In this document: positions 1 through 64,000 of the stretch, one piece after another
Layout: each line of letters opens with the position of its first letter
How positions within the stretch are numbered: the first letter of the stretch is position 1
Source: Acidobacteriota bacterium
GTDB taxonomy: Bacteria; Acidobacteriota; Terriglobia; Bryobacterales; Bryobacteraceae
NCBI GenBank assembly: GCA_016213775.1
Contig: JACQZR010000129.1
Coordinates: forward strand, 1 to 64,000
Reading direction: 5' to 3'
DNA: 64,000 nt
The notes under the pieces: model-generated
The model's database searches: none
Told to the model about the DNA's origin: nothing
The model's input: only the letters and a program-made list of their open reading frames with translations
Position numbers and translations under genes: made by a program

Positions 1-423
1 GATCTCTTCGGCGGTGATGACGCCGGAACGCTCACCGCTGCCGATTGGGCTGGTTGCGCCGTCGGCGGTGACGGTGACGGATTCGGCGACGTCGCCGACG
101 TCGAGTTTGATGATGGGGACTGTGAGGTTCTCGTTAGGGTTGAGGGCGATATTGGATGTCTGGTGTTTCTTGAAGCCGGAGTGGGTGACAGTGAGGTTAT
201 AGGAGCCGGAGAGGATGCCGTTGAATAGGAAGTCGCCGTTGTCGCCGGTAGTGGTGTCGCGGGCTGCGGAGGTGGTGGTGGAGGTGAGTTTGACGGCGGC
301 TCCGGCGATGGCGCTACCGCTTTTGTCGGTGATTGTGCCGGCGACGGAACCGGTGATTTGTTGGGCGGCGAGAGTGGCGGCGGAGAGCGCAAGCGTGGTG
401 AGGAGGCGGGCGGAGTAAGTCAT
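1..423 (-). CDS. Carboxypeptidase-regulatory-like / TonB-type outer-membrane protein, N-terminal fragment
   Basis: The gene starts at the ATG complementary to 421-423 and reads 141 codons off the left edge. A GAGG Shine-Dalgarno lies upstream. A signal peptide covers about residues 1-21 and ends near LAAQ. It is followed by a carboxypeptidase-regulatory-like beta-sandwich starting ITGSVAGTITDKSGSAIAGA, with a typical GDFLFNGILSGSYNLTV stretch. After this, AESVTVTADGATSPIGSGER and VITAEEI resemble the plug-approaching segment of the roughly 1000-residue TonB-receptor-like proteins abundant in Acidobacteriota. Only the N-terminus is visible, so the barrel and substrate are inferred. Family assignment from the visible domain is fairly secure. 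Confidence 0.7.
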   Translation of the reverse strand, partial: MTYSARLLTTLALSAATLAAQQITGSVAGTITDKSGSAIAGAAVKLTSTTTSAARDTTTGDNGDFLFNGILSGSYNLTVTHSGFKKHQTSNIALNPNENLTVPIIKLDVGDVAESVTVTADGATSPIGSGERSGVITAEEI

Positions 424-481
424 GGTGATCCTCAGTCTGCGAACAGGGTCTCAGCTTATCAGATGTTGTTGGGAAGGAGGC

Positions 482-726
482 TTACTGCAGGGGGAACAGG
501 TCCTGGGGCGCGGTTAGGAACGGATTGACCACCTGGACGGAGCCGCAGGAACGGCTGGTCCGGAGGCGAGTTGGTTGCTTCGGCGGCGGCGAGGATCAGG
601 GCGTCCCAATAGGAGACTCTTGCGCGAGCATCCGTTGCGGAGCAGCCACAGAATCTCCATCCATTCTTCTGCCCGTGCGTGACGGCGGGAGTCGGAAGGG
701 TCGGAGACGCGCTTAACGCCGTTCAT
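482..726 (-). pseudogene. Decayed PIN-domain (VapC-like) toxin
   Basis: This is the toxin position of a toxin-antitoxin pair; its ATG overlaps the antitoxin end by 14 bases. PIN-like pieces occur in three different frames. The first is MNGVKRV followed directly by SDPSDSRRHARAEEWMEILW (about 646-726), which lacks the usual DTNVLVY segment with the first catalytic Asp. A second frame carries VSYWDALILAAAEAT, the conserved late PIN motif. A third frame ends GSVQVVNPFLTAPQDLF before a stop at 482-484. The pieces are in the right order, but the centre is missing. At least two frameshifts and one or two deletions are needed, so the product should be inactive. Confidence 0.75.
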
Positions 727-946
727 GGACTTTCTCGCGTGTCATGCGTTTTTTGGCACTGACACGCGCTGTTGGAACAATCGTCTTGAAGCGCTCGTAG
801 GCGGCCCAATAAGAGTCTTCCCTTTTCATCCCCTTTTCGAGCATCTCGCCCACCAACTTGGAGACGGAGGTGTTCTCTTTCGCTGCTTTGACCCGGGCCC
901 AGTGCGCGGTTTCCGCCGAGATTTTGATGGTGATGTTCTTCTGCAC
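713..946 (-). CDS. Ribbon-helix-helix antitoxin of a VapBC-like module
   Basis: A 77-residue protein starting at GTG 946 (VQKNITIKISAETAHWARVK). The N-terminal beta-strand plus helices (ITIKISAETAHWARVKAAKE, then NTSVSKLVGEMLEKG) is the CopG/Arc-type DNA-binding fold of many antitoxins. The basic C-terminal tail would normally bind the toxin. Upstream in-frame sequence overlaps the neighbouring gene and reads as low-complexity Arg/Ser, so the GTG is preferred to a longer start. The gene is intact although its PIN partner is wrecked, so it is an orphan antitoxin that could still act as a DNA-binding autorepressor. Confidence 0.7.
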   Translation of the reverse strand: MQKNITIKISAETAHWARVKAAKENTSVSKLVGEMLEKGMKREDSYWAAYERFKTIVPTARVSAKKRMTREKVHERR

Positions 947-972
947 GGAATCAGTGTAGCGCGCACTTGGAG

Positions 973-3645
973 CTATCGGGCTTGCTGCCGAAAGGCGTAG
1001 AGGGCTTCTTCTGTACGAAGGTAGATGACGCCATTGGAGAGGGCCGGGGTGGCGAAGATGGATTCGCCGAGATCGTTGACGGCGATGACTTCCCATTGGC
1101 CCTGGGCCTTGAGGACGGCGATTTTACCTTCCTCGCTGCCGATATAGATGCGGCCTTCGGCGGCGACTGGGGAGGAGGAATAGCCGCCGGGTGCGCCGTC
1201 GATGCGGGCCTGTTTGATGATATCGCCTGTGGTGGTGTCGTGCGCGGTGAAAATGCCGCCGTTGCGGGCGATGAAGAGGGTTTTGTTGTAGGACAACGCG
1301 GTGGGGATGACGTTGGAGAAGTTTTTATCTTGACGCCAAAGCTCGCGGACCTGACCGTTCTCGATTCTGAGTGCGGTGAGGCGGTTGGGCCCGAGCACCT
1401 TGCGCTGCCATGCGTCCCATTCGTCTTCCGTAACGACGCCGTCGCGATTGCCGCCGTTTTTTCCGATGGAGGCCATGATGGGATCGTTAGTGTATTCATC
1501 GAGGGTGATGCGGCCATCCTTGTTCTTATCGAAGCGAGTGAGACGCGTGGAGAAGGGCGAGGCGGAATCGCCGCCGTAGCCGAAGACGTAGACAGTGTCG
1601 CCGTCGAGGATGGGGCTGCCGACGATGGTGGTGGCGAGGCCGTTGAGTGAGGCCGTGCGCCTGCCGTCGGCGGCATTGTGTAGTCCGAAGTAACCGCGGG
1701 CGACGGTGATGATTCTGAGCGGATCGCCGGGCTTCTCAAACAGGAGCGGCGTGCCCCAGCTTTCGGATTCCTCGCGAGCGGTTTTCCAGCGCATTTCGCC
1801 GGTGCGGAGGTCCAGTGCGGCGATGAAGGAGCCTTCCCATTGATCGGCGAGGAGGACGACCGAATCGCCGGCGAGGATGGGAGACGCGCCGAGTCCCATG
1901 GTGTTGGCGAAAGGATCGAAGGGCGCCCGCCAGCGGAGGTTGCCGGCCGGGTCGTAGGAGACGAAGCCGTAGTCTTTGAAGAAGACGTAGACGTTTTCGC
2001 CATCAGTGACTGGCGAGGCGGCGGCTTCGTGGTTGAGCTTGTTGGCGATTTCGGTGCGAGGCTGGTCGATGGCGCGCTCCCAAAGGAGTTTACCGGTGGT
2101 GCGGTCGTAGCACATCGTGTAGAGTTTGCGTTTGTCGGCGGCAGTGAGGAAGATGTGACGAGCAGTAAGGACAGGGGACGCTTTGCCTGGGCGGACGGGT
2201 GTACGCCATTCGAGGTTTTGCGTTTTGGAGAATGTCACAGGGTAGCCGGTATCGGCGGCGATGCCGGAACCGTTGGGCCCGCGGAAACGGGTCCATGCGG
2301 CGGTGGTTGTGGTGGGGGTGATTTTCGGAAGCTGCCAGGCGCCATTGAGGGCTTCGGGTTTTGGAAGGTAGAGACGTAGGTTGAGCGAGAAGGGGCCGGA
2401 GGGCGCGGGGAGCCAGTTGGATTCGCGGCCAGTGGGACGGTTGTGCTGGATGTAGATAAGGAGCGCGCCGTCGGGCTCGTAGCGGAGGCCTTTGGTGCGG
2501 TCGCCGATGGCGTAGCGGTTTATGTCGTTCTCAACGAGGAAGCGCTGCTCGTCGTAGATGGTGAGAGACCAGAAGGCGTTCACGGGAGGGAGTTGCTTGG
2601 GCTCGAATCGGAGGACGTAGTTTTTTGACCCGGTGAGCGGCTGGCCGGCGGCATCGATGGAGGTGCCGGGGTAGATGGCTTCTTCGGGGTCGAGCGCGCC
2701 GAGACCGAGGAGGGCGATGCGGGCGCGACGGAGGTAATCGACGCCCCAGGGAGTGATGTCGGCGGCTCGCCAGTTATTGCCGAGCGAAGCACCGGTGCGC
2801 TGCATTGCGCCGGAAGCGACGATCTCGCGGGCGGAGACGAGAGCGCGGGTGAGTCCACGCTGGGTGGCGGGGGGAAGGGCTTCGTAGTCGAAGGGCTTGC
2901 CGGGTTTGAGGCCGATGGGTTCGAGTTGTTTGATGATGGCCTCGTCGCGAGAGGGAGGAGGGTTGGCGATCCAGGCGCGGGCGAGGGTGCCATAGAACTC
3001 TTGCGGGTTCATGCCGTTGATAACTGGAACGACGGGTTTGCCGCGTCCGATGGGAGGGCCCGCGGGGTCGGTTGGGGCGGGGCGTTCGAGAGGTTTCAGG
3101 GTGATCTGCTTTTGGATGGCAGCGACGTTGGGGATGTCGGCGGGGCCGTCGACAAGGAAGCGGGCGATGATCCAAACGGTGTTGGTGGGAGCGGCGATCA
3201 CACGAGCGCCGGTGGGGATCTTGCCGCGCCAGCCGGGGCCGTGAATGACGAAGTCGCCGCCATCGGAGCCGGTGGTGCGGGTGCCGGCGTAGGCGAAGTT
3301 GTTGGTGTAGGCGTCGAGGAATTGGACGGTGTGGTAACGGCGAATTACGGGGAGGTGAAGAAGCTGTGGGCCTTGGGCGAGATCAAGCCATGCGGTGGAG
3401 TAGAGGGTGTCGTTGTTGGGGGCGACGACGCTTCTGCTTTGGTGGGTGGCGAGGGCGGCGGCGTGGGAGATACGGTTGCGGCGTTGCGGTGGAGCGGCCT
3501 GGTCGCGGGTCACAGCCATGATGTTTGGAGCGAGGCCGTAGATGTAGGCTTGGATGCCTGCGGAATAAGCTTGCTCTTCAAGTGCGCGGTCGGTGGGTTG
3601 GCCGGAGAGCGAGGCGGCGAGGAGGCTCAGCAGGGCGAGTCGCAT
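973..3645 (-). CDS. Secreted DUF1254/DUF1214 protein fused to a PQQ-like beta-propeller with EF-hands
   Basis: 890 residues with a short signal peptide (MRLALLSLLAASLSG). The first half, to about residue 450, has DUF1254 features (APNIMAVTRDQA, VAPNNDTLYSTAWLDL, RYHTVQFLDAYTNNFAYAGT) and then a DUF1214 region (NAFWSLTIYDEQRFLVENDI). The second half is a WD/PQQ-like propeller opening with WTRFRGPNGSGIAADTGYP, with repeated motifs such as GKLLWERAID and GNLRWRAPFDPFA. Inserted near residues 695-745 are two EF-hand-like loops (DKNKDGRITLDEY and NRDGVVTEDEWDAW), suggesting calcium binding. The substrate is unknown. The two halves are usually separate proteins, and the frame is continuous through the junction. 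Confidence 0.8.
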   Translation of the reverse strand: MRLALLSLLAASLSGQPTDRALEEQAYSAGIQAYIYGLAPNIMAVTRDQAAPPQRRNRISHAAALATHQSRSVVAPNNDTLYSTAWLDLAQGPQLLHLPVIRRYHTVQFLDAYTNNFAYAGTRTTGSDGGDFVIHGPGWRGKIPTGARVIAAPTNTVWIIARFLVDGPADIPNVAAIQKQITLKPLERPAPTDPAGPPIGRGKPVVPVINGMNPQEFYGTLARAWIANPPPSRDEAIIKQLEPIGLKPGKPFDYEALPPATQRGLTRALVSAREIVASGAMQRTGASLGNNWRAADITPWGVDYLRRARIALLGLGALDPEEAIYPGTSIDAAGQPLTGSKNYVLRFEPKQLPPVNAFWSLTIYDEQRFLVENDINRYAIGDRTKGLRYEPDGALLIYIQHNRPTGRESNWLPAPSGPFSLNLRLYLPKPEALNGAWQLPKITPTTTTAAWTRFRGPNGSGIAADTGYPVTFSKTQNLEWRTPVRPGKASPVLTARHIFLTAADKRKLYTMCYDRTTGKLLWERAIDQPRTEIANKLNHEAAASPVTDGENVYVFFKDYGFVSYDPAGNLRWRAPFDPFANTMGLGASPILAGDSVVLLADQWEGSFIAALDLRTGEMRWKTAREESESWGTPLLFEKPGDPLRIITVARGYFGLHNAADGRRTASLNGLATTIVGSPILDGDTVYVFGYGGDSASPFSTRLTRFDKNKDGRITLDEYTNDPIMASIGKNGGNRDGVVTEDEWDAWQRKVLGPNRLTALRIENGQVRELWRQDKNFSNVIPTALSYNKTLFIARNGGIFTAHDTTTGDIIKQARIDGAPGGYSSSPVAAEGRIYIGSEEGKIAVLKAQGQWEVIAVNDLGESIFATPALSNGVIYLRTEEALYAFRQQAR

Positions 3646-3680
3646 AGGATTCGGGAGAGGAATCCAGTGTAATGCAGAGG

Positions 3681-5294
3681 CTACTTGCGGCGCGCGCCCC
3701 CCCAGGCGCTGGCAGCCGGTTCGAGGCGGCGGTAGACGCGAAAGGGCATGGGTTCGCCGTTGCCTTTGATACCTTGGACGGAAACGCGCCAGGTGCCTGG
3801 TTCCGGGTTGTTGATGTGGAACGATTCCTCGACACCAGCAGTTTCCGTGTAGCCTGTGCGGTCGCCGTAAGAAGATCCGTAGTGGCGGCCGCTGGGGCTT
3901 ACGAGGTGAAGGTCGAGGTCGCGATCAGCGGCGTCCCAATCGAGGCGGATGTCGAGTGCGGCGGATCCGTTGGGGACGGCGACGAACTGGTTCCACCAGC
4001 TTGCGACGCTGACTGCGCCAGTGAAATCGGGAGGTGGCGGCATCGGAGTTTTGCCCCGCGGCGTGGCTTGGGTGAAGATGGGCATGTCTCCGGGCTTGGG
4101 AGGACCGGAACAATCGCCAAGGCCGGAGCGGTTGGTGGAGACGACGGGGCCGCGGTATCCGGTGGCGTGGGCCGGAGCGAGTTCCTGGAATCGGAAGGGA
4201 ACGCTTGCGGAGGAGATGGATGGGGCGCGCGTGACTTGCACGTGGACGTGGGTTCCGAACGAGTAACCACTGTTGCCGGCGATGGCGAGAGGCTGGCCCT
4301 GGAGGACGCGCTGGCCTTCCCTGACGAGGTAGCTGCGGGTCTTGAGGTGGCCATAGTGGCTGAACTCGCCGTCCTCGTGATCGATGCTGATGGAGTTGCC
4401 GAAGATGCGGCGGTTGGGGGTCTGGCCGAGGCCGAGGTCTTTGGTGTGAACGATGCCGCCGCGCATGGCGACGATGCAGCCTCCAGCGCGCGGGGCGATG
4501 TCGTAGGCGTGGAGGGTGGCACCCCAGTGCGAATAGCCACCGTAGGGAGGCTGGCTGATGACCCACTGCTCGTGAGGCGGGAAGGGCAAACGGTAGCCGC
4601 CGGTTGTGGCGATGAGGAACCGGGCCGGGGCGCTGAGGAGGTTTCCGTTCTTGACGAAGACCACGTATTCGCCGGGCTGGAGTACGCCAAGGGTGAGGGT
4701 GGCGCGCGTGGCGGCGAGGGTTTCGGGGAAGTTGTGGACGAGGTAGCGCCAGCCGCCGGACTTTTCGTATTGGGCGACGTGGAGGATGGACTCGGTATTG
4801 AAGCCCGCACCATCGACGGTGAGTTTGGTGGCGGTATCGGATTGGTCAAGGGTGATGCGGGAGATTTGCAGGCCTTTGACGGCGGCTTCGTCGGGGCGGA
4901 TGACGAAGTTGGCGGTGGCGGCGGGAGTGCCGTTAAGGGAGACGCGGATAGTCCAGGCGCCGGGGGATTGCGCGGCGGGGAAGCCGGCGATGGGGAGTTG
5001 CGAGAGGAGGCACAATTGCCCGCTGACGGGAAGATGTTCGTAGGGGATGGAGGACACCAGGAGGCCGGTAGGGGAGAAGAAATCGACGGTGAGGGAGTCA
5101 GTTGGGCGGACGTTGTTGGCGACGAGACGGGCGAATACCTGACGAGTGGAGGCGGGGAATGATGTATCCCGGTTAGTGAGTATGCAGGACTCCTCCCCGG
5201 CGGAAGACCCTATCTGGATTTCTTTGACGGTGGCGGACCAGCCGGTGAGGACGGCGAGGAGGGCACACGTCGAGAGGCGGGGGGAGAGGGTCAA
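3681..5294 (-). CDS. Secreted M23-family metallopeptidase with C-terminal beta-sandwich
   Basis: 537 residues with a signal peptide (MTLSPRLSTCALLAVLTGWSA). The middle carries an M23/LytM-like domain: HWGATLHAYDIAPRAGG, ISIDHEDGEFSHYGHLKT and GNSGYSFGTHVHVQV. These contain the H-x-D, SHYGHL and H-x-H zinc and catalytic patterns of peptidoglycan endopeptidases. The N-terminal 250 residues look like tandem immunoglobulin-like domains. The C-terminal 100 residues (LDIRLDWDAADRDLDLHLVS, EPGTWRVSVQG) resemble a bacterial pre-peptidase or P-domain-like sandwich. The first site reads HAYD rather than the common HxGxD, so activity is likely but not certain. It could also act as a lytic-amidase activator. 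Confidence 0.8.
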   Translation of the reverse strand: MTLSPRLSTCALLAVLTGWSATVKEIQIGSSAGEESCILTNRDTSFPASTRQVFARLVANNVRPTDSLTVDFFSPTGLLVSSIPYEHLPVSGQLCLLSQLPIAGFPAAQSPGAWTIRVSLNGTPAATANFVIRPDEAAVKGLQISRITLDQSDTATKLTVDGAGFNTESILHVAQYEKSGGWRYLVHNFPETLAATRATLTLGVLQPGEYVVFVKNGNLLSAPARFLIATTGGYRLPFPPHEQWVISQPPYGGYSHWGATLHAYDIAPRAGGCIVAMRGGIVHTKDLGLGQTPNRRIFGNSISIDHEDGEFSHYGHLKTRSYLVREGQRVLQGQPLAIAGNSGYSFGTHVHVQVTRAPSISSASVPFRFQELAPAHATGYRGPVVSTNRSGLGDCSGPPKPGDMPIFTQATPRGKTPMPPPPDFTGAVSVASWWNQFVAVPNGSAALDIRLDWDAADRDLDLHLVSPSGRHYGSSYGDRTGYTETAGVEESFHINNPEPGTWRVSVQGIKGNGEPMPFRVYRRLEPAASAWGGARRK

Positions 5295-5357
5295 ATGGAG
5301 ATATCGACAGGATGGGGTGTGGGCATTAGTGGGATGGGCGGCGGAACCGAGGTAACG

Positions 5358-6143
5358 CTAGAATCGGGGGATTCGGGCGAGCATGGAGCGGGTGTTGCCG
5401 GCGTGTGGAAGTTCGACCGAATCAACAATGCGCCAGGTATCGTCCATGGAGCCGATGTAGCGCGCCTTGTCGCGGTCCTGGCCCATGAGGATGACGAAGA
5501 CTTTGCGGTCGGGGTAATGGAGGAGGCGGTACTGGATGGAGCCCTGGTCGGCCTTCCAGCGGTCGGTGGCGGGGTGGCCGAGTTTGCGGATGACGCTGCC
5601 GTAGTCGTCCTGCCAGTTGAGGCCGAGGGCCTGCTGTTCGACGGCGATGTACTGAATATCCTTACCGGACTGGCGGCCGCGAAAGAGACTAACGATGATA
5701 ACGCAAACGATGATGCCGCCGACGAGGGCCATGGCGATGAGTTTGCCGATGCGGGATTCGGCGTCATTATCGAGCCGGATGCCGACGACACCTCGCGGCG
5801 AAGGTGGCTCCTGGGCGGGGACGGCGGCGCGGGCGAAGTCGTTTACGGCTTTGGGCATCTCGATGACGCGGCGTTCGTGGGGGTAGAGCGCGCCGGCCTT
5901 GTATTCGAGTTCGCGCTTGAGGCCGACGATCATGACGGGCTCGTCGATGCGGGAAACTTCGCCGAGAAAGCTGCGAGGGACCCACACCTCCTGGCCTGAT
6001 TTTGAGTTGACGACGAGAATTTCGGACCAGGAGGCCTTTTGATAGTGCCACTCATTATGTTCGATATTGAGAACAGGGGGATAGAAAGAGAACGGACGAC
6101 GTCCCATGCTCTCAAGCTGTGGTGGCAAAGGAGGAATCGACAT
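5358..6143 (-). CDS. Hypothetical one-pass membrane protein
   Basis: 261 residues from ATG 6143 ([14 protein letters not shown]), chosen because GGAG sits nine bases upstream; an ATG at 6158 is possible. Residues 1-110 are soluble and contain [20 protein letters not shown] and [19 protein letters not shown] Pro-rich linker is followed by one clear transmembrane helix ([20 protein letters not shown]). The C-terminal 100 residues ([38 protein letters not shown]) look like a small alpha/beta module. I do not recognise a named family. It is divergent from maeB with only 31 bases between the starts. Confidence 0.6.
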
Positions 6144-6174
6144 GCTGCCCGTCTCCATCTTAACTTGAAATCCA

Positions 6175-8436
6175 ATGACCATTCGAAAAGAAGATGTCCT
6201 GGAGTACCATGTACTGCCTACTCCGGGAAAAATTGCGGTAACGCCAACCAAGCCATGCCGCACACAGCGCGACCTCAGCCTGGCGTACACGCCCGGCGTC
6301 GCCATCCCTTGCATGGAAATCCATGAAGACCCCAGCAAGGTATACCAATATACGGCAAAAGGCAATCTCGTGGCGGTGGTCACCAACGGCACCGCTGTAT
6401 TGGGATTGGGAAATATCGGCCCCGCCGCGGGCAAGCCGGTGATGGAGGGAAAGGCGGTTCTCTTCAAGAGGTTCGCCGATATTGACGTTTTCGACATTGA
6501 GCTGAACACGCTCGATCCGAAGGAGATTATCCGGACGTGCCAGTTGCTGGAGCCGACGTTCGGAGGGATCAACCTGGAGGACATCCGCGCTCCTGAGTGT
6601 TTTGAGATTGAGCAGGAGTTGCGGCGGACGATGAAGATTCCCGTGTTTCATGACGACCAGCACGGGACGTCCATCATTGCGGGAGCGGCGCTGTTGAACG
6701 CCGCGGAGTTGTGCGGAAAGAAACTGGAAGACATGAAGGCCGTGTTCAATGGAGCGGGCGCCAGCGGAATCGCTTGCGCCGAGCACTTTGTGAATCTCGG
6801 GGTGCGCCGCGAGAACATCACCATGTGCGATACGCACGGAGTGATTCATGAGGGCCGCGCGGAGGGGATGAATCAGTACAAGGCGCGGTTTGCGAAGAAG
6901 ACCGAAGCGCGCACTCTGACCGATGCGATGGTGGGCGCCGATGTATTCTTCGGGCTGTCGGCGGCGAATTGCGTGACTTCGCAGATGCTGCTGACGATGG
7001 CTCCGAACCCGGTGGTGTTCGCGATGGCGAATCCGGACCCGGAGATTGCGTATGATGTCGCGGTGGCGACGCGCAAGGATCTGATCATGGCGACGGGACG
7101 TTCGGATTATCCGAACCAGGTGAACAATGTTCTCGGGTTCCCGTTCATATTCCGGGGCGCGCTCGATGTGCGCGCGACGGCGATCAATGAAGAGATGAAG
7201 CTGGCAGCGACGCGGGCGCTGGCGGCATTGGCGAAGGAGGATGTTCCAGATTCGGTGCGGCGGGCGTATGGCGTGGAGCAGATGGAATTCGGGAGGGACT
7301 ACATCATTCCGAAGCCGTTTGATTCGCGAGTGCTGATCTGGGTGACGGCGGCGGTGGCGCAGGCGGCAATGGATACCGGCGTCGCGCAGAATCCAGTGGA
7401 TATTGAGCAGTACAAAGAGCAGTTAGCGCGCAGGTTAGGGAAAGCGACGGAAGTAACGCGCGTGCTGATTCACAAAGCCCAGCGGCGTCCGGTGCGCGTG
7501 GTTTTCCCGGAAGGCGAGGAGCCGAAGATACTGCGGGCGTGCCAGGTGCTGGCCGATGAAGGAATCGCGAAGCCGATCCTGTTGGGAAAACGTGAAGTGA
7601 TTGCGGCCCGTGTGGCGGAAATGCGGTTGGACATCGGCGGAGTGGAGATTATTGACCCGGCGACTTATGACAAGCGCGAACGGTACGTGCAGGAGTTCTA
7701 TCAACTGCGGCAGCGGAAGGGCGTGACGTGGAAGGAGGCGGCGCAGCACACGTTGGACTATGAGACGTTCGGGTCGTTGATGGTGCGGTGTGGAGACGCG
7801 GAGGCACTGGTATCGGGGTTGACGAGGCACTATCCGGACACGATCCGGCCGGCGCTGCAGGTCATTCCGATGCGCGAGGGTTCGCGGAAGGTGTCGGGGA
7901 TGTACATGCTGATCACGCCGAAAGGCGAGGTTTACTTCCTGGCGGATACGACGGTGAACATCGAGCCTACTGCCGAGGATTTGGCGGATATTGCGTTGGA
8001 GGTGGCGGACACGGTGAAACGATTGGACGTGGAGCCGCGGATTGCCATGCTGTCGTTCTCGAATTTTGGGAGCACGCGGCATCCGCTGTCGGATAAGGTG
8101 CGGCGGGCGGTGGAGTTGGTGAATCGGCGGCAGCCGGAACTGATCATTGAAGGGGAGATGCAAGCGGATACGGCGGTGACACCGGACATCCTGAAGGAGA
8201 CCTATCCGTTCAGCCGTTTGAAGGAAGGCGCGAACGTGCTGATCTTTCCGAACCTGGAGTCGGGCAACATTGCGTACAAGCTGCTGATGCGGATTGGCGG
8301 GGCGGATGCGATCGGGCCGATTCTGATGGGTCTGAGTAAGCCGGTGCATGTGCTGCAGCGCGGGTGCGAGGTTTCGGACATCGTGAACGTGGCGGCAATT
8401 GCGGTGGTGGACGCGCAAGGTCAGACGGCGCGATAG
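6175..8436 (+). CDS. maeB: NADP-dependent malic enzyme with phosphotransacetylase-like C-terminal domain
   Basis: 753 residues. It oxidatively decarboxylates malate to pyruvate with NADP in the cytoplasm. The malic domain occupies about residues 1-430, with [12 protein letters not shown], the metal/substrate region [20 protein letters not shown] and the Rossmann motif [15 protein letters not shown]. Residues 430-753 form the phosphotransacetylase-like domain ([34 protein letters not shown]) typical of long MaeB proteins, where it is regulatory and not a functional Pta. The length matches the roughly 750-760 residue norm. No clear Shine-Dalgarno precedes the ATG, but the N-terminus aligns with family members. 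A GC-rich hairpin follows the stop. Confidence 0.93.
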
Positions 8437-8458
8437 CGAGACTAATGTAGAGAGCGAT

Positions 8459-8488
8459 GTGGCGGGGGTCGACGGCGGACCCCGCCAC
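8459..8488. terminator. GC-rich hairpin after maeB
   Basis: The arms 8459-8470 (GTGGCGGGGGTC) and 8478-8488 (GACCCCGCCAC) pair over eleven base pairs with one bulged G and a seven-base loop. The next bases (TATATGTTTTA) are only loosely T-rich, so this is either a weak intrinsic terminator of maeB or a REP-like palindrome. It sits directly before the padR promoter region. Confidence 0.5.
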
Positions 8489-8501
8489 TATATGTTTTAT
8501 G

Positions 8502-8513
8502 GCAATATATTGC
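8502..8513. promoter_or_regulatory. Perfect 12-bp palindrome, candidate PadR operator
   Basis: GCAATATATTGC is a perfect dyad ending one base before the padR start codon at 8515. PadR dimers commonly repress their own promoter through AT-rich palindromes, so this is a plausible auto-operator that would also block ribosome access. Function is inferred from position and symmetry. Confidence 0.45.
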
Positions 8514-8514
8514 T

Positions 8515-8868
8515 ATGACACATACTCGTCCGCCTGGTTTCGATCGGGAGTTGAAGAAAGGCAGCGCGGAGCTGTTGATTCTCTCCCTGGTGGAATTCCG
8601 GGCCCGACACGGCTACGACATCGGCAAGCTGATCGAGGAGCGGTCGGACGGTGCGCTGTCCTTCCGGGTGGCATCGCTGTATCCGCTGTTGTACCGGCTG
8701 GAAAAGCGAGGGTGGATCAAAGGGAAGTGGGTGGAGAAGGCGGGTCAGCGGCGGCGGCGCTACTACCATTTGACCGAAAAAGGGCGCGAGGAATTGACGG
8801 AGCGCAGGAGCGGGTGGGAGAGTTTCGTCGCGGCGATCCGGCGCATTACGGAGGCCGAACATGCGTGA
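8515..8868 (+). CDS. PadR-family transcriptional regulator
   Basis: 117 residues forming a winged helix: ELLILSLVEFRARHGYDIGK, then SLYPLLYRLEKRGWIKGKW, then the wing RRRYYHLTEKGREEL. These are classical PadR-1 motifs, and the length is normal for subfamily 2. The stop overlaps the next gene by eight bases, the standard Acidobacteriota pairing of a PadR regulator with an ADOP-type permease. It therefore probably represses its own two-gene operon, through the palindrome just upstream, until an inducer, possibly a toxic compound, is bound. Confidence 0.9.
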   Translation: MTHTRPPGFDRELKKGSAELLILSLVEFRARHGYDIGKLIEERSDGALSFRVASLYPLLYRLEKRGWIKGKWVEKAGQRRRRYYHLTEKGREELTERRSGWESFVAAIRRITEAEHA

Positions 8869-11566
8869 CGATTCGCGGTGGCGGAGCGAAATCCGGATGC
8901 GGTTGGAGAAATTGCGGCTCCCTCCGGAGGAGGAACTGGAGATTGTCGAGGAGCTGGCGGGACATCTCGAGGACGAGTATCAGAAGGCGGTGGAAAGCGG
9001 CGCCAGTCACGGGCAGGCTACGCAGCAGGCTCTGGAGGAACTCACAGACGCCAGGCTGGAAGAACTGGGAGACGTCAAGAGACCTGCAAGCGGGTGGGTC
9101 TCGAAGGAACTGAAGGCAGGGGCGGGAGGCAACGTGGTGACGGATTTGTGGCAGGATGTGCGGTACGCGCTGCGTACGATGCGGAGGAATCCGGGATTCA
9201 GCGCACTGGCGGCATTGTCGCTGGCGCTGGGAATTGGCGGAAACGCAGCAATGTTCAGCATTGTGAGTGCGGTCCTGCTACAGCCGCTTCCCTACCCTGG
9301 TTCCGAGCGGCTGGTAAGGGCGGCGGACACGGGATCGTATCCGCCAGGGGGCGTCGTGGCTTTGCAGGAGCAGAGCAGGACGATGGAGGTGGCAGGCTAT
9401 CGCGCGGGGACGGACCTGAATCTAACCGGGCAGGGCGAGGCCTGGCGGCTGACCGGCAGTACCGTATCGGCGAACCTGTTCGAGGTGCTGCAGGTGGGGG
9501 CGCAATCCGGCCGGACTTTTCGCAGTGGCGAGGATCAGCAGGGAAAAGACGCGCTGGTGATGCTGAGCGATTCTCTATGGCGGGAGAAGTTCGGCGGCGA
9601 TGTAGGGGTGATCGGGAAGGTGATCAACCTCGGCGGGGTGGACCGCGAAGTGGTGGGGGTGATGCCGCGTCGATTCGCATTCCCTGATACGGAGACCAGG
9701 TTCTGGATCCCGCTGCATCTGGACCCGCGCAATCCTGCTTCCTACTGGGCGGAGGCATTCCTGCCGGTGATGGCGAGGCTGCGCCCTGGCGCGACGCTGG
9801 AACAGGCGCAGAAGGAGATCCAATCCTTGTCACGGGAGATGATCGCGCTGTACCCGTATCCGATGGGGCGCGATTTTAATGCGAAGGCGACGGTGATTCC
9901 ATTGCAGGAATTTCTGGTGGGCAACCTCCGCCTCCAACTACTGGTGTTACAGTGCGCCATCGGGCTGGTGCTGTTGATTGCCTGCGCGAATGTCGCGAAT
10001 CTGCTGCTGGCGCGAGCGTCCTCGAGGCAGAAGGAGATGGCGCTGCGAGTGGCGCTGGGGGCGGCGCGTGGCAGGATTGTGAGGCAACTGCTGACCGAGA
10101 GCATGGTGCTGGCAGGAGCGGGCGGAGTGGTGGGGTTGATTCTGGCCTGGTGGTGCGTGCCGGTGCTGCAACTGATTTTGCCGGCGCAGGCGGCAAGCTG
10201 GAGCGAATTCACGATCGGCTGGCAGGTGCTGCTGTTTACCGGTGGGATGTGCGTGGTGACGGGGTTGTCATTCGGCCTTGCGCCGGCGTGGATGTCGTTC
10301 AGCCGCGATCTTACGGGGTTGATCAAGACGGGCGGTCAGCGGACGTCGGGAACGGCGGGCGGACGGTTCCGCAGCGCGCTGATCGTCGCCGAGGTTGCGG
10401 TGGCGGTGGTTCTCTCCGTGGGCGCGGGATTACTGCTGCGGAGCCTGTGGCTCCTCACGCAGGTGGATCCAGGTTTCCGGCCGGAACACATCCTGACACT
10501 GCGCGTCACGCCAAATCAAACGCTGTGCGGCGAGCGGGCACGTTGCAGCGCGCTGTATGAAGAACTGCTGCGACGGGTGAAGGCACTGCCCGGCAGCGGC
10601 GAGGTGGCGGCGGCGAGCACGATCCCGCTTTCAGAAAAGATTCCGACGGTGCCGGTGGAGGTAGAAGGCTTTCCTCATGTGCCGAGCGAACGAGTGGCGC
10701 CGTTATTCTGGGCAGGAGCTGTGACGCAGGAATACTTCGATTTGATGCGGGTACCGATTGTTATGGGACGTGGGTTTGCGGGCGGTGACAGCGAGGCCGC
10801 GGAGCCTGTGATCGTGGTGAGCGCGGCGACGGCGGCGAAATACTGGCCCGGGCAGAATCCGATTGGGAAGCATGTCCGGGTGGTGTTTGAACAGAAATGG
10901 CGCACCGTGGTGGGTGTGGCGGGAGATGTCCGGCAATTCAACCTGGCGAACCGTGCGCCGAACCAGATTGCGGGGGAGATGTATATGCCATATCGCCAGG
11001 CGGTGGACGGGGAACGGCAGCAGCCGGCGGCGATGACCTTGATCGTGAGAACGGTCGGTGACTCAGGGGGAGTGACGGCGGGTATACGCGGATTGGTGCG
11101 CGATCTGAACCCGAATGTGCCGGTGAGCGAGGTGCGAATGATGGCGGCTGTAGTGAGTGCTTCGACGCGGACATCACGATCGATGGCCTGGCTGCTGGGT
11201 GGCTTTGCCGGAGTGGCGCTACTGCTGGCGGCGGTTGGAGCGTACGGCGTGGTGTCGTGGTCGACGGCGCAGCGCACCTTTGAGATCGGAATGCGGATGG
11301 CGTTGGGTGCGCCGCGGAGCTCGGTGTTCCGGCTGGTGCTGGGACAGAGTCTACGGCTGGTTGCTATGGGGTTGGCGCTTGGCGTGGCGGCATCGCTGGT
11401 GTTGACGCGCGTGCTCGGAGCTTACCTGTACGCGACGGGGACTTGGGACGTGGCGACGTTTGTTTCCGTGAGTTCCGTGCTGGTGGGGGTGGCACTCCTG
11501 GCCGGGTACTTTCCCGCCAGGCGCGCAGCGAGTGTGGATCCGTTGCGGGCACTGCGGGTGGAGTAA
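8861..11566 (+). CDS. ADOP-family (MacB/FtsX-like) ABC transporter permease
   Basis: 901 residues. The cytoplasmic N-terminal prefix (LEKLRLPPEEELEIVEELAG, LEDEYQKAVESGASHGQATQ) is followed by VWQDVRYALRTMRRNPGFSA-like sequence, here DLWQDVRYALRTMRRNPGFS. Two MacB-periplasmic-core plus FtsX repeats follow: GIGGNAAMFSIVSAVLLQPL, and LLIACANVANLLLARASSRQ with KEMALRVALGAARGRIVRQL; the second FtsX core ends EIGMRMALGAPRSSVFRLV. About eight transmembrane helices are expected. No ATPase lies next to it, as is usual for the acidobacterial duplicated orphan permeases. The substrate is unknown; MacB relatives export antibiotics or peptides. Confidence 0.9.
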   Translation: MRDDSRWRSEIRMRLEKLRLPPEEELEIVEELAGHLEDEYQKAVESGASHGQATQQALEELTDARLEELGDVKRPASGWVSKELKAGAGGNVVTDLWQDVRYALRTMRRNPGFSALAALSLALGIGGNAAMFSIVSAVLLQPLPYPGSERLVRAADTGSYPPGGVVALQEQSRTMEVAGYRAGTDLNLTGQGEAWRLTGSTVSANLFEVLQVGAQSGRTFRSGEDQQGKDALVMLSDSLWREKFGGDVGVIGKVINLGGVDREVVGVMPRRFAFPDTETRFWIPLHLDPRNPASYWAEAFLPVMARLRPGATLEQAQKEIQSLSREMIALYPYPMGRDFNAKATVIPLQEFLVGNLRLQLLVLQCAIGLVLLIACANVANLLLARASSRQKEMALRVALGAARGRIVRQLLTESMVLAGAGGVVGLILAWWCVPVLQLILPAQAASWSEFTIGWQVLLFTGGMCVVTGLSFGLAPAWMSFSRDLTGLIKTGGQRTSGTAGGRFRSALIVAEVAVAVVLSVGAGLLLRSLWLLTQVDPGFRPEHILTLRVTPNQTLCGERARCSALYEELLRRVKALPGSGEVAAASTIPLSEKIPTVPVEVEGFPHVPSERVAPLFWAGAVTQEYFDLMRVPIVMGRGFAGGDSEAAEPVIVVSAATAAKYWPGQNPIGKHVRVVFEQKWRTVVGVAGDVRQFNLANRAPNQIAGEMYMPYRQAVDGERQQPAAMTLIVRTVGDSGGVTAGIRGLVRDLNPNVPVSEVRMMAAVVSASTRTSRSMAWLLGGFAGVALLLAAVGAYGVVSWSTAQRTFEIGMRMALGAPRSSVFRLVLGQSLRLVAMGLALGVAASLVLTRVLGAYLYATGTWDVATFVSVSSVLVGVALLAGYFPARRAASVDPLRALRVE

Positions 11567-11587
11567 GCGGGTTTAGTCGTGAGCATG

Positions 11588-11616
11588 TTGACCCGACGTC
11601 AGGCGGGCCATATAAT
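11588..11616 (+). promoter_or_regulatory. Near-consensus sigma-70 promoter
   Basis: TTGACC at 11588-11593 and TATAAT at 11611-11616 are separated by exactly 17 bases, matching the housekeeping consensus in 11 of 12 positions. Initiation would fall near 11623, leaving an untranslated leader of about 95 bases before the cupredoxin gene. This is the best-matching promoter noticed in the window. Confidence 0.7.
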
Positions 11617-11718
11617 GGATGAGCGTTAGATTACGCATTCAACAAGACCTAGACCAAATTGCCGGGCCATGGGGTTCATACGGTTGATGCGGCACCGGCT
11701 GAATAGTTGAGGGCTTTC

Positions 11719-12330
11719 GTGCAGCGCATCAAAATACGGCGCCTGGGGGATCGTGTCGGATTTGCTCCAGACGCACTGGCAGTGGACGCCGGCGCGGCAG
11801 ACGGCGGGAAATTCGTATTTGAGAATGACGATACGAGACAAGCGCATCAGCCCCAACCACAGGATGGGGCAGTCTGGTGTGAGCATCCTATTTCCCCGGG
11901 CGGCTCATCCGATGCCATCAAACTAAAGGGAACCGGTGTTTACCCTTACGCCTGCAAACTCCACCCGGAGGAAGTGGGTGTGGTGCAGGTGCCCGCGGTA
12001 ATCAGAATCAGCACACAACCACCGTCGGGGGCATTCCACCCGGCGCATCAAATGTTGGAGTTGATGAGGAACGCGGGGATCGTGATGTTCCGCAATATGG
12101 ATGGAACGGTGGAGCATTTGCCGGAGCCCGCGGATCCTTCGGAGCGGGCGTGGTTCCAATCGACGGTCCAACCGGGACAGTGCTCTCCGGTGCTGACATT
12201 CACCAGACCGGGGCGGTACGAGTACATGTGCGCCCTCCATCCGAACGAAAAGGGGACCATCCTGGTGGTTTCGAACGAATCTAGTCCAAGCGTGCCCCAG
12301 GCAGGTTCCGGCCGTTCTGATGCAGTGTGA
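11719..12330 (+). CDS. Two-domain cupredoxin-like protein
   Basis: 203 residues from GTG 11719, chosen because GAGGG lies five bases upstream. Two plastocyanin-like domains are visible. Domain 1 (about 25-90) has FVFENDDTRQAH, SPGGSSDAIKL and GVYPYACKLHPEEVG. Domain 2 (about 110-190) has IVMFRNMDGTVEH and GRYEYMCALHPNEKGTI. Each has an early His and a C-x-x-H-P motif, the expected type-1 copper ligands; the Met ligand is not obvious. No signal peptide is seen, which is unusual for a copper protein, so the N-terminus may be truncated or the protein cytoplasmic. Its last 50 bases overlap the opposite gene's 3' end. Confidence 0.65.
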   Translation: MQRIKIRRLGDRVGFAPDALAVDAGAADGGKFVFENDDTRQAHQPQPQDGAVWCEHPISPGGSSDAIKLKGTGVYPYACKLHPEEVGVVQVPAVIRISTQPPSGAFHPAHQMLELMRNAGIVMFRNMDGTVEHLPEPADPSERAWFQSTVQPGQCSPVLTFTRPGRYEYMCALHPNEKGTILVVSNESSPSVPQAGSGRSDAV

Positions 12331-13639
12331 GTTTTGATGCTTTTCCTGACTCGTCAACGTCGAAGGTAATCTGGGCGTCCACGACCTTGAGAAAGAACTT
12401 GCGATCCGACTCGGGGAACACCTGCGTCTTAGGTTGATTCGTGGCCTGGATAAAGAGCTTGTCGCCTTCCCTGGTGACTGCGATGACGAACCCGGGAACG
12501 AGTTGATAGTTGCCGACATACCCATCGAGCAATTTGGAATTAATGGAGACTTCGGTGTGTGTGGCGAGAGGCTTGGCCAGAGGGGCCTTGGGATTGAGGA
12601 TGTGCATCCCGATATCGTCGATACCTCGGGCGGTACTGACGTTGGAGAGCGCAACGACACCAACTCGAGTTTTGGGATTGTAGCCGGCGAACGTACGGAA
12701 GCCGCCGGTGCCGCCGTTGTGCCAGATGACCTCGGTCTCATCGCGGGTGTTAATGTGCCAGCCGAGGCCGAGTTCGAGTGCAGGGGCAGCGGGACGGCGA
12801 GCCGCGACGGTTGCGGCCAATGCGGAGGCCAGTGGCGTTTTGGTGTAGCCGAGGTTGGCGGCAAGGAATTTCAACATGTCATTGGCTGAAGAGCGGAGGG
12901 CTCCAGCGCCGGCGAGCGCGTCGAGCGTCCAGGGGGAGACCGGGCTGAGGGCGGCGTCGTGGCCTGTGGCGAATCGCTTTTCAAGGTCGGGCGGAAGGGT
13001 GGTCCAGGTGCTCGACATCCCGAGGGGTTCGGCGATGCGTTTGCGAATCAGGGATTCGTAGGTGGCGCCGGCGCGAAGGGTCAATAAATGCCCCAGGATG
13101 CCGACACCGAGGTTCGAGTAGAGGTACTTTTCGCCCGGCTTGGCAGCGAGTTCGTGGGAGGCGAGGAATTCGTATAGCTGTTTGGGGCTGTAATCGGCAT
13201 AGGGGTTTTGGGCGTTACTGGGTTTGAAATTGCCGGGCATGCGCGGGAGACCTGCAAACTGCGTGGAGAGGTCGCGTAGAGTGATGACGCCAGCGCCTTT
13301 TTCGGGCAGCTTCACGGTAACGGGGAGAAACTTGGAGACGGTGTCATCCAAAGAGACTTCCTTACGTTCGACCATGTCTGCGAGGACGATGGCCGTAAAC
13401 ACTTTGGTGATGGATCCGATTTCGAAAATAGTGTCGCCATCTACGGATGCGCCCTTGGCAGAGGTTCGGCCATGCGCGACGATTCGCTTGCCATTGGCGT
13501 CAATGACCCCGATGGCGATGCCGACACCTTCTTTGCGCTCGTCGATGCGCTCGGCGATGATCTTGCGGATCTCGGCGTCGGGTAGCGCTTGCGCATGGAG
13601 GAACCGGATGGCGAAGAAAACGAGAGTGAGGAGACGCAT
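12281..13639 (-). CDS. Secreted serine hydrolase, beta-lactamase class C / DD-peptidase type
   Basis: 452 residues with a signal peptide (MRLLTLVFFAIRFLHAQ). The S-x-x-K motif is in FEIGSITKVFTAIVLADMVE, Tyr-x-Asn in LYSNLGVGILGHLL, and the third box is HNGGTGGFRTFAGYNP. These define the serine beta-lactamase-like / penicillin-binding fold, where relatives include esterases, D-aminopeptidases and AmpC-like enzymes. The C-terminal 100 residues (LLDGYVGNYQLVPGF, GDKLFIQATNQPKT) form the lipocalin-like domain common in these periplasmic hydrolases. The substrate cannot be told from sequence. It is divergent from lutA. Confidence 0.85.
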   Translation of the reverse strand: MRLLTLVFFAIRFLHAQALPDAEIRKIIAERIDERKEGVGIAIGVIDANGKRIVAHGRTSAKGASVDGDTIFEIGSITKVFTAIVLADMVERKEVSLDDTVSKFLPVTVKLPEKGAGVITLRDLSTQFAGLPRMPGNFKPSNAQNPYADYSPKQLYEFLASHELAAKPGEKYLYSNLGVGILGHLLTLRAGATYESLIRKRIAEPLGMSSTWTTLPPDLEKRFATGHDAALSPVSPWTLDALAGAGALRSSANDMLKFLAANLGYTKTPLASALAATVAARRPAAPALELGLGWHINTRDETEVIWHNGGTGGFRTFAGYNPKTRVGVVALSNVSTARGIDDIGMHILNPKAPLAKPLATHTEVSINSKLLDGYVGNYQLVPGFVIAVTREGDKLFIQATNQPKTQVFPESDRKFFLKVVDAQITFDVDESGKASKLTLHQNGRNLPGARLD

Positions 13640-13708
13640 GGCTCTTTCGAGGATATCCCAGTGAAGAGAACGCTCGTATCAACGGCTTGTTACAATTCAA
13701 GGTTCAAG

Positions 13709-14437
13709 ATGCCAGGGCGCGTTTCCTTATTCGTCACCTGTGTCGTGGACCAGGTATTTCCGCGGGCCGGGATGGCCATGGCGGAAGTGATCGGAGGGTT
13801 GGGGTACGAGGTTGAGTTCCGCGAGGCACAGACATGCTGCGGTCAACCGGCGTTCAACAGCGGCTATCACAAAGAGGCCGCGGAGGTGGCTGAACACTTC
13901 ATCCGAACCTTTCGCGATGCGACGGATTATATCGTGGTGCCGTCAGGATCGTGCACGTCGATGATCACGCATCATTTCCGCGATCTGTTTCCGCCGGGGT
14001 CGTCGTTGCGTGAAGAGACCGAGTATCTGGCACCGCGAGTTTTTGAGTTCACGCAGTTTCTGACGCAGGTGGCGAAGGTGGAGGATGTCGGCGCGCGGTG
14101 GGACGGCGTTGTGACCTATCACGACAGTTGCCACGCGCTGCGAGAGTTGAAGATCAAAGACGCGCCGCGGCTGCTGTTGCGAAATGTGAAGGGATTGGAA
14201 CTGCGCGAGATGGGCGCGGCGGAGGAGTGCTGCGGGTTTGGTGGGACGTTCTCGATCAAATTCCCGGAAGTGTCGGGCGGGATGGCGCGGACGAAGATCG
14301 AGTCCATTCTGGCGACGGGAGCATCGACGGTGGTGTCCATCGATTCCAGTTGTCTGATGCAGTTGCAGGGGGCGATTGACCGGGTGAAGGCGCCCCTGAG
14401 AACAGTTCATTTGGCCGAGATTCTCGCTTCGCGGTGA
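13709..14437 (+). CDS. lutA: Lactate utilization protein A, Fe-S oxidoreductase
   Basis: 242 residues from ATG 13709 (MPGRVSLFVTCVVDQVFP). It contains the duplicated CCG domain: AQTCCGQPAFNSGYHKEA and GAAEECCGFGGTFSIKFPE, with cysteines at FVTC and YHDSCHAL that hold the iron-sulfur cofactor. LutA works with LutB and LutC in cytoplasmic L-lactate oxidation to pyruvate. The length is normal for LutA (about 240). A TACAAT minus-10-like element lies at 13691-13696. Translation is coupled to lutB through a GTGA overlap. No lactate permease gene is adjacent. Confidence 0.93.
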   Translation: MPGRVSLFVTCVVDQVFPRAGMAMAEVIGGLGYEVEFREAQTCCGQPAFNSGYHKEAAEVAEHFIRTFRDATDYIVVPSGSCTSMITHHFRDLFPPGSSLREETEYLAPRVFEFTQFLTQVAKVEDVGARWDGVVTYHDSCHALRELKIKDAPRLLLRNVKGLELREMGAAEECCGFGGTFSIKFPEVSGGMARTKIESILATGASTVVSIDSSCLMQLQGAIDRVKAPLRTVHLAEILASR

Positions 14438-15855
14438 ACACCATGCTGATCAAAATTGAACAGGAACAAAGTATCCGGAAGACGGTGGCCGATCCGAAGA
14501 TCCAGAAGGCTGTGTACTCCGCCACGGCGCGGCTGAAAGAGAAGCGGAGCGAAGTGGTTTCGCCGGAAGCGCTGCCGGAATATCAGGAGTTGCGCGAACA
14601 GGCGCATCGCATCAAGCGCCATGCGATGGAGAACCTGGATTATTACCTGGAGCAGTTTGAGAAGAACCTGACGGCGCATGGCGGGAAGCTGATTTATGCC
14701 CGCGATGGGAATGAGGTGGCCGATTTTATTCTGAACCTCGCCAAGGAGCGCGGGGTCAACATGCTGGTGAAGTCGAAGTCGATGACCACCGAGGAGATTC
14801 ATCTCAACGAGCGGCTGGAACACCACAAGCTGGAAACGGTGGAGACGGACCTGGGCGAGTACATCATCCAGCTTGCGGGGGACCGGCCGTATCACATCGT
14901 CGCGCCGGCGGTTCACATGACGCGGCAGGATGTCGGCGAGGTGCTGACGAGAACCCTGCACGTGGAGCGATCGGATGTGCCCGAAGAGCAGGCCAAAATT
15001 GCGCGAGTGACGCTGCGGGAGAAGTTTCTGGCGGCGGGGATCGGCATCAGCGGCGCGAATTTTCTGGTGGCGGATTCTGGCGCGGTGACGATTGTGGAGA
15101 ACGAGGGCAATGCGCGGCTTTGCACGACTGCCCCGAAGATTCACATTGCGGTAGCCGGGATGGAGAAGATCATTCCACGGGCGCAGGATCTGGCGGTGTT
15201 TTTGAAACTGCTGGGGCGCAGTGGGACTGGGCAGTTGTTGACAGTGTACACGTCGTTCCTGTCGGGGCCGCGGAGGGCTGGTGAGGTTGACGGGCCGGAG
15301 GAGTTCTACGTTGTTCTGATGGACAACGGGCGGACCAAGTTATTGGCGGACGCGGAGAAGCGGGAGTCGCTGTTCTGCATCCGGTGCGGGGCGTGTTTGA
15401 ATGCATGTCCGGTGTACCGCAAGATCGGCGGACATAATTATCCGGGGGCGTATTCGGGGCCGATTGGGGCGATCATCACGCCGCAGTATGCGGGAGTGGC
15501 GAAAGATCCGTGGCTGCCGTTTGCATCAAGCCTGTGCGGGGCGTGCGCGGAAGTGTGTCCGGTGAAGATCGACATACCGAAGATTCTGCTGTCGCTGCGA
15601 CGCGAAGTTGCGGAGGACAATGCCGGTGAGGCGGGGAGTCCGATGGAGCGGACCGCGTTTCGCATGTTTGCGTGGGTGATGCGGCGTCCAAAGCTGTATG
15701 CGCTGGGGGCGCGAATTGCGGGGAAGTTCGCGGGGCTGCCGGGGTTGACGAGTTTTGGTCCGGCTGCGAAGTGGGGCAGTACGCGGGAAGTGCCTAGGCC
15801 CGCGGCGAAGAGCTTTCGCGATCAATGGCGGGACAGAAGGAAGGGCGCGCGATGA
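14434..15855 (+). CDS. lutB: Lactate utilization protein B, ferredoxin-type Fe-S protein
   Basis: 473 residues. The GTG at 14434 overlaps the lutA stop as GTGA; ATG 14443 is an alternative. The N-terminal LUD domain covers about 60-300 (MLVKSKSMTTEEIHLNERLE, GISGANFLVADSGAVTIVEN). Two 4Fe-4S clusters follow: CIRCGACLNACPVYRKIGG and LCGACAEVCPVKIDIPK. A C-terminal helical domain completes the roughly 470-residue LutB architecture. It forms the electron-carrying subunit of the L-lactate-oxidising LutABC complex. Confidence 0.93.
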   Translation: MNTMLIKIEQEQSIRKTVADPKIQKAVYSATARLKEKRSEVVSPEALPEYQELREQAHRIKRHAMENLDYYLEQFEKNLTAHGGKLIYARDGNEVADFILNLAKERGVNMLVKSKSMTTEEIHLNERLEHHKLETVETDLGEYIIQLAGDRPYHIVAPAVHMTRQDVGEVLTRTLHVERSDVPEEQAKIARVTLREKFLAAGIGISGANFLVADSGAVTIVENEGNARLCTTAPKIHIAVAGMEKIIPRAQDLAVFLKLLGRSGTGQLLTVYTSFLSGPRRAGEVDGPEEFYVVLMDNGRTKLLADAEKRESLFCIRCGACLNACPVYRKIGGHNYPGAYSGPIGAIITPQYAGVAKDPWLPFASSLCGACAEVCPVKIDIPKILLSLRREVAEDNAGEAGSPMERTAFRMFAWVMRRPKLYALGARIAGKFAGLPGLTSFGPAAKWGSTREVPRPAAKSFRDQWRDRRKGAR

Positions 15856-16493
15856 CGGCTCGTGAGGAAGTGCTCGATGGTGTAAGGAAGGCGTTGGGGA
15901 GGAGCGCGGGACAGGCTCCGGCGGCGGCTCCGGAGGCGCGGATCGTGATTCCGGAGATTGATGTGGAGCGCCGGTTCACGATGTTTTCCGAACGGCTGGA
16001 GTTGGTGGGTGGCAAGACATACCGCGCTGCTGATTTGGATGCAGCGCGAGCGATTACTGTCGAAATCATGGGAGGGGAGACGGGGGTTGCGTCCAATGCG
16101 CCGCTGCTGGCGCAAGCGGGAATTACGGGGTTGCCGGGGGTCGCGACAGGATTCATGGATGAGGCTGCGCTGCGGGCAGCGTGCGCGGTGACACCGTTCG
16201 GGATCACAACGGCGGATTATGCGTTGGCTGAGACGGGGTCGCTGGTAACCCGGTCGGCGACGGAGGCGAGGTTGATTTCGCTGTTGCCGCCGGTTCACAT
16301 TGCGCTGCTGCCGATTTCGCGGCTGTTGACGGGACTGGACGAGTTGTACACAAGAATTCCGCTACCGTCGGAAGAGACGGCGTCGATGGTTTTCATCACC
16401 GGCCCATCGAGGAGCGCGGATATTGAAATGATTCTTGTACGCGGCGTGCACGGCCCGCGCGTCATTCACGTTATTGTGGTGAATAACATATGA
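15852..16493 (+). CDS. lutC: Lactate utilization protein C
   Basis: 213 residues from ATG 15852, overlapping the lutB stop in an ATGA. It is an LUD-domain protein: VASNAPLLAQAGITGLPG, GITTADYALAETGSLVTRSA and the C-terminal TGPSRSADIEMILVRGVHGP motif are diagnostic of LutC/YkgG. It is the third component of cytoplasmic lactate oxidation. Its own stop overlaps the next start, which extends the operon. Confidence 0.92.
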   Translation: MTAREEVLDGVRKALGRSAGQAPAAAPEARIVIPEIDVERRFTMFSERLELVGGKTYRAADLDAARAITVEIMGGETGVASNAPLLAQAGITGLPGVATGFMDEAALRAACAVTPFGITTADYALAETGSLVTRSATEARLISLLPPVHIALLPISRLLTGLDELYTRIPLPSEETASMVFITGPSRSADIEMILVRGVHGPRVIHVIVVNNI

Positions 16494-17086
16494 AGAGATT
16501 TGTGATTGGACTTTCCTTTTTTCTGCTCCCGGGATTGATGATGGGGCAGAGTTTTGAGATTTGGGGGGTGGGAGGCGCCACACGGCTGCGGAACCCCTCG
16601 TTAGGGACGCTTCCGGATGGCGCCGGCGGGACGCTGAGATACAGCCTGGCGGACGGATGGAAGATGGGGTTTCGGACGGCCGTGAACTCGTGGCGGTTCT
16701 TTGGGTATGAGTTCGGGTATGGGTACAACCGGACAAAGCTCAGAGAAGAATCGAGCGGAACGGAATCAGGGATGGCGATTCACCAGGGGACGTTCAACAT
16801 GCTGGCGTATGCAACGCCGGAGGGTGCGCGGGCGCGACCGTTTGGGACCGCGGGTGTACACTTCAGCAATTATGTTCCGCCGGGATCGAGCGCGACTTCG
16901 GGGGGTGGCAATACGAAGTTCGGGTTCAATTATGGGGGCGGGGTGAAGGTGCGGCTGAACGACAAGTTTGGGCTGCGGTTTGATGTGCGGAATTATCAGA
17001 ACGGGAAGCCGTTTTCGTTTCTCGAGAACCGGAGCGGGTTGATTGGGTTGATGGAGGTATCGGTGGGTTTTGGGCTGGTGATTTAG
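16490..17086 (+). CDS. Small outer-membrane beta-barrel-like protein
   Basis: 198 residues with a signal peptide (MKRFVIGLSFFLLPGLMMGQ). The mature protein is Gly/aromatic-rich with alternating strands (WKMGFRTAVNSWRFFGYEF, GFNYGGGVKVRLNDKFGLRF) and ends in GLMEVSVGFGLVI, like an OmpA/OmpX-type barrel of eight strands. The start overlaps the lutC stop in an ATGA, so it belongs to the lut transcript. The combination suggests a surface channel or sensor made with the lactate enzymes, but no specific family is recognised. Confidence 0.7.
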   Translation: MKRFVIGLSFFLLPGLMMGQSFEIWGVGGATRLRNPSLGTLPDGAGGTLRYSLADGWKMGFRTAVNSWRFFGYEFGYGYNRTKLREESSGTESGMAIHQGTFNMLAYATPEGARARPFGTAGVHFSNYVPPGSSATSGGGNTKFGFNYGGGVKVRLNDKFGLRFDVRNYQNGKPFSFLENRSGLIGLMEVSVGFGLVI

Positions 17087-17101
17087 AATCGAAGTAGGGA
17101 G

Positions 17102-17371
17102 ATGCCAAGAGACACAACAGCAGTTGCTATTCCATCCGAGGTGGTCGCCGAGATCGACAAGATCGTAGGCGAGCCGCGGCGTAGTGCGTTTCTTGTCGAA
17201 CTAGCCACCCGCGAGATCAAGCGGCAAAGGCTCCTGAAAGTGTTCGAGAATCCCGAGCCGATCTGGAAAGACGAGGACCATCCGGAGTTCGAAGGAGATT
17301 CGGATGCATGGATCCGTCGTATGCGTGAGGAGTCTGAGGCGCGGCTTCGGCGATCCGGCATACTCGATTGA
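17102..17371 (+). CDS. vapB: VapB-like antitoxin
   Basis: 89 residues starting MPRDTTAVAIPSEVVAEIDK, a ribbon-helix-helix strand and first helix, followed by RRSAFLVELATREIKRQRLL as the second helix. The C-terminal half (PIWKDEDHPEFEGDSDAWIR) is the acidic toxin-wrapping tail. It neutralises the PIN toxin encoded three bases downstream and probably represses the operon. Confidence 0.8.
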   Translation: MPRDTTAVAIPSEVVAEIDKIVGEPRRSAFLVELATREIKRQRLLKVFENPEPIWKDEDHPEFEGDSDAWIRRMREESEARLRRSGILD

Positions 17372-17374
17372 CCG

Positions 17375-17770
17375 ATGCCAGCCGCCTACTTGATTGACAC
17401 GAACATCCTGATTCAGGCGGTCCGGCGCAAGAAGCACCGATGGGAGTTGCTCAATCGACTCGTGGAATCGGGTGGCTCCTTGGAGTGCTCCGTCATGAGC
17501 ATCGGTGAGGTCTACTCTGGAATGCGGCGGCATGAGAAGGAGCGCACCGAGGAACTCCTGGCGGGCCTCGTACTTCACGAAGTTACTGAGGAGATTGCAC
17601 GGTACGCAGGCTTGCTCAAGAACGAATGGGCCTCGCGAGGGGTCACGCTTACACTGGCAGACATGATCATTGCCGCAACAGCCATCGCCAATCGACTTAC
17701 GCTGGTAACTGAGAACAGGAAAGACTTCCCGATGCACGAAGTCCAGCTCTTCGATCTACCTTCCGAATAG
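17375..17770 (+). CDS. vapC: PIN-domain ribonuclease toxin (VapC)
   Basis: 131 residues. The PIN active-site acidic residues are all visible: the DTN motif in YLIDTNILIQAV, Glu in SVMSIGEVYSGM, and the late acidic pair in LTLADMIIAATAIANRLTLV and TENRKDF. Length and order match functional VapC toxins, which cut tRNA or other RNA. It is paired with vapB at a three-base gap. Unlike most other toxin modules in this window, both partners look intact. Confidence 0.88.
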   Translation: MPAAYLIDTNILIQAVRRKKHRWELLNRLVESGGSLECSVMSIGEVYSGMRRHEKERTEELLAGLVLHEVTEEIARYAGLLKNEWASRGVTLTLADMIIAATAIANRLTLVTENRKDFPMHEVQLFDLPSE

Positions 17771-17933
17771 TGACAAAAATGGTGCGCGACAAAAGTGGGG
17801 AATTGCTCTTTGAAGCGGCTGGCGAAGGACTTGAATTGGTTGAACCTGAACGGCTACGACCATTCCACGGGAATGCTGGATAAAAATCCGGCGCGGGTTC
17901 GTCTTTCGTAGGTCCCTCGTTCACGATCAGGGA

Positions 17934-18131
17934 TCAATCGACGGGTCCCCCCTCGAACCGACGGAGCCGCTCCGCGCGCCTGCGTCGCAACATCGCCAAC
18001 GCGGCGACGCCGTTAATCAATTCCCCTCGTTGGGCCTGGTCGTAGCCAGCCTCGATGTGGGCAGCGACGGCTTCCCGATCCCTCAGTAAACTTTCATCAA
18101 CGTCGAGTTCCGGGTCCCTATCGGTGGCCAC
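17934..18131 (-). CDS. ParD-like antitoxin-type small protein
   Basis: 65 residues from GTG 18131, chosen because AGGA lies eight bases upstream; a start at ATG 18146 would add five residues. The sequence REAVAAHIEAGYDQAQRGEL followed by LRRRRAERL resembles the helical tail of ParD-type antitoxins (an I-x-x-G-x-x-Q-x-x-R-G-E-L pattern). It overlaps the upstream gene's stop by 14 bases, so the two form a small operon. There is no recognisable toxin, and the assignment rests on a short motif. Confidence 0.45.
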   Translation of the reverse strand: MATDRDPELDVDESLLRDREAVAAHIEAGYDQAQRGELINGVAALAMLRRRRAERLRRFEGGPVD

Positions 18132-18378
18132 GACAAGTTTCCTCATGCAACAGGGTCGGTCCGGCTTGCCCGCGCCACTCATGGAGCGCATCGAGGAATT
18201 CTTCAATTGACTCCTCCTCGGGCCAGCAATCACCGTGCAGTTGCGAAACGTCGGTCACCGGCCCGGTTCCCTGTTCGGCCATCAATTGCTCGACCGACGG
18301 GTGGTCATAAGAGGCATAGCGCCGTGACGGAAAGCGGGTGTCCGGATCATGATCGCGCCTCTGAGATTGAATTGCCAT
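18118..18378 (-). CDS. Small acidic protein, possible antitoxin-type partner
   Basis: 86 residues, start ATG 18378. The N-terminal half is Arg/Asp-rich (MAIQSQRRDHDPDTRFPSRR). The middle has the acidic stretch DVSQLHGDCWPEEESIEEFL and then DALHEWRGQAG. Proteins with a similar G-D-x-W-P-E-x-E-S motif are often found upstream of PIN or other toxin genes, recalled from general experience and not checked. It overlaps the following small gene. Function is unknown; the pair may be a remnant or an uncharacterised module. Confidence 0.4.
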   Translation of the reverse strand: MAIQSQRRDHDPDTRFPSRRYASYDHPSVEQLMAEQGTGPVTDVSQLHGDCWPEEESIEEFLDALHEWRGQAGPTLLHEETCRGHR

Positions 18379-18414
18379 CTCAGTTCTCAGTGTAGCAATG
18401 AGGCGGCAGGCTGC

Positions 18415-19767
18415 TTATGCCAGGTCGAGGCCATTGAGGCGGCCGCTGGCGTCGCCGAAGTGTTCGATGTCCTTAACGCCCATGCGATCCATCATCGTCA
18501 GGAAGAGGTTCGACATGGGGGTTTCGCGGCGGTAGGTGACGCGGCGCTCGGATTTGATCCAGTTGTTGCCGCCACGGCCGATCATGAGCGTAGGTAGATC
18601 CTCGTGGGTGTGGCGGTTGCCGTCGGAGAGGCCCGCACCGTAGATGATCATGGAATTGTCGAGGACGGAGCCGTCCCCTTCCTTTGTGCCTTTGAGCTTC
18701 TGGAGCCACGCTGAAAGCTGCTTTGTGTGGTAGGTGTTGATCTGGGCCACCTTCTCCATCATGTCGGGCTTGTTCATGTGGTGGGTGAGGGGGTGGTGGC
18801 CGTCGGGGATGCCGATTTCGCGATAGGCGCGGGAACTCCCTTCGCGAGTGACAAGGAACGTCACAACGCGAGTGAGGTCGGCTGCGAAGGCGACGGTGAT
18901 CATGTCGGTCATGAGGCGGAAGTGCTCGGCGAAATCGGCGGGCACGCCGTAGGGTTTGGACATGCCGGGGTTGATCTGGGCGTTGTCCTTTTCCGCCTTT
19001 TCGAGCTGGCGCTCGATTTCGCGGATAGAGGAAAGATACTCGTCGAGTTTGCGCTTGTCCGTTGGGCCGAGGTTGCCCTGGAGCTTTTTGGTGTCCTCGC
19101 TGACGAAGTCGAGGATGGAGCGGCGGAAGCGTGTGCGGCGGGCACGCTGTTCAGGGGTGAGTTCGGCGCCGTCTCCGAAGAGTCGTTCGAACATTGCACG
19201 AGGATCAAGCACGGGAGGAAGCGGCTGGGTTTCGCTGCGCCATGCAAGGTTGTTGGTGTATGCGCAGGAGTAGCCGGAGTCGCAGTCGCCGGCCTGTCGA
19301 GCGTCTTCCATACCGACTTCGAGCGAGGGGAAGCGGGTCTGGCTGCCGATGGAGTTGGCGACGATCTGATCCATCGAGATGCCGCACTTGATGTCGACGT
19401 AAGTCTTGCGCGGTTGCACACCGGTGAGGTATGCGCCGCAGCAACGGCCATGGTCGCCGGCGCCATCGAGGAGCGCACGGCCGTTGTTGTGGGTAAGGTT
19501 GCTGAGAACCGTGATGTCCTTGCGCAGCGGTTCGAGGGGCTTGAGAATGCGAGGCAGTTCGACGGGGAGGGGGCCGTCTTCAGCCGGGGTCCAATTGCGC
19601 ATGTCGATGCCGTTGGGCACATAGACGAAGGCCATGCGGACGGGAGGCTTGCCGGTGACACGGCTGTTGGACATGGCCGGGGCCATGGCGTCGAGGAACG
19701 GAAGGGCGACGGCGGTTCCCATGCCGCGGAGGAACATTCTCCGGGGAAGCGACTTGCGCGTGATCAT
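18415..19767 (-). CDS. DUF1552 protein, secreted
   Basis: 450 residues with a twin-arginine-like leader (KSLPRRMFLRGMGTAVALPF). The body has family motifs MAFVYVPNGIDMRNWTPAED, HGRCCGAYLTGVQPRKTY and LTRVVTFLVTREGSSRAYRE. It is coupled to the upstream DUF1592 gene by a four-base ATGA overlap at 19764-19767, the usual pairing in Planctomycetes and Acidobacteriota. Its enzymatic role is not established; a sulfatase/alkaline-phosphatase-like fold has been suggested for such proteins, and that remains an inference. Confidence 0.85.
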   Translation of the reverse strand: MITRKSLPRRMFLRGMGTAVALPFLDAMAPAMSNSRVTGKPPVRMAFVYVPNGIDMRNWTPAEDGPLPVELPRILKPLEPLRKDITVLSNLTHNNGRALLDGAGDHGRCCGAYLTGVQPRKTYVDIKCGISMDQIVANSIGSQTRFPSLEVGMEDARQAGDCDSGYSCAYTNNLAWRSETQPLPPVLDPRAMFERLFGDGAELTPEQRARRTRFRRSILDFVSEDTKKLQGNLGPTDKRKLDEYLSSIREIERQLEKAEKDNAQINPGMSKPYGVPADFAEHFRLMTDMITVAFAADLTRVVTFLVTREGSSRAYREIGIPDGHHPLTHHMNKPDMMEKVAQINTYHTKQLSAWLQKLKGTKEGDGSVLDNSMIIYGAGLSDGNRHTHEDLPTLMIGRGGNNWIKSERRVTYRRETPMSNLFLTMMDRMGVKDIEHFGDASGRLNGLDLA

Positions 19768-22115
19768 CTTGCGGCAACCTCCTTAGGTTTCGAACCGGAC
19801 TGCGAACTGACAGCTTCACCCCGTCGTGACTGGAAGGGCAGACTGCGGGCGATCTCAAACACCAGGTTTTGGAAAGGATACCCAGCAGCGGCCAAATTCC
19901 GGTTAATCTCGTCTATTGTCTTTCTATCATATCTTTCGAGTCCGCGCCCCAGGGCGTAGGTGAGCATCTTCTCGACAAGGCAGCGCGAGAAGCCAGGCAT
20001 GTCGGTTTTGAGAGCGGAACGCATCTCGGCGGGGGTGTTGAATTTCTTGCCGTTTGGCAGCATTCCGGCGGATTCTATATCGAACTTGCCGTCCTTGGCG
20101 CGCCAGCGGCCGATGGCGTCGTAGTTTTCGAGGCCGAAGCCGACGGAGTCCATTTTCCTGTGGCATGAGGCGCACATGGCGTTGGCGCGGTGCTTTTCCA
20201 TTTGCTGACGAAGGGAAGCCGCGTTGCCGACGGAGTCTTCGTCGAGGGCGGGGACGTCTGGCGGAGGCGGCGGGGGTGGCGTGCCGAGCAGGTTTTGCAG
20301 GATGTACTTGCCACGGATGACTACCGAGGTGCGGGTGGGATAGCTGGAGACGGTGAGGACACTGGCATGGCCGAGGATGCCGCCGCGCTGATCAGTGGCG
20401 AGGTCCACTCTGCGGAACTCGGGGCCCTTAACCCCTTCGATACCGTAGTGGCGGGCGAGGCGATCGTTGAGGAAGGTGTAGCGCGCGTCGAGGAATTCGC
20501 TCATCGGGCGGTTTTCGCGCAGCAGGTGTTCAAAGAAGAGCTTGGTTTCGGTCTTCATTGCTTCCCGCAGGTCGGCGCCCCATTCGGGGAATTTGCCGGG
20601 GTCGGGCTTGACGGAATCGAGGTTGCGAGTTTCGAGCCATTGTCCTGCGAAGTTTGCGGCGAGAGCGCCGGCACGCTCATTGGCGAGCATGCGTTTGATC
20701 TGGGCTTCGAGAACGCCGGGATTGCGGAGTTTGTTTGATTCGGCGAGGGCGAGGAGTTCGTCATCGGGAGCGGAACTCCAGAGGAAGTAACTGAGGCGCG
20801 AGGCGAGTTCGAGGTCGGTGATCCTGTGGATATTGGCTGCGTCGGTAGGATTGGGATCTCGCTCGATGCGGAAGAGGAAGTGGGGCGAGACGAGAATGGC
20901 CTGGATGGCGAGTTGGAGACCTTGTTCGGCGGAGAGCTTTTCCGCTTTGGCAGCATTGACGAAGCGCATCAGGGAAGCGACTTCCTGGCGGGTGACGGGG
21001 CGGCGATAGGCGCGGTGGGCCACGGCAGTGAGGATCTTTTCAATGCAGGCGTTGCCAGTGGCGGGATCGCAGGTGAGGATCTTCTTACGGCTTGCTCGCT
21101 CGACCTTGGCGGGATAGGGACCGATGAACTTGATCATGTTCAGGGCCTTGTTCTTTTTGTCGGAGAAGACGTCGCGGCCAGTGAGTCCTTTGGTCTTGAC
21201 GTAATCGTCGTTGATGAAGCCGGCGCGGAAGGTGTGCTCGCCTTCCGGAAGGATGAGGCGGAATTGCTCCTCGGAGTAGGGGTTGAAATAGACGAGGCCC
21301 GAGGGTTTGGTTTCCACCTGCATGGTGTGGATGAGTTTTCCATCCATCCAGAAGCCCATGGTGACGGGCTTGGCATCGGCTTCACGCTCGCCGGGGAGCC
21401 CGATGCGGATGAGGTATTCGGCTTCCCAATCGACGCGGTGCGTGCATTCAATGGTGTCCGGGCCGAGCCTGCGGATAGTGCGATCTTTGGTGTGGTATTC
21501 CCAGTTGATTTCCTTAGTGGGGATAGGGTCGGCACCGATGGCGCGGGCTGAGATGCGTTCCGCCGCGACGAGGTATTTTTCCATCAGCACGGGAGAGATT
21601 GTGAGGACGTCGCCGATGTTGTCGAAGCCATAGCCGGAATCGTCAGTGGGGAAGTCGCGGTCGGCACGGAAGTCAACGGCGAGGAGGTCGCGGATGGTGT
21701 TGGTGTACTCGGCCCGATTGAGACGGCGCGCGGTGACGCGGCCAGGGTCGGGTTTGATGGTGCGGTCGAGGCGTTCCCATTCGCCTTCGATAACCTTGGA
21801 CATCGCCTCAATCTCAGGCTGTGTTGGGCGAGGCAGCCCAGGGGGAGGCATCTCGTTGGATTTGATTTTCTGCAGAATCTTTTCCCAACCCTCACGTTGC
21901 GCGTGGATGGTTTGCGGAGTGACGAAGGCAGAAGCGTTGAAGCCTGCCTGGAGCATTTGCTCGTTGTGGCAGGGAGTGCAGCTCTTCTGGAGCACTGGCG
22001 CGGCGGTTTTGGAGAACTGGGCGGCTGCCTCGGGCGAGGGTTTGGGGGCGTCGGCGGCGAGTAACAGGTAGGCGGTTACCGAGGGGACAACAAGGATAGC
22101 CAGTTTCCAGTTCAT
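19764..22115 (-). CDS. DUF1592-type multidomain cytochrome-c-like protein
   Basis: 783 residues with a signal peptide (MNWKLAILVVPSVTAYLLLA). A heme motif CTPCH near residue 50 is followed by the DUF1587 region (TARRLNRAEYTNTIRDLLAV), a carbohydrate-binding-like segment (about 200-330), DUF1595, DUF1592 (SRLSYFLWSSAPDDELLALA), DUF1588 (RGGILGHASVLTVSSYPTRT with CASCHRKMD) and DUF1585 (LVEKMLTYALGRGLERYD). The domain order is complete. The second C-x-x-C-H suggests a second heme or metal. This architecture is a hallmark of Planctomycetes/Acidobacteriota; its biochemical role is unknown but likely extracytoplasmic redox on polymers. Confidence 0.88.
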   Translation of the reverse strand: MNWKLAILVVPSVTAYLLLAADAPKPSPEAAAQFSKTAAPVLQKSCTPCHNEQMLQAGFNASAFVTPQTIHAQREGWEKILQKIKSNEMPPPGLPRPTQPEIEAMSKVIEGEWERLDRTIKPDPGRVTARRLNRAEYTNTIRDLLAVDFRADRDFPTDDSGYGFDNIGDVLTISPVLMEKYLVAAERISARAIGADPIPTKEINWEYHTKDRTIRRLGPDTIECTHRVDWEAEYLIRIGLPGEREADAKPVTMGFWMDGKLIHTMQVETKPSGLVYFNPYSEEQFRLILPEGEHTFRAGFINDDYVKTKGLTGRDVFSDKKNKALNMIKFIGPYPAKVERASRKKILTCDPATGNACIEKILTAVAHRAYRRPVTRQEVASLMRFVNAAKAEKLSAEQGLQLAIQAILVSPHFLFRIERDPNPTDAANIHRITDLELASRLSYFLWSSAPDDELLALAESNKLRNPGVLEAQIKRMLANERAGALAANFAGQWLETRNLDSVKPDPGKFPEWGADLREAMKTETKLFFEHLLRENRPMSEFLDARYTFLNDRLARHYGIEGVKGPEFRRVDLATDQRGGILGHASVLTVSSYPTRTSVVIRGKYILQNLLGTPPPPPPPDVPALDEDSVGNAASLRQQMEKHRANAMCASCHRKMDSVGFGLENYDAIGRWRAKDGKFDIESAGMLPNGKKFNTPAEMRSALKTDMPGFSRCLVEKMLTYALGRGLERYDRKTIDEINRNLAAAGYPFQNLVFEIARSLPFQSRRGEAVSSQSGSKPKEVAAR

Positions 22116-22129
22116 GGGGGTTTGTATTG

Positions 22130-22135
22130 ATTATA
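22130..22135 (-). promoter_or_regulatory. Candidate minus-10 element for the DUF1592/DUF1552 operon
   Basis: The minus strand reads a perfect TATAAT here, 14 bases before the ATG at 22115. The 48-base divergent gap contains no clear minus-35 match, so an activator or extended recognition is possible. The leader would be only about eight bases. Confidence 0.4.
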
Positions 22136-22163
22136 CGGCGTCTGGCGGGGCGTTGATGTTACG

Positions 22164-22949
22164 ATGCTCTGCATGATCGATGAAGCGCATCGTCAAGGAT
22201 TGGCGGAAAGGGGGTTTGTGCTGCTGCCGAACTACACGAGTCCGGCGCTTTTGGAGGAGTTACGGAGCACGGTGGACGCGTTGTACGCGCGTGAGGGCGA
22301 GGCGGCGGGGTCGGAATTCCGGAGGGAACAGGATACGGACCGGCTGGCGAATCTGTTGGACAAGGGCAAGGTGTTTCAGCGGGTAGTGGGCGATCCGCTG
22401 ATGCTGGAGTATGTGGGGGCGGTGATCACGGAGCGGTTTAAACTGGGGAGTTTGAACGGGCGGGCGCCGCATCCGGGAAGTGATTGGGTGCAGCCGTTGC
22501 ATTGCGATGTAGGACTGGTGAAGGATGAACGCGGGTATTCGGTGTGCAACATCATCTGGATGTTGGACGACTTTACGCCGGAGAATGGGGCGACACGGAT
22601 AATTCCCGGGACGCATCAGTTGGGGAAGCTGCCACAGGAGGTTTTGGCCGATCCGATGGGGCCGCATCCGGACGAGGCGCTGGTGACGGGGCCGGCGGGG
22701 AGCGTGGTGATCATCAATGCGCATGCGTGGCATGGGGGGACTGCGAACAGAAGCCGCGGGCCGAGACGGTGCCTGCATGCTTTCTACACGCGATGGGACA
22801 AGCCGCAACAGCAGTTTCAGCGGGAGATGTTGAGCGAGGCTACGAAGGCAGGATTGACCCCGGCGATGCGGGAGTTGCTGGCGATTGATGATGAAGAGAA
22901 CGCGCGGATCACGAAGTCAGATCCTCTGCGAAGCGGGTTTCTCAAGTAG
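22164..22949 (+). CDS. Phytanoyl-CoA dioxygenase (PhyH) family protein
   Basis: 261 residues from ATG 22164; ATG 22173 is equally possible. A double-stranded beta-helix Fe(II)/2-oxoglutarate oxygenase: H-x-D in VQPLHCDVGLVKDERG, distal His in NAHAWHGGTANRSRGPRR, and the Arg of RSRGPRRCLHAFY as the 2-oxoglutarate anchor. MLDDFTPENGATRIIPGTHQ is the PhyH signature. It hydroxylates an unknown small molecule in the cytoplasm. It lies 12 bases before the sulfatase gene, so the two are probably cotranscribed. Confidence 0.85.
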   Translation: MLCMIDEAHRQGLAERGFVLLPNYTSPALLEELRSTVDALYAREGEAAGSEFRREQDTDRLANLLDKGKVFQRVVGDPLMLEYVGAVITERFKLGSLNGRAPHPGSDWVQPLHCDVGLVKDERGYSVCNIIWMLDDFTPENGATRIIPGTHQLGKLPQEVLADPMGPHPDEALVTGPAGSVVIINAHAWHGGTANRSRGPRRCLHAFYTRWDKPQQQFQREMLSEATKAGLTPAMRELLAIDDEENARITKSDPLRSGFLK

Positions 22950-22961
22950 AATGTCAGGCGT

Positions 22962-24362
22962 ATGCCTGTCATGACTCGTAGACACCTGCTGGCCGGCGCA
23001 GCGGCCCTGCCGGGATTTCTGAAAGCGCAGCCGCGCAAGAACAATGTCCTGTTTATCGCAGTGGACGATTTGAACGATTGGATTGGTTGTTTGGGGGGCC
23101 ATCCGCAGACGAAGACTCCGAACTTCGACAGATTGGCGGCACGGGGAGTGTTGTTCACAAAGGCGTATTGCGCGGCGCCGCTGTGCAATCCCTCACGGGC
23201 GGCGTTGATGACCGGGATGCGTCCGTCGACGTCCGGCGTGTACGACAACAACCAACCGTTCCGGCAGTCGCCGGCGAAGGACGCTGTGACGATTGCGCAG
23301 CATTTTCGCGCGAACGGTTACAAGACGATGGGGTCGGGGAAGATTTTTCACGATGCGTTTCCCGATCCGGCGAGTTGGGATGAGTGGTATCCGAAGCCGG
23401 ATGTGCAAAAGCCGGCGGATCCGGTGCCTGCAAACCGGCCGCTGAGTGGGATTCCGAACACGGGGCATTTTGATTGGGGTCCGCTGAAGAGCGGGGACTC
23501 CGAGATGGGTGATTACAAGGTGGCGGATTATGTTTCGGGGCAATTGAAGAAGAAGCATGACAAGCCGTTCTTTCTGGCATGCGGGATTTTTAAGCCGCAC
23601 TTGCCCTGGTATGTTCCCGAGAAGTATTTCGATATGCATCCTCTGTCGTCGATCAAGCTGCCGAGCATCAAGGAGGATGACTTGAGTGATATTCCTCCCA
23701 TCGGCGTGAAGATGGCGAAGCCGAACGGGGATCACGCGAAGGTAATCCAGTACAAGCAGCATCAGCGGGCGGTGCAGTCGTATCTGGCGGCGATCAGTTT
23801 TGCGGATGCGCAGTTGGGACGCGTGCTGGATGCGTTTGATGCGAGCCCGTACAAGGACAATACGACGATTGTGTTGTGGAGCGATCATGGGTGGCACCTG
23901 GGCCAGAAACTGCACTGGCGCAAGTTCGCGCTATGGGAGGAGGCGACTCACAACGTATTCATGATGGTTGCGCCCGGGGTGACGAAGCCGAACGGGCGGT
24001 GTGGGCGGCCGGTGAGTTTGATGGATATTTATCCGACGTTGGTGGAGTTGCATGGGCTGAGTGCGAAGGCGGGGCTGGAGGGGACCAGCCTCGTGCCGTT
24101 GCTGCGGAATCCTGTTGCGGCGTGGGATAGACCGGCGTTAACCACGTATGGGCGGAACAATCATTCGGTGCGAAGTGAGCGGTTCCGGTACATCCGCTAT
24201 TCGGATGGGACCGAGGAGTTGTACGACCATCAGGACGATGAATTGGAATGGCACAATCTGGCAGGGAATCCACAGTATGAGGCGGTGAAGCGGGAGTTGG
24301 CGCGATGGTTGCCATCGGTGAATGCGGCAGATTCGGTACGGACTCGCGGTGGCCGGGAGTAG
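22962..24362 (+). CDS. Secreted sulfatase, iduronate-2-sulfatase-like
   Basis: 466 residues with a twin-arginine/Sec-type leader (MTRRHLLAGAAALPGFLKAQ). The metal-binding opening is NVLFIAVDDLNDWIGCLGGH. The formylglycine signature is APLCNPSRAALMTG, with Cys in the C-x-P-S-R pentapeptide, so oxygen-dependent maturation is expected. Further motifs are YKTMGSGKIFHDAFP, PFFLACGIFKPHLPWYVPEK and IVLWSDHGWHLGQKLHWRKF. Placement in family S1 subfamily 7-like sequences is my inference. It probably removes sulfate esters from polysaccharides or glycosaminoglycan-like substrates. Confidence 0.9.
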   Translation: MPVMTRRHLLAGAAALPGFLKAQPRKNNVLFIAVDDLNDWIGCLGGHPQTKTPNFDRLAARGVLFTKAYCAAPLCNPSRAALMTGMRPSTSGVYDNNQPFRQSPAKDAVTIAQHFRANGYKTMGSGKIFHDAFPDPASWDEWYPKPDVQKPADPVPANRPLSGIPNTGHFDWGPLKSGDSEMGDYKVADYVSGQLKKKHDKPFFLACGIFKPHLPWYVPEKYFDMHPLSSIKLPSIKEDDLSDIPPIGVKMAKPNGDHAKVIQYKQHQRAVQSYLAAISFADAQLGRVLDAFDASPYKDNTTIVLWSDHGWHLGQKLHWRKFALWEEATHNVFMMVAPGVTKPNGRCGRPVSLMDIYPTLVELHGLSAKAGLEGTSLVPLLRNPVAAWDRPALTTYGRNNHSVRSERFRYIRYSDGTEELYDHQDDELEWHNLAGNPQYEAVKRELARWLPSVNAADSVRTRGGRE

Positions 24363-25007
24363 AGGTACAGTTCCGGTTGTTATGCCCGCGTCGAAGGCCC
24401 TGGTGTCCCACGGAATCGGAGCCTCGCGTCGGGCAACTCTATCTGAGCACAGGCGGTCAACTCCCCGTGAGCGTCGAGGGTCTGGCGACAATTCCTCTTC
24501 CCAAGCGTCCTTAGCAGTCAACGAGCGCATCTCCCTCACGACTTCCACAACCTCAGTACGTCCTTCACCCACGCCGCTGTATCCGCGACTCCCATCCTTC
24601 ATGACAACGGTCTGCACCTGCTCCGCTTTAAGGTTTCCTCGGAGGGGTTTCCGCTACTCAAATTCGCCATCCAATTCGATCTGCAATGGCAGCAACCCAC
24701 TCTCTCGGTTTGGACTCGTCTACCGGAACGATGGCGTAGGTGCCTTCTCGCGGGATCCGCGAAGGGCGCCGGTCGGCCGCATCTGGAAGCTATCTTCGGC
24801 TACCTTGGTGACTTAGAGATGGGTCCAGGCTGGGCACCCACGTTGGACAAGCGTCGGCTGAAAGCTCGAATCGCTCTGAGAACAATGGACGTATGCCGGT
24901 CAAGGTGCGGAGCCAGCAAATCACACCTGAGAATAAAATTAGCCAGCCCGTAGCGATACCCCAGTTGAGACTCGAACCGCTGCAGCGACTTGCTACAATT
25001 CGCAGTC
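24363..25007. other. Gene-poor accessory stretch
   Basis: About 645 bases after the sulfatase contain no gene with a convincing start. They hold the start-less open frame listed separately (24471-24968), a short in-frame tail ending GQLYLSTGGQLPVSVEGL near 24480-24514, and a TACAAT element at 24994-24999 just before the next cassette. Base composition is less GC-biased than the flanking genes, consistent with old inserted or decaying DNA. Confidence 0.5.
24471..24968 (+). pseudogene. Start-less 165-codon open frame, probable gene remnant
   Basis: This frame stays open from just after a stop at 24468-24470 to TGA 24966-24968, but the first ATG lies about 115 codons in. The encoded text looks protein-like (LLRFKVSSEGFPLLKFAIQF, GRPHLEAIFGYLGDLEMGPG, TPENKISQPVAIP) and richer in Phe, Gln and Ile than shadow frames here. 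WRQFLFPSVLSSQ near the start faintly recalls tyrosine-recombinase C-terminal sequence, but that is weak. It may be a 5'-truncated gene. No function is assigned. Confidence 0.3.
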
Positions 25008-25241
25008 GTGTTCTTCCGGATTCGCGGCGACATCACCCACATTGAGACCATCGCGATCGGCCAATCCATCCGCGAGCTTCCACGTTTGCGCAAGTTCTAT
25101 GGTAAGGGCCGCTGGCGAAAACGAAAGGGGCTGGCATTCGTACAACTGAGCAGTGGTACGATACGACAAGCGGAGCTTCACTGGTACGAGGCATCCGGAG
25201 TTGGCAAAAAGGAATTCAAGATAAAACGGTTCGTGGATTAG
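25008..25241 (+). CDS. Small conserved basic protein, first gene of a two-gene cassette
   Basis: 77 residues from GTG 25008 (VFFRIRGDITHIETIAIGQS). A strand-rich basic protein with RKFYGKGRWRKRKGLAFVQL, RQAELHWYEASGVGKKEFKI and KRFVD at the end. Similar short proteins with a H-W-Y-E-A-x-G-x-G-K-K-E-x-K-I-K-R motif are widespread in bacteria, often next to the gene that follows; this is recalled family knowledge without a name. A TACAAT element at 24994-24999 would start transcription almost at the GTG, so a leaderless message is possible. Confidence 0.55.
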   Translation: MFFRIRGDITHIETIAIGQSIRELPRLRKFYGKGRWRKRKGLAFVQLSSGTIRQAELHWYEASGVGKKEFKIKRFVD

Positions 25242-25242
25242 C

Positions 25243-25479
25243 ATGCCGTCGAGTGGATCAAAGCCTCGGGAATACGCCGTCTGCCTCGCGAACACTGGAT
25301 ATGAAGCTTCGCTGGAGGTCCGCAAGCTCTACGCCGTCCTGGGTGATAGCGCCGCCGAGGATCACGACCTGATCCGCGTCATTGACGAATCTGGTGAAGA
25401 CTACTACTATCCAACTCGTTTTTTTCAGAAGATCGAACTCCCCGCCGAACTTCAACGAAAGCTGCGCCTCGCCTCGTAA
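25243..25479 (+). CDS. Small conserved protein, second gene of a two-gene cassette
   Basis: 78 residues, starting one base after the upstream stop. The sequence is YAVCLANTGYEASLEVRKLY, then DHDLIRVIDESGEDYYYPTR and FFQKIELPAELQRKL. It resembles a common short family with the V-I-D-E-S-G-E-D-Y-x-Y-P pattern, thought to be a small SH3-like beta fold. It has no catalytic motif. With its neighbour it may form a toxin-antitoxin-like or ligand-sensing pair, which is only a hypothesis. Confidence 0.55.
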   Translation: MPSSGSKPREYAVCLANTGYEASLEVRKLYAVLGDSAAEDHDLIRVIDESGEDYYYPTRFFQKIELPAELQRKLRLAS

Positions 25480-25727
25480 ACGCATCGCGAACGGCCGCAG
25501 TTCGAAATGCGTCCACGACGGGGAGCCAGGACTCGAACCCGTCTTCTGATAATGTCCTGTCGGCGGCGGCCACTCTTCTCCCAACTCGCTTCCTGATTAC
25601 AGCGGTAGAAAGATAACCGTGTTCTCCCACTCTTCGGCCTGGGATGCCGCACAAACCAGCAATAGCTCTTCGATCGCCTGCCCGATATCGAGCTCTTGTA
25701 AGACGATGACTAGGCCCGTGAGGCCCG

Positions 25728-28262
25728 TTAGGGGTTTCGCGAACGGAGAGTGCCGTGTTCGGCTTCGACCCGGGCGGCTTCATCGGGTTTGCCCGAGGCC
25801 CGCAGGGATTCGGCGAGGAGGCGATAGCGGCGGGCGATGGACTTGGAGGAGCGGAAGTCGGTGGTGGTAGCGGGAATGCTCTCGAGCCACTGGCGGTGGA
25901 TGCGCGCGGCGGCGGCGTGCTCGCCGCGGGCGGCTTCGAGGGTGGCTTCGGCGCGCGAGATCGCTTCTGAGGGGGTGTCCACGGCGCTTGTGTCTTTGCG
26001 GTTCAAGGAAGCAAACAGTGCGCGGGCCTGGTGGAGGGCGCCGGCTGCATCCGTGTCACGGCCAAGCATAGACAAGGCAATACTGGACTCGCTGAGGAGG
26101 ATGGTAATTGCCAGATCGCGTCCACCGGTTTCCTTGGACAGACCGCGGAAGAGATCCAGTGATTCGTTGTAACGCTTGAGGGCAACGGCAGGATCGGAGG
26201 GGCGCAGGAGATTGGCTTGACGCCAGGCGCAGATGCCGGTATTGAAGCGGACCATTCTTTCACGCTGATCCAAGGCCAGGGCCTCACGGCCCAGTTGGAG
26301 ACATGCGTCGTATTCGCGGATGCCTTCCTGCGTGCGGCCAAGCGATGCTCCGATGTCATCGGCTAATAGCTGAGCGAGATCGCTGTGGCCGGCCGCGAGG
26401 TTGACCAGAAAGCGGAAGTCGTTGGCGGACGCGGGGCGCATCTTCTCCAGCAACTGCATGCTTTCGCGCGCGGGGTGAAGCGCGCCTTCGATATCGCCGC
26501 TGGAGCGAAGGGCCTTGCCGAGGGCGGCAAGTGAAGTGGAGAGGTTACCCCGCAGTTTGGGGTCGTCGTCTTTGGCTTGCAGGGCGCGACGCTGGAATTC
26601 CACTGAACGGCGGGACGATGCAATGGCATCGGCGGGGCGGCCTGTTCCGCGATATCCGGCCGCGAGCGACTGGTGAATGCCTCCGAGAAAATCCAACTCC
26701 TGGGGAGTGTTTGCGGCGAGCGGTTCATAGCGTGCCGCGAGTGATGCCAATGGAGGGAGGGCGGCGGACAACTCGGCACTCCGCTTCTGTCCGTGGTAAA
26801 TGCGCGATTGCAAGTCGGCGATTTCGAGTGCTGCGCGGACGGTCTTTGCATCGTTGGGCTGTTGCTGGAGCACGGAGTGCAGGAGCGCGGAGGCACGCGA
26901 GAGATTCGTTTGTGCTTCGGCGGTCATGCCGAGGTTGAGTCCGCGAAAGCCACCTTGAATATCGGCGACCTTGCGGTAGCCGTCGGCGAGCTCGCCACGG
27001 AGCACGAGATCGTCGCCGGCCTCGGCGGAGAGTTTCTCGAGGTATTCGGTGGCGGTGCGGACAATCTGCTCGCGGGCTTTGGTGCCGCCGGGGAGCACAG
27101 CGATGTCCTGTTCGACGGAGAACAACTGGGCGGCGAGCTGGCGGACCTCCTGGTAGCGTTGTTCGGCGATGTCGCGTTCGCGGCGGGCGACAAACAGTCC
27201 GGTGGTGAGTCCACCGATTGCCAGGCATGCGGCGGCCACGGGAATCCAGTAGCGGCGGAGCGAGCGGCGCGCAAGGTACCAACGCTCGTCATAGCGCGCT
27301 TTGACGGGAAGAGACTGGAGCCAGGCACGCAGGTCCTCAGCCATCTCGACGGCGCTCGAGTAGCGGTGGTCGGGCTCGGGGCGCATGGCTTTTTTCGCGA
27401 TGGCGTCGAGGTCGCGGTCGGCGATGGCGGCGCCGGCGGCGGGAGGCTGGCCGGTAACAACGCGGCAGAGGATTGCGCCGAGGGAGTAGATATCGGTGGG
27501 AGTGCCGGTGGGTTCGGCGCGCAGTTGTTCAGGGCTTGCGTAGGCGGGAGTGAGGCGGTGTTCCGCGGTTGCGGTTGCGTCGGGGGCGGTGTCGAGCAGT
27601 TTGGCAATGCCGAAGTCGAGCAGTTTGGGAACACCGTCGCGGGTGACGAGAATGTTGTTGGGCTTGAGGTCGCGGTGGACGACAAGCATGCGGTGGGCGT
27701 AGGCAACCGCGTCGCAGAGGGTGGCCAGTAGAGCGACGCGTTCGCGGACGGATGTGGCGGCGCAATGAACATCGAAGGAGACGCCGTCGACGTACTCCAT
27801 GACGAGGTAGGGCTGGCCGTTGGGGAGGTGGCCGGCGTCAAAGAGCTGGGTGATGTTGGGATGCGAGAGGTTGGCGAGGATCTGGCGCTCCTGGAGAAAG
27901 CGCTGGCGAGTGGAGTCCGGGAGGGGACCGCCACGGAGCAGTTTGACGGCGGCGAGGTGGCGCACTTCGCCATCGATGCGCTCGGCGAGATAGAGACATC
28001 CCATGCCGCCGCGGGCGATCTTTTCGATGAGGCGGAAGCGTCCGCAGACGGTGCCGGGCGGGGGCTCGAGTTCGTCGAACAAGGATTCGACGGCGGTCTG
28101 GACGATATCGCCGAGTTTCTTATCGCCGTCGGCAAAGGCGAGGAGAGATTCGACGGCGCGGCGCGTATCTTCGTCGACCGGATGGGCGGCGAGGTATTTC
28201 TCGCGAGCGGGCGGAGTGAGGTCGATCAACTGTTCAAAGAGGCTCATTACGCTGGGTGTCAT
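25728..28262 (-). CDS. Transmembrane serine/threonine protein kinase with TPR-like sensor
   Basis: 844 residues from ATG 28262, chosen because AGGA lies about four bases upstream. The cytoplasmic kinase domain (about 70-340) has the Gly loop IARGGMGCLYLAERI, Lys in AAVKLLRGG, catalytic HRDLKPNNILV, DFGIAK and the APE-like YASPEQL. A helix (YWIPVAAACLAIGGLTTGLF) crosses the membrane. The 460-residue exterior is all helical with tetratricopeptide-like repeats. This is the PknB-like architecture frequent in Acidobacteriota. The stimulus is unknown. Two REP-like hairpins lie upstream. Confidence 0.9.
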   Translation of the reverse strand: MTPSVMSLFEQLIDLTPPAREKYLAAHPVDEDTRRAVESLLAFADGDKKLGDIVQTAVESLFDELEPPPGTVCGRFRLIEKIARGGMGCLYLAERIDGEVRHLAAVKLLRGGPLPDSTRQRFLQERQILANLSHPNITQLFDAGHLPNGQPYLVMEYVDGVSFDVHCAATSVRERVALLATLCDAVAYAHRMLVVHRDLKPNNILVTRDGVPKLLDFGIAKLLDTAPDATATAEHRLTPAYASPEQLRAEPTGTPTDIYSLGAILCRVVTGQPPAAGAAIADRDLDAIAKKAMRPEPDHRYSSAVEMAEDLRAWLQSLPVKARYDERWYLARRSLRRYWIPVAAACLAIGGLTTGLFVARRERDIAEQRYQEVRQLAAQLFSVEQDIAVLPGGTKAREQIVRTATEYLEKLSAEAGDDLVLRGELADGYRKVADIQGGFRGLNLGMTAEAQTNLSRASALLHSVLQQQPNDAKTVRAALEIADLQSRIYHGQKRSAELSAALPPLASLAARYEPLAANTPQELDFLGGIHQSLAAGYRGTGRPADAIASSRRSVEFQRRALQAKDDDPKLRGNLSTSLAALGKALRSSGDIEGALHPARESMQLLEKMRPASANDFRFLVNLAAGHSDLAQLLADDIGASLGRTQEGIREYDACLQLGREALALDQRERMVRFNTGICAWRQANLLRPSDPAVALKRYNESLDLFRGLSKETGGRDLAITILLSESSIALSMLGRDTDAAGALHQARALFASLNRKDTSAVDTPSEAISRAEATLEAARGEHAAAARIHRQWLESIPATTTDFRSSKSIARRYRLLAESLRASGKPDEAARVEAEHGTLRSRNP

Positions 28263-28394
28263 CGTATCCTCGCAGCCCGATTTCGTCGCGTTAGTTTTAT
28301 TTTTGCAGAAGCCATCCGGAGGCGCATACGGAGTTGGGGCGGGATTCTTGCGTGGAATGCACGAAGGGGGGAGCGGGACTGAAGTCTCGCGCGG

Positions 28395-28434
28395 GGCTGG
28401 CCTGGAAAGGCCAGCCGCGGCCAGGATTGGCCGC
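28395..28434. repeat. Two adjacent perfect hairpins, REP/BIME-like
   Basis: Hairpin 1 (28395-28416) pairs GGCTGGCCT with AGGCCAGCC over nine base pairs around a GGAA loop. Hairpin 2 (28417-28434) pairs GCGGCCA with TGGCCGC around GGAT. They abut without a spacer and share the GGCCA core. They lie between the DUF3604 stop and the kinase start, both on the minus strand, where they could terminate or stabilise transcripts. Confidence 0.55.
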
Positions 28435-28452
28435 CCCACACGGCGTCGGAAG

Positions 28453-30870
28453 TTACTGGTTCACCCAAATCGGGCTCGACCAGGCCATGTCGTTTGGATA
28501 ACTTGTCGCACTGCCGAAATTTTGTTTTCCGGTGACGCGTGGATCCGACCGCTGCGTGAGGCGCACATAATACGCCGCCTCTCCGCGAAACTCCAGATCG
28601 CGCCACTCAAACGCCGCCGCCGGAGCATTCGGCGTTACCGCATAGACTGCCGGAAACGGCTCGGGCACGCCCTTGTAGAACTTGATCACCTCGATTCTCT
28701 CAATCGCATTCGTGCCTCGTGCCGTCACAGTGATCACCGGAGCCTGGGCCGACCGCACCACGCTGCCCATCGGCTGACCGTTGACCCGCACGTCCAACAC
28801 AATGCGCTCGCCAGTGGTCGCGTAGCAGCGCCGCGCCTTCAACGCGCCAAAGATGGACGCGCGATCCAGTTTCTCCGCCAGCACGGCGGTAAACGCTGCT
28901 GGCCGCTCCATGAAGAGATCATGGTTGTCGCTGCCACCGACAACCCCAATCCGCAGCCCTCTTCTCCACGCATCCTGCAGGGACGATCCGCGAATCTCGT
29001 CCCTGGTATGACCCGGGTTGCGATAGAACTCGAAGCGCCCCCAATGCGACGCGATCTCCATATCAGGCTCCACCCTGGGATCAATCGCATCGAAGTTGGT
29101 CCCGCCGGAGGATCCGCGCGCGACATGATGGGCAAACATCAGACTCGTGGTGGTCCGCATCAACGCAGTCAACTCCTTCGCCGTATCGCTGTCCCCCTCC
29201 GTCGAACTGAAGAACGGTTGGTCGTCGGTCTCGCTGATCACGTTCTTATGACCCTCCTGCGGAACGCGAAAATCTCCCTGCGTCCACTCCCACCCGGGAA
29301 TCCCGACAAACCTGCCCGGCTGATGAAACGCATTGACCACGCGCTGCACCATGCCCACCTCCGAAGAGAGCAGCTTGTTCGATTCCGCATGCGGAGTGTA
29401 GGCGGCAAAGTCCAACAGCCAGCGGTCGCGGGCGAAGGCGTAGTATTGATCGGCAATCCCGGTGTGGCCGTCGTCCATCATCAAATGCATGTGGATCTCG
29501 CCGAAGTACACCTGATAACCGTTCACGGTTGGAGTGGCCGCGCGGACGGGCCTCATCGCCGCCGCGGGGGCCGGCGCAGGCGCACGATAGAGGGCCGCAT
29601 TGTCCGGCGCCGATCCCGCCGCCGCGAAATCGCGCACGGCAATCTGGCGGTTCTCAAAGATGCCGGTGCCGCGCTCATAGGCCACGTGCACCTTCCCATC
29701 GTGAATCACCGCCGAAGGACGCTGATCCATCCTGGTGGATGCGGCCCCCATGAACCGCACCGCGGAATACTCCTCTTCGTTCACATCCAACTGCTGCGGT
29801 TCAGTCCATCCATTCGCCGTGAAGGCCGTCGACCACAAGCGGAAATTGCAGTGGCCCTTCATGCGCGTGAGAATCACGTGCACGCCGCCATCGTGCGATG
29901 CGGCCGCCACCGGCATATCCGCGTTTGTCACGTGCAAGCCAGGATCGCGCCACACACTGCCGGTCCACTCCAGGGCACGCACGCGAGGCCGCGGCATCGC
30001 GCCGGGCCGCCATCCGCGAATGCCCCACTCGGGCGCGCGTTCCGGATTCTGCGCGTACGCAAGCCACACACTATCGCCGCGCCCCGCAGCCACACTCGCG
30101 CCATACGCATCCAGATTGCGATCCACTGGCGCAGCGATCACGGCACTCCATTGACCGTTGGCCCACTGCCGCATCGACACGCCGTAGCGTTCGCCGCTGC
30201 CACCGTCCCACGCCACAGTGACGCGCCCCGCGGCGCTGATTGTCAGCGATGGCCGGTACGCCGGCGCATCCGGAACGCTCACTAACTCGGGTTGATCGAA
30301 CCGTCCTTTGCGCATCGCATGAATCTGCGTCACTCCATTGCGCTGTGCTTCCCACACCACCCACAACGTGCCGTCGGGGGCAGCGGCGGCGCGCGGCACT
30401 GCATCCGATCCCACCGCCGAGGTGATTCGCACCGGCGCCGTCATCTTCATGGCGGTATCGACGTGGCGCATCCACAGATCCCATTCGGTGCCCACTCGCG
30501 CAGCCCAAATCACCCACGCGCCTGACGCGTCTGTCGCAACGGCCGGATCGGAGTTCATCGTATGCTCCGTGCTGACACGCAACTCTGGCGACCATTCCGT
30601 TCCCCCACGCCGCTTCACCATCACGTGATCCGCGCGGAGGAAATCCGCATCGGATCCGCGTTTGGCTCGATCAAACTCGCGGCTCGAAACCCACGCCAGC
30701 CACAAGTCTCCCGAGCTACCGCGCGCCAATGCGGGATAGCCGTTGTTCACCGGCAAGCCCAGCGGAGGACGGCTCAACAACACTGGCGTAGTGCGCTGTT
30801 GCGCCACCGCCCCAATGATCACTACCAGCAACCCGCAGGTGACAACGTGCGTTCGAAGTCGCATTATCAT
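28453..30870 (-). CDS. Secreted DUF3604 protein with N-terminal propeller-like repeats
   Basis: 805 residues from ATG 30870; ATG 30864 is equally possible. The open frame continues further upstream but only as the antisense shadow of the next gene. A signal-anchor (LRTHVVTCGLLVVIIGAVAQ) precedes about 420 residues of exo-sialidase-like repeats (SDPAVATDASGAWVIWAARV, VTVAWDGGSGERYGVSM). The C-terminal half is DUF3604, related to PHP-type phosphoesterases: YFGEIHMHLMMDDGHTGIAD, WLLDFAAYTPHAE, SLMFAHHVARG and IGVVGGSDNHDLFMERP carry the metal-binding His/Asp set. The substrate is unknown. It may process a phosphate or sulfate ester outside the cytoplasm. Confidence 0.8.
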   Translation of the reverse strand: MIMRLRTHVVTCGLLVVIIGAVAQQRTTPVLLSRPPLGLPVNNGYPALARGSSGDLWLAWVSSREFDRAKRGSDADFLRADHVMVKRRGGTEWSPELRVSTEHTMNSDPAVATDASGAWVIWAARVGTEWDLWMRHVDTAMKMTAPVRITSAVGSDAVPRAAAAPDGTLWVVWEAQRNGVTQIHAMRKGRFDQPELVSVPDAPAYRPSLTISAAGRVTVAWDGGSGERYGVSMRQWANGQWSAVIAAPVDRNLDAYGASVAAGRGDSVWLAYAQNPERAPEWGIRGWRPGAMPRPRVRALEWTGSVWRDPGLHVTNADMPVAAASHDGGVHVILTRMKGHCNFRLWSTAFTANGWTEPQQLDVNEEEYSAVRFMGAASTRMDQRPSAVIHDGKVHVAYERGTGIFENRQIAVRDFAAAGSAPDNAALYRAPAPAPAAAMRPVRAATPTVNGYQVYFGEIHMHLMMDDGHTGIADQYYAFARDRWLLDFAAYTPHAESNKLLSSEVGMVQRVVNAFHQPGRFVGIPGWEWTQGDFRVPQEGHKNVISETDDQPFFSSTEGDSDTAKELTALMRTTTSLMFAHHVARGSSGGTNFDAIDPRVEPDMEIASHWGRFEFYRNPGHTRDEIRGSSLQDAWRRGLRIGVVGGSDNHDLFMERPAAFTAVLAEKLDRASIFGALKARRCYATTGERIVLDVRVNGQPMGSVVRSAQAPVITVTARGTNAIERIEVIKFYKGVPEPFPAVYAVTPNAPAAAFEWRDLEFRGEAAYYVRLTQRSDPRVTGKQNFGSATSYPNDMAWSSPIWVNQ

Positions 30871-30885
30871 TACAGATACAAGTTT

Positions 30886-32433
30886 ATGTGGAAAGCCATC
30901 CTCGTTTCCCTCATTGCCGTCGCGGCCAGCGCGCAGACCGCCCGCATGTCCGTCGCCGAATTGCGCGACCGTGTGCAAGGCGGTTGGGCGGGCCAGATGA
31001 TCGGCGTCAGCTACGGCGCCCCCACTGAGTTCCGTTTCAACCAGCGCATCATCCCGAAGGATCAACTCCCCAAGTGGACTCCCGACAAGGTGAACAACGC
31101 CCTGAACCAGGACGATCTTTACGTCGATATGACCTTTGCCAAAGTCCTGGATGATACCGGTATCAACGCCACCACCGACGACTTCGGCCGCATGTTCAAG
31201 GACGCCAAGTACGCTCTCTGGCATGCCAACCTTGCCGCCCGGCGCAACCTGAAACGAGGCGTTCCCGCGAAACTCGCGGGCCACCCGGACTACAATATCC
31301 ACGCCGACGACATCGACTTCCAGATCGAGTCCGACTTCATCGGACTGATGGCTCCCGGGCTGCCGCGCGCTGCCACCGACATCTCCATGCGCGCGGGCCG
31401 GGTGATGAACTACGGCGAAGGAATCTACGGCGGCGTCTTTGTCTCCTGCATGTACGCTGCGGCGTTTTTTGAAAAGACTCCGCAAGCCGTGGTGGCCGCC
31501 GGGCTGCGCTGCCTGCCCCCGCAAAGCAAGTACGCCAAACTTATCCGCGACGTGATCGACTGGCACAAAGCCGAACCGAAGAACTGGGAATCCGTCTGGC
31601 AGAAAATCCAGGACAAGTGGGACACCGCCGAGCCCTGTCCGGAAGGCGCCATGCGAGCTTTCAACATCGACGCCGCGCTCAACGGGGCATACATCGCGCT
31701 TGGTCTTCTGTACGGTGACGGCGAGTTCAGTAAGACCATCGAAGTCTCGACGCGCGCGGGCCAGGATTCCGACTGCAACCCCTCGAGCGCGGCAGGAATC
31801 CTCGGTGTCATGCTGGGTTGGAACCGCATCCCTGACGATTGGAAAAGCGGCATCCCGCCACGCGCCAAAGAGAAATTCCGCTACACCGACTTCACTTTCG
31901 AAACCATCGTCGACAGCACTATGGCGCGGGCTGAAAAGCTGATCGTCGCCAATGGCGGCAAGCGCGACGGGGAAGCATTCGTCATCAAACGCCAGTCCGA
32001 AAAGGCGGCCCCTTGGGAAGAATGGAAAGGGCGTGCCATCCCCCGCGAACGCATCTCGGTGGCGGACGCGCGCTGGTCCTTCAGCGGCGACTGGCAAGCC
32101 GCGAAAGAGAACTTCCGCAACGAGGACCGGCACCGCCGCATCAGCTCCACCAAAGGCGCGGAAGCTACCATCACGTTTGAAGGCACTGGCGTCGCCATCA
32201 CCGGGCCCTTCCTGCCCACCTGCGGCAAAGCCGAAGTCATCGTCGACAACCGAGCCCCCAAAGTTGTCGATTGCTACCCCGACGAAGAGGCTCGAAAGGC
32301 GAGCGACGCGATGTTCCATGTCTTTGGACTGGCCGCGGGGAAACACACCCTGCGCATCCGTGTGCTCGGCGAGAAGATCTTTGATTCGCGGGGTGCGGAA
32401 GTGGTATTCAACGACATTCTGGTGTTCCGGTAA
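30886..32433 (+). CDS. Secreted ADP-ribosylglycohydrolase-family protein with C-terminal sugar-binding-like domain
   Basis: 515 residues from ATG 30886, with a signal peptide (MWKAILVSLIAVAASAQ). DraG-like motifs: LRDRVQGGWAGQMIGVSYGA, NQDDLYVDMTFAKVLDD, AGRVMNYGEGIYGGVFVSCM and STRAGQDSDCNPSSAAGILG (the D-x-D metal pair). Residues about 375-515 (WSFSGDWQA, GAEATITFEGTGVAITGPFL) form a beta-sandwich carbohydrate-binding-like module. Secreted family members probably act on glycans or nucleosides, not on ADP-ribosylated proteins. It starts 15 bases from the divergent DUF3604 gene and overlaps the next start as TAATG. Confidence 0.8.
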   Translation: MWKAILVSLIAVAASAQTARMSVAELRDRVQGGWAGQMIGVSYGAPTEFRFNQRIIPKDQLPKWTPDKVNNALNQDDLYVDMTFAKVLDDTGINATTDDFGRMFKDAKYALWHANLAARRNLKRGVPAKLAGHPDYNIHADDIDFQIESDFIGLMAPGLPRAATDISMRAGRVMNYGEGIYGGVFVSCMYAAAFFEKTPQAVVAAGLRCLPPQSKYAKLIRDVIDWHKAEPKNWESVWQKIQDKWDTAEPCPEGAMRAFNIDAALNGAYIALGLLYGDGEFSKTIEVSTRAGQDSDCNPSSAAGILGVMLGWNRIPDDWKSGIPPRAKEKFRYTDFTFETIVDSTMARAEKLIVANGGKRDGEAFVIKRQSEKAAPWEEWKGRAIPRERISVADARWSFSGDWQAAKENFRNEDRHRRISSTKGAEATITFEGTGVAITGPFLPTCGKAEVIVDNRAPKVVDCYPDEEARKASDAMFHVFGLAAGKHTLRIRVLGEKIFDSRGAEVVFNDILVFR

Positions 32434-33650
32434 TGCGCACGCTGACGGTGTTGTGCTTCGCGGTAACGGCGGCGGCCGGTGATATCCCGCAAGCCGAATG
32501 GCGGGCCCGCATCCTCGCGACGCTGCACGCGCCCGATCCGCTGCCCGCGCTCGCACTTCGCCATCACGGCGCCTTCACGCTGGAGCAAGGCATCACAGTA
32601 GACAAGGTCTCCTACTCGACGCAACTCGGAATGCGGGTCCCAGCAATTGTCTACTCGCCCACCACGCCGCCCGCCATGCGACGGCCCGCGCTCATCGTCG
32701 TCAACGGGCACGGTGGCGACAAGTTCGCCTGGTACGCCATGTATGCAGGACTCGCCTACGCGCGTCTCGGCGCAGTGGTGCTCACCTACGATCCCGCTGG
32801 TGAAGGGGAGCGCAATGCGGATCGCAAATCCGGCACTCGCTCGCATGACCGCATCGTTCCGCCAGAGGAGAACGGCCGCTACCTCGGCGGCCTGATGCTC
32901 ACCGATGTGCGGCAAGCCGTGTCGTACCTCGTCTCGCGGCCCGACGTTGACCCAGCCCGCATTGCAGCCGTTGGCTACTCGATGGGTTCGTTTGTGCTCT
33001 CCATCGCGTGTGCCGTCGAAACGCGTCTGAAAGCTTGCGTGCTGGCGGGCGGGGGCAATCTCGATGGCCCCGGAGAGTACTGGGACAAATCGAAAGCCAT
33101 GTGCCAGGGAACGCCTTACCGCTCACTCGCCTTTCTCGGCGACCGCGCCGCCGCCATCTACGCGATGCACGCGCTGCGCGGCGCGACACTGCTGTATAAC
33201 GGCACCGCCGACACCGTCGTCAACATGCACGTCCATGGGGCGGATTTTGTTGCGGACATGCAGCGCCGCACCGCAGCGTTGGTTCCCGGCAAAACCGTCT
33301 TCGATGCAATGTGGGAGCAGAACACTTCCCACCGTCCTTACTTCGTAACCAAACCGGTGGCGCGCTGGCTCCACGGCAATCTACAATTCCCCAGCGTGCC
33401 GGCCGGTGGGTGGGACGCCATCCCGCAACGGCGGATTGCCGATTGGGCTCGTGAGCACAACGTTCCGATGGACTCGCTTTACGCCACTTACGATCGCGAA
33501 GGAGGCACGCTCGGGCTCTGGAACAACCTTCCCGGCATCGCACGCGATCAGCTCATGGTGTACACAGCCCAGGAATGGGAAAAGGCGCGGGATACGCTCA
33601 CTCACGAAGCATATCTCTCGCGCCTTCCAAAACCCAAAGCGGGGCGGTAA
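32433..33650 (+). CDS. Secreted alpha/beta hydrolase, acetyl-xylan-esterase/dienelactone-hydrolase type
   Basis: 405 residues with a signal peptide (MRTLTVLCFAVTAAAG). Beta-strand and oxyanion region PALIVVNGHGGDKFAWYAMY; nucleophile elbow IAAVGYSMGSFVLSIA; acid in LYNGTADTVVNMHVHGADF; the catalytic His probably lies in that last segment or in NTSHRPYF. It shares one base with the preceding gene (TAATG), so both are cotranscribed. A role in removing acyl groups from polysaccharides is inferred from context. Confidence 0.8.
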   Translation: MRTLTVLCFAVTAAAGDIPQAEWRARILATLHAPDPLPALALRHHGAFTLEQGITVDKVSYSTQLGMRVPAIVYSPTTPPAMRRPALIVVNGHGGDKFAWYAMYAGLAYARLGAVVLTYDPAGEGERNADRKSGTRSHDRIVPPEENGRYLGGLMLTDVRQAVSYLVSRPDVDPARIAAVGYSMGSFVLSIACAVETRLKACVLAGGGNLDGPGEYWDKSKAMCQGTPYRSLAFLGDRAAAIYAMHALRGATLLYNGTADTVVNMHVHGADFVADMQRRTAALVPGKTVFDAMWEQNTSHRPYFVTKPVARWLHGNLQFPSVPAGGWDAIPQRRIADWAREHNVPMDSLYATYDREGGTLGLWNNLPGIARDQLMVYTAQEWEKARDTLTHEAYLSRLPKPKAGR

Positions 33651-33658
33651 AAGCCGCT

Positions 33659-35074
33659 CTACGCCTTCTTCCCCATCTTGTGTATTTCCTCGAAATACAC
33701 CCGGCGTCCTTCATCCATCGCCAGATTCGCCAGGATGACGGCGCTCGAATCCGCCAGCCCGACTTCCAGATCGGCCGCAGGCTTCTTGCCTGTGCGCACA
33801 CAGTCAAACCAGCTGTCCAACTGCACGTCGACAGGATTCCGAATCTCTTCCGGAGCCATCACGCCCTTGGAATAGAGCCACCGCCGCGCGAACTTCATTT
33901 CCTTGGAAAGGAAGCTGTCATTGTCGGTGATCTGATCCTTGGCCAGCAGGATGGGCAGGGAACGGCCACCCTTGCCTGTGCTCAACAGCGTTGCCGAAGC
34001 AGCGGCCGTCTTCTCCTTGGCCTTCTTGGCGTCTTCCACCTTCGGACCCGGTTCGTAATACCACAGCCCGAGCGCGGGCTCGTTGTCCGTACCGACGGTG
34101 ATCTCGATGGTCCCTTGCGTTCCCATGATCACTTCGCCGAACTCCGTCCGCGTGCCCTGGAACATGCACAAATGCTTATTCGTCGAGATGGAGCTGTACA
34201 TCAGCTTCTGACCTTTCGGATAGCGGAAGATCAGTTGGATGTTGTCGTAGACCGTGCGGCCGTCCTTGTGATAGTCGATGCCGCCGACGCCGACGACGAA
34301 TTCCGGATGACTTCCGAACATCCAATCGGCGACGTCAATCTGGTGCGAAGCCAGTTCCGCCGTCAGACCGCCCGACGTGTCGCGATACAAGCGCCAGTTG
34401 TCCTTGCGATACGGCCAGCCGGGGTTGCGGTTCCACTGCGCATACACGTGGGTAACGTCCCCGATCATGCCCTTCTGGATCATCTGCTTCGCCGTCTGAT
34501 AGAACTCGCTGTAGCGGCGCTGCAAGCCCACCTGCATTACCTGTTTCGGCCGTTCGGTTACCAGCTTGCGCAGTTCGTGCACCTCTTCCGGCTTGAATAC
34601 CAGGCTCTTCTCACAGAAGACGTGCTTGCCCGCGAGCAGGGCGTCTTTGGTAATCGGAAAATGCGTGTAGAGAGGCGTCGCGATCAACACCGCGTCGCTG
34701 TCCTTGCGCCCTAGCAACTCGCGGTAGTCCTTGACGCCCTGCGGCTTGTCGGGCGCTTCCTCGATGCCCTTTTTGAGAGCGGTGTCATTGATGTCGCAAA
34801 TGGCAACGCACCTGCCGCCGTCCACCTTCTTGAAGTGCTTCAAGTGGTACTGGCCGCGGCCACCGGTTCCTATCAAGCCGTACTGCACGGTGGAATTCGC
34901 CGCGCGTACTTTCTGAATACGCGGGAAATCCCCGGCGGTTAGCGCCACGGCGGCAGTGGCCGCTCCGGCAATTTGGACCGCCTCGCGGCGGGTGATGGAC
35001 TTCTCCTCCACCGCGTTCTTGCGGCGAGACGAAGTGGAAGGGGAAGCGGGTGAAGAGGTCGGCTTCTTGGACAT
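33659..35074 (-). CDS. Gfo/Idh/MocA-family oxidoreductase, Tat-exported
   Basis: 471 residues from ATG 35074. A twin-arginine leader (SITRREAVQIAGAATAAVAL) follows a Ser/Pro-rich start. Rossmann domain YGLIGTGGRGQYHLKHFKKV; cofactor and substrate region VFCEKSLVFKPEEVHELRKL with the EK-type motif; the C-terminal alpha/beta domain contains GMIGDVTHVYAQWNRNPGWP and GGLTAELASHQIDVADWMFG. It oxidises or reduces a sugar or inositol using NAD(P), probably retained in a periplasmic protein. The carbohydrate-active neighbours support this. Confidence 0.88.
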   Translation of the reverse strand: MSKKPTSSPASPSTSSRRKNAVEEKSITRREAVQIAGAATAAVALTAGDFPRIQKVRAANSTVQYGLIGTGGRGQYHLKHFKKVDGGRCVAICDINDTALKKGIEEAPDKPQGVKDYRELLGRKDSDAVLIATPLYTHFPITKDALLAGKHVFCEKSLVFKPEEVHELRKLVTERPKQVMQVGLQRRYSEFYQTAKQMIQKGMIGDVTHVYAQWNRNPGWPYRKDNWRLYRDTSGGLTAELASHQIDVADWMFGSHPEFVVGVGGIDYHKDGRTVYDNIQLIFRYPKGQKLMYSSISTNKHLCMFQGTRTEFGEVIMGTQGTIEITVGTDNEPALGLWYYEPGPKVEDAKKAKEKTAAASATLLSTGKGGRSLPILLAKDQITDNDSFLSKEMKFARRWLYSKGVMAPEEIRNPVDVQLDSWFDCVRTGKKPAADLEVGLADSSAVILANLAMDEGRRVYFEEIHKMGKKA

Positions 35075-35139
35075 GGCTTTCTCGTTATCCAAAGTCTATC
35101 GAACTGGGGACGCCGTGTACAACCCCACCTCCCGCTCTG

Positions 35140-35832
35140 TCAGCCACGACGGCGCATCAGCGCCAGTCCCAGCAGCCCCGCCCCCATCAGCGCCATCGAA
35201 CCCGGCTCGGGCACTCCCGGCAGATCCGTGTCCGCCTGGAAGGACAGCGACGTCGCCCCAGGGAGTCCCAAAAAACCATTGATGATGAACAGGTCGAGTT
35301 CCCCATAGATGTCGTTCTGAAACGGTTGCACACCGATGCTGATGGGCCGTGTATAAACCGCCGAAATGTTGAGTGCGTTGCACACGGCGCTCGACGGCAC
35401 GCATACTGCGTCCCGCGCATCCGGATCCGAATTCGGAGTGTTGGTGGCTAGCGGCGCAACGCGATCAAAGATGGTGTTGTTCGCCGAATTCGGCCCAAAC
35501 CCGACGATGAAGACGGAGAGCAGTTGCAGGGTGGTGGTATTGGTCAGCGTCCAATCGCCGAGGTTCGTGTTGGGAATGCCAGCGGCATTCATCGTCAGCG
35601 AAACATTCGGAATAGGAACCGCCGAGCCGCTGGCATCAAACGTCGCCGTCAGCGGCCCAATGCCCAGGAAGTTGAAAGTGACGAAGGTGCCCAACAGACC
35701 GGCACGCCCTTGCGGATCCTGAATGCCCGCAATGGAAGCTGGATTATTGGTGTTGGCGCTTACGGTGATCGCGCCGTAGGAAGCCGCGGGCAGCAGCGCC
35801 GCGAGCAGTGATAGAGTTTGAAGCGATTTCAT
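35140..35832 (-). CDS. PEP-CTERM sorting-domain protein
   Basis: 230 residues. A signal peptide (MKSLQTLSLLAALLPAASYG) and a C-terminal anchor VPEPGSMALMGAGLLGLALM followed by RRR define PEP-CTERM export, cut by an exosortase. The body is Asn/Thr-rich beta (ITVSANTNNPASIAGIQDPQ, LTNTTTLQLLSVFIVGFGP). It has a GAGGATCAGC leader before its ATG. A surface or matrix role is inferred; no exosortase gene is in the window. Confidence 0.85.
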   Translation of the reverse strand: MKSLQTLSLLAALLPAASYGAITVSANTNNPASIAGIQDPQGRAGLLGTFVTFNFLGIGPLTATFDASGSAVPIPNVSLTMNAAGIPNTNLGDWTLTNTTTLQLLSVFIVGFGPNSANNTIFDRVAPLATNTPNSDPDARDAVCVPSSAVCNALNISAVYTRPISIGVQPFQNDIYGELDLFIINGFLGLPGATSLSFQADTDLPGVPEPGSMALMGAGLLGLALMRRRG

Positions 35833-35913
35833 GCTGATCCTCAGCAGGTAATGCGCAGCCTGCCGGAATCCGGGGTCTCGTTACTCGCCTACTCCCCCAA
35901 CAAATGCACGCAG

Positions 35914-36887
35914 CTAACGGTCGATGTGGAGCATCGTCATCGGCTCGTCGTCCTTGCCCCCGGACATCCGCCGCCGCATGACCTTCGCACCATACATCAG
36001 GACCCCGGCCATCAGGCAGAGGGCGATCAGCAACCCCACCATGATGAAGATGGTCACCAGGAGGTTCCCCATCCCGGCAATCTTCGATCCCGGTGCGCCC
36101 TCATTCAAAGTCACATTGGCTTTATAGTTCACCAGCGAAAGCAGCCGTTGCGCATCGTCCGGATTCGCCGGAGCCACCACCATTGCCACCAACGGTCCGC
36201 TCCGCTTCACAATCGCGCCAGGCACTCTGGCGAACTCCGGTTCGCGGTCCCGCGCCATCGGATTCGTCGGGTAATAGAAGACCGCCATCTCCACTTCCGA
36301 CGATTGCGACTTGAAGCGCGCCACGAGCGCTTCCGCGCCAAAATGAAATCCCACCGTGGAGGGCGCGACTTTCGAATAGAACTTCTCCAGGCTTGCAGGC
36401 CCGTTGATGAAACGGTCCGATCCCGCGATGAGCCCGTCCTTGGGCATGTACTCCAAAACAGGAGGCAGAGCCGAACGGTCGAGTTTCGGCAACTGGAACA
36501 GCAGGATCTTCATCTCATCCTGGGTCAGCGCACGGCCTTCAATCTTGAGAACGTAATTGCCGAACGCCATCCACTGCGAATTTCCCGCGCGCGCCGACAT
36601 CGGAGCATAGTCCACCGCGATCTTGTCTCCGGGCCTGGCGCCGGCAGGGAGCATCCAGCGGTAGGCCGCCTGCGCGCCGGTAGGATCCTTCAAGCGCCAA
36701 CCCGACACCGTGAACTTTCCGGCGTCGCTTTCAAACTTCGCGGTTTCCGCCTCGGCAAGGCCGTACTCTTCCCAAACTGCCCTGTCCGTCACGGGCAGCG
36801 GATCAAGCGAGACACGTTTGGCAGTGCCCAGATTGTCCGTGAGGACCGCGGCCGGAGAGAACAGACCCACGGCCAGCAGGCCGATTG

Positions 36888-36903
<16 letters not shown>
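35914..36903 (-). CDS. Secreted/anchored protein of possible DUF6599 type
   Basis: 329 residues from ATG 36903, 16 bases inside the end of secA. A signal peptide ([18 protein letters not shown]) is followed by a soluble domain with [20 protein letters not shown], then [20 protein letters not shown], and ends with a transmembrane helix ([20 protein letters not shown]) and a basic tail. The V-W-E-E-Y-G-L and A-A-Y-R-W pattern fits the acidobacterial DUF6599 family as I remember it, unverified. It is cotranscribed after secA. Confidence 0.6.
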
Positions 36904-39785
<2,882 letters not shown>

Positions 39786-39839
39786 ACCCAGGGATACCTT
39801 CCCATTCTACCGCAGGGGCGTCATTCACCACCGGCATGC

Positions 39840-40262
39840 TCACCCGCCTGGCGGATTCACTACCCACACTGCCTGTTTCGCAAACCACCGGCACGTGCTC
39901 TTGGGTTTGGGCCCGCATACGCTTGCGTGCGACGGCTCAGCCGGCAGCGGGCTAGTGTGAACCGTCTGGTTCTTCGACCTAACCTCCCCCGTCAGCAGAG
40001 AGGCTAGACCATAACCCTCATGTCCAGCCAGAACACGACGAGCATTACCCCCTTCCGCGTCAATGATGTCCTGGCGATAAACCGACATCGGGTCCCCATC
40101 CTCATCGTCCTCGAATGCCGCGGAAGATGGGCGCAGCCGTCCGAGATTCTCATCGAGAAAGAAATGTCTCGGCGGCACCCGGCGGAGCAACGCGGTGCCC
40201 TCCGCTATTGAGGGATCGTCGGAGAACCTCTTGGCGCAATCCTCGGGAGTACTCACTCGCAT
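39840..40262 (-). CDS. Third gene of the TIGR04255 cassette, uncharacterised
   Basis: 140 residues starting three bases after the upstream stop. The start is Asp/Arg-rich (RVSTPEDCAKRFSDDPSIAE) and the core is LLRRVPPRHFFLDENLGRLR, PSSAAFEDDEDGDPMSVYRQ, GYGLASLLTGEVRSKNQTVH and EPSHASVCGPKPKSTCRWFA. The L-x-R-R-x-P-P, PSS-AF and P-x-H-A-x-V-x-G-x-K-x-K-S patterns recur in a widespread short family that I recognise without a name. No enzyme motif is seen. It is cotranscribed with the TIGR04255 protein and the DGW-type protein. Confidence 0.55.
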   Translation of the reverse strand: MRVSTPEDCAKRFSDDPSIAEGTALLRRVPPRHFFLDENLGRLRPSSAAFEDDEDGDPMSVYRQDIIDAEGGNARRVLAGHEGYGLASLLTGEVRSKNQTVHTSPLPAEPSHASVCGPKPKSTCRWFAKQAVWVVNPPGG

Positions 40263-40265
40263 TCG

Positions 40266-40829
40266 TCACTTTCCGGAAATGCGCTCCAGCCAGGACCTCA
40301 ACAGATGGTGGTTGCCCGCAAGCGGTGTTTCGCAAGACTCACCTGATTCCAGGTGCTCAGCGTAGAAGCTGACAGAGGTGGCGGATTCGACGTAGATCTC
40401 GATATCGAAGCCTTTTGTGTGCCACTCAATCTGGATACCTCCGCGTACGGTCGGAACCACGCTCGGTGTGGGGGTCTCCTCATCGAGGAACTCGGCAAGC
40501 AAACAGACCGCGCGAATGACCGTTTGCCGTGGAACTGGCTTGGCGGAATAGGAGTTCCAGCCGTCCGGCAACCGCAGCAGATCGATCGCATCTTCCGCGC
40601 TCTTCAAGAAGGAATGCGGCATAAGGCGATTTACACGAATCTCGACTGGTGCCCTTTGGCCACGGGTGCGAATCAATATCTTCGGCGATTCAAGCCCAGC
40701 CGGGGACATCGCTACCGATGGCCGGGTCAAAGCGTCCGGGAAGGTGGAGACGGATAACCATGGATGTGCGAGGATCGCATCTTCCGTAAGAGTGTAGTGT
40801 GTCTCGCTGTTGAGCAATGTATCAGCCAT
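40266..40829 (-). CDS. Second gene of the TIGR04255 cassette, uncharacterised
   Basis: 187 residues, its start eight bases inside the TIGR04255 gene's end. The central motif LLRLPDGWNSYSAKPVPRQT is followed by FLDEETPTPSVVPTVRGGIQ and IEWHTKGFDIEIYVESATSV. The D-G-W-x-x-x-x-A-K-P and V-V-P-T-x-x-G-G-I-Q-x-E-W-H patterns recur in small bacterial proteins of unknown role. It has no signal peptide. Its fold looks alpha plus beta. Confidence 0.55.
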   Translation of the reverse strand: MADTLLNSETHYTLTEDAILAHPWLSVSTFPDALTRPSVAMSPAGLESPKILIRTRGQRAPVEIRVNRLMPHSFLKSAEDAIDLLRLPDGWNSYSAKPVPRQTVIRAVCLLAEFLDEETPTPSVVPTVRGGIQIEWHTKGFDIEIYVESATSVSFYAEHLESGESCETPLAGNHHLLRSWLERISGK

Positions 40830-41661
40830 CGATTCTTTCCCACGCTTTGTGCATTTCCGGCGTCGTCAAGTCCGCGAAACCCTTCACTATCCATTCCCGG
40901 CCCAGATCGAAGAACTCAAATGCTCCATTTATCCCCGCGCCGAAGGGGGCGCCGCGCGCCGTCAAGTGAAGCGCCAGAATCGGCGAATGGTCTGACTTCT
41001 TCCAGGAGGGTTGGACGGACGCATGCAATCTGCCCGATGGTTTCCCTTCCGGATCGGGAATCACGAAGCGCATTCGCACAGCCACGTCCTCGGGTTCAGA
41101 CAGGAACGAACCGCGACGCAGTGGGGCACACATCACTAACGCCTTCATTGCCTCCCCGTGCCGTTCCCACACGCCTGCGGGCTCTATGTAGTTCACGTAA
41201 GTGATTTCGCACTGGTTCACTGCAAGGGAACCGAGTCGTTCCGCTTTGAGAAAATCCTCGAGCACGCCCACCTCGAAACGGAACCGCTCCCGAATCGGTT
41301 CATAACGGGGATACATAACCAGGTCTTTCGACTTGCGCCAGTTATGAATGAAGCGGTCGGCCTGGAATTGAATCAGCTCAGAACCGGAATCATTCAGGAA
41401 CCAGGACCGGGGGACGGGCCGACCCTCTTCTAGAGTAATCTCCACGGCATGGGACGGTCGTTCGAACTCCTCCACAATCAGCGGCAATGGGGCATGTTCC
41501 TGAATAAACGGGAATACTCCTCTGAAACGCTCCCATAGGAGACCAGCGTGTGCGCCCGTCATGCCGGCGATCGGCTCGAATTGCAGAGAGAGAACAGTTT
41601 CAGTGAGAGGGGGTTTGCGGAATTCGGGCAGGTCCGATGGCCTACCGATGTCTAGAGTCAT
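40822..41661 (-). CDS. TIGR04255 family protein
   Basis: 279 residues from ATG 41661 (MTLDIGRPSDLPEFRKPPLT). The opening KPPLTETVLSLQFEPIAGMT and the sequence LIQFQADRFIHNWRKSKDLV are the TIGR04255 signature, as is VNQCEITYVNYIEPAGVWER. The family is sporadically distributed and uncharacterised; the scattered occurrence hints at lateral transfer. It heads a three-gene operon. Its promoter region carries a 40-base interrupted palindrome with a TATATT element inside. Confidence 0.8.
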   Translation of the reverse strand: MTLDIGRPSDLPEFRKPPLTETVLSLQFEPIAGMTGAHAGLLWERFRGVFPFIQEHAPLPLIVEEFERPSHAVEITLEEGRPVPRSWFLNDSGSELIQFQADRFIHNWRKSKDLVMYPRYEPIRERFRFEVGVLEDFLKAERLGSLAVNQCEITYVNYIEPAGVWERHGEAMKALVMCAPLRRGSFLSEPEDVAVRMRFVIPDPEGKPSGRLHASVQPSWKKSDHSPILALHLTARGAPFGAGINGAFEFFDLGREWIVKGFADLTTPEMHKAWERIDG

Positions 41662-41676
41662 AGTCCAAACATTTCT

Positions 41677-41716
41677 GGTCGATTCTGTTCGAATATAGCA
41701 TGGTTCGAAATCGACC
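41677..41716. promoter_or_regulatory. 40-base interrupted palindrome, candidate operator
   Basis: Outer arms GGTCGATT (41677-41684) and AATCGACC (41709-41716) are perfect inverted repeats. Two copies of the palindrome TTCGAA lie inside (41688-41693 and 41704-41709). The minus strand has TATATT at 41692-41697, so a bound dimer would cover the minus-10 of the TIGR04255 cassette whose start is at 41661. The divergent secreted-protein gene begins 73 bases to the right. Confidence 0.55.
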
Positions 41717-41788
41717 GAGGTGTTTTTTTGTTCCCCGCCTGAAAGGAAACTGGCCATCCCGCAATCTTGCATGCAAGGAGAAACGAAC

Positions 41789-42511
41789 ATGACAAAACAC
41801 ACACACATCCAGACATTGATTTTGACGGCCCTCGCCTTCGCCACGGGTACGGCGTTCGCACAGAGCTACGTTCCCGACCAGGCGCGGCAGCAGGCGGCCG
41901 ATCAGTTGCGCTTCGACAATCAACTGGCCAGCTACCAGCGCGGCTATCAGAACGCCATGAACCAGTACAACCTCTGCGTGCAGCGGCAGCAGAACAGCGG
42001 CAACCGCAACACCAACGTCTGCCAGAACTATCTCAACCAGGCCAATTACTACAGCAACCTGATCAGCTCCATGCGCCGCCCAGTGGCTGCATACCCGGGA
42101 CAAGGCATGTTCCCGACTCCCGGCCAGGTGGCACAGGGTGTCGCCAGCGGCATCATGAACGGCCAGACCCAGTTCCCCACTGACCCCAACCAGACTCTCC
42201 AGCAGCCTCCGGTCGATTATCAAAACGCCATGGGTGGTTACTACAACAACGCCATGCAGAACAACCAGGCGATTCGCAACGGCCTTCCGAATGGGGGATT
42301 CCAGGGGTATTCGAACGGCAATGGCGGCTATCAAACCAACCGCGCTCCTGTCCCGCAGCGGCCCAACAATGTTTACCGCCAGCCGGTACAACAGAGGCCC
42401 GTCTATCGTCAGCCCGTCTACCAGCAACCGGTTCAGCAACCCGTTCAGCAGCCCGTGCTCAGCTATCCGCCTTACAACGGCTACCCCGCGAGTAACCCGC
42501 CCCGCTACTAA
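41789..42511 (+). CDS. Secreted Gln/Asn/Pro-rich repetitive protein
   Basis: 240 residues from ATG 41789, with AAGGAG eight bases upstream. A signal peptide (MTKHTHIQTLILTALAFATG to TAFA) is followed by a helical Gln/Asn region (YNLCVQRQQNSGNRNTNVCQ, with two cysteines) and a C-terminal repeat of PVYRQPVYQQPVQQPVQQPV type. The low-complexity tail suggests an extended surface or adhesive polypeptide. No family is recognised. Confidence 0.7.
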   Translation: MTKHTHIQTLILTALAFATGTAFAQSYVPDQARQQAADQLRFDNQLASYQRGYQNAMNQYNLCVQRQQNSGNRNTNVCQNYLNQANYYSNLISSMRRPVAAYPGQGMFPTPGQVAQGVASGIMNGQTQFPTDPNQTLQQPPVDYQNAMGGYYNNAMQNNQAIRNGLPNGGFQGYSNGNGGYQTNRAPVPQRPNNVYRQPVQQRPVYRQPVYQQPVQQPVQQPVLSYPPYNGYPASNPPRY

Positions 42512-42598
42512 CCAGATTTAGGGAAATCCGTCCGACTCGCTTTTCCTAACCCCGGCTTCATTCTCTGTTCACTGGTAGAATGCACCTGATGGAGGGGA

Positions 42599-43147
42599 AT
42601 GCGGCCCGACGATGACAGGACGATACGGGGTTTCCTCGCCGGCGACCCCGCTTCGGTGTCTCTGGTGGAGCGCTGGATTACGGCGGCCTCCCGGGCTTTT
42701 GAAAGCCGGCTCGCCTCGCATCGGGAAGACCTGCGCCAGGACGTTCTCGCCGAGTTGACGCGCCTGCTCCGGCAGGATAAGTTCCGTGGCGAATCGTCGC
42801 TGGTCAGCTACGTCTGGCAGATCACCAACCACGCCTGCATCCGGCAGACACGCCTGCTGAGCCGCTGGGCCGCGCCGTCTGCGGAACGGCAGGAGGAGCC
42901 AAGAGACGAACAGCTATCGGCAGTGGACGGCCTTCTCCAGCGCGACCGTATGGAACGGATCCGGCGGATTGCGGCCCAACTCCCCGAAGAGTGCCGGCAG
43001 TTGTGGAGTCGTGTGCTCTCTGGCGCCAGCTATCAGCAAATGAGCGCCGAGTTGGGGCTGGCCGAGGGCACCTTACGTGTCCGCCTGCTGCGCTGCCGGA
43101 GAAAGGCTCAGGCAATTCGCGAAACGTTCGAGCGTTCGAGAATGTAA
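42599..43147 (+). CDS. ECF-type RNA polymerase sigma factor
   Basis: 182 residues after a GGAGGGG Shine-Dalgarno. Region 2 includes FESRLASHREDLRQDVLAEL and SLVSYVWQITNHACIRQTRL; region 4 is LPEECRQLWSRVLSGASYQQ followed by ELGLAEGTLRVRLLRCRRKA, the helix-turn-helix that binds the minus-35. A TAGAAT element at 42576-42581 may mark its own promoter. It is cotranscribed with the zinc-finger anti-sigma 53 bases downstream. Confidence 0.85.
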   Translation: MRPDDDRTIRGFLAGDPASVSLVERWITAASRAFESRLASHREDLRQDVLAELTRLLRQDKFRGESSLVSYVWQITNHACIRQTRLLSRWAAPSAERQEEPRDEQLSAVDGLLQRDRMERIRRIAAQLPEECRQLWSRVLSGASYQQMSAELGLAEGTLRVRLLRCRRKAQAIRETFERSRM

Positions 43148-43200
43148 AAAGGAAGTTGTAACAAGGAAGGAACTCGCGACCCACACAGGAAGACAAGCAC

Positions 43201-43986
43201 ATGAACTGCACTGAGGTCACAGAACGGCTGCCGTGGCTTGCCAATCGGACTCTCTCGGACGAGGAGCGCGCCGAGGCCGAGAGCCATTTGGCTACCTGCG
43301 CCTCGTGCCGCGCGGAGTTCCAGGACATCGTTGATTTTCTGGAGCATGGTTTTGCTCATCCTTCGCCCGAAGCAATCGTCCAGTTCGTGTACGGCAGCCT
43401 TGGCGATTCCGATCGAATCGCTTTCCAGCGCCACATCGACGAGTGCGCCGCCTGCCGCGAAGAAGTGGAGATGACCAGGCAGAGCAAAGCGGCGATGCCC
43501 GCGCCACCTCGCCACAACTTGCGTTGGCTAGCCCTCGCCGCCGCCGTCCTCCTTGCCGTGGCGGGCCCAATCACCTATCTCTACCGCCAGGCTCTGCAAC
43601 GCGAAGCTATCCTTCTCGCTCGCGCCAGTAATCTGGAACAACAACTCGGGCGTCTGCGACAGCCCACCGCCAGCGCGCGCGTCGTGGACCTGCTCCCTGA
43701 AGCCTTTCGCCAGCGATCCGAAATCATCCCGCCAATCACCACCATTCCCTCCGCCAGTCCGGAGACGCTGTTTCTGTTGAACTCGCAGATCCCCATGAGT
43801 GAGCGTGGATGCGAGGTCCTGCTGGAGCGAGAAGCCACCACCCTCTGGCAATCGGCCGCAGGCGAGCGCGGGTCCAACGGTGAGTTTCTCGTGCGGATCC
43901 CCGCGGGGTTCCTCAAGCCGGGCGATCATTCTCTCCATGTGGTCTGCGGGCACTCACGCGAGACGTACCGGGTGAACGTGAATTGA
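43201..43986 (+). CDS. Transmembrane zinc-finger anti-sigma factor
   Basis: 261 residues. The N-terminal ZAS motif H-x3-C-x2-C is at residues 29-36 (SHLATCASCRAEF), and a second copy, HIDECAACREEVEM, lies near residue 80. A single helix (LRWLALAAAVLLAVAGPITY) at about residue 105 leads to a coiled-coil (LEQQLGRLRQPTAS) and an extracytoplasmic sandwich-like domain ending VVCGHSRETYRVNV. It sequesters the ECF sigma factor encoded upstream. The doubled zinc finger is unusual. It converges with the CHAT gene across a seven-base gap. Confidence 0.85.
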   Translation: MNCTEVTERLPWLANRTLSDEERAEAESHLATCASCRAEFQDIVDFLEHGFAHPSPEAIVQFVYGSLGDSDRIAFQRHIDECAACREEVEMTRQSKAAMPAPPRHNLRWLALAAAVLLAVAGPITYLYRQALQREAILLARASNLEQQLGRLRQPTASARVVDLLPEAFRQRSEIIPPITTIPSASPETLFLLNSQIPMSERGCEVLLEREATTLWQSAAGERGSNGEFLVRIPAGFLKPGDHSLHVVCGHSRETYRVNVN

Positions 43987-43993
43987 TCAAACC

Positions 43994-46663
43994 TTAGAGC
44001 TTCCCCGCCAGAACAAACGGCGCCCAATAATACGGGTGCGCGTACTGGCCGGAGCGGATCAGATCCAGCTTAGCCTGGCGAAGCGAATCGGCGTGGTCCG
44101 CGCCTTTGCTGAGCCGCTGGTAAAACCCGGCCATCAGCGACACCGTCGATTCATCGCTCACCGGCCACAGACTCACCGCTACGTTGCGCGCGCCGGCCAG
44201 CAGGAACGCCCGTATGAAGCCGAGAATCCCTTCTCCCCGAAGCTGTGGGCCGAGTCCCGTCTCGCAGCCCGATAGCACCACCAGATCGGCGTTCCAGCGC
44301 AAGTGCAGCACGTCGGCCGGGCTGAGGATGGAGCCCGACGCGAGCAGGATTCCCGAGGTTGCGGCCGAGCCTTCGCGAATCTGGCCGTGGGCCGCGAAAT
44401 GCACCCGGCGGCTGCGCGCGGCCTCCGCCGAATCGGTCACATTACGCTTGCTCACCGCGTTGCCTTGAAACAGCATCGCCCCCTTCGGAAACGACTTCGC
44501 GATCTCGCGAATCTCTCGCGCCGCGCCGGGGAGGTCGCCACGCGGATCGCCATAAGCCACAAGCTCCGGCCCCGCGCCGCCACGGGGTCGCATGGCAAGC
44601 GAAGCATAGGCCGCGGTTGAGGGAGCATACCCAACAGTCCAGCGCCGCACCAGATACGGAAGCTGTGCGTAAGCCAGCGGCGTCGCAGGGCCGGTCAACA
44701 GGGCCTCAAACGGCAGGTAGTGCAGTGCGCCATCCGCGACAATCACCAGCTTCTGCTTTCCGGCAATCTCCGCCATCGCGGGCGCGATGCAGATGCGGTA
44801 CATCTTCTCGGCCGCTTGCGCATAGCGGCCTAAAGCCGCCCGTCCGGGTTGCGCCAGCAGACCGCGGATCTGGCGAACTTCATTCGCCAGTACACCCGCG
44901 GCGGGTAGTTGCTTCGCAGTGATTCCCGCCTGCGTGACAACAAACAGCCAAGAGCGGGTTTCCCCAAGCTGGTACTCCAGGATTGCCGTGCCGGGCTCAA
45001 CCACCGGCTGCTGGAACCCCGTCATCGCCGGTTCCGGTTTGGCGCGGTTGTCCAGCAGCATGTCGAGGAGGCTTCGTGCCCGCGCCCTCTCTACTCCCGC
45101 AAAGGCGGCGCCTACATCGTTGCGATCCATCAACAGGTCGACATAGAACTCATACCAGGACCCGCGGCTGGCCAGAAAGAGCGCTCGCAGATTGCGGCTC
45201 TCGACGCGCGTGCGAATGCCTTCCACGATGGAAAGCGCCTGCTCCGCATACGAGCGCGCCTGTGCGTGGTTGTTCTCCGCCCGCGCGAGCCTCGCAAGCG
45301 CCGTCAGGGCATGCGCCTTTGGAGCCGGGTTGTCCAGACCGTCGCTGGTCTCCATCGCCTCCCGTAGATGCACGGACGCTTCCTTCGTCCGGCGAGCCTG
45401 CAATTCCAGCAGACCCAGTTGCGTCAGCACACGGCTTGTCCCTTCGCGGTTGCCATGGGCTCGCATCGGGGGCAGCGACTCTTCCAGCAACAGCCTAGCC
45501 TTCGGCAACCGTCCCAACGCCTGTTCGGAAACGGCGGCAATCGCCTTCGCCTGCACATGCTGCCAGCCCAGTCCGCTTTCCTCGCTCAGTTGGATCGCCG
45601 CGTTCAATTGCACCAGAGCTTCGGTGTGACGCCCTTGCGCCGCCAGCGCCTCGCCAATGTTGCTGAGAGCATGGACCTGCGCAGTCTTGTCGCCATGCGC
45701 CTGGTGCAGTGGGATGGAGGCGCGTGTTTGCGAAATGGCATTGTCGAAATCCCCGAGAGCGATATACAGTTCGCCCAACTGCACCAGGGTGACGGCTTCT
45801 CCATAGCGGTCTTGGAGGGAGCGGAACCGGGTCAGAACATCCGTGTACGTCTCGATGGCTGTCTGGTAATTGCCTGCCGAGTTGTGCGCAATGGCCATGT
45901 TGCGAAGCACTTCCGCCTCAGTGCGGCGCTGTCCTGTCGCGCGATGGTGTTCGATGGCCTTGCGATAGTTGGCGAATGCCTGCTCGTGCTCGCCGCGCGC
46001 CGCATGGAGCAATGCCGCCGAGTTGAGTACGGTAGCCTCGCCGTTGCGGTCTCCCAACCGCTGGTACAGCTCCGCTGCTTCGTTCATGGCGGCGAGTGCC
46101 TTTAGCGTGTCCCCGAGCGCGGAATGCGCACCCGACTCGCCTTGCAGGCACCGCGCCTCGAGCCATGCGTCCTTCAGTTTCCGGCTCATCTCTTTAGCTG
46201 CGCCGTATTGATGCAGCGCCGCCTGGCGTCCGGCAGCCGTGGCTGTTTCCATTTGCCGGTAGCCTTCCGTGAGAGCACGGATCGCCTCCACGCGAGCCAC
46301 ATCGTCCGGCCGCGACTCGCGCCACTGGAGTATCGTGACCCTGTATCGTTGTGCAGCCGGCGCCGATGTGCGGACATCCAGTAGATACTGGCCCGCACGC
46401 GTCACAACCGCAGCCACCGTTCTTGCCGGCTCCCCCAGCGTTACACCGCCGGGATCGCGCATTTGCAGCGAAACGCGAATGCCGTTGATCTGCGCAAAGA
46501 AGAACTGCCCGGCACTCAGCGTGACTGTGTGGAAACCCGGCTGGTTCGGCACCACACGGCCTTCCACACTCTCACCGGCTTTCCACAAGCCTTGTCCCGG
46601 CAGCGTCGACACGCAAGCTAACGTGGCAAGCACGGGCAAGGTCCCAGATCGCATTGCCGGCAT
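43994..46663 (-). CDS. Secreted TPR-CHAT caspase-like protease
   Basis: 889 residues from ATG 46663; ATG 46654 is possible. A signal peptide leads to a small beta-sandwich (about 25-115), then about ten tetratricopeptide repeats (ALAAMNEAAELYQRLGDRNG, AFANYRKAIEHHRATGQRRT). The C-terminal CHAT domain (about 590-889) has the catalytic His in RRVHFAAHGQIREG and Cys in LVVLSGCETGLGPQLRGEG, the clan CD dyad. It should cleave a protein substrate, possibly after Arg or Lys, but specificity is not predictable. Its adjacency to a sigma/anti-sigma pair is a frequent arrangement in this phylum. Confidence 0.88.
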   Translation of the reverse strand: MPAMRSGTLPVLATLACVSTLPGQGLWKAGESVEGRVVPNQPGFHTVTLSAGQFFFAQINGIRVSLQMRDPGGVTLGEPARTVAAVVTRAGQYLLDVRTSAPAAQRYRVTILQWRESRPDDVARVEAIRALTEGYRQMETATAAGRQAALHQYGAAKEMSRKLKDAWLEARCLQGESGAHSALGDTLKALAAMNEAAELYQRLGDRNGEATVLNSAALLHAARGEHEQAFANYRKAIEHHRATGQRRTEAEVLRNMAIAHNSAGNYQTAIETYTDVLTRFRSLQDRYGEAVTLVQLGELYIALGDFDNAISQTRASIPLHQAHGDKTAQVHALSNIGEALAAQGRHTEALVQLNAAIQLSEESGLGWQHVQAKAIAAVSEQALGRLPKARLLLEESLPPMRAHGNREGTSRVLTQLGLLELQARRTKEASVHLREAMETSDGLDNPAPKAHALTALARLARAENNHAQARSYAEQALSIVEGIRTRVESRNLRALFLASRGSWYEFYVDLLMDRNDVGAAFAGVERARARSLLDMLLDNRAKPEPAMTGFQQPVVEPGTAILEYQLGETRSWLFVVTQAGITAKQLPAAGVLANEVRQIRGLLAQPGRAALGRYAQAAEKMYRICIAPAMAEIAGKQKLVIVADGALHYLPFEALLTGPATPLAYAQLPYLVRRWTVGYAPSTAAYASLAMRPRGGAGPELVAYGDPRGDLPGAAREIREIAKSFPKGAMLFQGNAVSKRNVTDSAEAARSRRVHFAAHGQIREGSAATSGILLASGSILSPADVLHLRWNADLVVLSGCETGLGPQLRGEGILGFIRAFLLAGARNVAVSLWPVSDESTVSLMAGFYQRLSKGADHADSLRQAKLDLIRSGQYAHPYYWAPFVLAGKL

Positions 46664-46803
46664 GCGCTGATTCTACACCCTTCCCCGCTGTGGACCGCCA
46701 CGCTGAAGAAAAATTAATGAACCGTTTCTGTAACAGCCCCGGTGGTCCCCCACCTAACGCTAGTGAATCGCCGGATGAACCGGCGTGCAACAGAGGAGGA
46801 CCT

Positions 46804-47304
46804 ATGAAACGACTGATTCTGCTGTCCGCGGCGGCTCTGGCCGCGATTGCCAGCGGCACAAAGCCGGATGCCCCGGTCTGCGGCCCGGCCTACGAGAAGA
46901 TCCTGGATTTCCGCGGTAACCCACTGCCGCGGGAGACACCCTACATCGCGTCGGTCGAATTGAATTCCAAAACCGCGATGGTTTTTCGCAAAGAGCATGA
47001 CGACATCCATGCGCTGGTAACGCGGTTGAAAGCGGAAGGGGGGCACGAGCCACAAATGCTCACCGCGGCCTTCTGGCAAGGCGTTCGCTGCCGCAAAGTG
47101 AATGACCGCTGCGAAGGCGAGTGTCCTAAGCAAGGTGACCGGCAACTGCGCTGTGTTCTGGAACGCCATGACCCGCCAAATCCGCCGCCTGCGAAAAAGA
47201 AGAAGGGACCCACTACCCCACCATCACCCCCGCACGGCAAAGACTCCGGCAAGCCCAAGGAGATCGCTCAGTCCACCACGGTCATCCGCTGTCTGTGCAA
47301 GTAA
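46804..47304 (+). CDS. Small secreted Cys-containing protein
   Basis: 166 residues preceded by AGGAGG. Signal peptide MKRLILLSAAALAAIASG, then a compact domain with several cysteines (DAPVCGPAYEKILDFRGN, VRCRKVNDRCEGECPKQGDR, LRCVLERHD) and a Pro/Lys-rich linker (NPPPAKKKKGPTTPPSPPHG) before a final IRCLCK. Disulfide bonding outside the cytoplasm is likely. No family is recognised. It is the first of three co-directional genes. Confidence 0.6.
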   Translation: MKRLILLSAAALAAIASGTKPDAPVCGPAYEKILDFRGNPLPRETPYIASVELNSKTAMVFRKEHDDIHALVTRLKAEGGHEPQMLTAAFWQGVRCRKVNDRCEGECPKQGDRQLRCVLERHDPPNPPPAKKKKGPTTPPSPPHGKDSGKPKEIAQSTTVIRCLCK

Positions 47305-47314
47305 CGGAGCTCAT

Positions 47315-48187
47315 ATGAAGAACACCTTGCTTCTCCTTTTTGGAGCGGTCTCCATCCTGGCCCAGGACCTGACTGATCATCCAGCGGTGAGTAGCTATCC
47401 CGGCTCGCGTCTCGCCATTCACCGGCACGTGGAGTTTGAGCCATACGAAGTAGTGGTCAGCCCCAACCCTGACGGAACCATGCGCCGGCTCAAGTTAGAA
47501 GGGCGAGTGACGCGTATCCGCTACAACAATCCGCAAGGCCGGTCCGCCTTCGAAATCTTCAAGAACTACGAAGACGCCATGAAGCAGGCCGGGGCCGAAC
47601 TGCTATACCGGCGCGAACCGAGGGCTCCCGGCAACTGGCCGACATACAGTGAACAGAAGCTGACCAACATGGGCAGCCAAGGGTATTACGCGCTGGTGGC
47701 CCGTTTTCAGCATCGCGGAGCAGAGACCCATGCCCTTATCGCTGTGAGTCTGCCGGTCACCTGGATTCACATCGTCGAGGCTAAGCCGCTCGAGACCGGC
47801 CTCGTCGTAGTAGATGCCAAGGCCATGGAAGAGGCCCTCAATCGCGACGGTAAGATCGGCATCGAGACCATCGAATTCGATACCGGATCGGCGGAGATCA
47901 AGCCGGAATCGAAAAGCACCATCAAGGAGATCGCGAAACTGCTGATGAACAAACCCAACCTCGCCCTGGAGATCGTCGGTCACACGGATACTGTCGGGAG
48001 CGCCGCCGACAACCTCCGCCTCTCCGCCGACCGCGCCAAGGCCATCGTCACCGACCTCGCCGGCAGCTTCGGCATCTCGCTCAATCGTCTCAAGAGTTCG
48101 GGGATGGGGCAGTCCCAGCCGGTGGCGCCCAACGCCACCCCGGAAGGCAGAAAGAAGAACCGTCGCGTCGAGCTTGTCGCGAGGTAA
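47315..48187 (+). CDS. OmpA-like peptidoglycan-binding protein
   Basis: 290 residues. Signal peptide MKNTLLLLFGAVSILAQ. The N-terminal half (YPGSRLAIHRHVEFEPYEVV, FEIFKNYEDAMKQAGAELLY) resembles a DUF4892-like domain. The C-terminal half is OmpA family: GIETIEFDTGSAEIKPESKS, LEIVGHTDTVGSAADNLRLS, ADRAKAIVTDL and GRKKNRRVELV. The conserved Asp and Arg for diaminopimelate binding are present. It probably links the outer membrane to peptidoglycan. It starts ten bases after the upstream stop. Confidence 0.85.
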   Translation: MKNTLLLLFGAVSILAQDLTDHPAVSSYPGSRLAIHRHVEFEPYEVVVSPNPDGTMRRLKLEGRVTRIRYNNPQGRSAFEIFKNYEDAMKQAGAELLYRREPRAPGNWPTYSEQKLTNMGSQGYYALVARFQHRGAETHALIAVSLPVTWIHIVEAKPLETGLVVVDAKAMEEALNRDGKIGIETIEFDTGSAEIKPESKSTIKEIAKLLMNKPNLALEIVGHTDTVGSAADNLRLSADRAKAIVTDLAGSFGISLNRLKSSGMGQSQPVAPNATPEGRKKNRRVELVAR

Positions 48188-48211
48188 ACATACAAAACTC
48201 AGGAGGACACT

Positions 48212-48637
48212 ATGACACGATTTACAGGACCGCTGTTCCTATTGGCCGCTTTCGCGCTTTCGGCGTGGAAACCCGTCGACGCCCGGCCTATTCCCGTTAT
48301 CGGCATGGACATTCAGAGGGTCCAGGCGGAGATGAAAGCCTGCAGAGCCCAACTCGACGATCTCGACCGTGAGGTCATGAGCTCCCAAACGATCCCCATC
48401 GGCTGGGGGACGAGACGGAATCAAGTACAGGCATGCTACGACAAACTATCGAAGAAACTGGCCGAGCTGTACCGGGAATTGCGTGGCGGCGACCCCAAGG
48501 ATTCGCGATCACCGCAGGCAACCCACGCCAAAGAGACCGTCGAACGCCTCCAGAATGAAGTCCGCTCCGCGCTCGCCAGACTTCGTGCAATCCAGGCAAA
48601 ACTGAATCAGTTGGAGGCGAAGTCCAAGCGGAAATAA
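48212..48637 (+). CDS. Secreted coiled-coil protein, uncharacterised
   Basis: 141 residues after AGGAGG. A signal-like leader (MTRFTGPLFLLAAFALSAWK) precedes helices with heptad character (MDIQRVQAEMKACRAQLDDL and VERLQNEVRSALARLRAIQA). A conserved-looking Cys pair lies near the centre. It ends convergent with the ABC permease. A structural periplasmic role is inferred; I do not recognise the family. Confidence 0.6.
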   Translation: MTRFTGPLFLLAAFALSAWKPVDARPIPVIGMDIQRVQAEMKACRAQLDDLDREVMSSQTIPIGWGTRRNQVQACYDKLSKKLAELYRELRGGDPKDSRSPQATHAKETVERLQNEVRSALARLRAIQAKLNQLEAKSKRK

Positions 48638-48640
48638 CCG

Positions 48641-50221
48641 CTACCCTACTTCCTGGTACAAATTGGTCTTCTCTTCCGAAAGAGTGCTGAGATAGAACCG
48701 CATCGCCCCGGCCAGTCCGGTGACGGAGCGCCGCGCCAAATCAAGGGCGGCGCCCGCCACCACGAGCGCTACAACCAACACCGCCACTTCTGAGCGGAAC
48801 AGTATGAAGTGCTGCCCAGCCACCACGATCGCCGCCGTAATCCCTCCAATCAGCATCACCGGAAACAACCAATAAGTTTGCGCTGCTTCCGCCGGGTGGC
48901 AGAACGGCAATCCGTCCACAACGCTGAGAGAAAGGCTCAGATACAAGGTGGTGACAGCGATGCTGTATAGCCCGAAGAGCAAAGCATCCTGGGCCGGCCA
49001 GAACCACAATGCCGTTGGGATCAGCACCGCATGCGGCGCCACCACCAGCAGAAACCAGAGTGCCCCGTAGATCCCTCGGGCAAATCGTGGAAACGCGCTC
49101 GCCGGGCTCAATTGGAACGTCCACACCGCTTTCGGATGCGCACCCGGCTTTAGCATCTGGCAAACGAAGAGCGTCAGCGCGCCGAACCCATGGGGGAACA
49201 GATGCACCGTCGAAAATTCCGTATCGAACGGGTTCTTGAAGGACTGCGCCGACAACGGCACAAGTATTAGCGAAGGAAGGACGCTCACGATCTGCCGCCG
49301 GAACTGCCAGTCGCGAGCGACCATTCGGAACAGATAGGCAAAGCCCGCGCGAGCCGCAGGACCACCCAACCACCGCGCCACCAGCTTTCCAGGCATGGCG
49401 AACAACCCGCGATTCCGCGCGCCCGGGGCCCGCTTCTTCGATCCGCCCTGTACGATCCGCGTCACACGGATGAGGTAGTCCACTGATAACGACCGCAGTC
49501 CGAACACCACGGACGCAAGCAGGACGAGCACCGCCGCCGCACCCAGCCACGGACCCGCGCCTGGCATCGTCTTCCACAGCTTCACCACCAAGGGCATCAC
49601 TTTGAGCTGCGGCATGAGCAGCAGAAACGGCAACCACATCGCCAGTTGCGCCACGGCCTTCATGCGCGACGGCGGAACAAAGCGCATCATCCACCCGAAC
49701 AGAGCGCAACAGGCCAGCGCAATGCAAATCCCCAACACGAGAACACTCGCCAGGTGATAGATGGGGACGTAAAGGCTCGCATCATTAGTCGCCAATCCGA
49801 GGAATGCCGGTATGGCGTTCAACCCTCCCGCCATATAGACAACCACCCGGACCAGGTGAATCAGTTTGGCTGCAGTATAAGTGGCCCCATCAATGGGCAG
49901 GTGCACCAACACCATGCCTTCTTCAGGATTGACCAGCGTATGCGCGGTTTCCGCCATCAGAATCACCGCCAGGACGAGGGCGGTTAAAAACAGAAACGCC
50001 TCCACATAATTCGCCCAAGCCGGCCTCACCAGCACAAGCAGGCCGCCCATCAGAGTCCCCAGGCCAGCGTTCAGGAGCGCTCCGAACCTCAATGCGGCGC
50101 CGTCATAGCCGAGTTGCTGGTTGAGCAACTCCTTCCGGTCGCTCAGCTTGCGAAATAATCCGAGCAGAAGCCAGAAGCGCTTCGGGTCGATCCCCAGCCG
50201 CCGCAACAGTGCGTCCGTCAT
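48641..50221 (-). CDS. ABC transporter permease, ABC-2-like
   Basis: 526 residues with about twelve hydrophobic segments, for example LNAGLGTLMGGLLVLVRPAW and EAFLFLTALVLAVILMAETA, then LFPVMLIGGITAAIVVAGQH near the end. A soluble loop (about 260-300, RIVQGGSKKRAPGARNRG) is basic. Its start overlaps the upstream ATPase stop by four bases, so the pair forms one exporter. Substrate unknown. Length suggests a fused double permease. Confidence 0.75.
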   Translation of the reverse strand: MTDALLRRLGIDPKRFWLLLGLFRKLSDRKELLNQQLGYDGAALRFGALLNAGLGTLMGGLLVLVRPAWANYVEAFLFLTALVLAVILMAETAHTLVNPEEGMVLVHLPIDGATYTAAKLIHLVRVVVYMAGGLNAIPAFLGLATNDASLYVPIYHLASVLVLGICIALACCALFGWMMRFVPPSRMKAVAQLAMWLPFLLLMPQLKVMPLVVKLWKTMPGAGPWLGAAAVLVLLASVVFGLRSLSVDYLIRVTRIVQGGSKKRAPGARNRGLFAMPGKLVARWLGGPAARAGFAYLFRMVARDWQFRRQIVSVLPSLILVPLSAQSFKNPFDTEFSTVHLFPHGFGALTLFVCQMLKPGAHPKAVWTFQLSPASAFPRFARGIYGALWFLLVVAPHAVLIPTALWFWPAQDALLFGLYSIAVTTLYLSLSLSVVDGLPFCHPAEAAQTYWLFPVMLIGGITAAIVVAGQHFILFRSEVAVLVVALVVAGAALDLARRSVTGLAGAMRFYLSTLSEEKTNLYQEVG

Positions 50222-50997
50222 CCCAGTTTCTCGACGATCCGTTCCACGCCCGGATCCGTTGCGATCGTGCCCGTCAACACGCGGAATGCGCTCTCCAGCG
50301 TGTCCTGCCCCGTCTGCTGCGTCAATGCCTCCACTGGCCCGTTCGCCAGCAGCCGCCCGTTGTGAATCACCAACACGCGGTGGCAGACTTTCTCTACCAC
50401 GTCCAGCACATGCGAGCTGTACAGTATGGTCTTGCCCCGCGCCGCCAGCGCCGCGATCAGGTCTTTGATCAGAATGGCCGCATGCACATCCAATCCGGTG
50501 AGCGGCTCATCGAGCAGAATCAGTTCCGGATCGTGCAGGAGCGCCGCGGCAATCAGTATCTTCTGCCGCATTCCTTTCGAGTAAGTATCCAGCCGGCTGC
50601 TGCGCTCCGGGGAAAGTCCAAACGTCTCCAGAAAGGTGGTAATTCGTTCCTGCAGTATTTCTTCCTGTACATCGTGTAACCGCCCCGATAACTCGAGGAA
50701 CTCCTCGCCAGTTAGCGTTTCAAATAACGCGGCGGTTTCCGGAACATACCCGATGTGTTGTTTGACGTCGAACGATCGCTCGGGCAGTGGAAGCCCAACT
50801 ACCCGGACCGTGCCGGCGCCCGGCGGCTGAATCCCGGCAATGATCTTCAGAGTGGTGCTCTTGCCGGCCCCATTGCGGCCTAATAACCCGACAATCTCGC
50901 CTTTCGCCAGGGTGAAACTGATTGCGTGCAGGACCGGCGTCGCGCCGTAGGAGAAATCCACCTGTTCGAGTTCGACCGCCGGAGTGGAGTCCACCAT
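50218..50997 (-). CDS. ABC transporter ATP-binding protein
   Basis: 259 residues. Walker A GLLGRNGAGKSTTLKIIAGI; signature YSKGMRQKILIAAALLHDPE; Walker B ELILLDEPLTGLDVHAA; D/H-loop ILYSSHVLDVVEKVCHRVLV. It hydrolyses ATP for the coupled ABC-2-type permease. A TATACT element on the minus strand at 51006-51011 would start the message about two bases before ATG, suggesting a leaderless transcript. Confidence 0.92.
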   Translation of the reverse strand: MVDSTPAVELEQVDFSYGATPVLHAISFTLAKGEIVGLLGRNGAGKSTTLKIIAGIQPPGAGTVRVVGLPLPERSFDVKQHIGYVPETAALFETLTGEEFLELSGRLHDVQEEILQERITTFLETFGLSPERSSRLDTYSKGMRQKILIAAALLHDPELILLDEPLTGLDVHAAILIKDLIAALAARGKTILYSSHVLDVVEKVCHRVLVIHNGRLLANGPVEALTQQTGQDTLESAFRVLTGTIATDPGVERIVEKLG

Positions 50998-51054
50998 GCA
51001 GGGTCAGTATAACAGGGTAGTTGAGATCCGTTCCGGGGCGCGAGAATAGGCCTC

Positions 51055-51096
51055 TTAGAGATCCTCTGGCTTCTTGACGGACGGCCATTGGCTCAT
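51055..51096 (-). pseudogene. HicA-like toxin remnant, first codons only
   Basis: An ATG overlapping the end of the restored hicB frame (ATGA) begins MSQWPSVKKPEDL and then stops. MSxWPSxK is a typical HicA start in hicB-hicA operons; the roughly 50 following residues with the GSH motif are absent. It is therefore a stub. Chance resemblance of eight residues is possible, but the position is right. Confidence 0.45.
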
Positions 51097-51316
51097 GCGA
51101 CCGTGAAGCGTCTTGCTAGCGGCTGCGGTACCGGCTCCCCGTGGTCGATGCAGTCGGCGGCGACTCGCAACGCCAACGCCGCACCGCCATGATTGCAGCC
51201 TCTCGCGTTTCGCCGTAAGCCATGACTCCAGACATCAGCTCCACGTCAGCCCACCAGCGTCCGTCTTCCTCGCGTCCCAGCGTGATCGGAATCGACTCGA
51301 ATACACTATCGTCCAT
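51093..51316 (-). pseudogene. HicB-like antitoxin with a one-base frameshift
   Basis: From ATG 51316 the frame gives ITLGREEDGRWWADVELMSG, then VMAYGETREAAIMAV, the HicB partial-RNase-H fold. After about 51183 the frame loses sense, while the neighbouring frame continues ALALRVAADCIDHGEPVPQP, then LARRFTVA and a stop at 51093. Restoring one base (GTGC-x-GGCG) rebuilds a full HicB of about 74 residues. A real deletion or a sequencing error would both explain it. Confidence 0.7.
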
Positions 51317-51384
51317 ATTGTCTTTTCCTTCTGATTATAGACTCGCAGTCAAAAAGTCCGGGGAAGTGAGCTAGACTGTGAGGC

Positions 51385-51666
51385 ATGGATGTGCAATTCA
51401 CTCCCGACCAGAAAGCCATCGTTCGCCAAGCCATTGAAGCGGGCCGTGTCCGGAGTGAAGAGGATGCCGTTCGCGAGGCGCTCTTTCTTTGGGAAGAGCG
51501 TGAGCGTGGAAGGATGGAAATCCTTGCCTTGGTGGATGAAGCTGAGGCATCTCTCGCGCGTGGAGACGGACGGCTGGTAACTGCCAAATCCGTGAAGGAG
51601 TTTGCGGAAGGCGTCAAGCAAAGAGGCCGACTCCGCCTGGCCGCTGAACAATCCGGACTGCGCTGA
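51385..51666 (+). CDS. parD: ParD-like antitoxin
   Basis: 93 residues. The ribbon-helix-helix-like start MDVQFTPDQKAIVRQAIEAG and RSEEDAVREALFLWEERERG are characteristic, and the C-terminal helical segment (VDEAEASLARGDGRLVTAKS) should wrap the toxin. Its stop shares one base with the parE start. It is next to an intact ParE-like toxin, so this module is probably functional. Confidence 0.75.
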   Translation: MDVQFTPDQKAIVRQAIEAGRVRSEEDAVREALFLWEERERGRMEILALVDEAEASLARGDGRLVTAKSVKEFAEGVKQRGRLRLAAEQSGLR

Positions 51667-51965
51667 TGTCTGTCCGGCTTTCCCCTGAAGCAGAATCCGA
51701 TATTGATGCTATCTGGCTCTACGTGGCCCGGATGAGCAATAGCGTTGAGGTCGCGGATCGGTTCGCCGATCATATCATGGATCGCATCCTACTCTTGGCG
51801 CGCCATCCCAGGTTGGGCCGGATACGGGATACGGATCTGCGCGCCGGACTGCGCAGTCTGCCTGTCGGCGAGTATGTCATCATCTACCGCCTTGAGGACG
51901 AGGCTCCCGTTGTACTCAGAGTGTTGCGGGGTAGCCAGAACATCCCTACGTTCTTTCAACAATGA
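51666..51965 (+). CDS. parE: ParE/RelE-family toxin
   Basis: 99 residues. Motifs SVRLSPEAESDIDAIWLYVA, HPRLGRIRDTDLRAGLRSLP and GEYVIIYRLEDEAPVVLRVL are those of plasmid-stabilisation ParE toxins, which typically poison DNA gyrase. The length is normal and the frame intact. It ends five bases before the convergent higA gene. Confidence 0.82.
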   Translation: MSVRLSPEAESDIDAIWLYVARMSNSVEVADRFADHIMDRILLLARHPRLGRIRDTDLRAGLRSLPVGEYVIIYRLEDEAPVVLRVLRGSQNIPTFFQQ

Positions 51966-51969
51966 GCCT

Positions 51970-52266
51970 CTACAGAAACGCCTCCATCGGAAGATGAAAC
52001 CGCGCCGACAACCTCCGCGCCTGTTTTTTGTCGATCGAACGCTTGCCCGACAGAATCTCCGAAACCACGGATTGTGTCCCGAACACATCGACCAGGTCGC
52101 CTTGACGCAATTGGTGCTCTTCCATCAGATAGCGCAAGCGCTCCACCGGAGTGAATCGCTTCGTCTTGCCCTCGGTCACCTGCCTCTCGTAGTCCTCCAC
52201 CAGTCTCCCAAGGAGGGCTGCCAACCGCGCTTCCTCGGGCGCGAGTTCCCGATCCGGCACTGTCAA
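51970..52266 (-). CDS. higA: HigA-like helix-turn-helix antitoxin, N-terminally fused or truncated
   Basis: 98 residues; the start is TTG 52266 or GTG 52260. The Cro/C1 domain FTPVERLRYLMEEHQLRQGD, LVDVFGTQSVVSEILSGKRS and IDKKQARRLSARFHLPMEAF is complete. The usual N-terminal helical region of about 40 residues is missing; ELAPEEARLAALLGRLVEDY begins partway into it. Upstream in the same frame, AEVLLAL belongs to the missing region, directly fused to higB debris. DNA binding is probably kept; toxin binding is doubtful. Confidence 0.7.
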   Translation of the reverse strand: MTVPDRELAPEEARLAALLGRLVEDYERQVTEGKTKRFTPVERLRYLMEEHQLRQGDLVDVFGTQSVVSEILSGKRSIDKKQARRLSARFHLPMEAFL

Positions 52267-52463
52267 CGCAAGCAGAACCTCGGCTGGAAATGTTGAACAC
52301 TACTGCTGTGCCCACTTGGTCCACTGCCGGAAACACCGCGCGCAATTGGGCGAAATTGCGGCAAGCCGCTTAACTGGCGGTGTCGTACCACCCTGTGAAA
52401 AGCCCCTGGCGCGTGTCCCTCGATCTCCAAAGTAACGTGGCTAGCCCGCGCGAAGTTATGCAC
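52267..52463 (-). pseudogene. Decayed HigB mRNA-interferase toxin
   Basis: HigB-like text is split over frames. One frame opens VHNFARASHVTL. A second reads TLLWRSRDTRQGLFTGWYDT, then AS and an internal stop, then ACRNFAQLRAVFPAVDQVGT followed by AVVFNIS. The expected rest (the GNxxRLIVxxxY strand and the THAEYD tail with catalytic residues) is absent, replaced by the higA sequence. A frameshift, a stop and a deletion make it non-functional. Confidence 0.65.
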
Positions 52464-52466
52464 CTT

Positions 52467-52698
52467 TCACCGGCCTGCCCATTTGCCGGATGGGATGCCG
52501 CTGCCTTCGATGATGGATTTCATCGTGCCGATTGGCAGTATCTGCCCCCGATGATAGGCCACAATAACCTGTTTTCCACTTTCCGCATTCCGCCACTTCT
52601 GATGGCTGCCAGTTTTCGCCGATCAACGAGAAGCCGCTGCGCTTCAGAACCGCGATCACTTGATCCGCGGTCAAGCGCGGCGTGCCGCGCTCACCCAA
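52467..52698 (-). pseudogene. HicA toxin with a frameshift
   Basis: Frame 1 gives RLTADQVIAVLKRSGFSLIG (residues 8-27), the first helices of HicA. Frame 2 gives GSHQKWRNAESGKQVIVAYH and RGQILPIGTMKSIIEGSGIP, then GKWAGR and a stop at 52467. The GSH catalytic His is present, but reaching it needs a one-base shift near GENW. The start is TTG 52698, overlapping the intact hicB by eight bases. It is a recent, single-lesion pseudogene or a sequencing error. Confidence 0.7.
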
Positions 52699-52894
52699 TC
52701 GTTACCTCGACAAGCTTCGCGTTCTCCGCCAACGTAAGTTCCCCCGGCGGGAGGTACAGCCGAATAGCTTCCTCAATATTTTGCCGAGCTTCCTCTTCCG
52801 TGTCCCCAGCGGATGCGCAGCCCGGTAGTTCCGGACACACCGCCGAGAAGCTGCCCGCTTGCGGGTCATACTCTAGAACGATACGGAACGTCAT
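52691..52894 (-). CDS. hicB: HicB-like antitoxin, intact
   Basis: 67 residues: TFRIVLEYDPQAGSFSAVCP, ELPGCASAGDTEEEARQNIE and AIRLYLPPGELTLAENAKLV are the single-domain HicB fold with no separate DNA-binding domain. It is followed in an overlapping frame by a frameshifted hicA. With the toxin disabled it would be an orphan antitoxin. Confidence 0.75.
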   Translation of the reverse strand: MTFRIVLEYDPQAGSFSAVCPELPGCASAGDTEEEARQNIEEAIRLYLPPGELTLAENAKLVEVTIG

Positions 52895-52912
52895 GACCCC
52901 AGTTTAACCTCC

Positions 52913-53458
52913 TCACCCCGCCGGGAGAATCTCCACCACCTCCGCGAACGCCCTCCCGCTGGCATGCCGCAACTGATTGCACCGCCCATACAGCGTCTGC
53001 CCCGAAACCCCGCCCAGTAAATGCTCCAGCCGGTGATCAATCACAATCTCAAAATACCCGCGAGGATGGCTCGTGAACGGCACCTGCAACTGTTGCAGCA
53101 CACCCCCCAGCGGCACATGCCCCTCGCCGATCAGCCGGCGCGCCTCGCCATGAAAATCCGTCAGATGAATCCCGATCGCCCCAAATTCCACGGGCGTATG
53201 ATCGGTCCTGCGGCGCAGCACGGACGCCCGCACCAAATACTCGGCCATCCGCGACGACGCGTGCACATCCAACTCAATCTCACATCCGTGAAACTCCGCC
53301 AGACGTGACGTCATGTCGTTCTTGTGTACCAGCAGCCCGCGACCCACCTCGGGCAGCGCCGCGGCTTCGACGAAGGTTACGCGAAGGTCCCCGCTCGACA
53401 GTCCGTAGAAGAACCGCAGCGGCGCGAGAATGTCGGTTTCCGTAGCAATCATGCGCAA
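52913..53458 (-). CDS. Uncharacterised protein, possible chorismate-lyase-like fold
   Basis: 181 residues, start ATG 53458 or 53452. Motifs: FFYGLSSGDLRVTFVEAAAL, GRGLLVHKNDMTSRLAEFHG, YLVRASVLRRRTDHTPVEFG and PLGGVLQQLQVPFTSHPRGY. The P-L-G-x-x-L and late aromatic-Arg pattern suggests the chorismate pyruvate-lyase/UTRA fold, but key residues cannot be checked. It is convergent with no neighbour of obvious link and divergent from the xanthine dehydrogenase operon. Confidence 0.5.
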   Translation of the reverse strand: MRMIATETDILAPLRFFYGLSSGDLRVTFVEAAALPEVGRGLLVHKNDMTSRLAEFHGCEIELDVHASSRMAEYLVRASVLRRRTDHTPVEFGAIGIHLTDFHGEARRLIGEGHVPLGGVLQQLQVPFTSHPRGYFEIVIDHRLEHLLGGVSGQTLYGRCNQLRHASGRAFAEVVEILPAG

Positions 53459-53602
53459 ACTCGTATTGATGCGACGTGGCAGCGAAATGTTTCCCAGCTT
53501 CGCGTAAACAGTGCAGAAAGGACCCCGGAGTTCGTTGTACCCTGGATATTGCCCGCGAGCGTGCTTCCATCATCGCACGCCCGCCATACCAGGAGACAAC
53601 TC

Positions 53603-54463
53603 GTGAAATGGTTTGATTACTCCGCGCCGCGGACACTCGACGAGGCTCTCGATACCTACGCCTCGCACCCGCACGCGCGACTACTTGCCGGCGGCACTGA
53701 CCTCTTGGTCCAAATGCGCGCCGGCCGCAAGGAAACCGATCTCGTCATCGACACCAAGCGCATTCCCGAACTCAACGAACTGCACTGCAACGGCGCACTC
53801 ACGCTCGGCGCCGCTGTACCCTGCTGCCGCATCTATGAGGACGCCGCGGTCAAGTCCGCGTTCCCAGCGCTCGCCGCAGTCGCCTCGATCATCGGCGGCA
53901 TCCAGATCCAGGGTCGCGCCTCCATTGGCGGCAACCTCTGCAACGCCGCTCCCAGCGCCGATTCCATTCCGCTCCTGATCGCCCTAGGCGCGACGGCGCG
54001 CATCGTCTACAAGGGCGGCGAACGGTCGGTCCCCGTCGAAGATTTCTGCACCGCCCCCGGACAGAACATCCTCCAACCCGGCGAACTGCTCGTCTCCATC
54101 CAGATCCCCAAACCGGAACCGCACAGCGGATCGCACTACCTGCGCTTCATCCCGCGCAATGAAATGGACATCGCAGTGGCGGGCGCCGGCGTCGCAGTCA
54201 CCCTCAACGGCGGCACCATCACCGCCGCTCGCATCGCGCTGGCGTCGGTCGCTCCAACACCGCTGTTCGTCAAAGCCGCCGGTGACGCGCTGGTGGGGCA
54301 ACCGGCAACAGAGGAGTCCGTCAACAAAGCGGCTCTCCTCGCCAAAGACGCTGCCAAGCCGATCAGCGACATGCGCGGCACCGCCGACTACCGCCGCCAT
54401 CTCTGTGCGGTACTCACCCGTCGCGCCCTGCGCGCGGCCATCGTTCAGGCACAGGAGGCATAA
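53603..54463 (+). CDS. Xanthine dehydrogenase family, FAD-binding medium subunit
   Basis: 286 residues from GTG 53603, with AGGAG seven bases upstream; the nearby ATG is out of frame. The FAD-binding motifs are RLLAGGTDLLVQMRAGRKET and GGIQIQGRASIGGNLCNAAP, and the C-terminal CO-dehydrogenase-flavoprotein domain is complete. It passes electrons from the 2Fe-2S subunit to NAD or another acceptor in the cytoplasm. It is followed by the small and large subunits, giving the classical order. Confidence 0.9.
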   Translation: MKWFDYSAPRTLDEALDTYASHPHARLLAGGTDLLVQMRAGRKETDLVIDTKRIPELNELHCNGALTLGAAVPCCRIYEDAAVKSAFPALAAVASIIGGIQIQGRASIGGNLCNAAPSADSIPLLIALGATARIVYKGGERSVPVEDFCTAPGQNILQPGELLVSIQIPKPEPHSGSHYLRFIPRNEMDIAVAGAGVAVTLNGGTITAARIALASVAPTPLFVKAAGDALVGQPATEESVNKAALLAKDAAKPISDMRGTADYRRHLCAVLTRRALRAAIVQAQEA

Positions 54464-54464
54464 G

Positions 54465-54950
54465 ATGCAGAACAAAGTTCAAGTCCATACCACCATCAAT
54501 GGCGAGGAAGTCGATTTCCTCTGCGAGCCGCGCCAGAGCCTGCTCGAATGCCTCCGCGACAATCTCAATCAAACCGGCACCAAGGAAGGCTGTAACGACG
54601 GCAACTGCGGAGCATGCACTGTCAACCTCGACGGCCGCATTGTCACCTCCTGCCTGGTGCTCGGCGTGGAAGCGGAAGGCCGGCAGATCACCACGATTGA
54701 AGGCATCGCCAAAGGTAACCAGTTGCACCCTCTCCAGCGCGCGTTCCTCGAAGAAGCCGCGCTCCAGTGTGGCATCTGCACTCCCGGCTTCATCGTCGCA
54801 GCCAAAGCCTTGCTCGATCATGAACCCAACCCAAGCGAAGACCGTATCCGCTGGTGGCTTGCCAACAATCTCTGCCGCTGCACCGGTTACGACAAGATCA
54901 TTCGCGCTGTTCAAAAAGCCGCAGCCGTACTTCAGGAGGCCAAAGCATGA
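54465..54950 (+). CDS. Xanthine dehydrogenase family, 2Fe-2S small subunit
   Basis: 161 residues, AGGAGG upstream of ATG 54465. Plant-type 2Fe-2S: GTKEGCNDGNCGACTVNLDG then SCLVLGVEA; the second cluster domain: LQCGICTPGFIVAAKALLDH and LANNLCRCTGYDKIIRAVQK. All eight cluster cysteines are present. The stop overlaps the large subunit start in an ATGA. Confidence 0.92.
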   Translation: MQNKVQVHTTINGEEVDFLCEPRQSLLECLRDNLNQTGTKEGCNDGNCGACTVNLDGRIVTSCLVLGVEAEGRQITTIEGIAKGNQLHPLQRAFLEEAALQCGICTPGFIVAAKALLDHEPNPSEDRIRWWLANNLCRCTGYDKIIRAVQKAAAVLQEAKA

Positions 54951-57187
54951 GCACTCAATACAACGTTCTGGGCACGCGCCCCATCCGCCACGATGGCGCT
55001 GACAAAGTAACAGGCCGGGCAATCTACGGAGCCGACTTCCACCTCGCCGGCATGCTCCACGGCTTCGTCCTTCGCAGCCCGCATGCCCACGCCCGCATCA
55101 AGCGCATTGACACGTCCAAGGCCGCGCAGTATCCAGGCGTGAAGGCAATCGTGACCGCCGATGATTTCCCCCAAACGCCCGACCGCATCGTCGACCTCGG
55201 CGAAGGCCCCACACCACTCAGCTACGCGCGCGGCAACGTGCTAGCCAAGGGCAAAGTCCTCTATCAGGGACACGCTGTGGCCGGCATCGCCGCCATCAAT
55301 GCCCACGTCGCCGAAGAGGCCGCCAAGCTGATCGAAGTCGAATACGAGCCGCTGCCTTGTGTTCTCACCGCGCCCGACGCGATGAAGGACGGCGCGCCCA
55401 TCCTTCATGAAGACCTCAAGACAACGGAGTTGGGCGAGAAAACGGACCGGGTCAGCAATGTCAGCACCCACTTCCGCCACGTGCTCGGCAACAGTGATGA
55501 GCGCTTTGCCAAGGGCGATCTCCGCGTCTTCGAAGGCGAATTCGACACCGCTACTGTTCATCAGGGCTACATCGAACCGCACGCCGCTACCGTGCTCTGG
55601 AACAACGATGGCCGTGTGCTCGTATGGTGCTCCACGCAGGGCGCGTTCGTCGTACGCGATGTCACTGCCGTTCTGCTCGATGTCCCGGTGCAACAGGTGC
55701 GCGTCACGCCTACCGAAATCGGCGGCGGATTCGGCGGCAAAATTCCCGTTTATCTCGAGCCCGTTGCCGCGCTGCTCTCCAAGAAGACCGGCCGCCCCGT
55801 GAAGCTGCTCATGTCGCGCCGCGACGTGTTCGAAGGCTCCGGCCCCACGCCAGGCAGTCATATCAAAGTGAAGATCGGTGTTACGCCGGAGGGCCGTATC
55901 GAAGCGGCCCAGGCGTCTCTCGCCTACGAAGCGGGCGCGTACCCCGGCGCGATGGTCGGCCCGGGGACGATGTGCATTTTCGCCGCCTACGACATCCCGA
56001 ATGTCACCATTGACGGCTACGATGTGGTGGTGAATAAGCCGAGCACCGCCGCCTACCGCGCGCCCGGTGCAACCAACGCCGCCTTTGCCGCTGAAACCAT
56101 CGTCGATGAAATCGCCGAAACGCTCGGCCTCGACCCCATCGAGCTCCGGCTCAAGAACGCCTCCAAGGAAGGCACCCGCCGGGCCGACGGTCCCAAGTTT
56201 CGCCGCATCGGCTGCATCGAAGTGCTCGAAGCGATGAAGGCGAGCGCCCACTACAACGCGCCCCTGGCCGGCCCCAACCGCGGGCGCGGCATCGCGATCG
56301 GCTTCTGGTTCAACGCCGGCCTTCCCTCCTCGGTGAACATCAGCGTCACCAACGACGGCTCGGTCAATCTGGTGGAAGGCTCCACCGATATCGGCGGCAC
56401 GCGCACGTCCATCGCCATGCAGGCGGCGGAAGTGCTCGGCATCCCCGTCGAGCGCGTCAACCCAACGGTCGTCGATACGGACTCGGTCGGCTTCACGCAC
56501 GTCACCGGCGGCAGCCGCACGACATTCGCCACTGGCTACGCTGCGTACGAAGCCGCGCAGGACGTGATGCGACAGATGAAGGAACGGGCCGCGAAACTGA
56601 TGGAGACCGACGCCGCCAGCGTCACCGCCGACAAAGGCGTGTTCACCGCCAACGGTAAATCGCTCACCTTCGCCGAGATCGCCGCCAAGCTCGACGCCAC
56701 CGGTGGACCCATCACTGGCCGCGGCGCAGTAAACCCCAAGAGCGCCGGTGGTTCGTTCTCCGGCGCAATCGCCGACGTGGAAGTCGATCCTGAAACCGGC
56801 CGCACGCAAATCCTCCGATTTACCTCCATCCAGGATGCGGGCAAAGCCATCCATCCCAGCTACGTCGAAGGCCAGATGCAGGGCGGCAGCGTCCAGGGCA
56901 TCGGTTGGGCGCTCAACGAGGAATACTACATGAGCGATCAAGGCCGGATGATGAATTCGAGCCTCCTCGACTACCGCATGCCCACCGCCCTTGACCTCCC
57001 GATGATCGAGACCATCATCGTTGAAGTGGCCAACCCGCTCCATCCCTTCGGCGTGCGCGGCGTGGGCGAAGCGAACATCGTGCCACCGCCCGCGGCCGTC
57101 GCCAATGCGATCTATCATGCAAAAGGCGTTCGCATGCGCCGTCTGCCGATGAAGCCGTCTGCCGTAATGGAAGCCATCGGAATGTAA
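54947..57187 (+). CDS. Xanthine dehydrogenase family, molybdopterin-binding large subunit
   Basis: 746 residues. Domain 1: HDGADKVTGRAIYGADFHLA. Cofactor region: IGGGFGGKIPVYLEPVAALL, KPSTAAYRAPGATNAAFAAE and STDIGGTRTSIAMQAAEVLG; the active-site Glu lies in FGVRGVGEANIVPPPAAVAN. It hydroxylates a purine, aldehyde or other heterocycle using the molybdenum cofactor. The precise substrate is not readable from sequence; carbon monoxide dehydrogenase is less likely because the AYxCSFR loop is absent. The MoaD-like gene follows. Confidence 0.92.
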   Translation: MSTQYNVLGTRPIRHDGADKVTGRAIYGADFHLAGMLHGFVLRSPHAHARIKRIDTSKAAQYPGVKAIVTADDFPQTPDRIVDLGEGPTPLSYARGNVLAKGKVLYQGHAVAGIAAINAHVAEEAAKLIEVEYEPLPCVLTAPDAMKDGAPILHEDLKTTELGEKTDRVSNVSTHFRHVLGNSDERFAKGDLRVFEGEFDTATVHQGYIEPHAATVLWNNDGRVLVWCSTQGAFVVRDVTAVLLDVPVQQVRVTPTEIGGGFGGKIPVYLEPVAALLSKKTGRPVKLLMSRRDVFEGSGPTPGSHIKVKIGVTPEGRIEAAQASLAYEAGAYPGAMVGPGTMCIFAAYDIPNVTIDGYDVVVNKPSTAAYRAPGATNAAFAAETIVDEIAETLGLDPIELRLKNASKEGTRRADGPKFRRIGCIEVLEAMKASAHYNAPLAGPNRGRGIAIGFWFNAGLPSSVNISVTNDGSVNLVEGSTDIGGTRTSIAMQAAEVLGIPVERVNPTVVDTDSVGFTHVTGGSRTTFATGYAAYEAAQDVMRQMKERAAKLMETDAASVTADKGVFTANGKSLTFAEIAAKLDATGGPITGRGAVNPKSAGGSFSGAIADVEVDPETGRTQILRFTSIQDAGKAIHPSYVEGQMQGGSVQGIGWALNEEYYMSDQGRMMNSSLLDYRMPTALDLPMIETIIVEVANPLHPFGVRGVGEANIVPPPAAVANAIYHAKGVRMRRLPMKPSAVMEAIGM

Positions 57188-57193
57188 TCCGCC

Positions 57194-57457
57194 ATGCCCA
57201 CCGTATTTCTTCCCGCGCAATTGCGCCCACTAGCCGGCGGGCGTGAATCCGTCGAAGTGGAAGGAGCCACTGTGCGGCAAGTCATTCAGGCGCTCGATCA
57301 ACAACACCCCGGCCTCCGCGACCGTCTCATGGACGACGATCGGCTTCGCCCCAATATTTCTGTCGCCGTCGATGGTCTCGTTTCTCCGCTCGGCCTTTTG
57401 GAGGAAACGCCACCCGATTGCGAAATCCATTTCGTAACCGCCATCTCCGGAGGATAG
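57194..57457 (+). CDS. MoaD/ThiS-like ubiquitin-fold sulfur carrier
   Basis: 87 residues with a beta-grasp pattern (VEGATVRQVIQALDQQHPGL, RPNISVAVDGLVSPLGLLEE) ending in the thiocarboxylation site AISGG. It supplies sulfur for molybdopterin synthesis or for another sulfur-transfer reaction. It starts seven bases after the large molybdenum subunit gene, so a role in making cofactor for that enzyme is plausible. No MoaE or MoeB partner is adjacent. Confidence 0.8.
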   Translation: MPTVFLPAQLRPLAGGRESVEVEGATVRQVIQALDQQHPGLRDRLMDDDRLRPNISVAVDGLVSPLGLLEETPPDCEIHFVTAISGG

Positions 57458-57459
57458 CC

Positions 57460-59205
57460 ATGTCCGCACCCACTCGCCGCCAGTTTCTCGGCACCGCCCC
57501 ATTGGCAATGCCGCTCGTGGCGCAGACTCGCCGCCGACCCAACGTGATCATCCTGCTCACCGATGATCAAGGCTACGGCGACTTCTCCGCGCACGGCAAC
57601 CCTGTTCTGAAGACACCCAACATGGACGGTCTGCACAAGGAAAGCGTCCGCTTCACTGACTTCCATGTCGCCCCCATGTGCACACCCACCCGTGGCCAGT
57701 TGCTCACCGGAATGGACGCAATGCACAACCGCGCCACTTCGGTCACCGCCGGCCGCGCTCTGGTGAAACGCGGCATCCCGATGATGCCTGCGATGTTCGC
57801 CGCCGCAGGCTATGCCACCGGCATGTTCGGCAAATGGCATGTCGGCGATCACTACCCTTACCGCCCCATCGATCGCGGCTTCCAGGAAGCCAAATACCAC
57901 CACGGCTTCGGCATGAGTTCCGCCGTCGAATTCAGTAACGACTATTTCAACGGCCGCTACCACGATCGCAACGGCAAGCCGCAAAAGTTCACCGGCTACT
58001 GCACTGACTTCTGGTTCGATTCCGCCATCAAATGGATGCGCGAGCAGTCGGCGAAGAAGCAGCCGTTCCTCTGCTACCTGCCCACCAACGCGCCGCACGG
58101 ACCTGCCTGGGTGGCCGCCAAATACTCCGCCCCTTACGACAAGCCCGGTCTACCGGCGGCGTTCTATGGCATGATCGCCAACGTGGATGAAAACATCGGC
58201 AAGCTCGAAGCGTTCCTGAAGGAATCGGGTCTCCGCGACGACACCATCTTCATCTTCATGACCGACAACGGTGGCACCGCCGGCGTGCGTGTCTTCAACG
58301 CCGAAATGCGCGAGCGCAAGACTTCTGTTTACGATGGCGGCCACCGCGTACCGTGTTTCGTCCGCTGGCCTAACGGCAATTTGCGCAAGCCGTCCGAGGT
58401 GAACGCCCCGGCGCAAATCCAGGACATTCTGCCTACCATCCTCGATCTATGCGATGTGAAGCCCGCAGCCAACGCAGCATTCGACGGTAAGAGCCTCGCT
58501 CCCATCCTCCGCGGTAAGACCGATAAAATGCCCGACCGCATGATGATCGTCCAATACGGCCAGATCCCGGAGAAATGGGATGCCTGCGTCCTCTGGGACA
58601 AATGGCGGCTCATCAAGGGCAAGGAGCTATACGACTTCAGCGCCGACGTGAGCGAGAAGACTGACCTTGCCGCCAAGCACCCTGACGTGGTGAAGAAGAT
58701 GCGCGACCACTACGAGAAATGGTGGGCTCCCATTGAAGCCAACCTCCGCGACTTCCAACCGTTGACCATCGGCTCCGACGTCGAAAACCCGGTCATGCTC
58801 TGCAGCGCGGACTGGCAGGATATCTACGCGGACAACCCCGGCCACGTCCTCAACGCCGCGGGCGGTCCTCGCGGGGGCCCCTGGAACGTTGACGTCGATC
58901 GCGACGGCACCTACCAGATCGCCCTCTCGCGCTGGCCCCCCGACCTCTTTCAGCCCCTCACCGCCAGCCTTCCCGAGCAGCACAAGACGGTGGGCAAACT
59001 CCCCGCCGGAAAAGCTTTTCCCATCGCCAAAGCGCGCCTCAAAGTAGGCCCCCACGATCTCACGGAGGCTACCGCCGTTACCACCAAATCCGCGATCTTC
59101 CGGGTCCCGTTGAGCAGGGGCCGCACGCAACTCCACGGCTGGTTCCAGGACGCCGAGGGCAAGGACCTCTGCGGGGCCTATTACGCCATCGTCATCCGGG
59201 TCTGA
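57460..59205 (+). CDS. Secreted arylsulfatase-like sulfatase
   Basis: 581 residues from ATG 57460, GGAGG upstream. A Tat-like leader (TRRQFLGTAPLAMPLVAQ) precedes NVIILLTDDQGYGDFSAHGN (metal site). The formylglycine signature is MCTPTRGQLLTG, with Cys in C-x-P-x-R; then GMFGKWHVGDHYPYRPIDRG, YLPTNAPHGP and IFIFMTDNGGTAG. The last 150 residues are an added beta-sandwich (GPWNVDVDRDGTYQIALSRW). It is last in the xanthine dehydrogenase operon, an unusual functional mix. Confidence 0.9.
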   Translation: MSAPTRRQFLGTAPLAMPLVAQTRRRPNVIILLTDDQGYGDFSAHGNPVLKTPNMDGLHKESVRFTDFHVAPMCTPTRGQLLTGMDAMHNRATSVTAGRALVKRGIPMMPAMFAAAGYATGMFGKWHVGDHYPYRPIDRGFQEAKYHHGFGMSSAVEFSNDYFNGRYHDRNGKPQKFTGYCTDFWFDSAIKWMREQSAKKQPFLCYLPTNAPHGPAWVAAKYSAPYDKPGLPAAFYGMIANVDENIGKLEAFLKESGLRDDTIFIFMTDNGGTAGVRVFNAEMRERKTSVYDGGHRVPCFVRWPNGNLRKPSEVNAPAQIQDILPTILDLCDVKPAANAAFDGKSLAPILRGKTDKMPDRMMIVQYGQIPEKWDACVLWDKWRLIKGKELYDFSADVSEKTDLAAKHPDVVKKMRDHYEKWWAPIEANLRDFQPLTIGSDVENPVMLCSADWQDIYADNPGHVLNAAGGPRGGPWNVDVDRDGTYQIALSRWPPDLFQPLTASLPEQHKTVGKLPAGKAFPIAKARLKVGPHDLTEATAVTTKSAIFRVPLSRGRTQLHGWFQDAEGKDLCGAYYAIVIRV

Positions 59206-59240
59206 GCGGCAGGAATATCACCGTACAACTTGGTGGCCTA

Positions 59241-59268
59241 TTGACTTTGGGTGGGGGATTGGTACGCT
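59241..59268 (+). promoter_or_regulatory. Weak sigma-70-like promoter before the structured region
   Basis: TTGACT at 59241-59246 and TACGCT at 59263-59268 are separated by 16 bases. The minus-35 is good and the minus-10 poor. Initiation near 59275 would give a plus-strand RNA starting just before the first hairpin at 59282. Confidence 0.3.
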
Positions 59269-59281
59269 GGAGTTGGAGGGT

Positions 59282-59304
59282 ACCCCGCCCTTGACGGGCG
59301 GGGT
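59282..59304. terminator. Nine-base-pair GC hairpin, probable terminator
   Basis: ACCCCGCCC (59282-59290) pairs perfectly with GGGCGGGGT (59296-59304) around a five-base loop. It lies nine bases after the minus-strand micro-ORF stop and about 75 bases after the sulfatase stop, so it could end both messages. No long T-run follows on either strand. Confidence 0.5.
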
Positions 59305-59313
59305 GCTTGGCCT

Positions 59314-59385
59314 TTAGCCAAAGCGAATCGTGATGACGATGCGCCTTAGCGTTAGGTTAAGACTAACGCTGATGCGAATACGCAT
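59314..59385 (-). CDS. 23-residue cationic micro-ORF with perfect Shine-Dalgarno
   Basis: ATG at 59385, six bases after a perfect AAGGAGG. The peptide starts MRIRISVSLNLTL and ends ITIRFG. Residues 2-13 alternate polar and hydrophobic, forming an amphipathic beta-strand; there are five Arg and no acidic residues. Part of the coding sequence is itself palindromic (AGCGTTAG pairs with CTAACGCT). A GC hairpin follows the stop after nine bases. No upstream promoter is obvious. It could be a type I-like toxin, a signal or leader peptide, or a fortuitous ORF. Confidence 0.4.
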   Translation of the reverse strand: MRIRISVSLNLTLRRIVITIRFG

Positions 59386-59400
59386 TTGGTGCCTCCTTTC

Positions 59401-59439
59401 CCGGGGCTTGACTCACGGTCTACGCCGTGAGTCCCCCGG
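59401..59439. repeat. Central 39-base hairpin between two outward-facing micro-ORFs
   Basis: GACTCACGG (59410-59418) pairs with CCGTGAGTC (59425-59433) around TCTACG; the outer arms CCGGGG (59401-59406) and CCCCGG (59434-59439) extend the stem past a three-base bulge. Both strands fold. A Shine-Dalgarno and ATG lie just beyond each side, oriented outward. Confidence 0.6.
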
Positions 59440-59460
59440 TCAGAAGAAAGGAGCTTTCCA

Positions 59461-59499
59461 ATGAATTTCCGAGTCTGCGAAATCCCTCCATCTCAGTAG
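59461..59499 (+). CDS. 12-residue micro-ORF with strong Shine-Dalgarno
   Basis: ATG 59461 follows AAAGGAG by seven bases and encodes MNFRVCEIPPSQ then TAG. It starts 21 bases after the central hairpin. Its length suggests a leader peptide, but the gene to the right (trxA) runs on the other strand, so nothing is left to attenuate. Expression is unproven. Confidence 0.3.
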   Translation: MNFRVCEIPPSQ

Positions 59500-59527
59500 T
59501 GCGTGGAAGGATGGATTTCTCTCACCT

Positions 59528-59574
59528 GAAAACAATAGAAACGCCCGCCCCCGGGCTTACCGGAAGCGGGCGTT
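59528..59574 (-). terminator. Intrinsic terminator of trxA
   Basis: On the minus strand AACGCCCGC (59574-59566) pairs with GCGGGCGTT (59548-59540), with inner CCGG/CCCGGG pairing, and is followed by TTCTATTGTTTT. It lies 24 bases after the trxA stop. This is the most convincing Rho-independent terminator seen in the window. Confidence 0.75.
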
Positions 59575-59597
59575 GGAATGTCGCTGATAGGGTGTGT

Positions 59598-59927
59598 TTA
59601 CAGGTGCCCGTCGAGCATCTTTTGCAGATCGGCTTTGCCAGTGGCGCCGACGCGCTGCTCGACGACCGAACCGCCCTTGAAGAGAAGCATCGTGGGGATC
59701 CCGCGGATGTTGTACCGCATCGGAGTGCCGGGGTTCTCATCCACGTTCATCTTCCCGATCTTCACCTTGCCGTTGTAGTCATCCGCCAGTGCATCCACCG
59801 TCGGGCTCATCATACGGCACGGGCCGCACCATTCGGCCCAAAAATCTACTAGCACGGGCGTTTCGGACTTGATAACGTCCGAATCAAAGTTCGCATCCGT
59901 GAATGTCAATGTGTTCTGACCTGCCAT
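59598..59927 (-). CDS. trxA: Thioredoxin
   Basis: 109 residues. The active site is VDFWAEWCGPCRMMSPTVDA (CGPC); KIGKMNVDENPGTPMRYNIR and GIPTMLLFKGGSVVEQRVGA give the cis-Pro and the last strand. It reduces disulfides in the cytoplasm. The length is typical, and AGAGG lies five bases before ATG. It is monocistronic, with its own terminator. Confidence 0.95.
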   Translation of the reverse strand: MAGQNTLTFTDANFDSDVIKSETPVLVDFWAEWCGPCRMMSPTVDALADDYNGKVKIGKMNVDENPGTPMRYNIRGIPTMLLFKGGSVVEQRVGATGKADLQKMLDGHL

Positions 59928-59991
59928 TTCAACCTCTCAACGACTGTAGATGAGTTCCACGAAAAAAAGATTCAGCCTGCAAGCGGGCAGC

Positions 59992-61410
59992 CTATCGCAA
60001 GGAGTCATACAGCCGGCTATAGGCGGACGCGGAAGCATCCCACGAATAATCGCGGCGCATGCCGGTCTGCTGCATCGCCTGCCAGCGCTCCGGTTCCTCG
60101 CCATGGACACGCAACGCTTCACGCAAGGCGCCCAACATGGCTTCGGGGGTGTAGCTCCAGAACTTGAATCCCGTTTCCCCATCTATCGTATCATCCAGAC
60201 CTCCGGTGGCGTGCACAACAGGGATCGTTCCGTAGCGCAGGGAATACATCTGATTCAACCCGCAGGGCTCGTAGTGGCTCGGCATGAGAAATATGTCTGA
60301 GCCGGCTTCAATCTTGTGCGCCAGCGTCTCGCTGTAAGCCACCCGGACAGCGAACTTATCAGGGCGGGCGGCGGCGAGTGCGCGGAACAGATTCTCGTAT
60401 TCGCGTTCCCCGGAGCCGAGCACGGCGAACCGGAAGTCCCAGTGCAGGAGATCATGGGCCACCGCGGCGATCAAGTCGAACCCCTTTTGCGTGGCGAAGC
60501 GGGAGACGATTCCGATGATTGGTACTTCGGGGCGGTCCGTGGGGAGGCCCATTGTTTGCAGAAGGTCGAGCTTGCAGGCCCGCTTGCCGTCGAGGTCATC
60601 CACGGAGTAGTGGGCCGCGATGTGACGATCGGTTTCCGGACTCCATTCGGCGTAATCGACACCGTTCAGGATTCCCGAAAGGACATCGGCGCGCGACCGA
60701 AGCAGGCCATCGAGACCGAACCCCTGCTCGGCTGTTTGGATTTCCCGTGCGTATGCCGGGCTGACGGTGGTGAGGGCATCGGCGAATACCAGGCCACCCT
60801 TGAGCAGGTTTACGCGGCCGTGGAATTCCAGCAGGTCCGAACGGAATAATGCCTCCGGCAGTCCGAGCCAGAAAAGTAGATCGCGACCGATCCGCTGCTG
60901 GTAGCCCATGTTGTGGATCGTCATTACCGTGCGCACGTTATGAAAGGTGGGGTCGCCATGGAAGTACTGTTTCAGGTAGACGGGAAGCAGTCCGGTCTGC
61001 CAATCGTGGCAGTGGATGATGTGCGGCCGAAAGAAGTGCCGCGCGATACCGAGAGCCGCATGGCATAGAGCCGCGAAACGCGTGGGGTTGTCCCAATGGT
61101 CTCCTGCCGCAGTGCCGTACAACCCGTCTCGATCGAAGAACTGGGGGCAATCGACGAGGTAGTACGGCACGCCATGGCGCACCACTTCAAAGATGTCGGC
61201 GGTGTAGCGGCCGGGCCCAACCCAAAGGGGCAGGTGGGACCAGACCATGCGGGCGCCTTCGAGTTTCACCTGGCGGTAGCGTGGCAGAACCACCGCCACT
61301 TCCTCTCCACGCGCCGCAAGGGCGGGGGGGAGCGCCCCTAACACGTCGGCGAGTCCGCCGGTCTTACAGAAGGGCGTCGCTTCAGAGGCGGCCATCAGGA
61401 TGCGGGACAT
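59992..61410 (-). CDS. glgA: Glycogen synthase (ADP-glucose), GT5 family
   Basis: 472 residues. The N-terminal KTGGL motif is in SEATPFCKTGGLADVLGALP; GIVSRFATQKGFDLIA and the donor site PSHYEPCGLNQMYSLRYGTI with VVHATGGLDDT are typical. It extends alpha-1,4-glucan using ADP-glucose in the cytoplasm. Length is close to the E. coli enzyme. It is divergent from the next gene with 57 bases between; the other glycogen genes are not in the window. Confidence 0.95.
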   Translation of the reverse strand: MSRILMAASEATPFCKTGGLADVLGALPPALAARGEEVAVVLPRYRQVKLEGARMVWSHLPLWVGPGRYTADIFEVVRHGVPYYLVDCPQFFDRDGLYGTAAGDHWDNPTRFAALCHAALGIARHFFRPHIIHCHDWQTGLLPVYLKQYFHGDPTFHNVRTVMTIHNMGYQQRIGRDLLFWLGLPEALFRSDLLEFHGRVNLLKGGLVFADALTTVSPAYAREIQTAEQGFGLDGLLRSRADVLSGILNGVDYAEWSPETDRHIAAHYSVDDLDGKRACKLDLLQTMGLPTDRPEVPIIGIVSRFATQKGFDLIAAVAHDLLHWDFRFAVLGSGEREYENLFRALAAARPDKFAVRVAYSETLAHKIEAGSDIFLMPSHYEPCGLNQMYSLRYGTIPVVHATGGLDDTIDGETGFKFWSYTPEAMLGALREALRVHGEEPERWQAMQQTGMRRDYSWDASASAYSRLYDSLR

Positions 61411-61467
61411 GCGAACTCAAATTGTACCGACACTGCCTGCCCCGCGGGGTAGTATGAATATGAACTA

Positions 61468-64000
61468 ATGAGCCGTTTGTATCTCGCGATCCTTCTCTGC
61501 TGCCTGTTGCAGCCGTCCTGTTCTGTGGTCCGGCCTGACGCGAACACCCAACGCGGGATCTTCTCAAAGCGTGAGCCCATGCGCCCGCCCGAGGATCAGC
61601 CGGGTGAGGCTGCGGAGTACGCATTGCTGCGCATTTCGCCGGATGGCGCGCCCGTGCCGGTTTCGCGCTATCACCAGGCGATCGGGCGGATGAAACGCAT
61701 GGGACGGTATTCGACAGCGTTGCGGCGGAAGCTGGATTCGAAGGCTCGGGAGCTCACGGTGGGCGCGTGGACGCAGCTTGGTCCGGGGAACTTCGGCGGA
61801 CGGACGCGCGCACTGCTGGTGCATCCGGAAGACCCCCAGATTCTCTATGCGGGCGCGGTGGCGGGAGGAATCTGGCGGTCCACCAATGGCGGCAATGCGT
61901 GGACGCCGCTTGGCGATTTCCTTCCATTTTTGAGTGTCAGCACGCTGGCGATGGATTCCCGCGATTCGCGGGTAATCTATGCCGGGACCGGCGAAGGCTT
62001 CCTGAATGGCGACGGGCTGCGCGGTGGGGGCATCTACCAGACCGCTGACGGCGGGGACTCCTGGACTCTGCTGGAGTCCACGAAAACGAGCGATTTCTTT
62101 TTCACACAGAAGATCGCGATCAGCCCGAATGATCCACGGCGGCTCTACGCGGCCACGAACGCGGGTCTCATGGTTTCCTCCGATCGAGGCGAGTCGTGGA
62201 CGCTGGCGATCGACCGGCGGGCCCCCAACACCGGCTGCCACGACATCGTCCTGCGCACCGACATGGCACGCGACTTCGCCATTGTGTCCTGCGGCATTTC
62301 GAGAAGCGCGCTCATTGGGGCAACGAACCGGAATCTGTTTGGGGCGGCCTTGGATCTGCAAAGTCCGGGGACTATTTTCCGCAATCCGGATGTAGCGTCC
62401 GGCGCGCCGTGGACCGCCGTGTTGACCGATCCGAACATGGCTCGTGTGTCGCTGGCTTTTGCGCCCTCGGATCAGAACGTCGTCTATGCGCTGGCTTCCA
62501 GCAATCAGGACGGGCCGTATCGCGATGGGATGCTTGCCTTCTACCGATCGCTGAGCGGCGGCGAACTCGGCACGTGGCAGGCGCGCGTACGGAACACGGA
62601 TACGAACAAGCTGAACACGCTGCTGCTGACCAATCCCTTTATTGCCCAGTGCACATCAGGGACGCCGAACAGCCAGGGCCCCTATGACAACGTGATCGCC
62701 GTGGATCCGATGGATGCCAACCGCGTCTGGGCCGGCGGCATCGATCTGATGCGGTCCGATGACGGAGGCGCCAATTGGGGCTTGGCTTCGTTCTGGTGGA
62801 CGGATGCCTCCGCCCATGCTGATCATCACGCCATTGTGTTCCACCCCAACTATAACGGTGTCACGAATCAGATCGTGTTTAACTCGAACGACGGCGGCGT
62901 CTACCGCAGCGACAATGCGCGGGCCGCAACCGCTACGGGGCCTTCGGCGGCGTGTAACCCGGACAATTCGGCCATCCGGTGGAGGTCACTGAACAATGGG
63001 TATGTGGTGGCGCAGTTCTATCACGGGTCGGTGTTTCCAGGCGGGCATCTGTATGTGGGTGGGCTCCAGGACAACGGCAGCGTGGTGGGAAGCGATACGC
63101 GCGGTGTCGATCGCTGGAGCAGGGTACTGGGCGGCGACGGGACGTTCGCGCACATCAATCCGGAGGACCCGGCGAGTTTCTTTGTTTCGACCCCGGGGTT
63201 CGCGCTGGCGAAGACCAATGACGGCGGGGCAAGCTTCTTCAGTGCGCGCAGCGGCATCAGCGGAGACAGCGGTTTCCTGTTCAACACCCCGGTGGCGATG
63301 GACCCGCGTGAGCCACAGCGGATGTGGGCGGGCGGGACGTTTCTCTGGCGCACCACCAACGGCGCACAAAGGTGGGAGCGGGCGAGCGCGACGTTTCCCG
63401 ACGGAGTGGCTTCGTCGGTTGCGGTGTCTCCCTTCAACCCAAACCTGGTGCTGGCGGGGACGACGCGCGGGTGGATCCACAGGTTGGATTCGGCATTGAC
63501 AGCAGGCAGCAATACGGCGTGGCCGGGCGTGCAACCGCGGCTGGGGTTTGTTTCCGAAATCGTCTTTGATCCGGTGGATGCGATGACAGTGTACGCAGTC
63601 TATTCGACGTTCCTCCGCGACGCGGGTGAGGCGCACATTTATCGCAGCCGCGACCAGGGAGAGACGTGGGAGTCCATCGACGGCAGCGGCGATACGGCAA
63701 TTCCGGACATCCCGGTGTCGACGCTGGCAATTGATCCCAACGATACAAACATCCTGTATGCCGGAACAGATCTGGGTGTTTTTGTTTCGCTCGACGGCGG
63801 CGCCACGTGGCTGAAGGAGGAGATGGGCGCCCCCAACACCAGCATCTGGCACTTCACGGTGGCGCGCGCGGGGCGGTTCACCTGGCTCTATGCATTCACG
63901 CATGGACGCGGCGTCTGGCGGGTGCCGCTCAGCCAATCGGGAGCGGCGTGCAGCTACACGCTCTCTTCGCCGTCCACCCGGTTCAATGCCACCGGCGGAA
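61468..64000 (+). CDS. Secreted sortilin/BNR-type beta-propeller protein, C-terminus beyond the window
   Basis: 844 codons are visible, running off the right edge. A signal sequence (MSRLYLAILLCCLLQPSC) may be lipoprotein-like, but the lipobox is imperfect. Then come many propeller blades with the sialidase/sortilin pattern: AGGIWRSTNGGNAWTPLGDF, GGIYQTADGGDSWTLLESTK, SDRGESWTLAIDRR, WAGGTFLWRTTNGAQRWERA and IYRSRDQGETWESIDGSGDT. Each has the S/T-x-D-x-G-x-x-W box. An exposed glycan or peptide-binding role is inferred. The last residues (CSYTLSSPSTRFNATGG) begin another domain, an Ig-like or BACON-type repeat. Confidence 0.85.
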   Translation, partial: MSRLYLAILLCCLLQPSCSVVRPDANTQRGIFSKREPMRPPEDQPGEAAEYALLRISPDGAPVPVSRYHQAIGRMKRMGRYSTALRRKLDSKARELTVGAWTQLGPGNFGGRTRALLVHPEDPQILYAGAVAGGIWRSTNGGNAWTPLGDFLPFLSVSTLAMDSRDSRVIYAGTGEGFLNGDGLRGGGIYQTADGGDSWTLLESTKTSDFFFTQKIAISPNDPRRLYAATNAGLMVSSDRGESWTLAIDRRAPNTGCHDIVLRTDMARDFAIVSCGISRSALIGATNRNLFGAALDLQSPGTIFRNPDVASGAPWTAVLTDPNMARVSLAFAPSDQNVVYALASSNQDGPYRDGMLAFYRSLSGGELGTWQARVRNTDTNKLNTLLLTNPFIAQCTSGTPNSQGPYDNVIAVDPMDANRVWAGGIDLMRSDDGGANWGLASFWWTDASAHADHHAIVFHPNYNGVTNQIVFNSNDGGVYRSDNARAATATGPSAACNPDNSAIRWRSLNNGYVVAQFYHGSVFPGGHLYVGGLQDNGSVVGSDTRGVDRWSRVLGGDGTFAHINPEDPASFFVSTPGFALAKTNDGGASFFSARSGISGDSGFLFNTPVAMDPREPQRMWAGGTFLWRTTNGAQRWERASATFPDGVASSVAVSPFNPNLVLAGTTRGWIHRLDSALTAGSNTAWPGVQPRLGFVSEIVFDPVDAMTVYAVYSTFLRDAGEAHIYRSRDQGETWESIDGSGDTAIPDIPVSTLAIDPNDTNILYAGTDLGVFVSLDGGATWLKEEMGAPNTSIWHFTVARAGRFTWLYAFTHGRGVWRVPLSQSGAACSYTLSSPSTRFNATGG

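Follow-up and report, generated by a model that had tools for sequence, protein, structure and literature searches.

Toxin-antitoxin modules can be defence systems. In toxin-antitoxin-chaperone (TAC) systems, the HigBA, MqsRA and HicAB pairs are described as being served by SecB-like chaperones (PMC5105189). In CmdTAC, the antitoxin CmdA loses its chaperone CmdC to a phage capsid protein and is then degraded, which frees the ADP-ribosyltransferase CmdT (PMC11618068). PDC-M32 is a PADLOC label which one paper applies to Sinorhizobium prophages (PMC12429752). Within the literature searched (most subscription papers and bioRxiv-only preprints lie outside it) this last paper was the sole one to contain PDC-M32, no paper on TIGR04255 was found and no description of the three-gene arrangement presented below was seen.

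The locus lies in a 64,000-nucleotide stretch of acidobacterial DNA, called here the window. It comprises three open reading frames, T, A and B, all on the minus strand and in the order T-A-B, placed upstream of secA, the start of which is found 54 nt beyond B on the same strand. T belongs to TIGR04255, which to our knowledge is known only as a family without function. The features are as follows.

40822..41661, minus strand: T, TIGR04255 family protein, 279 aa (open reading frame passing the NCBIfam cut-off)
40822..40829, minus strand: 8-nt overlap of the T stop and the A start, presumably with translational coupling
40266..40829, minus strand: A, DGW-domain protein, 187 aa, proposed antitoxin or adaptor (C-terminal match to PADLOC PDC-M32A)
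40263..40265, minus strand: 3-nt spacer from the A stop to the B start (open reading frame coordinates)
39840..40262, minus strand: B, predicted ADP-ribosyltransferase (ART)-fold protein, 140 aa, proposed toxin/effector (AlphaFold2 model, VIA-align)
40182..40184, minus strand: codon of B Arg27, first motif position, on the first strand of the model (Arg in 61 of 65 relatives)
40083..40085, minus strand: codon of B Ser60, second motif position, in MSV (Ser in 65 of 65)
39978..39980, minus strand: codon of B Arg95 (Arg in 64 of 65)
39927..39929, minus strand: codon of B His112, third motif position (His in 65 of 65)

The open reading frame calls agree with the original prediction in the coordinates of the genes, in the T/A overlap and in the three-base spacing of A and B. 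T scores 62.6 bits, above the curated threshold of 30 for TIGR04255, its best stretch covering model positions 2-134 of 252. For A and B, which had been described as conserved but unnamed, neither Pfam nor NCBIfam gave a match at E up to 1. The C-terminal part of A resembles positions 265-348 of the 375 positions of the PADLOC PDC-M32A profile (E 6e-13), and B matches PDC-M32B weakly (E 1e-3). Promoter and terminator scans of the locus gave no excess over shuffled sequences, and the G+C content is 0.56-0.60 across the trio, against 0.56-0.65 elsewhere in the 36-46 kb region.

On the strength of these matches and of profile comparisons, A and B are considered relatives of the PADLOC candidate PDC-M32. 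B reached 99.1% against PDC-M32B-type relatives, with controls under 1%, and 15 of 65 B relatives match PADLOC model PDLC04579 at E up to 0.1. The PDC-M32B-type relatives in turn reached 75% against a third group, B2 (loci L020, L205 and L208), whereas B and B2 compared directly gave 12% and the B profile does not find B2; A and the DGW genes preceding B2 were linked at 97.7%. B2 is counted as a relative of B because of the 75% link, its place after a DGW gene and the residues seen by eye. In PDC-M32, as in the trio, a DGW domain is followed by a closely coupled B; the B families are homologous and the Arg, Ser and His residues are recognised by eye in both. The difference lies at the front: PDC-M32A is a single chain of about 375 aa, whereas the trio has a separate TIGR04255 gene in the place of its N-terminal domain, and that domain was not matched by the T profile at E up to 10. 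The full two-domain protein is not present at the locus, where A aligns with profile positions 265-348 only; a PDC-M32B homologue stands alongside. Among the relatives the first gene varies: it may be T, a domain fused to A (L152 and L194-L196) or a 215-aa protein unmatched by the T profile (L151). A solitary DGW-domain gene was also seen in L002 (1495-2546), after a gene that by eye resembles an AbiEi-type antitoxin and without T or B.

The T alignment was used to scan a collection in which each of 84,980 species is represented by a single genome, which gave 201 pattern matches and 165 relatives, and the best 80 of the 165 were kept for reading, T, A and B being called with profiles made from the genes of the window. 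T-A-B in that order was present in 68 of these best 80 loci, T-A in four and T only in eight, a share that is uninformative on TIGR04255 at large because the scan was anchored on T and the closest relatives were kept. The recurrence of the trio exceeds chance; the lack of recurrence that would have counted against the original prediction was not observed. According to record titles, which can be wrong for bins, 66 of the 68 trios fall in nine named phyla (Acidobacteriota 30, Pseudomonadota 12, Planctomycetota 9, Nitrospirota 8, Myxococcota 3 and four more with one each) and two are unlabelled. Not all of the 68 are intact: L046, L093 and L105 have a split or short B, which in L046 and L105 is accompanied by a split T, and in L066 B is 1.5 kb away from A; L048 and L049 are near-copies of one another. 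Among the 12 loci without a trio, L085 is cut by the end of its contig and L095 holds a diverged B-like gene (18.6% in profile comparison) with Arg, Ser and His by eye; L057 and L108, with a PIN gene in the third place, and L110, with a gene of the S family, all described below, are also of this set.

The pairwise identities of T, A and B correlate over 61 loci (r 0.68-0.75; none of 1000 permutations was as high for any pair), which indicates that the three genes travel together. Over the same loci the mean pairwise identity is 42% for T, 34% for B and 25% for A, the least conserved of the three. In a tree of T with 68 rows (the window, 64 trios and three T-only loci), 19 phylum changes are needed against 34.7 in shuffles, so the inheritance of T is partly vertical. 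By a crude estimate, dN/dS between trios is mostly well below 1 where measurable, many pairs being saturated. It amounts to 0.10 for T, 0.31 for A and 0.18 for B between L071 and L073, and for T it is 0.08-0.12 in nine of 11 measurable trio pairs and 0.27 in L040/L044; the value of 1.16 for T of L048/L049 is meaningless, as the pair is near-identical (dS 0.01).

The AlphaFold2 model of B, built from 65 sequences, has a mean pLDDT of 95.7. Foldseek alone stayed below significance (best E 0.21), with KptA/Tpt1 and HopF (AvrPphF ORF2) as the first four matches. VIA-align, which re-aligns the candidates of Foldseek and warns that Z under 8 may reflect a common arrangement, placed Tpt1/KptA at the top (Z 8.3, 89 residues, rmsd 2.7 A), followed by HopF (7.2), Tse2 (5.5), DarT (5.4) and VPA0770 of Vibrio (4.9), and lower by cholera toxin A1 (4.5), Tne2 (4.3), RES (4.0), ParT (3.7) and diphtheria toxin (3.5). 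The entries of Tse2, DarT, RES, ParT and VPA0770 are titled as toxins or toxin-antitoxin complexes. The first clearly unrelated entries are met at rows 38 and 39, and the 37 rows above them presumably all belong to the ART superfamily, in many of its distant branches. It is this filling of the list by distant branches of one superfamily, the score alone being insufficient, on which the model-based prediction of B as an ADP-ribosyltransferase-fold protein is founded. In overall fold, as judged by VIA-align, B is like DarT, RES/ParT, Tse2 and Tpt1/KptA, whereas in sequence it has no detectable similarity to KptA and RES and its third motif residue is His instead of Glu.

Classical ARTs carry Glu at the third motif position. 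The motif of B is Arg-Ser-His, not Arg-Ser-Glu, so that neither an R-S-E nor an H-Y-E triad is found. In the model, the first strand would carry Arg27 and the second motif strand Ser60, while His112 would open the strand that classically bears Glu, the positions being set by the order of secondary structure elements, without a residue-level structural alignment. By eye, the PDC-M32B-type relatives and those on plasmids retain Arg, Ser and His, and Arg95 is lacking in most of the former. When the B profile was compared with those of KptA (3 sequences) and RES (24), the result stayed under 1%, yet this test is uninformative since KptA and RES, both ART-fold, themselves reached just 0.3% as a positive control. 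Sequence links of A, B and T to solved structures, and likewise the Pfam matches of the 65 B members, were weak (the former also scattered) and were rejected as chance. The search of BFVD with B gave nothing firm, the best match being an unnamed protein at E 0.013. In L052 (2584-3282) B carries a C-terminal extension of about 100 aa, which has no Pfam family.

The AlphaFold2 model of T (pLDDT 94.0) is taken to show two alpha/beta repeats, one face of the fold being polar and conserved, and residues Q98, Q100, N107, Q150, E152, N157 and R211 are invariant in 70 of 70 sequences. The 50 best rows of VIA-align are phosphagen kinases, the last one being McsA/McsB, with the best alignment at Z 9.9 (200 residues, rmsd 4.2 A, 6% identity), whereas in Foldseek a replication initiator and TBP come out on top. 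A SecB-like fold had been expected from TAC, but SecB is absent among the rows listed; at the sequence level T matched no Pfam family, SecB included, at E up to 1.

In some TIGR04255 operons the third place is taken by a PIN gene over the Pfam cut-off. In L057 the order is T, an A lengthened by a C-terminal tail, and PIN (E 1.5e-15), L108 has T, a 214-aa gene product and PIN (E 6e-7), L204 has T, a 173-aa gene product and PIN (E 1.7e-11), and in L214 PIN follows T without a middle gene (E 7e-8). PIN is an established toxin-type domain, the sole one among these partners, and its presence suggests that the third place is a toxin slot. HEPN-like genes in L220 (E 0.009) and L221 (E 0.017) and a HicA-like gene in L210 (E 0.038) are below the cut-off; L211 holds a homologue of the latter recognised by eye, without a Pfam match. 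A family of about 190 aa with a TQxCDL-like motif, named S, stands in place of A-B after TIGR04255 genes in L018, L023, L027, L030, L110, L200, L207 and L216. In a tally of 20 TIGR04255 loci, drawn from 247 sampled genomes of the phylum, which excludes the window and three weak places (L217-L219, with a T piece plus an A in L218), the partner was B once, B2 twice, PIN twice, HEPN-like twice, HicA-like twice, S three times by profile and once by eye and unclassified four times, with no downstream gene or a contig end in three cases. A distant TIGR04255 gene was also seen in L019 (3950-10968); it has a DPPY-type DNA methyltransferase on one side and a helicase-like protein of 919 aa on the other, and lies by eye apparently inside a type III restriction-modification operon.

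The distribution is sporadic, as the original prediction had stated for TIGR04255: within the phylum of the window, 19 of 247 genomes have a member of the family above its cut-off and seven of 297 have a match to B, the genome of the window included in both counts. At the secA site, defined by 1.5 kb upstream of the gene, the trio is absent from 11 of 11 readable relatives (10 of the same genus and one of the same family), 15 further loci being unresolved. The genes upstream of secA differ among these relatives (L117-L128), and the stretch looks like a site of gene gain. By eye, the genes found there include sensor kinases in several of the relatives, a TonB-receptor-like protein, a Uma2-like pair and small HTH genes. 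A second trio of the same genus (L024) occupies a different genomic place.

Carriage on mobile DNA was seen as well. Complete trios are present on two viral contigs, and a re-scan with a wider T alignment returned the same two. In L115 the trio lies amid tail genes, with matches to tape measure, tail assembly and minor tail proteins before it and a large tail protein after it. In L113 it adjoins an integrase, with a terminase small subunit further along, and is 95-98% identical to the trio of a Bryobacterales bin (L069). A third viral contig (L116, 57 kb) holds an in-frame fusion of the beginning of T with A (6001-6585) and no B was found there; the fusion is apparently the remnant of an internal deletion. 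A diverged trio follows the mobF relaxase gene of a Mycobacterium paragordonae plasmid (T at E 1e-43, A and B at E 7e-14), which has an annotated conjugative-transfer gene further on and is typed as non-mobilizable in PLSDB. Deposited phages gave no match to T of the window, B of L053 or the PDC-M32A relative of L003, and plasmids none to A or B of the window or to B of L053; the plasmid matches consisted of one for T of the window, which is the M. paragordonae trio, and four for the PDC-M32A relative.

A search for B gave seven loci, one of which is truncated at the contig start; in each of the other six, the window among them, A is adjacent to B. T without A and B occurs in L039, L041, L042 and L045, each time beside the same 377-aa neighbour, T-A without B in L043 and L063, and A alone in L031; the four T-only loci and L043 are all of one genus of the order of the window. 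B seems to be lost first and T last, which is the pattern expected if B is the harmful part, although the numbers are small and a scan anchored on T is blind to B without T. The lone T of that genus is kept with dN/dS of 0.20-0.33, and T may therefore have a role of its own.

It is proposed, as a reading we find moderately probable, that T-A-B is a tripartite toxin-antitoxin-like module in which B is the toxin, A the antitoxin and T a shared component similar to a TAC chaperone or sensor. A would bind B and restrain it, and T, as the constant part, would stabilise A or the A-B complex. T may also sense a trigger, for example phage infection, like the SecB-like chaperone of TAC; once the grip of T on A is lost, B would be freed and, by means of its Arg-Ser-His triad, could use NAD+ to modify a target or consume NAD+. 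Protection from phage would then be the benefit. This reading is favoured by the operon with its recurrent order, correlated divergence, the predicted fold and conserved residues of B, PIN in the place of B, A beside B in all six testable loci and T or T-A without it, viral and plasmid carriage and the absence of the trio from the secA site of relatives. Against it stand the insignificance of the Foldseek matches, the missing classical Glu, HEPN and HicA matches below cut-off and the four unclassed partners. The same is true of an A unlike any known antitoxin, a T without SecB match and retained alone, flanks that are not defence islands, a partly vertical T tree, unmatched deposited phages and the non-mobilizable typing of the plasmid.

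The likeness to TAC consists in the number of genes, three, and may extend to a constant component that is paired with toxins of different families, as in TAC (PMC5105189). The trio differs in that T has no SecB sequence match and is the first gene, and A has no known antitoxin domain; because of the missing SecB match T is said to work like a TAC chaperone and not to be a member of TAC. With CmdTAC the trio would share a toxin that is an ADP-ribosyltransferase, in B by predicted fold, whereas the triad given for CmdT is diphtheria-type H-Y-[E,D,Q] and that of B is Arg-Ser-His (PMC11618068). In a broader and more tentative proposal, which we hold with somewhat more doubt than belief, TIGR04255 would be the shared part of a large undescribed tripartite class with exchangeable effectors (ART-fold B, PIN, HEPN- or HicA-like proteins and S), parallel to SecB-TAC and unrelated to it, and B would found an Arg-Ser-His branch of ARTs that also powers PDC-M32. 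If so, TIGR04255, a family named for being sporadic, would gain a function as the common partner of toxin-type genes, and a second, non-SecB way of three-part toxin control would be added. TIGR04255 would be joined by a testable link to an ART-like family that Pfam lacks and to PDC-M32, the candidate defence system. Should the Arg-Ser-His triad prove active, known ADP-ribosyl chemistry would be broadened.

Other explanations of the same data have to be weighed. The trio could be an anti-phage system of the PDC-M32 kind in which T replaces the N-terminal domain of PDC-M32A and B strikes the phage and spares the uninfected host; the homology of A to the C-terminal third of PDC-M32A and of B to PDC-M32B speaks for it, as does carriage on prophage and viral contigs. 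We regard it as unlikely, though by no means negligible, since PDC-M32 is merely a listed candidate, the flanks hold few defence genes and PIN suggests a toxin slot, and it overlaps with the toxin-antitoxin-like proposal inasmuch as such modules can themselves defend. A small probability is given to T being an enzyme or effector, with a phosphagen-kinase-like two-repeat fold whose polar residues form an active site or ligand pocket, and with A and B as its regulators or targets. The arginine/creatine kinase-type rows filling the VIA-align listing, the invariance of the polar residues and the retention of the lone T under constraint would fit this, but Foldseek prefers other folds and the superposition is loose at 6% identity. 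T also stays when the third gene is PIN, as would be expected of a common partner rather than of the toxin.

A housekeeping or stress operon, with the ART-like fold of B as a structural coincidence, is deemed quite improbable. Z near 8 can indeed result from a common arrangement and no sequence homology of B to any ART family was found; nevertheless the first 37 rows are, as we take them, of one superfamily, invariant residues stand at the motif positions and the distribution is sporadic and partly on mobile DNA. The toxin-antitoxin-like module remains our preferred reading.

The likeness to defence cassettes suggested originally stood in part: the genes are tightly coupled, sporadic and conserved, with A and B related to PDC-M32, and it is the defence-island setting that was not borne out. 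The flanks of 67 loci with a trio hold 354 proteins; among the 150 of these closest to the trio, scanned with PADLOC at E up to 1e-8, few defence genes were found, a count made without baseline, and such a setting is left unsupported. In all, 71 PADLOC families were matched, and the 25 listed, with one protein each, were 23 type I specificity models, HEC-05 and Vsr; integrases made up six and PIN proteins four of the 150, as raw counts without baseline. Near the trio in the window, a sigma-factor-like (42599-43147) and an anti-sigma-like open reading frame (43201-43986) were recognised by eye, together with a TPR protein of 889 aa, CHAT-like at its C-terminus (43994-46663), on the strand opposite to these two.
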